DNA of 27,459 nt from a virus. Below are positions 1 to 27,459 of the stretch, piece after piece. The position numbers were made by a program, and so were the translations under genes. The first letter of the stretch is position 1. The number at the start of each line of letters is the position of its first letter. Below the pieces are notes generated by a model, which was given only the letters and a program-made list of their open reading frames with translations, made no database searches and was not told the DNA's origin. The stretch covers positions 1 to 27,459 of the IMG/VR virus record IMGVR_UViG_3300042319_002214. The stretch is one strand, 5' to 3'.

Positions 1-496
1 CGGCAAACTTCAGGGTGGTCTTACCGATGCCCTGGCCGGTGAATGCGATGTTATTGATGACGCCCGTCAACGGTGGGTATCCCATCACAAGTGACGAGGT
101 GTAACCGCCGCCGATCAGGTTGATCCAGCCGTCTTCGGTGACCAGGGTTGCATCAGCCCCAGGAACCGCTGCTGTAAATCGCGTCGGAGTAGGTATGCTA
201 AGAACAGCGAATCCAAACTGTAACGGCCCGGTGCCGTTGAAGGTGCTGTCCGTAAACCCGTACAAAGTGATCTTCTCTCCGACAACCAGTCCGTGCGGGG
301 TGGACGTGTTGAACGTCGCAACGCCTGCGGTGCGGACACGGTCTATAATCTTCGCCCCAGGACTCGATCCAAGTAGGAATGTCCCCACTGGAAAATCGCA
401 GCGCAGCGCAGCGAATAAGCATTCATTGATCGCCCACGCGCTGTTACGCAGTCCACAGGGGTCAGCACCGTAATCGACTGGGTTTGAGGAAGGCAT
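1..496 (-). CDS. Tailspike-like protein, N-terminal part (runs off left edge)
   Basis: The reading frame opens with ATG at 496 and stays open to base 1, giving 165 codons of a longer protein. Residues 7-10 read VDYGADPCG and about residues 34-40 DFPVGTFLL, the pattern of the pectate-lyase-3 / tailspike opening (DYGA-D-G ... FP-GTYLL), which in known phages leads into a beta-helix that binds or cuts surface polysaccharide. Residues about 50-115 form a small beta-rich segment with PHGLVVG followed by FNGTGP and PTPTRFT, which also has a counterpart in the next gene upstream. Only 1 nt separates this start from the stop of that gene, so the two are surely co-transcribed. The beta-helix and any catalytic residues lie outside the window, so enzyme activity is inference. 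Confidence 0.7.
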   Translation of the reverse strand, partial: MPSSNPVDYGADPCGLRNSAWAINECLFAALRCDFPVGTFLLGSSPGAKIIDRVRTAGVATFNTSTPHGLVVGEKITLYGFTDSTFNGTGPLQFGFAVLSIPTPTRFTAAVPGADATLVTEDGWINLIGGGYTSSLVMGYPPLTGVINNIAFTGQGIGKTTLKFA

Positions 497-497
497 A

Positions 498-2537
498 CTA
501 TTCGGAAAGTAGCGGGCAGGCGACGCGGCTGAGGTCGCCGTAAATATCCTCTTGAAGGCGTTGAGCAACCATCGCCACACGTTTAAGTCGGAAGCGTCCG
601 GTGTTCACGTAGCGCAGCTGGAACTCATAACCATCGCGAGTGAACCCTCCGGTTTGCACGTCACACTTGTCCGGAGGCTGCGGGAGGGCAATGCGCGATC
701 TGGCTGGCGGCTGGTAGTATTTAACCTCTTGGCAGTTAATCACCGCAGGGGGGCAGGAAATCTCACCTGGCTCGCAGTTGCGGTACTTGGCGCAATCCTT
801 GATCTCGGCCCATGGTTGCCAGCACTCGCCCTCGTTAGCCTTGAAGTAGACCTTGGCTTCGATATTGCCCATCACCTGATCATACCACTGCTCGGCGCTG
901 ACTAGGCGCTTCTTGTTTGCGGGTTCACCAAATGTCAGCGAGCGGGTCTCAATGGTCCAGTCGATCGGCACATCATCAAACCCATCGAAGTCAAACTGGC
1001 CGTTCTTCGTGACCTCAAAGAGGCCGATGTCCCCTTGATTCAGTCCAAACATGAAGCAGCGTTCTTGCTTCTGGATTCGGATCGTCAGCATCTGGAACAC
1101 ATCGACTCCAGTCCAGACTCCCTCCCATGCCGGCGGGAGTTTTCGGCCTATGCCCGAGACCAGATCAAAGTCCAGCACCACGACTCCTCGGTGTACGATG
1201 CCTCGGTTGTTGACCTTCTGAGGCTGAATGGTCATCAGCATCCGATTGTCGAAGTTGACGGAGCTAGCAGCCGTCAGGTAAAAATCCGTGTCGTAAGCCA
1301 GCGCACGGGTCACTTGTCGGCTGATCGGAGTATTTCCAAGCTCAGTAAAGTCGCGCCTGGCGTAGATCAACGAGCGAATACCGTCCTGAGCACGGAAGAA
1401 AAGATCACCGTTTACCGGCACGATGGATTCGTGGTTGAACGATCCGAAGTTCAGGAGTGCAAATCGCTGGATAGGATAACTGAGATCCTTCCAAACATCC
1501 CGGTCCACAGGCGCGTTGAACGCGTAAGTGGCGGTCGGGGTGAACACCAGCAGGTCGCCGTCGCCAAGGGACGTGTCCAGGTTGGCCGCGAATGCCAGCC
1601 CTGTAATCGGACCGTTTGAGACCGCAAAGGCGCCGCCTTCATTGATGAACGTGTTTTCCGTAAATCGAATCACGCTGTCTCGACCAAAAGCAGGATCGCC
1701 GTAGACTAGGTCTCCGCCGTAGTATTCCGATCCATTGGCAACCCAGAGCCGGCCTTTTCCGTAAGCCATCGGGCCTCCAACGGGAACCTCATTGCTTGCA
1801 GCTCGTCTAAACGAAGTTCCGTCGTAGAGATATGGCGCATTCTGCTCGTCTTGAATGATTAACCAGTTCTCTGCCTGCTGAAAGTAAACGTGATCCGCAT
1901 TCGGATTATTTGCCGCTAGCAAATATCCGGTGAAATTCGGCCCCAGAAGAGGTCCGGCATCAACTCCTGGGCTGTAGGTCGTGAAAGTTGTTGGGCTGGG
2001 AATCGTCTGGACAATGAAGTCTCCGAAAAATCCTGCGGAAAAACTCGCTGCAACAGGTTCCGGAAGTCGCACCACCATTCCTGGAAATAGCCCATGCGGC
2101 GCTCCGCATACATAAGTCGCAATATTTGACACGCGGCCGCGTGTGCTTACGGAAAATGTGCTTGTTTGCGGAGTTTGATCTGTAACTAGGAAATTATTTC
2201 CTATGTCGATCTGGAAGACTTTGCCTCCGATTGAAGCGTAAATGTAGGGGTCTCCGTTGTCGTTGGTGTAAGATCCGCACCCTTGAAAAAACCCCTCTTT
2301 AAACGCCGATTGCACCGCTGCGTTGTAGTAACCGCCGTTGTAGAGCACGGTTGGATCGGCAAACTTCAGCAGTTTGGTCCAAATCCCAGGCCGCGCTTTC
2401 GGAAATCCTCCGCGCACCGTCGTGTTCACCGCCCATGCTAGCTGGTTCGGTTGAATGAGTGAGGGCGAAAAACCGCTATCCACCCCACCTTCAGCGGTGA
2501 GGAGGCCATCTACTATGCGATTTTTTTCTGCGACCAT
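498..2537 (-). CDS. Tail/virion structural protein (tail-hub or nozzle-like), 679 aa
   Basis: A 679-residue protein without signal peptide or membrane segment. The first 50 residues (VDGLLTAEGGVDSGFSP, then PNQLAWAVNTTVRGGFPKARPG) resemble an opening I recall from large tail proteins of short-tailed environmental phages; a role like the gp12 nozzle of T7-type phages is inference. The middle is rich in short beta stretches and contains a PHGLFPG ... PSPTTFTTYSPG segment like the one in the downstream tailspike gene. The C-terminal 100 residues are cysteine-rich (several spaced Cys between about 590 and 640). The ATG at 2537 is preferred to a TTG at 2579 because the extra 14 residues look like translated leader and would run into the divergent terL start. 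No clear Shine-Dalgarno sequence is present. It is divergent from terL, 43 bp away. Confidence 0.75.
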   Translation of the reverse strand: MVAEKNRIVDGLLTAEGGVDSGFSPSLIQPNQLAWAVNTTVRGGFPKARPGIWTKLLKFADPTVLYNGGYYNAAVQSAFKEGFFQGCGSYTNDNGDPYIYASIGGKVFQIDIGNNFLVTDQTPQTSTFSVSTRGRVSNIATYVCGAPHGLFPGMVVRLPEPVAASFSAGFFGDFIVQTIPSPTTFTTYSPGVDAGPLLGPNFTGYLLAANNPNADHVYFQQAENWLIIQDEQNAPYLYDGTSFRRAASNEVPVGGPMAYGKGRLWVANGSEYYGGDLVYGDPAFGRDSVIRFTENTFINEGGAFAVSNGPITGLAFAANLDTSLGDGDLLVFTPTATYAFNAPVDRDVWKDLSYPIQRFALLNFGSFNHESIVPVNGDLFFRAQDGIRSLIYARRDFTELGNTPISRQVTRALAYDTDFYLTAASSVNFDNRMLMTIQPQKVNNRGIVHRGVVVLDFDLVSGIGRKLPPAWEGVWTGVDVFQMLTIRIQKQERCFMFGLNQGDIGLFEVTKNGQFDFDGFDDVPIDWTIETRSLTFGEPANKKRLVSAEQWYDQVMGNIEAKVYFKANEGECWQPWAEIKDCAKYRNCEPGEISCPPAVINCQEVKYYQPPARSRIALPQPPDKCDVQTGGFTRDGYEFQLRYVNTGRFRLKRVAMVAQRLQEDIYGDLSRVACPLLSE

Positions 2538-2580
2538 GACGCTTGAACGTATTGAAAGGCCGCAGCAGCATTCCCGCAAG

Positions 2581-4353
2581 ATGAATGAAAGCGCAGATTA
2601 CCTGTCTATACCGTGGCGTACAAAAGACCGCTTTCTCATCGAAGCCGAAATGGTTCGTCGCGGCGGTTACATAATGTCCGGCGGCGTCAAGTACGGATGC
2701 GGGAAATATCATCACTTTAAAGCGGCCATGACCGCGCTTTGGCCTCACTTCGATTGGCACATCTGGTCTGACCTGCTGATTAAGACTTTCGCGGAAAATC
2801 AAGAGGTTGGAATCATGGGCCCAGGATCATCTGGCAAGACCTACACCTCCGCAGCATTCGGGCTCTGCACGTTCTACATCTACCCCACCGGCACCTCGAT
2901 CATCATGTCGTCAACGACGCGTGAGGGTCTCCAGCTGCGAATCTGGGGCTCTATCAAGGAGTTGCACAACAAGGCTAAGGCCCGCCGGGAATGGCTTCCT
3001 GGGCGCGTTATCGAGAGCCGGTTTATTCTGACCAGTTCTGACCAAGACGCCGAGGCACAGGACTTCCGCGACGGAATCATCGGCGTAGCGTGCAAGGTCG
3101 GCGGCACGTTCGTTGGTCTCTCAAACTACGTCGGGCTCAAGAATGACCGAGTGATGTTGATTGCAGACGAGGCGTCTCTAATGAGCCGGGGATTCCTCGA
3201 TTCAGTCGCGAACCTTCGCAAGAATCCTGAGTTCAAGCTGATCGCGATGGGGAATCCCAAGGATCGCAACGACGCGCTTGGGGTTGTCTGTGAGCCGCAC
3301 TCTACGATGGGCGGCTGGGAAGGCATTGAATACCTTGAGCAGACACGCACCTGGAAAACGCGGGCGCCAGGAGGGGTTGCTGTCCAGCTATGTGGGTACG
3401 ACACGCCGAACGCGAAGTTCCCAAAAGGCACCAATCCGTACCGAGGCATCATCACGCCAGAGCAGATTCAGGCGGACTTGGATTACTACGGCCGAGACTC
3501 GTTGCAGTTCTCGATGATGAACCTCGGGCTGCTGCCCCGAGACGGCGGTACACGGCGCGTGGTCACGATGTCGCTGTGCGAGCAGAACCAGGCGTTCGAT
3601 GAAATTGTTTGGCAGGGCGCCGACAAGATCACACGAATCATCGGGATCGACGCGGCGTACTCAGGCATCGGTGGTGACCGATGCGTTATGATCGACCTTC
3701 AGTACGGCCCGGACAGCACTGGGCGCATCGTGCTAGCATTTGCTGAGGCCCCGATCGTAATCCCTGTGACGGCCGTCAAAGCGCAGCAAGCGGAGGAGCA
3801 GATTGCCGAGTACGTGCTTCTGTACTGTAAGCAACGCAACATCCCACCTAATCAAGTGGGATTCGATTCCACCGGACGCGGCACGCTGATGTCTGCGTTC
3901 GCCCGCCTGTGGTCGCCCGAGGTGGTGCCGATCGAGTTTGGTGGCCGGCCGACGGATCGCCCTGTTCGGAAAGGTGATCCGAAGACTGAGCGTGAAGCCT
4001 ACGGCAAGATGGTCACGGCCCTTTGGTATTCGTCGCGCCTGCTGATCGAATCCAAGCAGCTGAGGAAACTTCCCCGGGAAGTCGCCGAGGAAGGGTCGAT
4101 GCGCGAATGGGGAATCTCCCGCACTGGTTTGATCGACGTGGAGCCCAAGCACAAAACTAAGGAACGCATGGGTCGATCCCCTGATTTATGGGACTCTTTC
4201 GTGGTCGCACTTGAAATGGCTCGCAGAACGGGATTTGAGATTGCAGGCGGGCAGGGGGTTGGTATTGTCAAGCGACAGACACCAAAGTGGCTGACACGTC
4301 TGTCAGATAAGCGTCGCACGATGGATACTGAACATTCGCTAACCTATTCCTAA
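2581..4353 (+). CDS. terL: Terminase large subunit (packaging ATPase/nuclease)
   Basis: This 590-aa protein is the motor that translocates phage DNA through the portal and cuts it. The ATPase half shows Walker A GPGSSGKT at about residues 80-87 and Walker B VMLIADEAS at about 191-199. The nuclease half shows the RNase-H-like acidic set: GIDAAYSG (Asp near 357), FDSTGRGT (Asp near 429) and SPDLWDSF (near 533-540). Length fits the family. I start it at ATG 2581: upstream in-frame ATGs at 2515 and 2536 overlap the divergent gene and would add residues with no family character. No Shine-Dalgarno sequence precedes it. No convincing small terminase lies beside it; a gene at 19966-20310 is only a remote candidate. 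It heads the packaging/portal/scaffold operon. Confidence 0.95.
   Translation: MNESADYLSIPWRTKDRFLIEAEMVRRGGYIMSGGVKYGCGKYHHFKAAMTALWPHFDWHIWSDLLIKTFAENQEVGIMGPGSSGKTYTSAAFGLCTFYIYPTGTSIIMSSTTREGLQLRIWGSIKELHNKAKARREWLPGRVIESRFILTSSDQDAEAQDFRDGIIGVACKVGGTFVGLSNYVGLKNDRVMLIADEASLMSRGFLDSVANLRKNPEFKLIAMGNPKDRNDALGVVCEPHSTMGGWEGIEYLEQTRTWKTRAPGGVAVQLCGYDTPNAKFPKGTNPYRGIITPEQIQADLDYYGRDSLQFSMMNLGLLPRDGGTRRVVTMSLCEQNQAFDEIVWQGADKITRIIGIDAAYSGIGGDRCVMIDLQYGPDSTGRIVLAFAEAPIVIPVTAVKAQQAEEQIAEYVLLYCKQRNIPPNQVGFDSTGRGTLMSAFARLWSPEVVPIEFGGRPTDRPVRKGDPKTEREAYGKMVTALWYSSRLLIESKQLRKLPREVAEEGSMREWGISRTGLIDVEPKHKTKERMGRSPDLWDSFVVALEMARRTGFEIAGGQGVGIVKRQTPKWLTRLSDKRRTMDTEHSLTYS
3731..3739 (+). repeat. TGCTAGCAT site 1
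   Basis: Inside terL. Shares the 13-mer TCGTGCTAGCATT with site 2, which has the opposite orientation. Confidence 0.75.
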
Positions 4354-4357
4354 CCTT

Positions 4358-4777
4358 ATGGCATCATTCAACAAAGTCATCCTGATCGGAAACCTCACCC
4401 GAGACGTAGAACTCAAGTACCTTCCGAAAGGGACTGCTGTTTGCAACCTGAGCTTGGCCGTCAATCGCCGCTGGAAGAACGAGGCCGGTGAGGAAAAGGA
4501 AGATGTGTACTTCGCTGAGTGCAAAGCGTTCGGTAAGCAGGCCGAGACGATCGCTCAATACGTCAAGAAGGGTCACCCGCTGATGATTGAAGGGCGTCTA
4601 ACCCGGGAAGAGTGGGACGACAAGAAGACCGGAGACAAGCGGTCTACCACGCGGATTATGATCGAAACCTTCCAGTTCCTTAAGGGACGCGATGAAGGTG
4701 CCGCGCCCGCGCCGCGTCAGAGTACCGCGCCCACCGCCCCGAAGCCTGATCTCGACGCCGATGATCTGCCGTTTTAA
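4358..4777 (+). CDS. ssb: Single-stranded DNA-binding protein
   Basis: A 139-aa OB-fold SSB. The start MASFNKVILIGNLTRDVELKY and the later GHPLMIEGRLTREEWDD are hallmark SSB segments; a Pro/Ala-rich linker (about 110-130) follows, and the protein ends in the acidic tip DADDLPF that in bacterial SSBs recruits partner proteins such as repair and replication enzymes. Complete tail and linker imply it can interact with host or phage replication proteins. It lies 4 nt after terL and 12 nt before the next gene, so it is co-transcribed with packaging genes and not with the helicase/primase set at 14.8-19.3 kb, an unusual placement. No Shine-Dalgarno sequence is seen before the ATG. Confidence 0.97.
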   Translation: MASFNKVILIGNLTRDVELKYLPKGTAVCNLSLAVNRRWKNEAGEEKEDVYFAECKAFGKQAETIAQYVKKGHPLMIEGRLTREEWDDKKTGDKRSTTRIMIETFQFLKGRDEGAAPAPRQSTAPTAPKPDLDADDLPF

Positions 4778-4789
4778 AAATCAGGCAGC

Positions 4790-5068
4790 ATGAATTACAA
4801 CACGTTTCCAAACGGTGGATGGCAGTTCTACGAACCCGCAACCAAGTGGACCGCGCCAAACCCGATGAATTACGATTTTCATTCGATGGCGCGATTGATC
4901 CAGCAGCACAGGATTGCCAACCACCTTCCATCGTCATTTGAACAAGCGGTGAGTGATCTGGAAGCCTACACAAAAGCTCGTTTTCCCCAGCAAACAACAA
5001 CTCAATCCACTCAAACCAATGCTCAACCAAGGGTATCAGGCTGTCGCTCGTGCGGTGGAAAGGGTTAA
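4790..5068 (+). CDS. Small hypothetical protein with C-terminal CxxC
   Basis: A 92-aa protein of no family I recognise. Its first 60 residues are aromatic-rich (NYNTFPNGGWQFYEP) and then helical; a Gln/Thr-rich linker (about 65-80) leads to a C-terminal CRSCGGKG, a single CxxC pair that could bind metal only together with another chain. It sits 12 nt after ssb and its last 50 nt overlap the start of the next gene in another frame. The overlap and close spacing argue that it is a real, co-transcribed gene of the packaging operon. Confidence 0.65.
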   Translation: MNYNTFPNGGWQFYEPATKWTAPNPMNYDFHSMARLIQQHRIANHLPSSFEQAVSDLEAYTKARFPQQTTTQSTQTNAQPRVSGCRSCGGKG

Positions 5069-5411
5069 AAATACGGCGCAAGGGGTAAGGATTCTTGCGG
5101 AATGGCTGGGCGATGGCGGTATTCCCGTTGATCGCTCAGTAGCGCAGCATCGTCTTGATACGTGTCTGCACTGCCTACACAACAAACCAACGAAGCCAGA
5201 CGCGATCGAGAAGACTGTCGCTGAGGTTATCATTGAGCAGGAGCAGCTGCGCCACGACATGGCTATGATTCTTCAAGGTGAGTCTAATGCTGGCACCTGC
5301 GAAGTCTGCGGCTGCTACCTGAAGCTCAAGGTCTGGGTGCCATTGAGTTACCTAGGCGATCGTGAAATGCCTGATAAATGCTGGATTTCGCAGGAACGGA
5401 AAGCAATCTGA
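5019..5411 (+). CDS. Small cysteine-rich, probably zinc-binding phage protein
   Basis: A 130-aa protein. The N-terminal 35 residues are a helix (VARAVERVKNTAQGVRILAEWL). Two cysteine groups follow: CLHC (about residues 49-52) and CEVCGC (about 96-101), the latter continuing into YLKLKVWVPLSYL and a final Cys near 121. This pattern (CxxC ... CxxCxC ... L-W-PL ... C) resembles small zinc-binding proteins often seen in the packaging region of phages, of unknown role. The ATG at 5019 is chosen because residues coded further upstream are a frame-shifted copy of the preceding gene; 50 nt overlap with that gene remain. The portal gene starts 8 nt after its stop. Confidence 0.72.
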   Translation: MLNQGYQAVARAVERVKNTAQGVRILAEWLGDGGIPVDRSVAQHRLDTCLHCLHNKPTKPDAIEKTVAEVIIEQEQLRHDMAMILQGESNAGTCEVCGCYLKLKVWVPLSYLGDREMPDKCWISQERKAI

Positions 5412-5418
5412 GATCAAT

Positions 5419-7692
5419 ATGAGTTTCAAAGAACCAAGTAGAGTCTGGAATGTTGTTAGTGCGATGCTAGAGGCTGAACAGCCTCGTTCTCGCAATCGCG
5501 CTCGCATTAACGCTACCTTTAACGGTAATCCTCCATACAGCGAAGAGGAGGCTCGCGACAATAAGATCCAGACAAACGTCAACTTTCTGGAAGGTACGCG
5601 CATCATTCATGCGGCACGCCAGCAGTTTACGAACGCGTTCCTGAAGCCTCAGAATTACTTTTCTGTGGGCCTCGATACCGGCCCTCGGGATAAGCGCACT
5701 GAGTGGGGCAACATCATCACGAAGCAGTTGAACCGCGTGATGAAGCGGTCTCCGAAGTATTCCACGGTCCTGGAATCTCAGTTTGCTGCGACGGTTCTTC
5801 ACGGCATTGGGCCGGTGACGTGGCTGCGTGATCGTGAATGGTGCCCTTCGGCCCGTGGAACTGAAGACATTCTGGTTCCCACGAACACGCTGACCACGAT
5901 GGAGAATATGTCGCACTTCGCGATCTACACCTCCTTCACAGCTGCGGACCTAATCCGCATGACTCGCGGTGAGAACGTCGATCCCGGTTGGAACCTGAAG
6001 CTGGTGAACGAGCTGCTGGCTGCGATGATTCAGCGCGAGGCTACGAGTCTCCAGGTGAACGACTGGTCCGGCCAATACTTCCCTGAAAAGATTGAGGAAG
6101 ACTTCAAGGAGAACTCTGGTTACTGGGGTTCCGATGCGACTCCAGTGCTGCGGTGCTACGATTTCTACTTCCTAGACACGACCAGCGACGATCCTTCCTG
6201 GCGCCGCCGCATCATCGTTGACCAGTACAACAGCGGGATCGGTAATATGCAGACCGCTGGTCAGTGGCTCTTCGATGCCGGCGACCGCTGCTACGGCCGG
6301 GATATCTTCGAGTTGATGCACATTCAGTTTGCTGACGGCGCTGTTGTGCCTCCGTTCCGATGGCACTCAGTGCGATCACTGGGCTACCTGCTTTATGCGG
6401 TGTGCCACCTCCAGAATCGCCTGCGCTGTAAGTTCACCGACTCGGTCTTTGAGCAGATGCTTTGGCTCTTCCGCAATGTCGCTGATGGTGACATGGAACG
6501 GATGGAGAAGATCGACCTGGTGAACATGGGCGTAATTCCCGAGGGTCTCTCCTGGGTTCCGCAGTCTGAGCGTCACGTTGTCGATTACCCGATGCTGTCT
6601 GGCGCTATGGCGATGCACCGACAGATCATGTCTGAGTCGAGTGCTGCCTACACGCAGGACGTTAATGACGGATCATCGAAGGAGCTGACCGCTACCGAGG
6701 TTATGGCTCGCGTGAACAACGCCAACGCGTTGATGGGCTCAATGCTTACACGCGCCTACACGCAGCAGAATTTCCAGTACCGCGAGATCGCTCGCCGGTT
6801 CTGCACGATCGACCACCCCGACTGCAAACAGTTCCGCCGCAAGTGCGAGGCTGACGGTGTTGATCCCTCCGTCTGGAACAACCTCGACGCATGGGACATC
6901 ATGCCCGAGCGCGTCATGGGTTCCGGCAACAAGATGCTGGAGATCGCTCAGGCTGACCGCCTAATGGCTATCCGACCGCTGCTAGCTCCGGATTCTCAGG
7001 CCGAGGTCGTGCACATGTATGTCGAGGCCAACACTGATGATCCCCTCCTGGCGAATCGCTTGGCTCCGATCGACAACAAGCCGGTCTCCCCGGCTGTCGA
7101 ACGCGCTACTCTGGCGTGGGGCACGCTTATCGACGGTCAACCTGTCGTTATCGCAAGCGCACTCAATCGCCCCGAGTACATCCAGACGCTGCTTCAGATG
7201 CTTGGTGGCGCCATTGGTCGTATTGAAAAGGAAGGTGGCGGCATGACCACGATGGATCGCGTGCTGGGATTGGCCAACGTAATCCAGCATATCCAGGAGC
7301 AGATTCAGTTGATCTCTCAGGACCCGGGCCAGGAGCAGAACATCAAGCTCTACAACGACGGCATCAGTCAGGCTTCAAACTACATCAAAGGCTACGTGCA
7401 GCGCCTTCAAGAGCAGGCTCAAGCTCAGGCCGAAGCCGGCGCAGCTGGCAACGGAATGGACCCCGAGACCGCTGCGAAGATCCAGGCGATGCTCATCACC
7501 GCGCAGTCCAAGTCGCAGATCGCTGCGGCAAACTCCGAACAGAAACGGATTCAGAAGCAGGTCGCGTTCGATCAAGATCAGCAGCGCAAGAATGCTAGCA
7601 CGATCGCTGAGGCTCAGCGTAAAGGCGCTCTGACTCGCGCAGACATTGCTGCCATGGATCTCAAGACTCAGGCCAATATTCTTAACCAATGA
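5419..7692 (+). CDS. Portal protein
   Basis: A 757-aa protein with the composition and layout of large podovirus-type portals, which form the dodecameric ring at one capsid vertex for DNA passage. The N-terminal third has an RINATFNGNPPYSEEE segment and conserved-looking N-V-N-F-L-E-G and ARQQFTNAFLKP; residues about 400-530 carry the charged stem/crown-like region (QSERHVVDYPML, SSKELTATEVMARVNNANALMG), where TATEV is a feature I recall from portals. The last 120 residues are Gln/Ala-rich and helical, likely the barrel/crown. ATG 5419 is preferred over 5362 because it lies just after the stop of the previous gene and the extra 19 residues look spurious. The stop overlaps the next start (ATGA). 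Confidence 0.88.
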   Translation: MSFKEPSRVWNVVSAMLEAEQPRSRNRARINATFNGNPPYSEEEARDNKIQTNVNFLEGTRIIHAARQQFTNAFLKPQNYFSVGLDTGPRDKRTEWGNIITKQLNRVMKRSPKYSTVLESQFAATVLHGIGPVTWLRDREWCPSARGTEDILVPTNTLTTMENMSHFAIYTSFTAADLIRMTRGENVDPGWNLKLVNELLAAMIQREATSLQVNDWSGQYFPEKIEEDFKENSGYWGSDATPVLRCYDFYFLDTTSDDPSWRRRIIVDQYNSGIGNMQTAGQWLFDAGDRCYGRDIFELMHIQFADGAVVPPFRWHSVRSLGYLLYAVCHLQNRLRCKFTDSVFEQMLWLFRNVADGDMERMEKIDLVNMGVIPEGLSWVPQSERHVVDYPMLSGAMAMHRQIMSESSAAYTQDVNDGSSKELTATEVMARVNNANALMGSMLTRAYTQQNFQYREIARRFCTIDHPDCKQFRRKCEADGVDPSVWNNLDAWDIMPERVMGSGNKMLEIAQADRLMAIRPLLAPDSQAEVVHMYVEANTDDPLLANRLAPIDNKPVSPAVERATLAWGTLIDGQPVVIASALNRPEYIQTLLQMLGGAIGRIEKEGGGMTTMDRVLGLANVIQHIQEQIQLISQDPGQEQNIKLYNDGISQASNYIKGYVQRLQEQAQAQAEAGAAGNGMDPETAAKIQAMLITAQSKSQIAAANSEQKRIQKQVAFDQDQQRKNASTIAEAQRKGALTRADIAAMDLKTQANILNQ
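7592..7600 (-). repeat. TGCTAGCAT site 2
   Basis: Inside the portal gene, minus orientation. Confidence 0.75.
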
Positions 7693-7946
7693 CCCCAAAA
7701 CAAGAGTTTCAAAAAAACCAACAGCGCCTCAACGAGCTTAAGCGCCTCCTGGATAATCAGGACTTACAAGCTGCCCTACTCGTTGCGTTCAATAATTTCT
7801 GCTGGAACCTGCCAGCCTCAGAGAATCCTCAACATGGATGGAATGCAAACTGTCGCAGACAGGGCGCAAAGGCATTGATTGATGAACTCAACGGGCTTGC
7901 AGAGATGCGGAAAGAAAAACCGACCACCACTCAAAACCTCGAATGA
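7689..7946 (+). CDS. Small hypothetical protein between portal and scaffold
   Basis: An 85-aa soluble protein, charged at both ends, with a helical N-terminus (QQRLNELKRLLDNQDLQ), a central aromatic patch (FNNFCWNLP ... GWNANCRRQGA) and a second helix. No family recognised. It is joined by ATGA overlaps to the portal upstream and to the scaffold-like gene downstream, so it is translated with both; a minor head or assembly role is an inference from position only. Confidence 0.7.
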   Translation: MTPKQEFQKNQQRLNELKRLLDNQDLQAALLVAFNNFCWNLPASENPQHGWNANCRRQGAKALIDELNGLAEMRKEKPTTTQNLE

Positions 7947-9190
7947 GAATCCTATTATCACCTGATGCCCCAACTGATCGCGGGGCGGATTACACTGACG
8001 CCTTTGCGGGAATCGACGCCATCGAAGGCAGCGGGCTGGACAACCCGATGGGATCACCGTCCCAGCAGACTCCTCAAGAGGTAGCACCTGCGCCTGCGGT
8101 ATCCGCTCCAGAGGTTCAGGCGGCTGCCCCCGCTGACCTTGCTAAGCCTAAGAACGAGGATTTCTTCAACCTCGATAAGTTCACCCCAAAGAAGGATGAA
8201 CCGGCACCGACCGCTAAGGCTGAGCCCGCCAAGCCTGAGCCCACGTCCATCAAGCAGTTCCGCGAGCAGTACGACTTGACCAAGAAAGAGCGCGATGATT
8301 TCGCGGCCAAGGTCTCTGAGCTTGAGCGTGCTAGGTCTGAAGGCACTCGGAAGGAAGTCGAAGAGGCTACCAAGTCGCTGAAGGCCGAGATGGATTCCAT
8401 CCGGAAGAACGCCGAGGAGCTGGACACCGAGGTGCGGTATCTGAACTACACGCGTTCCGGTGAGTACAAGCAGAAGTACGAGACCCCTCTGCGCGAAGCC
8501 TGGCAGACCGCCCTAGGCGATATTGACGGAATCCGCGTCACTGATGCCGATGGCACTGAGCGCGACGCTAGTCACCATGATATCATGGCGATCCTAAATG
8601 TGCCGGTCGCCAAGGCCGCGATTATTGCTCAGGAGACGTTTGGGCCAGCTGCGCCCGAGATCATGGCCCACCGCCGTCGGTTACTCGAACTCACTCAGGC
8701 TCGCGACAAGTCTATCGCTGAATGGAAGGAGAAGGGAGCGCAGCGTGAGGTTGAGCGATCGAAGCAGGTAGAGGGGCGTCAGTCTCGCTCACGTGAGCTG
8801 TTTGAATCGCAGTTCTCGGATTACGAAAAGAGTCACCCGCAGCTGTTCGGCAGGGAAGACGGTGACGATGATGGCAACAAGCTCCTGGACGAGAGCGATC
8901 GGCTGATCCGAATCGCGCTGAAAGGCGAGGGCGTCGATGCTGACATGGGCTACGAGGACAAGGTTGACCTCATTACGAAGGCCCAGGCCCAGGTTGCCCT
9001 ACGTGCTCGGGCCTACGGCCGTGAGCGCCTACGAGTAATCCGTCTCCAGCAGAAGGTGGCGGAGTTGGAGAAGAAGGTTGGAAAGGTCCGATCCTCTGAA
9101 CCCGGTCAGGGTGAGGGGACTTCGACTGCGACGCGCATGGCTCCTAAGAGTGCTGAAGACGCGATCGACGAGTTGCCGTCGGCGTACTGA
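7943..9190 (+). CDS. Probable capsid scaffolding protein
   Basis: A 415-aa protein with the character of phage scaffolds: an N-terminal disordered stretch rich in Ala, Pro, Lys and Glu (residues 30-105, with repeated AxPAxP and KPEP), then long charged helices likely to form coiled coils (about 105-160 and 235-290, and 340-385), and a flexible Gly/Ser/Thr tail. No catalytic motif and no protease triad is visible. Position after the portal is the usual place for a scaffold, although the capsid gene here is over 3 kb away on the other strand. The start overlaps the previous stop (ATGA). A minor internal virion protein is the alternative. Confidence 0.72.
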   Translation: MRILLSPDAPTDRGADYTDAFAGIDAIEGSGLDNPMGSPSQQTPQEVAPAPAVSAPEVQAAAPADLAKPKNEDFFNLDKFTPKKDEPAPTAKAEPAKPEPTSIKQFREQYDLTKKERDDFAAKVSELERARSEGTRKEVEEATKSLKAEMDSIRKNAEELDTEVRYLNYTRSGEYKQKYETPLREAWQTALGDIDGIRVTDADGTERDASHHDIMAILNVPVAKAAIIAQETFGPAAPEIMAHRRRLLELTQARDKSIAEWKEKGAQREVERSKQVEGRQSRSRELFESQFSDYEKSHPQLFGREDGDDDGNKLLDESDRLIRIALKGEGVDADMGYEDKVDLITKAQAQVALRARAYGRERLRVIRLQQKVAELEKKVGKVRSSEPGQGEGTSTATRMAPKSAEDAIDELPSAY

Positions 9191-9191
9191 G

Positions 9192-9437
9192 CTACCACCT
9201 TAAGCAGCTCCAAAACTTCGCAGATAACTTCGTGCCCGGTGTGTCACAACCATGCCGGGCACGAAAACTTTTACGGTTCTTCGGAATGTGCTTCTTAATG
9301 CTCATGTTCGGATCACCGAAACGCACGAGCTTCACTTGCCCGCCCTCCTTAGCCAACACAGCAGACTTCTTTGAGGCGCCTGGCGTAGACTTCGGCTTGT
9401 TGTACCCGGCAAATTTCTGGCCTCGGTAGGTAATCAT
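9192..9437 (-). CDS. Small basic conserved phage protein
   Basis: An 81-aa, strongly basic protein. The central VKLVRFGDPNMSIKKHIP and the C-terminal SFRARHGCDTPGTKLSAKFWS, ending in CLRW, match a small family I recall from many phages (K-x-RFGD ... FRARH-C ... K-x-WSC-W), whose function I do not know; it is often grouped with head or lysis genes. Cys in the C-terminal half could pair or bind metal. The ATG at 9437 overlaps the stop of the upstream lipoprotein gene (ATGA), which fixes the start. It ends 1 bp from the convergent scaffold gene, with no obvious terminator between them. Confidence 0.78.
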   Translation of the reverse strand: MITYRGQKFAGYNKPKSTPGASKKSAVLAKEGGQVKLVRFGDPNMSIKKHIPKNRKSFRARHGCDTPGTKLSAKFWSCLRW

Positions 9438-9658
9438 TTGGCTTTCGGCAGTACGTACCACCCAGCTGGAAGTGTAACCCGACTCGGACCGGAGAGCTTG
9501 CCGTCCTTATCGAACGCGTAGACGCGGGCTTTCACCGGCTCTGCTAGCATCACGGGATCACCGCTAGGAACGAGGATCACTTTCGTCTGCTGGCAGCCCA
9601 GGCAGATTGGCAACACGAGCAGCCAAATCGTTCTTGAGAGGCTTTGGCGCATTTCCAT
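9434..9658 (-). CDS. Small lipoprotein, outer-spanin-like
   Basis: A 74-aa protein with an Arg-containing N-terminus, a hydrophobic stretch (IWLLVLPICLG) and a cysteine at about residue 22 in the context CLGC-QQ, close to but not a perfect lipobox because position -3 is Cys. The mature part contains VPSGDPVMLAEPVKARVYAFD and ends VTLPAGWYVLP, a pattern I recall from small lipoproteins in phage lysis regions. An outer-membrane spanin (Rz1-like) that fuses inner and outer membranes at lysis is the likeliest role, which would imply a diderm host. Its first 95 nt overlap another minus-strand frame (9564-9731), as in Rz/Rz1 pairs. The start could also be the ATG at 9652. Confidence 0.72.
   Translation of the reverse strand: MEMRQSLSRTIWLLVLPICLGCQQTKVILVPSGDPVMLAEPVKARVYAFDKDGKLSGPSRVTLPAGWYVLPKAK
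9542..9550 (+). repeat. TGCTAGCAT site 3
   Basis: Inside the lipoprotein gene; part of an 11-mer CTGCTAGCATC shared with sites 4 and 5. Confidence 0.75.
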
Positions 9659-9731
9659 CTTCTACTTTTGGTGCAGGCGTCTCCCGGAGGAAATCCAGGA
9701 GAGCCTTCACAAGTTGATAGATCCAGTTCAA
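9564..9731 (-). CDS. Small gene with TTG start overlapping the lipoprotein gene
   Basis: A 55-aa frame from TTG at 9731 to TAG at 9564. It begins with an amphipathic or weakly hydrophobic helix (NWIYQLVKALLDFLRE) followed by a charged, Pro-rich tail. It fills what would otherwise be a 69-bp gap between the holin-like gene and the lipoprotein gene, and its TTG overlaps the holin stop (TTGA), the same coupling seen at nearly every other junction here. The lipoprotein gene begins inside it in another frame. This is the Rz/Rz1 arrangement, but the helix is short for an inner-membrane spanin. No ATG and no Shine-Dalgarno sequence are present, so it remains a candidate. Confidence 0.5.
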   Translation of the reverse strand: MNWIYQLVKALLDFLRETPAPKVEDGNAPKPLKNDLAARVANLPGLPADESDPRS

Positions 9732-9919
9732 ACCGGAGGAACGACAGGAGTCTTCTCGGCGTCCTTGGCCATTATAAGACCGATTCCGGCAGTCACCGCT
9801 GCGATGGTCGAAGCGATGTCGATGTTGGTGCTGGGGTCGTTATCAAAGGCAGCCCGTAAAGCACCGCCAGCAGCAATGAGAATTGCGCCAATTCCTGCGA
9901 GAGTAGTTTTCCAGTTCAT
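9728..9919 (-). CDS. Holin-like small membrane protein
   Basis: A 63-aa protein with two hydrophobic segments: LAGIGAILIAAGGALRAAF (about residues 7-25) and IASTIAAVTAGIGLIMA (about 35-51), separated by a polar turn (DNDPSTN), and a charged C-terminus (KDAEKTPVV). The ending TAGIGLIMAKDAEKT is typical of a common phage family usually annotated as holin. A holin forms the lesion in the inner membrane that times lysis. The start overlaps the stop of the previous gene (ATGA), and it lies just before the spanin-like pair, which supports a lysis role. Confidence 0.78.
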   Translation of the reverse strand: MNWKTTLAGIGAILIAAGGALRAAFDNDPSTNIDIASTIAAVTAGIGLIMAKDAEKTPVVPPV

Positions 9920-10086
9920 TTTTTAATGGCTTTGTAGAGTCCGATTGCAGCAGCTATAAAAGCCAACACAGCAGCACCAAGCTGAAACCACTGTGTCAGT
10001 TGCGGAAGAAATGAAACCGCACCAGCAGCGGCAGCGGTAGCAAGAGAGATTCCAACTCCACTGTTACTGTTGGTGTCGGTTTGCAT
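9916..10086 (-). CDS. Second tiny membrane protein, holin or antiholin candidate
   Basis: A 56-aa protein with a polar Thr/Asn/Ser start (MQTDTNSNSG), then an Ala-rich stretch (ISLATAAAAGAVSFL), then a hydrophobic segment LGAAVLAFIAAAIGLYKAIKK ending in lysines that would face the cytoplasm. One or two membrane segments are possible. It overlaps its upstream neighbour (TAATG) and its downstream neighbour (ATGA), so three genes are translationally linked. Two adjacent tiny membrane proteins of this kind often act as holin and antiholin or a two-part holin; which is which cannot be told from sequence. Confidence 0.68.
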   Translation of the reverse strand: MQTDTNSNSGVGISLATAAAAGAVSFLPQLTQWFQLGAAVLAFIAAAIGLYKAIKK

Positions 10087-10352
10087 TACTCGTTAGGTTG
10101 AACGGATTCAATCACCGGCTCATGATTCGCTAGCTTGTAGGCCGCGACAACCGCAGGAGTCCACAACGCATTGGCAATCGAGACCACCTCGGTCGGCTGG
10201 CCTTCCAGTGAGTCACCGGGGTTGAGTGTGTACTGCGAGGTAATCTCAGAACCGACAACCGCGCCATCGCTGTCATAATCGATTCCGGTCGTAACGAACA
10301 ACGAGTTGTTCTGGTTGACCTGCACTGAGACGATATCAACTGGTACGATCAT
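10086..10352 (-). CDS. Small virion-associated protein, tandem paralogue B
   Basis: An 88-aa soluble protein, paralogous to the gene just upstream. Both share Y-x-L-x-PG-(S/D)-x-L-x-GQP-x-x-V-V-x-IANA-(L/V)-WTPA-x-VAAY over their C-terminal halves, while the N-terminal halves have diverged in sequence but keep the same predicted beta pattern. The family occurs after tail-fibre genes in phages as far as I recall, function unknown. It starts inside the stop of its paralogue (4-nt overlap) and its stop overlaps the holin-like start. A fibre accessory or chaperone role is inference from position. Confidence 0.75.
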   Translation of the reverse strand: MIVPVDIVSVQVNQNNSLFVTTGIDYDSDGAVVGSEITSQYTLNPGDSLEGQPTEVVSIANALWTPAVVAAYKLANHEPVIESVQPNE

Positions 10353-10600
10353 TGGATGGTGGGGCTAGGGGTTTGGCTTGCGGCGTAGGCTGCGACAGCG
10401 GCAGGAGTCCAGACGGCGTTTGCTATCGCTACAACCTGCTCGGGCTGACCCGTAAGGTCTGAGCCGGGAGCGAGGCAATAGCGGCGGAATGTGGAAGCCT
10501 TCACGGCTTCGCCATCGACGATCTGGTCCGCTAGTCGAACTTGAAGCGTCGTGTTGGGAAGAACTTCGCAAAGCGAGAAAATGGTGCGTTCTGTTAGCAT
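10349..10600 (-). CDS. Small virion-associated protein, tandem paralogue A
   Basis: An 83-aa protein forming a tandem pair with the next gene. It carries the shared core RRYCLAPGSDLTGQP and VVAIANAVWTPAAVAAY, and ends in a polar tail. It follows the tail-fibre gene by 4 nt. The most likely history is a local gene duplication followed by divergence of the N-terminal half. Function not known; position suggests a fibre-associated or fibre-assembly protein. Confidence 0.75.
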   Translation of the reverse strand: MLTERTIFSLCEVLPNTTLQVRLADQIVDGEAVKASTFRRYCLAPGSDLTGQPEQVVAIANAVWTPAAVAAYAASQTPSPTIQ

Positions 10601-10604
10601 ATGG

Positions 10605-11762
10605 TTAGACAGAGTAGGTGCAGTTAAAAATCAACACACTAGTGTTAATGAAATTTGCATCAGTCAAATTGGTTACAGTACCAGCGGTTGTGATATTTTC
10701 CAATTCAATGACACTTACGTTTTGACCCACATATCCACAAGGTACATTCAAAAATGATATGCGATCAAGTCTAAGGGATACTGATGTATATTCTCCCGCT
10801 GCATTGGCACTAGTAAATGGAAGTCCGGTAAGTTTAGCGTTTCCTGTTGAGGAACCTTTGGCCGTTAAAGTAATGATTCCATTTACTGTTACAGCCCTTC
10901 CAACTTTTGTGTATCTTCCGCTGAATGTGCCTGTCATTCCAACGCTGGCACCTCCAAAAGTAATACTCGGCGTAAACGTCCCCTCCTCGTAATCGTTCAG
11001 TACGTTCGCAGTAGCTGTTCCGGTTCCGCCGGTAACAGCGGAGAAGTCGATGCCTTTGCCGGACGTTGACATTACCAAGTTACCGTTGGCAATAGACACA
11101 TTACCACCGTTTAATACGGAGGCAACAACAGCTCCGTTTACAATAAATCGGATAGGTCTAGTAGATGCGGAAACAATATCAATATTAGAGTCATCTCCAC
11201 CAATGTAGGCTTGTTGAGTTGTTCCATCATTTGCGAAAAATCTCAACGCATTGGCATTATCCGCACGGCCACGAATATTGATTCCAGTTCCGCTAGTATT
11301 GGATTGCACCTCAAGCGGAGCGGTCATTCCAGAGGCAAGACCAATACCCACCCGATTGTTCGTCGAATCAACCTTCAGCGTACTCGTATCCACCGTCAGA
11401 TCGCCGGTGATGGTGAGAGCATCCGTAGCCTTATTGTACGTCAACCCCGCATCCCCCGCCAACACCCCACCATCATTAAAAATCACCTGCTTATCCGCAC
11501 CAGCGCCACCGGGAGCCGGCGGGGAGAACACCATCCGCATCATCTGATCGACGACGATCGACATGATGTCGTCGCTTGGCTGGCGAACAATCTCGTAGAA
11601 CTCGTCCCACAGCTGTTGCGTGGTCAGGTTCGGATTGAGCGGCGTGCCGACGTTTGCGTTAGCAAGTACGGCGGCAAGCGTGGCGCGGATCTCATTGGTA
11701 GACTTCAGGTTTAGAACCTGTTGAGCCTGCGTAATAAGGGTTTGGATCGAAGGAGTGGCCAT
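10605..11762 (-). CDS. Tail fibre protein with exchangeable C-terminal domain
   Basis: A 385-aa fibre. Residues 1-80 are helical (NLKSTNEIRATLAAVL ... WDEFYEIVRQPSDDI), likely the virion anchor; about 85-150 is a Gly/Asp/Thr stalk with the frequently seen GGVLAGDAGLTYN and LTITGDLTVD segments; about 150-250 is a beta-rich shaft; and the last 130 residues start at DYEEGTFTPSITFGG and run through GRYTKVGRAVTVNGIITLTA, a trimeric tip module that recurs in many environmental phages and probably touches the host receptor. Base composition changes here: 10605-11000 is visibly richer in A+T than the first half of the gene, which fits horizontal exchange of the tip. No Shine-Dalgarno sequence; the gene follows its upstream neighbour by 3 nt. 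Confidence 0.88.
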   Translation of the reverse strand: MATPSIQTLITQAQQVLNLKSTNEIRATLAAVLANANVGTPLNPNLTTQQLWDEFYEIVRQPSDDIMSIVVDQMMRMVFSPPAPGGAGADKQVIFNDGGVLAGDAGLTYNKATDALTITGDLTVDTSTLKVDSTNNRVGIGLASGMTAPLEVQSNTSGTGINIRGRADNANALRFFANDGTTQQAYIGGDDSNIDIVSASTRPIRFIVNGAVVASVLNGGNVSIANGNLVMSTSGKGIDFSAVTGGTGTATANVLNDYEEGTFTPSITFGGASVGMTGTFSGRYTKVGRAVTVNGIITLTAKGSSTGNAKLTGLPFTSANAAGEYTSVSLRLDRISFLNVPCGYVGQNVSVIELENITTAGTVTNLTDANFINTSVLIFNCTYSV

Positions 11763-11765
11763 AGG

Positions 11766-12170
11766 TCAGACAAATTCAGCAAAGGTGTAGGACGGGCTTC
11801 CGGCGACGGGAGCGACGCTGATCGCGCCAGTGTAGCCTTCAAAAGTCAGGGATGATGCGTGGGCGCCAGCAGTTGCGGCGCTCAGAAGAACGTAGTGGTA
11901 ATCAGTCGTTGTGCATCCAGTTCCAAATTTTAGGTGGAGATGCTCAGCCTTCTGATTCTGGATTACAAACCGACGGCGACCAGGATTGGCAGCGGCCGTT
12001 GCAGTCGCAGTCAGGAGTCCACCTGGGCTCGTTGTGATGCGGGCAGCGTCAGTTGAAGCAACCTGAATCTGCTGGAGCAGCGACAGCAGCATCGTCTGCT
12101 GCAAGACCGGCATCATGCAGTCGAAACAACCGCCCGTATCGGCGAGTTCTTGGGGGGTTAAGACTGGCAT
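11766..12170 (-). CDS. Small virion protein, hypothetical
   Basis: A 134-aa protein. Residues 1-45 are helical (QELADTGGCFDCMMPVLQQTMLLSLLQQIQ) with a CxxC pair; the rest is beta-rich, ending in Gly/Ala/Ser-rich strands, like small head-decoration or fibre-associated proteins. No family is recognised. The ATG at 12170 is clearly the start: AGGAGG lies 9 nt upstream, whereas the in-frame ATG at 12194 lacks such a site. It lies between the capsid group and the tail fibre and ends 3 nt before the fibre start. Confidence 0.72.
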   Translation of the reverse strand: MPVLTPQELADTGGCFDCMMPVLQQTMLLSLLQQIQVASTDAARITTSPGGLLTATATAAANPGRRRFVIQNQKAEHLHLKFGTGCTTTDYHYVLLSAATAGAHASSLTFEGYTGAISVAPVAGSPSYTFAEFV

Positions 12171-12171
12171 A

Positions 12172-12438
12172 TTAGGCTTCCTCCTCCATCTCATCCATCT
12201 CCATCTCGGCGCCTTCCATCTCTTCTACGTCCTGCCGGCCGGACTCACCAAGTGTGATGCCGTCAAACCCGATGATTTCGATGGTGCCACGCGCCGTGGT
12301 GCGCCAGTCAACCATTGCGGTTCCGGAGTCGCCTTCGAGTCTCAGCTCCTTGGGCGGAGTAAACTCGACGGTCTCGACTTCGGGTTCCATACGGCCCATG
12401 CCGTCCATCTTTCGTTTACCCATCATTTGTCCGTACAT
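12172..12438 (-). CDS. Small acidic Met-rich protein downstream of capsid gene
   Basis: An 88-aa protein with a Met/Lys/Gly-rich start (MYGQMMGKRKMDGMGRM), a central beta-like part (TAMVDWRTTARGTIEIIGFDG) and a very acidic Met/Glu tail (EEMEGAEMEMDEMEEEA). AAGGA about 8 nt before the ATG is a usable ribosome-binding site. The AGGAGG that serves the next gene lies within its last codons. It is separated from the major capsid gene by a terminator and hairpins, so it may need its own promoter or read-through. Unknown function; a minor head protein is possible from position. Confidence 0.68.
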   Translation of the reverse strand: MYGQMMGKRKMDGMGRMEPEVETVEFTPPKELRLEGDSGTAMVDWRTTARGTIEIIGFDGITLGESGRQDVEEMEGAEMEMDEMEEEA

Positions 12439-12460
12439 CGTAAAATCCTTTTCTTTGAAA

Positions 12461-12486
12461 TCTTGGTGAGAGGTCTTGGTGAGAGG
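12461..12486. repeat. Two-copy tandem repeat, 13-bp unit
   Basis: TCTTGGTGAGAGG occurs twice head to tail (12461-12473 and 12474-12486) in the gap between the capsid gene and the small acidic gene, just upstream of the latter's ribosome-binding site. It may be a slippage product or a paired binding site. Confidence 0.85.
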
Positions 12487-12523
12487 CTGCTAGCATCCCG
12501 GACGCTCCGGGCGGCTACCAGCA
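12487..12523 (-). other. Long hairpin between capsid terminator and next gene
   Basis: Perfect inner arms CCCGGA / TCCGGG (12497-12502 and 12506-12511) are enclosed by outer arms GCTGGTAGC / GCTAGCAGC (minus strand) with one mismatch. No T-run follows on either strand, so it is not a classical terminator; an RNA processing or mRNA-stabilising structure is possible. One TGCTAGCAT site overlaps its outer arm. Confidence 0.6.
12488..12496 (+). repeat. TGCTAGCAT site 4
   Basis: Non-coding, in the outer arm of the hairpin after the capsid terminator. Confidence 0.75.
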
Positions 12524-12527
12524 CCTC

Positions 12528-12556
12528 AAAAGGGGGCTCCCCCGAAGGAGAGCCCC
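12528..12556 (-). terminator. Rho-independent terminator of the capsid gene
   Basis: On the minus strand GGGGCTCTCC, loop TTCG, GGGGAGCCCC forms a 10-bp stem (one G-U pair) closed by a stable tetraloop and followed by CTTTT. It starts 17 nt after the major capsid stop codon, the expected place to end a highly expressed single-gene transcript. Confidence 0.88.
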
Positions 12557-12572
12557 GTTGTTATCGACCCGA

Positions 12573-14162
12573 TTAAATCGAGAACTCCAACGTGACGCTA
12601 TTGCAGATAGTGCCACTGACCTGAATCAGGTTGCCGGAGACAACGCTCCAAGTTGCAGCACCAGCACCAAACTCGGTATCCCAACGTGCTTGCAACGCGG
12701 CAACCAGCAGCGCAACGGTTGCCACGCTGATGCCCGCATTGGTGACGATGTTGTCGTCGCACATGATGCCCGTGGTGCCGATGACGTAGTTTGTCGCGTC
12801 GTCGGCAACCGCCGTGAACTGAATCACTCGCGGGCAGACAGGGTCCGCAGAGTTGTAGTTCTGTTCGGAATCGCCAGGATCCGCAGCGCAACCAGTAACA
12901 ATCACAGGGCACGCACCTTGGACCTTGTGGAAGATCGCCTCAAGCCATTCCGGATGCTCAGGCTTCACGGCCAACTGGAAGTCGGCGATGAACTTACCCT
13001 TGTTTCCACGGCTGTTGTCGATCGGCTTGCCAGCGCAATCGGCGCCCAAGTCGTTGGTCGCGAACTTCCAGCGACCACCGTAATCCCGAACCAGGAACGG
13101 CATATTCGGGTTGACGGCCTCGGGGCGGAACGGCAACACGCGCAACGCACGCGGGTTGTTGATGTAGCTGATCTGGTACTGGGCGTTGTTGTAGTCAGGG
13201 TTGAACTCGGACCGGATACCCTGGGTAGCTACGACGTTCCGGTAGGGAAGAACCAGTCGGTAATTACCAGCGGTGGCAGTCGAAACGAATCGCAACGGGA
13301 ATTGCAGCACCTTCACCATGAAGTCGCCGACGAATCCCATGAAGCCGTACTTGTAGAACTCCTTGGCAGCGGGAGCGAACTCACCGAAACGCCAGGAGCT
13401 AACCAGCAACGGATTATCCTTGGACAGGTAACGGAAGGTTTCCTTGTCGGTGTGCAGCTGGAGGCTGTCGTAACCGTCTTTACCTGCCTGAACGGCGCCT
13501 AGGAAGTATTGACGGGTCACGCGGCTACGGAGGATGTCCGGAGTCAACAGGCCAAGAGACGCGGCAGTAATCGCAGCGGCAGCTGTGTCGGTGACACGCA
13601 GCACCGAGTAACCAGTGCCAACCCAAGAGAAAGCGATTGCCGGCAGACCAGCCGAACAAGCGAAAGCGCCAGGTTGAGTGTTCGAGATGGCGTCGTAACC
13701 AGACAGCTCCATCGCCTTACGCTGGAGGTAGTAGGTCGTGATCCAGTTCGTCGCAGGGCGAAGAACGTCGTCGATGATCTGACGGAAGTGCTCCTTGGCC
13801 TTCGTCTTCGTCATAATCTGGTCGAAGCACAACAGATCCGAACCCCACGCCTGCTTTTCAAGCGAGTAGGTGTTGCGGGTGAAGCCCCAACCGATCTTGT
13901 TCTCTTCCGTGTCGCAAGGCGTTCCAGTACAGGCGGCGCCCGTAGGATTCTCCCAAGCGCCAGTCACATTCGGGAACACGCTGTTGAAGCGGTCAAACGT
14001 GTGAGTGGTGCCGGAATACGCGTCAAACGATCCGGTGTTGTAGTATCCGATCAACCCGTCAAACGGGCGGATGTCCTTGAGGATCTCCTTGTCATACACA
14101 GGTTCCTGCGAGACAAGAAAAGACTGAAACTGCTTACAGCTGATTACATTTCCACTGGCCAT
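12573..14162 (-). CDS. Major capsid protein
   Basis: A 529-aa protein with the features of an HK97-fold shell protein: no membrane segment, an N-terminal helical part (SCKQFQSFLVSQEPVYDKEI), an E-loop-like region (about 50-110), a long helix with RQIIDDVLRPATNWITTYYLQRKAM (about 130-160, spine-helix-like), and a beta-rich second half. It has its own strong terminator and a good ribosome-binding site (AGGAG 8 nt before the ATG), as expected for the most abundant virion protein. It is unusual in containing several Cys in the last 170 residues (CPVIVTGCAADPG, PVCPR, IMCDDN, TICNS); this C-terminal extension could be an added surface domain. Separate from the scaffold operon by strand and distance. 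Confidence 0.85.
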   Translation of the reverse strand: MASGNVISCKQFQSFLVSQEPVYDKEILKDIRPFDGLIGYYNTGSFDAYSGTTHTFDRFNSVFPNVTGAWENPTGAACTGTPCDTEENKIGWGFTRNTYSLEKQAWGSDLLCFDQIMTKTKAKEHFRQIIDDVLRPATNWITTYYLQRKAMELSGYDAISNTQPGAFACSAGLPAIAFSWVGTGYSVLRVTDTAAAAITAASLGLLTPDILRSRVTRQYFLGAVQAGKDGYDSLQLHTDKETFRYLSKDNPLLVSSWRFGEFAPAAKEFYKYGFMGFVGDFMVKVLQFPLRFVSTATAGNYRLVLPYRNVVATQGIRSEFNPDYNNAQYQISYINNPRALRVLPFRPEAVNPNMPFLVRDYGGRWKFATNDLGADCAGKPIDNSRGNKGKFIADFQLAVKPEHPEWLEAIFHKVQGACPVIVTGCAADPGDSEQNYNSADPVCPRVIQFTAVADDATNYVIGTTGIMCDDNIVTNAGISVATVALLVAALQARWDTEFGAGAATWSVVSGNLIQVSGTICNSVTLEFSI

Positions 14163-14369
14163 ATTGGCTCTCCTGCCCGGGGTTTACTTGATCTACCCCT
14201 CCGAGACAACGAGGCAGATTGCAGGTCCTAAGACCATCAATCCAACCTCGGTGGCGAGCCCGAGCCGTGGAACCGGCGAGTGCTCTTCAGCACTCTTTGC
14301 CAACTGGAATTACGCGCCCAGTTCGCGCCTGGTTGACGAAACCAAGCTATGCGTCGTGCAGGTATCGTT
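14163..14369 (-). promoter_or_regulatory. Leader region of the capsid gene with a perfect hairpin
   Basis: This 207-bp gap holds no convincing gene. GAGTGCT (14278-14284), loop CTTC, AGCACTC (14289-14295) is a perfect 7-bp hairpin. On the minus strand the capsid ribosome-binding site AGGAG lies next to the ATG. A capsid promoter must lie here or further upstream, but no hexamer pair convinces me. Confidence 0.5.
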
Positions 14370-14561
14370 CTACCGCTTCTTCTTAGTGTCAACGGGTTTT
14401 TCGACCCAATCCGACCGTTCATCATCACACCGCAAAACGTGGTCCTCGATTGCAATAATCAGCACCGCAGTCTTCGTGCGCCGGGCACGCACCGCTTCAT
14501 CCTCAAGCATCTTCGCCACTTCGATCGGCAACCTGTAGCTCACTCGAACCGTGTTTTTCAT
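14370..14561 (-). CDS. Ribbon-helix-helix (CopG/Arc-type) DNA-binding protein
   Basis: A 63-aa protein beginning MKNTVRVSYRLPIEVAKMLED: a short basic strand (VRVSYRL) followed by two helices, which is the whole ribbon-helix-helix fold; two chains pair their strands to read the major groove. The C-terminal 20 residues are a charged tail ending KKKR. The gene is divergent from the small gene at 14623 and a perfect palindrome lies between them, so autoregulation and control of the divergent helicase operon is the natural reading. It could be a repressor of early genes or a switch between modules; the target is inferred from position. Confidence 0.85.
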   Translation of the reverse strand: MKNTVRVSYRLPIEVAKMLEDEAVRARRTKTAVLIIAIEDHVLRCDDERSDWVEKPVDTKKKR

Positions 14562-14581
14562 GCCGGCAGTGTGCAGCTTAT

Positions 14582-14597
14582 GCTTGACACGTCAAGC
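14582..14597. promoter_or_regulatory. Palindromic operator in the divergent promoter region
   Basis: GCTTGAC-AC-GTCAAGC is a perfect 7+2+7 inverted repeat placed between the divergent starts at 14561 and 14623. It contains TTGACA on the plus strand and TTGACG on the minus strand, each usable as a -35 box, so binding here would block both promoters. No strong -10 box is visible for either. Confidence 0.7.
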
Positions 14598-14622
14598 CTC
14601 AGAACGCAGCCTACGGCTCACG

Positions 14623-14832
14623 ATGGATAAACAAAACAGACTTACCAAATGGTCGGAACTTGAACTTGGCGCCCGCTACCAATGGCTGAAAGGAGGTGTT
14701 GGTGGCCCATTTTACAAACTCGTAGAGATCAATCAAAGGCACGGTTACATCAAAATGCTGAAGGATGGCAGCGACACGTTGATTCCATTCAGGAAAGAAA
14801 CCTGGCCCAACCGCTTCCGAAAAGTGGCGTGA
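14623..14832 (+). CDS. Small hypothetical protein at head of replication operon
   Basis: A 69-aa basic protein with alternating strands (GARYQWLKGG, FYKLVEINQRHGYIKMLKDG, LIPFRKETW) that resembles a small beta-barrel; no family is recognised. The ATG at 14623 is chosen because the upstream in-frame start at 14551 would run through the palindromic operator and over the divergent gene. It ends 4 nt before the helicase gene, so it is the first gene of the replication operon. Confidence 0.68.
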   Translation: MDKQNRLTKWSELELGARYQWLKGGVGGPFYKLVEINQRHGYIKMLKDGSDTLIPFRKETWPNRFRKVA

Positions 14833-14836
14833 TTTT

Positions 14837-16201
14837 ATGGAACTCCGGCCTTACCAAAACCAGCTTGCAAACGATATCAGAGGGGCGTTCGGATCTGGAG
14901 CAAGCCGCCCGCTTGCGGTGAGCCCGACCGGCTCCGGCAAGACGGTCCTCTTTTCCTACATCACGTCCCAGGTCCTCAAGCGGGGGTCTCGCGTGATCAT
15001 CGTGGCACATCGCCGCGAAATCCTCGATCAAATCAGCGCCACTCTGAAGCGCGTTGGCGTTCCGCATGGCTTCATTCAGGCAGGTAAATCCGCGTCCACT
15101 CAGCCTGCTATGGTCGCTTCGATCCAGACCTTAGCGCGGCGCCTGGATACTATACCCGCTCCAGACCTCGTTATCATCGACGAAGCGCACCACTCGGTCT
15201 CCAAGTCCTACGTCCAGATGTTTGCGGCGTGGCCGACCGCCAAGTTTATCGGCGTGACGGCGACGCCAGAGCGCCTCGATGGCAAGGGCCTCGGGGTCAT
15301 GTTCGACCGCATGGTCATGGGTCCGTCGGTTCAGTGGCTTATCGACAACGGATTCCTCGCGCAGCCCGTGTACTACGCACCTCGTGAGGTGGTCGATCTA
15401 TCTCAGGTCCACACGATTGCCGGCGATTTCGATCGTTCTGAGACCGAGGAGATCGTCGATACGCCACGCATCACAGGCGATGCCGTGACTCATTACATAA
15501 GATTCTGTAACCGACAGCGGGCCGTCGCGTTCTGTATATCGGTCGCTCACGCTCAGCACGTCGCCGATACGTTCAACTCTTGCGGAATCCCATCTGCTAG
15601 CATCGACGGAACCCTAGATCCCGAAGTCCGAAAGCAGCGCGTTGAGGATCTGACTGCTGGGAAAATCCTGGTCCTTACCTCCTGCGAACTCATTTCCGAG
15701 GGTTTCGATCTGCCTGCCGTGAACGCGGCCATCCTGCTTCGGCCGACTCAGTCGCTATCAATGCACCTTCAGCAGGTGGGACGGGCTCTGCGGCCGTACC
15801 CGGGCAAGGCTAACGCGATCATCCTCGACCACGTCGGGAACTGTCTCCGTCATGGACTCGCTGAGCAGGAGCGCGACTGGGACCTCAGTGGACGTGAGAA
15901 GCGATTGAAGAAATCCTCCCTCGTCGAAACCAAGCAGTGCTCCAAGTGCTTCGCGATTTTTGCAGGAACCGTTTGCCCTCAGTGCGGATCACAGCGTGAG
16001 ATAGCCACTCGCGAAATCGAAGAGGTCGATGGTGAGCTTCAGCGCCTGTCGATCGAAGATATCTCCAAGAAACGCGAAGAACGCCGTGAAGAAGGCAAAT
16101 GCAAAACGCTCGACGACTTCCGAGCACTCGCCAAGCAGCGGGGATATAAGCTAGGCTGGGCCTTCTTCCGCTGGCAAGCACGTCAACGCAAATCTCTATG
16201 A
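14837..16201 (+). CDS. SF2 DEAH-type helicase with zinc-ribbon tail
   Basis: A 454-aa superfamily-2 helicase of the phage/SSL2-RecG-like type. Visible motifs: Q-like LRPYQNQL (3-10), Walker A PTGSGKT (30-36), motif Ia VAHRREIL (57-64), DEAH (115-118), motif III VTATPERL (about 136-143), domain-2 ILVLTSCELISEGFDLP (about 275-291) and motif VI QQVGRALRPY (about 311-320). A C-terminal CSKC (about 368) and CPQC (about 380) form a zinc ribbon, followed by a charged helix with KKREERREEGK. It probably unwinds or remodels forks or recombination intermediates. Its stop overlaps the nuclease start (ATGA), and the two may act together. Confidence 0.93.
   Translation: MELRPYQNQLANDIRGAFGSGASRPLAVSPTGSGKTVLFSYITSQVLKRGSRVIIVAHRREILDQISATLKRVGVPHGFIQAGKSASTQPAMVASIQTLARRLDTIPAPDLVIIDEAHHSVSKSYVQMFAAWPTAKFIGVTATPERLDGKGLGVMFDRMVMGPSVQWLIDNGFLAQPVYYAPREVVDLSQVHTIAGDFDRSETEEIVDTPRITGDAVTHYIRFCNRQRAVAFCISVAHAQHVADTFNSCGIPSASIDGTLDPEVRKQRVEDLTAGKILVLTSCELISEGFDLPAVNAAILLRPTQSLSMHLQQVGRALRPYPGKANAIILDHVGNCLRHGLAEQERDWDLSGREKRLKKSSLVETKQCSKCFAIFAGTVCPQCGSQREIATREIEEVDGELQRLSIEDISKKREERREEGKCKTLDDFRALAKQRGYKLGWAFFRWQARQRKSL
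15595..15603 (+). repeat. TGCTAGCAT site 5
   Basis: Inside the SF2 helicase gene; shares the 13-mer CATCTGCTAGCAT with site 6. Confidence 0.75.
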
Positions 16202-16569
16202 CCGAATCCGAACTCCAAGCCCTGATCCTCCGCGCCGCTGGATCTAAACCGCACGTCCGCGTCTTCCGTAATCAGGTCGGCGAGGGCTACGTCGGCCAGG
16301 CTCTACGCGATCCCGAAGGCGTCTTCCTGCGCGACGCACGTCACGTACGTATGGGCCTATTCCCCGGGTCCGGTGACCTCATCGGCTGGCGTACGCTCAC
16401 GGTGACACCCGACATGGTCGGCAAGCCGATCGCCCAATTCCTCTCCATCGAAGTAAAAACCAAAACCGGCCGGGTCCGTCCTGAGCAACAGAACTGGCTC
16501 GACCAGATCACCACAGCCGGCGGTCACGCCATCGTGGCGCGATCCGTTTCAGACACCGATAACCTATGA
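16198..16569 (+). CDS. VRR-NUC family nuclease
   Basis: A 123-aa single-domain protein. The order of motifs fits the VRR-NUC branch of the PD-(D/E)XK nucleases: early E (ESELQALIL), SGDLIGW with the metal-binding Asp (about 59-65), then FLSIEVKTKTG with E-x-K (about 80-90), then RPEQQNWLDQITTAGG, where Q forms part of the active-site helix. Known members cleave structured DNA such as flaps and Holliday junctions. Coupled by overlap to the helicase upstream and to a small gene downstream, it likely serves phage recombination or fork processing. Activity itself is inferred from the motif pattern. Confidence 0.87.
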   Translation: MTESELQALILRAAGSKPHVRVFRNQVGEGYVGQALRDPEGVFLRDARHVRMGLFPGSGDLIGWRTLTVTPDMVGKPIAQFLSIEVKTKTGRVRPEQQNWLDQITTAGGHAIVARSVSDTDNL

Positions 16570-16778
16570 GCCATCAACCACCAGAAATCCGCGCAGCTGC
16601 TATCACGCAGGCCCTACACGGTCAGGCAGCACCCGAACACCTCTCACCGGAAGGTAAGTACCGCTTCTACGAACGCCTCGGAATGCTCTGCGGCACCGCG
16701 CAGGCGACCGAGAGCCAGATCCGCATCGCGCTCCTGGAGGCGACGGAATACGACCTGAACAGCGACAGCGAACCCTGA
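16566..16778 (+). CDS. Small helical hypothetical protein
   Basis: A 70-aa soluble, helical, Ala-rich protein (QPPEIRAAAITQALHG, then EGKYRFYERLGMLCG and SQIRIALLEATEYDLN). No family recognised. The ATGA overlap with the nuclease gene indicates that it belongs to the replication operon and is translated with it; 66 nt separate it from the next gene. Confidence 0.65.
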   Translation: MSHQPPEIRAAAITQALHGQAAPEHLSPEGKYRFYERLGMLCGTAQATESQIRIALLEATEYDLNSDSEP

Positions 16779-16844
16779 AAGTGTCCCCTCTTTTTGGACT
16801 GCAACTTAATCCCACCATTTCCGTGCAGTACGCGACTATCTCCT

Positions 16845-17093
16845 ATGACACGTGATCAAATCGCAGACATAAACCCTGACCTCCTGCTGATGGACGGCTT
16901 CGACGACTGCATCCTCGGCGTCGCCAGCCGATTCGGATCGGAAGCATTCGTGATCTACGACTACGACAAAGTCATCGCTCAACTGGAATCCTACGGCATG
17001 ACCTACGAGGAAGCCGTCGAGTTCCACGAGTTCAACCAACTCGGTGCCTACGTCGGCGATCACACGCCAGCCTTTATGACAACCACTCCTTAA
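16845..17093 (+). CDS. Conserved small acidic phage protein
   Basis: An 82-aa acidic protein. The segment DGFDDCILGVASRFG, then AFVIYDYDKVIAQLESYGMTYEEA, then EFNQLGAYVGDHTPAF matches a small family common in phages (G-x-A-x-R-(F/Y)-G ... YD-x-x-KVI ... EFN-x-x-GA-x-x-G-x-x-TP-x-F); I know no function for it. The ATG at 16845 is used because a TTG at 16794 adds residues without family resemblance. It lies between the nuclease and the primase-helicase, 21 nt before the latter. Confidence 0.78.
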   Translation: MTRDQIADINPDLLLMDGFDDCILGVASRFGSEAFVIYDYDKVIAQLESYGMTYEEAVEFHEFNQLGAYVGDHTPAFMTTTP

Positions 17094-17114
17094 CCTCACT
17101 CACTCACTACAAGC

Positions 17115-19334
17115 ATGACCCTCACAGAACTCTCGGACGCCCTCTCCGTCCGAGTCGCAGAACTCTGCTCTCAACTCCTACCCGCCGGCCGTCAGGTCGG
17201 CCCCCAGTGGATCGTCGGCAACGTCTTCGGCGACGCAGGCGACTCTCTCTACGTCGAACTCTCCGGCCCTAAGCAGGGCCTCTGGTACGACCACGCCGCT
17301 GGTCAGGGCGGCGATCTCCTCGAACTCATCGGCCAGCACCACGTCTACTCCAAGGCGCAGTCCGCCCAGTGGGCCCGCGAATTCCTCGGTATCCGCGACG
17401 ATTACCAACCTGAGCCTCGCCGCTTCGATCCCCTAAAACACGGCCACCGCAACGACGCCTCGCAGCCATACCGATACGGCTCCGCTGCCTGGCCATATCC
17501 CGACGCCGACGGCGCTATCTACGCCTACGTCGTCCGATTCGACCTCCCCGACGGCTCCAAGGACGTCCGGCCCCTCCGCTTCCTACCCCCTGAAAACCAG
17601 CCGCCGGACCCCCTGAACCCACGCCACTGGCGCTGGAAGGGCTGGACCAGTCCCGAATCCGTCCCCCTATTCAACCTCCACCTCCTCGCACGGCGCCCAA
17701 CCGACCCGGTTCTTATCGTCGAGGGTGAGAAAACCGCCATCGCGGCCTCGAAACTCTTCCCGTCCCACGTCGTTATCACCTGGCAGGGCGGCTCCAAACG
17801 TATCCAGCGGGCCGCTATCGACCCACTCCTGACCCGCGATACCCCCGTAATCCTCTGGCCCGACGCCGATAAACCCGGTCGCGACGCCATGATCTACCTC
17901 AAGGCACGCCTCCCCGCCTCCCGCCTCGTCCACCTCCCCGATACGCTCCCCGATGGCTGGGATCTCGCCGACCCGATCCCGTCTGACGTATCCATCCAGG
18001 GCCTCCTCGACGCCGCTGGCGATCCACCGCGACCCGTTCAGGCTGAACCCGTACCGGCTGCGGCTAACCCGCTCGACGATCTCCACTACGATCCGAACTC
18101 CGGCCAGTGGTGGACCCGCAACGCGTGGGGCGATTACGCCCAGATCAACGGCGACCGCGCCCGCACGTTCCTCCTCGAATCCGGTGTGTCCCACGTTAAG
18201 GACGAAACCGGCACCTCCGAGGTCGATCGCCAGCTCCTGCGCCGCACCCGCGATACCCTCATCGAATACGCCGGTCCACTCGCCGGCCACCGCGCTGGCC
18301 TCTACGGAACGATCCTCGTCACCCGCTCCGTCGTCCCACTCCCGGGCGCCCCTGGCGACTGCGCCCGTATCCTGACCTACATCCATAACCTCCTGGATCA
18401 GAACGACGACCAATACTGGCGCCTCATCTACTGGCTCGCGCTCCGCCGGCAGGCTGTCCTGACAGGCACCTGGCGATCCAGTCAGGCCCTCGCCCTTGTA
18501 GGACCCGCCGCCTGCGGTAAGTCCTTCCTCCAGTCAGCCGTCATCACGCCACTCCTCGGCGGCCGCATCGCAAAACCCTACCGCTATATGTCCGGCGCGA
18601 CCGATTTCAACGGCGACCTCTTCGCATCCGAGCACCTGGCAATCGAAGACGAGGCGCCCGGCCGCGACATCCACTCCCGCCGCGCTCTGGGTTCCAACAT
18701 CAAATCCATGCTCTTCGCCCAGAATCAGTCCTGCCACCCCAAGAACCGCCAAGCCATCACCCTCCGCCCCATCTGGGCCATGTCCATCTCCCTGAACGAC
18801 GAGCCCGAAAACCTCCAAGTCCTCCCCCCGCTCGACCCGTCTCTACTCGACAAGCTCATCATCCTCCGCTGCGTCCGCCATACCCTCCCCTGGCCCGGCG
18901 ACGAAATCACCGTCCTTAAGGACATCCTCCAGTCCGAACTCCAGCCCTTCGCCCACTACCTCGACGGCCTCGTCGTGCCTGAGCACCTCGTCGAACCCCG
19001 CTGCGGCCTGAAAGCCTACCAGCACCCGGCCATCCTCGAAGAACTCATGCAGCTCTCCCCGGAGCATCAGCTCGTCGGTCTCATCGACACCGTGATCTTC
19101 GAGAAGGAATTCCTCATCTGGCGAGGTACAGCTGCCGACCTCGAAACCGCCCTACGCGATTCTAAGTACGCCCGGGAGGCTGACCGGCTTTTCCGGTTCA
19201 ACACCGCGTGCGGCGTCTACCTCGCTCGTCTGCACGAGCAGGATCCTGAGCGCATCTCGAAGACAAAATCCAACGGGAAGGTCCGCTGGGCAATTTCTCC
19301 TCCAGCTGGGTCAGATGCCACGGCGTGGGTGTAA
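17115..19334 (+). CDS. TOPRIM primase-helicase
   Basis: A 739-aa replication protein. Residues 1-95 resemble the N-terminal DNA-binding part of phage primases (GLWYDHAAGQGGDLLELI) but without the usual zinc cysteines. A TOPRIM domain follows: VLIVEGEKTA (about 199-208, catalytic Glu) and ILWPDADKPGRD (about 246-257, Asp pair). The C-terminal half is a P-loop helicase: LVGPAACGKS (about 461-470), LAIEDEA (about 511-517) and SISLNDEPEN (sensor-1-like Asn), the layout of SF3-like or DUF5906-type helicases. It would open the origin and prime synthesis. Codon third positions are overwhelmingly C, stronger than in the packaging genes on the same strand. No Shine-Dalgarno sequence precedes the ATG. 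Confidence 0.88.
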   Translation: MTLTELSDALSVRVAELCSQLLPAGRQVGPQWIVGNVFGDAGDSLYVELSGPKQGLWYDHAAGQGGDLLELIGQHHVYSKAQSAQWAREFLGIRDDYQPEPRRFDPLKHGHRNDASQPYRYGSAAWPYPDADGAIYAYVVRFDLPDGSKDVRPLRFLPPENQPPDPLNPRHWRWKGWTSPESVPLFNLHLLARRPTDPVLIVEGEKTAIAASKLFPSHVVITWQGGSKRIQRAAIDPLLTRDTPVILWPDADKPGRDAMIYLKARLPASRLVHLPDTLPDGWDLADPIPSDVSIQGLLDAAGDPPRPVQAEPVPAAANPLDDLHYDPNSGQWWTRNAWGDYAQINGDRARTFLLESGVSHVKDETGTSEVDRQLLRRTRDTLIEYAGPLAGHRAGLYGTILVTRSVVPLPGAPGDCARILTYIHNLLDQNDDQYWRLIYWLALRRQAVLTGTWRSSQALALVGPAACGKSFLQSAVITPLLGGRIAKPYRYMSGATDFNGDLFASEHLAIEDEAPGRDIHSRRALGSNIKSMLFAQNQSCHPKNRQAITLRPIWAMSISLNDEPENLQVLPPLDPSLLDKLIILRCVRHTLPWPGDEITVLKDILQSELQPFAHYLDGLVVPEHLVEPRCGLKAYQHPAILEELMQLSPEHQLVGLIDTVIFEKEFLIWRGTAADLETALRDSKYAREADRLFRFNTACGVYLARLHEQDPERISKTKSNGKVRWAISPPAGSDATAWV

Positions 19335-19965
19335 AAACTGAAGAATAGGGTGAGGGTGTGTTAGGGGTGCAGTGAGGGTTTGCTGGACCCTCCTACTCCG
19401 TTTGACCCCTGTAAACAGGGCTTCGAATGAGTTCGACATGAAAATGGTAGGGGGGTGTGAGGGTATGCTCCAAATTCCTGGCGGCGGCGGGCGGCGGCTT
19501 CTGGAGGCTGGCAGACGGTCTGCGGCGCCACTGGAGAATTGTTCAACCATCAATATCAGTTATACCCCTCTACCCTCCCCTAGAAAGAACGGAATATTAA
19601 GAAAGGCCAATGAACAGGGGTCGAAAACGCAGGGTGAGGGTCGGGCTGTACCCCTACTAGACCCCCTACCCCCCCTCCCCTGGTAAAGCGGTTTATGTAG
19701 GTTCGGAAAATGGCCTAGGTATTGGAGAGGGGGACCCGTGGTTGATCGGTGGCGGGGAGTGGTTCCCACCCCACCCACCCCGTGGGGACGGGCCAGCCTC
19801 TAAGGTATCTTTTATTGTCACCACCGCCGGGCACGCACCCACCCGGTCGGCGCTGCGTCATCACGCCAGGTGCGCGGCTGCAGCCGGTGGCCGGTGGCCA
19901 TCAGTCCGAGGTGAGCGCCAGGGGGAGTTGGTACCTTGTATGGCAAGGTACGATAATGCATATTA
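19335..19965. other. Gene-free stretch; candidate replication or control region
   Basis: About 630 bp follow the primase-helicase with no convincing gene on either strand. They hold four direct copies of GTGAGGGT (19350-19357, 19372-19379, 19457-19464, 19634-19641), two opposite-strand copies of the core GAGGGT (19387-19392, 19572-19577), palindromes CCCTG-TAAA-CAGGG (19407-19420) and GCAGAC-G-GTCTGC (19511-19523), an A+T-rich patch near 19545-19565 and 19590-19610, and G-runs on the plus strand right after a C-rich gene. Direct repeats plus A+T patches beside a primase gene suggest an origin; this is inference. Confidence 0.45.
19685..19697 (+). repeat. AAAGCGGTTTATG repeat, copy 1
   Basis: Identical 13-mer to 20396-20408. 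This copy lies in the gene-free stretch after the primase-helicase. Confidence 0.7.
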
Positions 19966-19967
19966 TC
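19931..19967. promoter_or_regulatory. Two adjacent perfect inverted repeats with promoter-like boxes
   Basis: GTACCTTG-TATGG-CAAGGTAC (19931-19951) is directly followed by GATAAT-GCAT-ATTATC (19952-19967). On the plus strand TTGGTA (19928-19933) and GATAAT (19952-19957) stand 18 bp apart, like -35 and -10 boxes, with the first palindrome filling the spacer as an operator would. On the minus strand both hairpins lie at the stop codon of the gene at 19966-20310 and could end or protect its transcript. Confidence 0.55.
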
Positions 19968-20310
19968 AGACTGTGTCCTGGTCCGGGAGGTCGGAGCCAG
20001 GGGAGACATCGAGCAGGAGCGCTTGGCGTTTTCCGCCAGGTGCGGAGGCCGGCCGCTTCGGCATCGCTAAAAGGTCCATCAGCTGGTCTCGGAGTTTGAC
20101 GGAGGCGCCGACCAGAGACGCACGGTGGGCAGGATCTAGACCAGGAGCGCTTGCTTCTTGATGCACCACCTCAAGCTCGCGCCTGGCGCTGAGAACCATC
20201 CGGCCGGGAAGAGTCAACCGCGCGGCCGAGAGGATCGCCTGATTCCGCTTATCCCTCCTGGCCAGGCTCTGCGGGCTTGCGTTGGGGGCTACCGATTCGA
20301 GCTCTGACAT
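19966..20310 (-). CDS. Isolated minus-strand gene, hypothetical
   Basis: A 114-aa protein encoded against the direction of its neighbours. Residues 15-85 are helical with good amphipathic spacing (RDKRNQAILSAARLTLP, VVHQEASAPGLDPAHRASLV, SVKLRDQLMDLLAMPKRP) and the tail is Gly/Pro/Asp-rich. This composition looks natural, while the overlapping plus-strand frames give implausible Arg/Ser/Gly-rich products. No family recognised; a small helix-turn-helix or small-terminase-type protein is a weak possibility based only on size and helix content. No Shine-Dalgarno sequence is seen; TTGAAA lies about 30 nt upstream as a possible -35 box. Hairpins lie right after its stop codon. Confidence 0.5.
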   Translation of the reverse strand: MSELESVAPNASPQSLARRDKRNQAILSAARLTLPGRMVLSARRELEVVHQEASAPGLDPAHRASLVGASVKLRDQLMDLLAMPKRPASAPGGKRQALLLDVSPGSDLPDQDTV

Positions 20311-20395
20311 GGACAGACAATGACTGACAGCGTGGTGATTTCAACCAATGTTTGCCGAGGTTTTCTTAAAGAACTGCGCGCCAGGCTTGACACGG

Positions 20396-20408
20396 AAAGC
20401 GGTTTATG
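20396..20408 (+). promoter_or_regulatory. AAAGCGGTTTATG repeat, copy 2
   Basis: Second exact copy of the 13-mer, 44 nt before the first plus-strand accessory gene (20453), preceded by TTGACA (20387-20392). Placement suggests a promoter or operator for the accessory operon. Confidence 0.55.
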
Positions 20409-20452
20409 CCACCTTGGCGACTCAGTCTCAGTTAAATCAAAAAAAAAACACG

Positions 20453-20707
20453 ATGAATCACTCAACCTTCGGCCCCTGGACATTTGACTTTGACGGCTAC
20501 GTCAGCGCGCCAGGCGGGCTTATCTGCGAGGTAATGAAATCCGCCACCGACCGCGAGACCGAAGCCAACGGCCGCTTGATCGCCTCGGCGCCGGATATGC
20601 TCGCAGCGCTTGAGCGTTTGACGCATCCCATGGCAGACGATGAAGACCTGGCGAACGCTCACGCTGTCATCGCTCGGGCCCTGGGAACCAAACTGGCCAA
20701 AGTATGA
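20453..20707 (+). CDS. Small conserved protein with ANxRLIAxAPDMLAALE motif
   Basis: An 84-aa protein. After an aromatic N-terminus (FGPWTFDFDGYVSAP) it carries EANGRLIASAPDMLAALERL, a motif widespread in small phage and plasmid proteins of unknown function; a second gene here (22934-23251) has the same motif. ATG 20453 is chosen over 20348 because the longer form would translate the promoter-like region and an A-run. It is the first gene of the accessory operon and overlaps the next start (ATGA). Confidence 0.75.
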   Translation: MNHSTFGPWTFDFDGYVSAPGGLICEVMKSATDRETEANGRLIASAPDMLAALERLTHPMADDEDLANAHAVIARALGTKLAKV

Positions 20708-20808
20708 AACCCGCCACCCGCCGACGTGTTTGCCAGGCGCTCTTCGCCCTGGCTCTTCTCGCCCTGGTCATCGCCCAGGGTTTACTTGAAATCAACCCCA
20801 ACCACTAA
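20704..20808 (+). CDS. 34-aa single-span membrane peptide
   Basis: A very short frame starting in an ATGA overlap with the gene before and ending 1 nt before the next start. It has a basic N-terminus (MKPATRRRVC), one hydrophobic segment (ALFALALLALVIAQGLL) and a short polar tail, a classic single-span peptide with the N-terminus inside. The junctions on both sides make it likely to be translated. Possible roles, such as a small toxin-like or superinfection-exclusion peptide, cannot be decided from sequence. Confidence 0.58.
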   Translation: MKPATRRRVCQALFALALLALVIAQGLLEINPNH

Positions 20809-20809
20809 C

Positions 20810-21031
20810 ATGAAACTCCTATACGTAATCCTAGACTCACACGGACCCACGACCTACCACGGCAGCAAAGCAGCCACCGCCCTGGACGTGGTCTATCGCT
20901 TGGGCGCTGACTTACCCCGCAGCCTGTCAGGCTCTGAAATCGTCGCGGCGCTTACCCGAGCGCCCCGCCTGTGGATTATGACCGCCACCGGCCGAGAGGT
21001 TGCCGTCCGATGCGACGAGGTGGACCGATGA
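20810..21031 (+). CDS. Small hypothetical protein
   Basis: A 73-aa protein with an alternating strand/helix pattern (KLLYVILDSHG, SKAATALDVVYRLGADLP, SEIVAALTRAPRLWIMTATGREVAVRCDE). No family recognised. The ATG at 20810 lies 1 nt after the stop of the membrane peptide and its stop overlaps the next start (ATGA), so it is part of the same translational chain. Confidence 0.65.
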   Translation: MKLLYVILDSHGPTTYHGSKAATALDVVYRLGADLPRSLSGSEIVAALTRAPRLWIMTATGREVAVRCDEVDR

Positions 21032-21228
21032 AGACCGTAACAGTAAACCGCGATCCTTTCGCCAGGTGCGAGACTGTCCGACGCGTCGTGAAGACAGACG
21101 TGGAATGCGCGGGCTGCGCCAGGCGTGCCCGGTTTCAATACGGCCGGTTATCCGACGGAATCCGAACCCAGGTGCACTGGTCGCCGGTCCTGGTCTGCGG
21201 GCTGTCGTGCCTCCGAGGTGTTGAATGA
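21028..21228 (+). CDS. Small zinc-finger-like protein
   Basis: A 66-aa basic protein with CAGC (about 27-30) and CGLSC near residues 57-61, a four-cysteine arrangement typical of small treble-clef or ribbon zinc proteins, with the basic strand RRARFQYGRLSDG between them. Similar small proteins (C-x2-C ... F-x-Y ... C-x2/3-C) are common in phages; DNA, RNA or protein binding are all possible. Starts within the stop of the previous gene (ATGA). Confidence 0.7.
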   Translation: MKTVTVNRDPFARCETVRRVVKTDVECAGCARRARFQYGRLSDGIRTQVHWSPVLVCGLSCLRGVE

Positions 21229-21282
21229 CCCGGCGGCGTTCTGTGTGACAGACGGAGCGCCTGCGGATCAGTCGATCCAATT

Positions 21283-21540
21283 ATGAAATACACTCACACC
21301 GCCAGAATATTCCAGGAGGCCGACGGCTTCCATTGGAGCCCTGAGTCTCTGCCATACCTCGACGCCCGAGGCTCTGCCTTTGGCTCACGCTCCGAGGCGC
21401 TCCGGTCCGCTTATGGCCATGGATACACCCACGCCGTCGGCTCAGCGATCAAGCGCCGCCGCACGATTGCCGGGCTTGTCGCCCTCGACGAGCACCACCA
21501 CACCGACCACGCCCGGGCCATGGAAGGGAGGCCGCTGTGA
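21283..21540 (+). CDS. Small hypothetical protein
   Basis: An 85-aa protein rich in His, Ala and Arg, with an aromatic start (YTHTARIFQEADGFHWSP), a helix (GSRSEALRSAYGHGYTHAVGSAIKRRR) and a His-rich end (DEHHHTDHARAMEG) that might bind metal. No family recognised. It follows a 54-nt gap and overlaps the next gene by GTGA. Confidence 0.62.
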   Translation: MKYTHTARIFQEADGFHWSPESLPYLDARGSAFGSRSEALRSAYGHGYTHAVGSAIKRRRTIAGLVALDEHHHTDHARAMEGRPL

Positions 21541-21884
21541 ATTGGTTTATCCTCAGCGACCAGAACGGCGCTGAACTCAGCCGACACCGCACGCTACTGC
21601 GCGCAGTTGAGGCCCAGGAGGCCAGCACGCAGCCGGTGACGATTAGCGGCACGCAGCCGATCGACATTCAGGACTTGGTCATCGCAGCCGAGATCCTCCA
21701 AACCGCCCAGGAGCGCTTGGGATTTAAACTCTACGAACTCCGGAACTATTGGCACGGAATGCGCCTCGGGACCTACGCGACCCGAGCCGGAGCCGAGGCC
21801 GCCCTGGCCGACCAGGTGGCGCTCGATCCTGCGAACCGGATTAACTGCGGCGTTGAGGTGGTTCGCCAGGAGGTTTCCCGATGA
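21537..21884 (+). CDS. Hypothetical protein, GTG start
   Basis: A 115-aa protein starting with GTG inside the stop of the previous gene (GTGA), with a strand-rich N-terminus (NWFILSDQNGAEL), a helix (IQDLVIAAEILQTAQERLG) and a second strand-helix unit (FKLYELRNYWHGMRLGTYATRAGAEAALADQ). The two units look like weakly similar halves. No family recognised. The stop overlaps the next start (ATGA). Confidence 0.65.
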   Translation: MNWFILSDQNGAELSRHRTLLRAVEAQEASTQPVTISGTQPIDIQDLVIAAEILQTAQERLGFKLYELRNYWHGMRLGTYATRAGAEAALADQVALDPANRINCGVEVVRQEVSR

Positions 21885-22291
21885 GAACCGAGATCCTCGA
21901 AGCCCTGGCGCGGTTCACAGCGCAGCGGTCCGGAATCGACGGCCGGAACTACGGCGGAAGCCGGGAGGCGTTCCTCGGTGATTACCGCCGGATTCTGCGA
22001 GACGGCCGAGAAGCGCGCGCCTTGCTCCGTGTGGTGGAGCTCTCGACGTGCCTGCCTGACTCCATCCTGGTCGACGTCCTGAAATCTGGCCGACTCACTT
22101 GGGACGGAAAGCGCCTGGACTACTGCGCCGGGCAATACTTCCCGACCGAGTATCGCGCGGCCGTCTGTCGGGCGCTGGCGTCTGTCCTGTGGAATTACTG
22201 GCGGGACGGTGGCCGATACACCGCCGACCAAATCCGAGCGGCCGCGAAGTCGAACCTGGGACGAGGAATCACCAGGCGCTGGTTTCACTGA
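21881..22291 (+). CDS. Conserved phage protein of unknown function
   Basis: A 136-aa protein with GGSREAFLGDYRRILRDGREARALL, then RLTWDGKRLDYCAGQYFPTE and WNYWRDGG, ending NLGRGITRRWFH. I recognise the combination of RDGREAR ... LDYC-GQY-PTEYR ... RGIxRRWF from proteins in many phage accessory regions, without known function. Starts in an ATGA overlap with the preceding gene; a short gap containing the hairpin CACCC-TGCG-GGGTG (22305-22318) follows. Confidence 0.72.
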   Translation: MRTEILEALARFTAQRSGIDGRNYGGSREAFLGDYRRILRDGREARALLRVVELSTCLPDSILVDVLKSGRLTWDGKRLDYCAGQYFPTEYRAAVCRALASVLWNYWRDGGRYTADQIRAAAKSNLGRGITRRWFH

Positions 22292-22353
22292 TCAGAGCAC
22301 GACTCACCCTGCGGGGTGGGTCCTCTCTGGCCAGTTGAGCCGGAATATAAAAC

Positions 22354-22941
22354 ATGAACAACAAAGCCAAAGGCTGGGCAATCGACCCGGCCACACGAAC
22401 GATAACCGCCCAGGCTCACACCTGGAACAGCGCGAAAGCCTGGGTAAAATGCGACCTACTCGAATGCGTCCGCCTCGACGGTGGCGAGCTGTGGGTTGAT
22501 GAGGAAGGAATGATGCGGCACGAGAAGACCGTTTGGGTCCTGAACGGGCGCCAGATGATCGCGGGCCGCGCGTTCCTGGTCGGTGGAGAATGGACAGACC
22601 ACGACGGCCGAGGTCTGCCCGAGGTCTGCTGGCTCCGAGACGGTCGCCAGGTGGAAGCGCCCAGAGCCCGAGCCTACCCGATGACGGCCGAAGGGATGAC
22701 CAGGATGCGCCAGGATGCGCTCGAAGAAGAGGGCCATGCCGAGCTTGCCGCTGTCGGGTCCGCGCGCGCCGATTGGCCGGCCGAGGCTCAGCGCCCGCCC
22801 ACCCTGGGGGATTTCGTCACGACGCGCTCAGGGATGACCGGAATGGTGGTTGCCGTGGGAGCCGGGTGGTTAGATGTCCGGTTTATTGACGGCGGTGTAA
22901 CCCAGGTGCCGACGGTGACTGTGGAGGTGGTTTATGTGTAA
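22354..22941 (+). CDS. DUF3846-like small phage protein with C-terminal barrel
   Basis: A 195-aa protein. Residues 7-80 (DPATRTITAQAHTW ... ECVRLDGGELWVDEEGMMRHEKTVWVLNG ... GRAFLVGG) resemble the DUF3846-type domain, in which a WVDEEG segment is typical; that match is by eye. A linker follows and the last 60 residues (TLGDFVTTRSGMTGMVVAVGAGWLDVRFIDGGVTQVP) look like a small SH3-like barrel. Function unknown; possible two-domain fusion. Overlaps the next gene by 8 nt. Confidence 0.65.
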   Translation: MNNKAKGWAIDPATRTITAQAHTWNSAKAWVKCDLLECVRLDGGELWVDEEGMMRHEKTVWVLNGRQMIAGRAFLVGGEWTDHDGRGLPEVCWLRDGRQVEAPRARAYPMTAEGMTRMRQDALEEEGHAELAAVGSARADWPAEAQRPPTLGDFVTTRSGMTGMVVAVGAGWLDVRFIDGGVTQVPTVTVEVVYV

Positions 22942-23251
22942 ACGCTGGGTCGTTGATTACCAGCCGGACAGGTTTAACTCGACGTGGGATGTGTTGAGGA
23001 TCCTCGACGACCGCGACCAGGACCACCCCCAGGGGCCGTTAGTATTGGCTCAGGTTAACGTGATGCCGTTCGCGCCGCACATACACCACGCCCTGGCGAA
23101 CGCTGCGTTGATGGCCGCGGCTCCGGATTTATTGGCCGCGTTGGAAATGGCACTGGAAAGCCTCGATGCTGTTGATGTGCCGCAGGAGTGGGACTGTCGA
23201 TCGAAAGCGCGCGCCGCCATCGCGAAGGCAAAGGCGCAGATTGAAGATTGA
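22934..23251 (+). CDS. Small conserved protein with APDLLAALE motif (paralogue)
   Basis: A 105-aa protein. N-terminal VVDYQPDRFNSTWDVLRILDD is followed by ALANAALMAAAPDLLAALEMALESL, the same motif type as in the gene at 20453-20707, and a C-terminal helix rich in Lys/Ala with CRSKARAAIAKAKAQIED. The shared motif within one operon indicates related modules recombined with different N-termini. Starts 8 nt inside the preceding gene. Confidence 0.75.
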   Translation: MCKRWVVDYQPDRFNSTWDVLRILDDRDQDHPQGPLVLAQVNVMPFAPHIHHALANAALMAAAPDLLAALEMALESLDAVDVPQEWDCRSKARAAIAKAKAQIED

Positions 23252-23261
23252 CCGACCCGCC

Positions 23262-23273
23262 AAGCGGTTTACG
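23262..23273 (+). promoter_or_regulatory. AAGCGGTTTACG, near-copy 3 of the repeat
   Basis: Differs from the other two copies by one base (T to C) over 12 positions. It lies 10 nt after the preceding stop codon and upstream of the structured leader and endolysin gene, in the same orientation as the other two. Confidence 0.5.
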
Positions 23274-23290
23274 ATCCTCTGACTTAGCGC

Positions 23291-23430
23291 GAGCGCCTCG
23301 GTGACAGCGGGGCGCTCTGGCTGGGCCTGAGCATGGTGTGCGGGGAGAGCCCGCAACGGGGGGAGGTCTATCCTATAGAAACACTCAGGCCCTCTCGTAG
23401 CCCCGGTGAGGCGAGTATCACCCCAGGGGC
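23291..23430 (+). ncRNA. Strongly structured leader RNA before the endolysin gene
   Basis: Four perfect or near-perfect hairpins fill this gap. GAGCGCCTC/GGGGCGCTC encloses 23300-23308. GGGCCTGAG (23323-23331) pairs with CTCAGGCCC (23384-23392) and encloses two inner hairpins, TGCGGG-GAGAG-CCCGCA (23339-23355) and TCTAT-CCT-ATAGA (23367-23379), a three-way junction. GCCCC/GGGGC with GGTGA/TCACC inside spans 23400-23430. No T-run follows, so these are not ordinary terminators. A cis-regulatory leader controlling the lysis enzyme, or a small RNA, are both possible; I know no matching family. Confidence 0.55.
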
Positions 23431-23455
23431 GCGCCTGGCCAACGCGCTCGATTTT

Positions 23456-23818
23456 ATGACATCACAACTACTGGCCGCACTGATCGCCGTGGAATCCGGC
23501 GGGAACGACCTCGCCCGAGGCCGGCACGGGGAGCTTGGCGCTCTCCAGGTGCGTCCCTGTGTCGTGAAGGACGTGAACCGGATCGCAGGCACGCACTACC
23601 GATGGGCCGAGATGACTAACCGATGGGCCGCGATGGGGGTATTCAAGATTTACACCGGGCACTATTGCGCGAAGGCGAAGCTCGGGCGGCCGGTGACCGA
23701 CCAGGACCGCGCTAGGATCTGGCACGGCGGCCCGACCGGCTGGAAGCGGCCGAAGACGGCGGTGTATTGGAAGCGGGTGCGGGTCCAGATAATGCGGGCT
23801 CGGATGGGTGCCTCCTGA
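23456..23818 (+). CDS. Lytic-transglycosylase-like endolysin
   Basis: A 120-aa protein with the goose-lysozyme/SLT-type core: LLAALIAVESGGNDLARGRHGELGALQVRP, where E13 in VESGG is the expected catalytic Glu and GELGALQVRP corresponds to the GxxGLMQ-like turn, followed by a helix-rich second half (VFKIYTGHY ... DQDRARIWHGGPTGWKRPKTAVYWKRV). WHGGPTG-x-x-(R/K)P-x-x-x-YW is shared with small phage murein enzymes. No signal peptide, so it needs a holin. ATG 23456 is chosen because the frame upstream (to 23333) would cross the structured leader and looks non-coding. It lies over 13 kb from the holin-like genes. Confidence 0.8.
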   Translation: MTSQLLAALIAVESGGNDLARGRHGELGALQVRPCVVKDVNRIAGTHYRWAEMTNRWAAMGVFKIYTGHYCAKAKLGRPVTDQDRARIWHGGPTGWKRPKTAVYWKRVRVQIMRARMGAS

Positions 23819-23849
23819 CAGGAGTTACCGATCCGCGCCAGTAGCGCGG
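23812..23849. promoter_or_regulatory. Inverted repeat and hairpin between two genes
   Basis: CTCCTG-A-CAGGAG (23812-23824) spans the endolysin stop codon and is followed by CCGCGC-CAGTA-GCGCGG (23833-23849). TATACT (23850-23855) sits just before the next ATG. The pair may end or separate transcripts; no T-run follows the second hairpin. Confidence 0.45.
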
Positions 23850-23858
23850 TATACTAAC

Positions 23859-24200
23859 ATGGAAAACGAAACACCTATCGAACCCACCGAGGTCCAGCTT
23901 GCTGCCTCGCAGCTGGGTAAACGCGGCCGAGGCAAAGCGAAGACACTAACCCCCGAGGACCGGCAGCGCCGGGTTGACCAGATGGGAGCGATCAACGAGA
24001 AGCGCAGAACTGTGCGCGTGCAGGGCATCGTCGTGAACAGCCCGGGTGGTAACACCACGGTGCAGCAACGAGTGAAGGCTCCTCAGATTCAGCAGGTGAC
24101 GAACCCTGCATTGATCGAACAGATCGCACAGGAGTCGAAGAAGCCGACACCGTGGGCCGGTGAGCGCACCGTCCGCGTACAGGGGAGGGTTGTATCGTGA
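23859..24200 (+). CDS. Small basic protein with internal RTVRVQG repeat
   Basis: A 113-aa basic protein. N-terminal AASQLGKRGRGKAKTLTPEDRQRRVDQMGAINEKRR resembles the K-GG-KAR-KLTPEER type of small phage protein. RTVRVQGIVVNS and RTVRVQGRVVS (about residues 50-61 and 103-113) repeat near-exactly, with a Gln-rich stretch between. Function unknown. The ATG at 23859 is favoured over 23808, whose extra residues would overlap the endolysin. The stop overlaps the next start (GTGA). Confidence 0.7.
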   Translation: MENETPIEPTEVQLAASQLGKRGRGKAKTLTPEDRQRRVDQMGAINEKRRTVRVQGIVVNSPGGNTTVQQRVKAPQIQQVTNPALIEQIAQESKKPTPWAGERTVRVQGRVVS

Positions 24201-24406
24201 GCGATATCGTACACCGCAAGGTCACGATCGTGATCGAAGACGCCGAGGGTGGGTTTACCCTCTCGATGGATTGCGTGCCTCCCATCGAAGCCGATGGATC
24301 GCAGGTGCGTCCGACTCCGGCGCTGATGGCTGGATCAGTCGCTCGCCGAGCGATTGAGGAACTGGTGAACCGGCAGACGCCCGAGGCCCCCGAGGCGGCT
24401 AACTGA
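24197..24406 (+). CDS. Small hypothetical protein, GTG start
   Basis: A 69-aa acidic protein with a strand-rich N-terminus (DIVHRKVTIVIEDAEGGFTLSMDCVPP) and a helix (MAGSVARRAIEELVNR), ending in a flexible PEAPEAAN. GTG lies inside the previous stop and the stop TGA overlaps the HU-type start by one base, so it is translated between the two. No family recognised. Confidence 0.66.
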   Translation: MSDIVHRKVTIVIEDAEGGFTLSMDCVPPIEADGSQVRPTPALMAGSVARRAIEELVNRQTPEAPEAAN

Positions 24407-24708
24407 TGAAGCGCCGACACATAGCGCAGCGCCTGAGCGATGAGTGCGGGCTTCTGGTCATGCACGCCGACAAGGTTGTCGGTTCGCTGACCGAGATCAT
24501 CGTGCAGGAAATCCTCAAGGGGGAGTTTGAACTGCCCGGCGTGGGTAAGTTCGAGGTGCGTTGGACCAAGCCAATGATTGGCCGGAATCCACTGAAGCCC
24601 AAGATCGAGATCGAGATCCCGCCGAGGCCGAAGATATTCTTCAAGCCAACGAAGGATCTGTCCGATCGAGTGATAAAAACACTTGCTGTAGTGGCCTCTA
24701 AGAAATAA
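24406..24708 (+). CDS. HU/IHF-family DNA-binding protein
   Basis: A 100-aa protein that fits the HU/IHF fold: two N-terminal helices (MHADKVVGSLTEIIVQEILKG), a beta-hairpin with GVGKFEVRW, then a long beta arm region RNPLKPKIEIEIPPRPKIFFKPTKDL in place of the usual RNP-TG ... I-IPA-K-P-F-PG-L. The arm keeps the RNP motif whose Pro intercalates DNA. It would bend or compact DNA, possibly at the origin, in packaging or to control early genes. It ends the accessory operon; a terminator follows 35 nt later. Confidence 0.85.
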   Translation: MKRRHIAQRLSDECGLLVMHADKVVGSLTEIIVQEILKGEFELPGVGKFEVRWTKPMIGRNPLKPKIEIEIPPRPKIFFKPTKDLSDRVIKTLAVVASKK

Positions 24709-24711
24709 GGT

Positions 24712-24736
24712 ACTACCGCTTGTAGTGGTTTTTGGT
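24712..24736 (+). terminator. Possible weak terminator after the HU/IHF gene
   Basis: ACTAC-CGCTT-GTAGT (24712-24726) forms a 5-bp hairpin followed by GGTTTTTGG. It lies directly before a much stronger terminator, so it may act as a first, leaky stop. Confidence 0.4.
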
Positions 24737-24743
24737 TGTTTTT

Positions 24744-24779
24744 ACCCCCGGGATTGTGAGGTCCTGGGGGTTTTCTTTT
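24744..24779 (+). terminator. Rho-independent terminator of the accessory operon
   Basis: ACCCCCGGGA pairs with TCCTGGGGGT (10 bp, one G-U) around an 8-nt loop and is followed by TTTTCTTTT. It separates the plus-strand operon from the convergent minus-strand genes. Confidence 0.9.
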
Positions 24780-24987
24780 ACCGATACTGTGCTGATATCA
24801 CCCCAGGAATCCTCTTGAGGTTCGCCAGGAGCGCCACTGGATCTTGCGAGTTCGACACGCAGGTGCCGATGATATCCTTCTCACCTCGGTCGGATACGTC
24901 CTTGGTCTCGACGATCACCACGCGGTTACCGCTGAGGTTTATCTGGCGCTGCGTTGATGCGGGCGTCTTCGCGGGCGATTGCTTCAT
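24778..24987 (-). CDS. Small hypothetical protein at end of minus accessory operon
   Basis: A 69-aa protein; NLSGNRVVIVETKDVSDRGEKDIIGTCVSNSQDP reads as strands and turns. No family recognised. Its ATG (24987) lies 62 nt inside the upstream gene; a GTG near 24917 after that gene's stop would remove the overlap and still keep the strand-rich core. I favour the ATG without strong evidence. It ends convergent with the plus operon terminator. Confidence 0.5.
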   Translation of the reverse strand: MKQSPAKTPASTQRQINLSGNRVVIVETKDVSDRGEKDIIGTCVSNSQDPVALLANLKRIPGVISAQYR

Positions 24988-25099
24988 ATTTCCGTTTCAC
25001 CTGCTGGCAGGTCCAGCATGGGTTTGGATTGCAACCACAGGCGATGCGCTCATGGAGTTCCCTGGCGATTTGAGCGAATTTTTCTGCGCGGTCTTCCAT
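24926..25099 (-). CDS. 57-aa cysteine-rich protein nested between genes
   Basis: A 57-aa charged helical protein (MEDRAEKFAQIARELHERIA) with a compact cysteine knuckle CGCNPNPCWTC (residues 21-31) followed by a second helix (QQVKRKYEAIARED). Four cysteines in eleven residues suggest a small zinc site. It overlaps the upstream HTH gene by 50 nt and the next gene by 62 nt in other frames. The well-formed helix-knuckle-helix design makes it more than a chance frame. Confidence 0.6.
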   Translation of the reverse strand: MEDRAEKFAQIARELHERIACGCNPNPCWTCQQVKRKYEAIAREDARINAAPDKPQR

Positions 25100-25277
25100 C
25101 GGCGTAACGGTATCTTTGAATGGTGGTATAGGAGAGGCGAAAGAGGCGTGCTAAATCGGCATCCGTCACGTCGATCGGGGCGGATTTGATGGCGTCTTGT
25201 TTGGATTGAGAAATCCTAGGACGTCCGACTCTGGATTTGAATCCGAGGAATTTTTTGATTCGGTCGATGAGTTTCAT
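25050..25277 (-). CDS. Small helix-turn-helix protein
   Basis: A 75-aa basic protein. MKLIDRIKKFLGFKSRVGRPR is followed by KQDAIKSAPIDVTDADLARLFRLSYTTIQRYRY, a helix-turn-helix in which LARLFRLSYTTIQRYR is the likely recognition helix region, then an Arg-rich tail. GRPR may act as a minor-groove hook. Likely a DNA-binding regulator; no operator is evident. Its ATG overlaps the previous stop (ATGA), which fixes the start. Confidence 0.75.
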   Translation of the reverse strand: MKLIDRIKKFLGFKSRVGRPRISQSKQDAIKSAPIDVTDADLARLFRLSYTTIQRYRYADGRPRRKIRSNRQGTP

Positions 25278-25816
25278 TCGCAGCTGTAGGTTTCGGTGGT
25301 GGTGATAAGTCCGGTTGGCCATTCAGTTTCAGTGAATGACTTCTCGATGAAGATTACTTTGTCGGTAGGTTGAATTGTGAGGCGTTCGCCATCGGTTCGG
25401 ATGAACATGAACTCCTTGGCTTGGTTAGGCTGACGGCTCCAGCTATCGCCGATGGGAGCGGCGGTGAAGAGGTAGTCGCCAGTGGTGATTAAGTCATCGC
25501 ATTTGACTTTGCATTCGAGTCCTCGCAGGAATGTATACTCGATGGTGGTGAAGTCGGTTCCGTAGCAATCCCATCGCTGAGCGTTTTGTTTGCTCCAGAT
25601 GAGGTCAGGCTGTAGATCGAATGCCATTGCGTGCGGCGGTACGGCCCGGTAGACCGCTCCGCATTCCAACATGATGGTGCAACCCCACATTCGACCAGGG
25701 ATAGAGACCAGGCCAAACCAGACGCATGGGATAAACCCGGTGCGACTGGAGATGAACGAAGCATCGACGAGACAGTATTGGTGGTGGGGGATTTGCCCGG
25801 ATTGTGAGTAGGTCAT
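25274..25816 (-). CDS. Conserved phage protein of unknown function
   Basis: A 180-aa protein with several aromatic and cysteine positions: HHQYCLVDASFISSRTGFIPCVWFGLVSIPGRMWGCTIMLECGAVYR is spread over its first 60 residues and recalls a phage family (YCLVD ... GF-PCVWFG ... GC-(V/I)-LE-GAVYR-(V/L)-PPHA) of unknown role. The second half is strand-rich and contains GDYLFTAAPIGDSWSRQPNQAKEF. It overlaps the downstream HTH gene by ATGA, and its upstream neighbour by 4 nt. Confidence 0.72.
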   Translation of the reverse strand: MTYSQSGQIPHHQYCLVDASFISSRTGFIPCVWFGLVSIPGRMWGCTIMLECGAVYRAVPPHAMAFDLQPDLIWSKQNAQRWDCYGTDFTTIEYTFLRGLECKVKCDDLITTGDYLFTAAPIGDSWSRQPNQAKEFMFIRTDGERLTIQPTDKVIFIEKSFTETEWPTGLITTTETYSCE

Positions 25817-26013
25817 GCTAGCAGATGTTTGATGATTAGGTTCCGCTCTTTACCCTTCGCTCGTAGAATGCTCTCAAGCACAACGTGAGGGTTGATTGTC
25901 GCAACGTGCTTCCATTCTGGATTGCCATCCACGTTTCGAGCTGTCTCCAGACTCTCTACACGCACCAGTCCGTTAAAAGCGTGGACGTAGATGAATGCGG
26001 GGCTGTCTTTCAC
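25813..26013 (-). CDS. Small hypothetical protein, GTG start after shared junction
   Basis: A 66-aa protein (FIYVHAFNGLVRVESLETARNVDG ... HVVLESILRAKGKERNLIIKHLLA) with a strand-helix layout; no family recognised. It starts with GTG within the stop of the previous gene, directly after a GGAGG of the repeated junction sequence that also codes the upstream EEAKP end. That junction gives it a clear ribosome-binding site. Confidence 0.66.
   Translation of the reverse strand: MKDSPAFIYVHAFNGLVRVESLETARNVDGNPEWKHVATINPHVVLESILRAKGKERNLIIKHLLA
25815..25823 (-). repeat. TGCTAGCAT site 6
   Basis: At the overlap of two minus-strand genes, minus orientation, next to the start codon of the 180-aa protein. 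Confidence 0.75.
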
Positions 26014-26025
26014 GGCTTGGCCTCC
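26010..26025 (-). repeat. Gene-junction cassette, copy 1
   Basis: GGAGGCCAAGCCGTGA on the minus strand. One sequence codes the EAKP ending of one protein, provides GGAGG for the next and holds the overlapping stop/GTG start. Copies at 26354-26369 and 27281-27296 are identical. Confidence 0.85.
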
Positions 26026-26357
26026 TCATGCGGAACCAACTTGTAGTCCCAGTCCTCAATGTGTCCAGAATCCCAGTCGCGGTGTTCGTTGATGAAGATC
26101 ATTCGGTAAATTCCGTCCTTGACATCATTCAGGTTGATTATTCGACCAATGACTGCATCGGCACCGCAAAAGGATGCATCTTCTTTGATGGAGTAGACGC
26201 ACTCCCAGTCGCTCTTGCGTTTGAGGAAATCGATTCGCTTCGTCGTGGCGAACCCGCGCTTGGTGTGGTAGTAGCTGGTTTTTACGCTGACCACCGCAAC
26301 GCTTGGTTTCGCTACAATTCCGGTTTCAGCGATGTCTTCCAATATCAACGCACTCAC
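26010..26357 (-). CDS. Hypothetical protein, GTG start after shared junction
   Basis: A 115-aa protein, strand-rich with alternating Lys/Asp/Glu (SYYHTKRGFATTKRIDFLKRK, DWECVYSIKEDASFCGADAVIGRIINLN), ending in EEAKP. A GTG further upstream (26387) is in frame but the GTG at 26357 sits right after GGAGG and overlaps the preceding stop, so it is the better start. No family recognised. Confidence 0.65.
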   Translation of the reverse strand: MSALILEDIAETGIVAKPSVAVVSVKTSYYHTKRGFATTKRIDFLKRKSDWECVYSIKEDASFCGADAVIGRIINLNDVKDGIYRMIFINEHRDWDSGHIEDWDYKLVPHEEAKP

Positions 26358-26369
26358 GGCTTGGCCTCC
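26354..26369 (-). repeat. Gene-junction cassette, copy 2
   Basis: Identical to copy 1 over 16 bp, at the junction of the 152-aa and 115-aa genes. Confidence 0.85.
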
Positions 26370-26812
26370 CCTCTGGCTTTGTTCCACAGATCAACGTCGT
26401 ATCCAAAGCCCAGTTCGTGGGCCATCAAGTCACCTCCTGTTTCAAGCGCGGCAACGTAGTCGTATAGCTTTGAGATGCGCTCTTGAGCGGCGTTGAGTTC
26501 GCGTTCGAGTTGGCGGGTGAAGTCGGCATCACAAACACGATGCTTTGAATCATGCGGAAGGAATGCTTCAGCATCCGTCCTCGGCGTCTCACCGATCATT
26601 TTCGTGACGTCAGGAATATGATCGCTCACGGCTTCAATTTCGAGTTCTCGGATGCGCTCATCGTAGAACTTCCTCTCCCATTCTAGCTTGTCCCACAGAG
26701 CGCGGAGACTGTTTTCGAGTTCGGTGACGCGATGCTTAAGATCTTCGTTCTCTTTCGCCATTGCTCCGATGGATTTGCACAAGCGTTCGTGCGCTTCGTA
26801 TTGAGGGTTCAT
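26354..26812 (-). CDS. Coiled-coil protein, apparent fusion of two modules
   Basis: A 152-aa protein. The first 60 residues are a coiled coil (SIGAMAKENEDLKHRVTELENSL, LEWERKFYDERIRELEIEA). About residue 62 the text switches to VSDHIPD and then GETPRTDAEAF and FTRQLERELNAAQERISKLYDYVAALE, the module found as a separate gene at 26809-27048. At the switch the DNA keeps AAGCCGTGAGCGATC, a near-copy of the junction that elsewhere separates two genes. So two genes seem to have fused through a frame-aligned junction. It ends in GEAKP. The ATG at 26812 overlaps the previous stop. Confidence 0.75.
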   Translation of the reverse strand: MNPQYEAHERLCKSIGAMAKENEDLKHRVTELENSLRALWDKLEWERKFYDERIRELEIEAVSDHIPDVTKMIGETPRTDAEAFLPHDSKHRVCDADFTRQLERELNAAQERISKLYDYVAALETGGDLMAHELGFGYDVDLWNKARGEAKP

Positions 26813-27048
26813 CGCTTGTTCTCCTTTGCTCGCTGCCATGCATTTGCCAGCAACCGATAGTTTGAGTCGGAAATAGTACCGTCCTTCAGCCACTCAAGCA
26901 GCTCGTCACCAGTAATCTTGAGTAGCTTGATGCGCTCGTTGGCCGCGTTGAGTTCGCGTTCGAGTTCTCTGGCTAGACCTGAGTCTACAATGCCTCTATC
27001 GCTGTCGATAAAATGTTCCTGTTCATCCGTCCTCGGTGTATCGCTCAT
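26809..27048 (-). CDS. Small SDTPRTD-type phage protein
   Basis: A 79-aa protein opening SDTPRTDEQEHF, then SGLARELERELNAANERIKLLKITG, an alpha-helical coiled-coil segment. The SDTPRTD opening followed by a (R/K)ELERELN helix is shared with the fusion gene downstream and with the gene upstream (SDTPIND), and I recall it in many environmental phages; role unknown. The start ATG overlaps the preceding stop, with GGGAGG upstream. Confidence 0.75.
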   Translation of the reverse strand: MSDTPRTDEQEHFIDSDRGIVDSGLARELERELNAANERIKLLKITGDELLEWLKDGTISDSNYRLLANAWQRAKENKR

Positions 27049-27284
27049 TTCGCCTCCCTCGCTTTGAGCATCGCGTCGGCCATTGCGTATGCATCTTTGG
27101 CCGCTTTATCCCATGCATCTTTGCCTTCGTAATATCCAACATCAATTGATTGTCCTGCTAGATTTCCCTGCAAAGCCGCCGCCGCGAAGTAGTCGCGTAG
27201 GGTCATGCCTTCCGTGGTGATATGCGACAGTCCTGCTGGTGCCGGAAACGCCGGTCCTCCGTCGTTGATTGGTGTATCGCTCAC
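27045..27284 (-). CDS. Small conserved phage protein (NDGGPAFP ... LRDYFAAAAL)
   Basis: A 79-aa protein: SDTPINDGGPAFPAP, then TTEGMTLRDYFAAAALQG and AKDAYAMADAMLKARE. The NDGGPAFP / GM-LRD-(Y/W)FA / AY-x-x-ADAML-ARE set is a widespread small phage family with no assigned role that I know. A GTG start at 27284 follows GGAGG and overlaps the stop of the upstream gene. Its C-terminal REAK resembles the EAKP ending of its neighbours. Confidence 0.78.
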   Translation of the reverse strand: MSDTPINDGGPAFPAPAGLSHITTEGMTLRDYFAAAALQGNLAGQSIDVGYYEGKDAWDKAAKDAYAMADAMLKAREAK

Positions 27285-27296
27285 GGCTTGGCCTCC
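27281..27296 (-). repeat. Gene-junction cassette, copy 3
   Basis: Identical 16 bp to copies 1 and 2, joining the partial gene at the right edge to the NDGGPAFP gene. Confidence 0.85.
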
Positions 27297-27459
27297 TTCT
27301 CCTCCCACAGCAACAGATCAGCGCGGAGTGCATCGTTCTCGGATTCGAGTTGCTTGATCCGATCCTCCAGTTTTCGCACCTGAAAGGCGATTGCGCGGAG
27401 TTCGCGTGGATGGTTGCAATCGGGAGACTCCGCTAGGAAAAGGATTCGTTGTTCTTCTT
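27281..27459 (-). CDS. Coiled-coil protein, C-terminal part (runs off right edge)
   Basis: The frame is open from base 27459 and gives the last 58 residues of a protein: CNHPRELRAIAFQVRKLEDRI followed by KQLESENDALRADLLLWEEKEAKP. The heptad pattern indicates a coiled coil. It ends EAKP through the junction cassette. The start and promoter lie outside the window, so the promoter of this minus-strand operon is not visible. Confidence 0.7.
   Translation of the reverse strand, partial: EEQRILFLAESPDCNHPRELRAIAFQVRKLEDRIKQLESENDALRADLLLWEEKEAKP

Follow-up and report, generated by a model that had tools for sequence, protein, structure and literature searches.

Apparent exchange of small genes at a short repeated joint in a gene array of uncultured bacterial viruses

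In a large group of uncultured bacterial viruses, small genes lie in an array along which the end of one gene and the start of the next meet at a common short joint. Comparison of the arrays in hundreds of such viruses indicates that whole genes have been exchanged at the joint, whereas the order of the core genes has been conserved. It is judged probable that the array consists of cassettes exchanged by RecT-type annealing at this short boundary sequence, which also couples translation. The window, i.e. the whole stretch of DNA analysed, is a virus contig of 27,459 bases (IMG/VR record IMGVR_UViG_3300042319_002214); its small-gene operon occupies the minus strand from 24.8 kb up to past the right end and thus runs off the window.

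The sequence GGAGGCCAAGCCGTGA was found in three exact copies in the window, all on the minus strand and each at a gene joint of this one operon. No further copy is present in the 27,459-base record, even when one mismatch is allowed, and shuffled sequences gave a mean of 0.34 matches even with three mismatches allowed. Each copy encodes the EAKP end (the last four codons and the stop) of the upstream gene, places GGAGG 8-12 nt ahead of the next start and joins TGA and GTG in a 4-nt overlap (GTGA). A sequence-only reading had described identical copies at 26010, 26354 and 27281 in these terms, together with a looser version at 27045 in which EAK and stop meet ATGA; reading of the open reading frames bore out both descriptions. 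The joint at 26809, the degenerate joint in gene D and the continuation of the operon beyond the window had escaped it. The features, in operon order, are as follows:

27281..27457, minus strand: gene A, coiled coil, ending in LLLWEEKEAKP and stop; 5' end beyond the window
27281..27296, minus strand: joint 1, GGAGGCCAAGCCGTGA, EAKP and stop of gene A / GTG start of gene B
27045..27284, minus strand: gene B, predicted ORF of 79 aa, beginning VSDTPINDGGPAFPAPAG, phrog_2201-like
27045..27057, minus strand: ATGA-type joint GGAGGCGAAATGA, EAK and stop of gene B / ATG start of gene C
26809..27048, minus strand: gene C, predicted ORF of 79 aa, beginning MSDTPRTD and containing LERELNAANERI
26809..26824, minus strand: ATGA-type joint GGAGAACAAGCGATGA, KENKR and stop of gene C / ATG start of gene D
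26354..26812, minus strand: gene D, 152 aa, fused double cassette (MNPQYEAHERLCKSIG and VSDHIPDVTKMIGETPRTD)
26621..26634, minus strand: degenerate joint AAGCCGTGAGCGAT, in-frame read-through inside gene D, identical to 27276-27289
26354..26369, minus strand: joint 2, GGAGGCCAAGCCGTGA, EAKP and stop of gene D / GTG start of gene E
26010..26357, minus strand: gene E, 115 aa, VSALILEDIAETG
26010..26025, minus strand: joint 3, GGAGGCCAAGCCGTGA, EAKP and stop of gene E / GTG start of gene F
25813..26013, minus strand: gene F, 66 aa, VKDSPAFIYVHAFNGL, the last cassette
25274..25816, minus strand: fixed gene closing the array, phrog_3704, labelled ferredoxin

The ATGA-type joints recur as well: the 13-mer GGAGGCGAAATGA occurs 35 times in 80 arrays gathered without regard to the joint, and GGAGAACAAGCGATGA was seen again in G014 and in arrays gathered in that way. 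At the degenerate joint AAGCCGTGAGCGAT, homology blocks start or stop in dozens of loci (operon coordinates 822-830), and the two halves of gene D are separate genes in relatives, the second being free-standing in G023; hence, gene D is taken to be a fusion of two cassettes at the joint. L101 (8258-8707) has a similar read-through ORF, in which a different reading frame of the joint gives EGGQAVS.

The terminase of the window (2455-4353) has at least 80 relatives in IMG/VR at 81-100% amino acid identity, and those that are complete are circular, with a length of about 46-48 kb. The search of relatives that the sequence-only reading had proposed returned GGAGGCCAAGCCGTGA from at least 120 IMG/VR stretches, many with 2-5 copies; a few single-copy matches in unrelated contigs look like chance. 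The 24-mer AAAGCCAAGGAGGCCAAGCCGTGA was likewise found in at least 120 stretches. Terminases of joint-bearing contigs, some of which may be partial, are 89-100% or about 31% identical to that of the window, or show no detectable similarity to it, so that the joint, with some of its genes, is probably common to several lineages of phages. The arrays of several long or circular relatives lack the exact 16-mer. No close relatives were found among cultured phages; in the search for hosts, the 24-mer had no match in 84,980 prokaryote genomes and a profile of the SDTPRTD protein gave two weak matches only. In the 92,531-base contig G024 (L327-L329) the joints recur at a spacing of exactly 46,900 bases, and the contig therefore looks like a head-to-tail dimer of one genome. 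The 62,200-base contig G042 (L081, L128), which carries gene E at 90% amino acid identity, possibly belongs to a temperate or larger lineage that has these cassettes in common with the others. Compared with relatives, the window also has a second variable region at 9200-11400, amid otherwise collinear core blocks, with a tail-fibre-like gene (10605-11762; phrog_17970, phrog_9942).

Since searches based on the joint select for it, arrays were also collected by means of the fixed closing gene (25274-25816), giving an unbiased sample of 288.6 kb in 80 loci (L340-L418, L234). This sample contains 67, 62, 21 and 22 copies of the joint at 0, 1, 2 and 3 mismatches (172 in total), all in the sense orientation; no antisense copy with 0-3 mismatches was found in it. 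The exact joint is present in 36 of the 80 arrays and a copy within two mismatches in 56. Around the exact 16-mer, raised information content extends about 12 nt to the upstream side and 4 nt to the downstream side; farther out, the information content is close to zero. The idea of a system of identical joints was thus upheld by this conservation and by the shuffling described below, but not that of a single invariant 16-mer, as the joint is a family that includes GGAGGNNAAGCYGTGA and the ATGA forms. An origin of the 16-mer by chance or from codon usage was ruled out by the shuffles, the copy counts in the unbiased sample and the choice of codons.

This choice of codons also bears on the standard alternative for phage mosaics (PMC3029335), namely that DNA breaks anywhere by illegitimate recombination, that only intact, translated genes survive selection and that the joint is kept as a coupling signal only. 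In keeping with it, genes with quite different joints turn over in the same phages too. However, coupling needs GGAGG and GTGA and not the GCC AAG between them, yet 30 of 32 unrelated upstream tails use exactly GAGGCCAAGCCGTGA. GCC makes up 92% of Ala codons at the ends with EAKP, stop and GTGA (35% in the long core genes of these phages) and AAG 100% of Lys codons (76% in long core genes). The DNA of the joint is conserved beyond coding need, and a coupling signal alone makes no such demand. Moreover, the k-mers found at breakpoints are the joint and one other repeat, not gene ends in general, and illegitimate recombination with selection is regarded as unlikely.

Exchange at the joint was examined in 150 nt on each side of 240 distinct exact joints from IMG/VR, flanks being classed as shared at 80% identity or more and as unrelated below 45%. 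Among pairs of these joints, 154 share the upstream side only, 143 the downstream side only and 16 both; families recur among these pairs, which are not independent events, and the counts show the pattern and not the number of exchanges. In upstream-shared pairs the mean identity stays at about 0.94 as far as the joint, is down to 0.43 at +16 and amounts to 0.21-0.33 thereafter; in downstream-shared pairs it is 0.20-0.30 until -18, 0.50 at -9, 0.75 at -3 and about 0.9 past the joint. The drop in identity, from about 94% to about 28%, takes place no more than 3-6 nt from the joint. The same pattern was observed for proteins: downstream proteins are unrelated in 144 of 155 upstream-shared pairs, against a background relatedness of 4%, and upstream proteins are unrelated in 103 of 144 downstream-shared pairs, the remainder of the latter probably being coiled-coil paralogues. 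Where both joints match within one mismatch, there are 169 breaks on the upstream side, every one of them positioned 12-36 nt ahead of the start codon; of the 116 on the downstream side, 110 lie no more than 6 nt from the stop.

Indels between the same core neighbours can mimic swaps in an ungapped nucleotide comparison, and the control with core genes was hence made at the protein level, with genes at least 80% identical between contigs and with identical copies excluded. The downstream neighbour was homologous in 0.89 of core pairs, compared with 0.34 of joint pairs with up to one mismatch and 0.36 of those with 2-3 mismatches. The sequence-only reading had predicted that gene order would be shuffled between copies, and had named a fixed order with a freely drifting 16-mer as the opposite outcome. 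It was the shuffled order that relatives showed, with a joint that does not drift freely: 38 of 43 recurrent tail types (those with at least two distinct contexts) are followed by two or more different heads, up to 6, and 32 of 37 recurrent head types are preceded by two or more different tails, up to 9. These numbers refer to distinct contexts, counts per family with identical windows unmerged having been inflated. The structural and replication regions remain collinear in the same genomes.

Individual cases illustrate the pattern. The tail of gene A, GYDVDLWNKARGEAKP and stop, has six different downstream neighbours in the comparison set, beginning VSALILEDI (the window), VSLEEQLRN (L050, L042), VNTVPDKCPF (L279), VSTSPRSDV (L034), VNHIGDANKK (L013) and VRHPSYCC (L049). 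Gene E recurs as a single block reaching from one joint to the other, with 94-98% nucleotide identity, at seven loci in six contigs. The closest relative, G009, is collinear with most of the window at about 93% up to 26026, the far edge of joint 3; it keeps gene F, the gene upstream of F is a different one and the joint there is the ATGA variant GGAGGCCAAATGA. Duplication within an array is seen in G023 (L296), in which the cassette head VSVEERILFLAESPDCNHPREL occurs twice with different tails (rotated coordinates 29862-30044 and 28820-28999).

Such patterns could in principle be produced if unrelated contigs had been joined at the repeated 16-24-mer during metagenome assembly; the relatives are all metagenome contigs and some of them end inside arrays. 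Recurrence argues against this: when joint contexts were compared at 90% identity or more over 316 nt, 65 of 260 were present in more than one locus, and after loci in the same contig had been removed by hand more than 40 of the 260 still recurred in different contigs, mostly from different metagenomes. In addition, circular contigs close with overlaps of 101-127 nt, which implies assembly words far longer than the joint, and core regions are collinear in the same contigs. An assembly artefact is therefore considered most improbable.

Breakpoints were also sought de novo, as 9-mers over-represented at the ends of homology blocks (at least 88% identity) in 57 non-redundant arrays; this result rests on arrays chosen by the fixed flanking gene and not by the joint. 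Two sequences emerged, each at about 4-5 times background, namely the joint and GACCGCATCAAGCGGCTGGAGG, with the ATGA joints (GAAATGAGCG) next. Around the joint, three-prime block ends lie at +12 to +19 and five-prime block ends at -16 to -1. About 9-11% of block ends fall at the 16-mer (within one mismatch), compared with 3-4% of random positions. As these are a minority of block ends, exchange appears to be concentrated at several repeated short sequences, the joint being one of them. The second hotspot, GACCGCATCAAGCGGCTGGAGG, is as strong as the joint and lies inside coiled-coil genes, where it encodes DRIKRLEE; it seems to let heads and tails of coiled-coil proteins be exchanged within genes. 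Thus, the proposal that the joint is a swap site held, but the joint is not the sole one. In the window, no copy of GACCGCATCAAGCGGCTGGAGG was found within three mismatches; gene C (26809-27048) contains a diverged form of the RIKRLEE anchor.

The like behaviour of a coiled-coil repeat that has no role in translation is what might be expected if the joint were an accidental repeat that has homogenised itself by concerted evolution, identical copies recombining most, without any benefit and with real shuffling as a by-product. Several array genes are indeed paralogues with common heads and tails. On the other hand, the strict sense orientation at gene ends and the content of GGAGG and GTGA suggest a role in translation too. 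The mechanism is the same as in the reading preferred here, from which this one differs as to whether modularity was selected, and the two are not mutually exclusive; as an account of the array, concerted evolution without benefit is thought rather unlikely, though by no means negligible.

The preferred reading, exchange by annealing at the joint, draws on the genes that lie beside the array. In complete genomes two genes on the same strand precede the array. One encodes an annealing protein of the RecT family (phrog_561, 1.4e-68; PF03837 above cutoff), the other an exonuclease VIII-like nuclease (phrog_412, 1.9e-65; PF12684); in G016 (L292) they occupy 7657-8655 and 6666-7460, respectively, of the minus strand. 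A profile search found RecT in 32 of 43 contigs, the other 11 being contigs that may be partial or in which the model may miss divergent forms; the RecT proteins fall into score groups of about 1e-70, 1e-25 and 1e-10. Of the 19 contigs in which both the joint and RecT were found, 18 have RecT on the strand of the joints and upstream of them, at a distance of 1.7-5.2 kb from the nearest one, the exception being G036, a linear contig with a weak RecT match.

An array of one-gene cassettes that share a site also calls to mind integrons, which are reported from some phage genomes (PMC9892861), and the joint could accordingly be a target of integron-like or other site-specific recombination. A tyrosine recombinase was nevertheless found in only one of the 43 contigs (G042, the sole joint-bearing contig tested with one) and a serine recombinase in none of the 43; the joint DNA folds no better than shuffled sequence, unlike attC, it is mutable, as its 172 copies at 0-3 mismatches demonstrate, and an unrelated second anchor behaves alike. 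On the recombinase counts and the unfolded joint, an integron or serine-recombinase model was rejected, and site-specific recombination of any kind at the joint is very improbable. Homologous or annealing recombination is the best-supported candidate mechanism, with RecT as the likely agent of exchange.

Most cassettes consist of one small gene running from GTGA to GGAGGCCAAGCCGTGA, the end of one gene and the start of the next lying on one joint of 16 nt, often of 24 nt (AAAGCCAAGGAGGCCAAGCCGTGA). According to the proposed mechanism, the joint would do two jobs. It ends one protein and, by its Shine-Dalgarno sequence and overlapping TGA/GTG, would couple translation of the next, and it would provide a short identical sequence where recombination could take place between different phage DNAs or between separate positions of the same array. 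A crossover inside the joint would leave genes intact, in frame and still coupled regardless of their content, so that genes could be gained, lost, swapped or fused without the linker being rebuilt. The most likely agents of recombination are two proteins of the phage itself, the RecT annealing protein and the RecE-like nuclease, whose genes lie immediately upstream and point the same way. Homologies of 16-24 nt are short for efficient Red/RecET recombination, and exchanges at the joint must hence be rare or assisted by more extensive homology nearby, for example in shared KAKEAKP tails. It was reported that phage Rad52-like annealing proteins, RecT included, recombine short homologies and drive mosaicism (De Paepe et al. 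2014; PMC3945230).

That translation is coupled at the joint is suggested by its content; the accessory genes presumably benefit the phage, and modularity may have been selected rather than arisen as a by-product. More tentatively, with the balance somewhat against it, the joint could be a selected compatibility standard by which distinct phage lineages draw small accessory genes from one pool, exchanged by RecT. If true, this would be a natural one-gene plug-in system built on annealing and not on a site-specific recombinase. An objection to exchange at boundary sequences has been that most boundaries yield no such sequence (PMC3029335). In the present arrays the sequence is obvious, repeated, common to many phages, located at mapped breakpoints and found beside a plausible recombinase, and a decades-old idea on the shuffling of virus genomes becomes open to direct test in a large group of uncultured bacterial viruses. 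The system predicts measurable recombination frequencies; the joint alone offers a way to find cassette genes, and it points to a natural rule for designing single-gene swaps in which translation stays coupled.

Among known systems, the ninR region of lambda is a chain of interlinked genes. The conserved boundary sequences of lambdoid phages (Susskind and Botstein 1978; Clark et al. 2001 on HK620) resemble the joint, being short and conserved, with overlapping stop and start, and proposed as sites of module exchange by homologous recombination, as related in PMC3029335. Two lambdoid-type features were found in the present arrays: the same short sequence stands at the boundaries of different genes, and it is there that homology between relatives begins or ends. 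Unlike in lambdoid phages, a single near-identical joint of 16-24 nt recurs within the array and in many different phages, and exchange at it is backed by breakpoint mapping in hundreds of contexts.

T4-type phages have mobile regulatory cassettes called PeSL (Arbiol et al. 2010; Comeau et al. 2014), in which a repeated short intergene element likewise mediates shuffling of small accessory genes, according to PMC4503421. PeSL consist of a promoter and terminator stem-loops between genes, whereas the present joint lies inside coding sequence and carries ribosome-binding and stop/start signals with no stable stem. A scan of the array, blind to other promoter types, gave no sigma-70-like promoter; terminator-like sites in the array were not above chance and none was on the operon strand. 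A reading of the array as promoter/terminator cassettes receives no support from these scans. The start-associated sequences (SAS, GGGATAGGAGCCC) of cluster K mycobacteriophages are a 13-nt asymmetric repeat just upstream of many starts and, like the present joint, often precede genes of different families (PMC3203893). In the passages of that source that treat them, SAS are tied to translation initiation, about half have an inverted repeat and no swap at SAS is described; unlike these, the present joint also codes for the end of the preceding gene, and apart from the GGAG core the two sequences are unrelated.

Like integrons, the arrays hold one-gene cassettes exchangeable via a shared site; unlike them, they are without an integrase in nearly all contigs, the site is not folded like attC and the gene ends are coupled and not separate. 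In the system of De Paepe et al., the homologies are incidental (PMC3945230), whereas here a standard short joint is repeated at gene ends. The idea of boundary sequences is an old one; what is new is the repetition of an identical joint, the scale on which it occurs and the presence of a second anchor inside genes.
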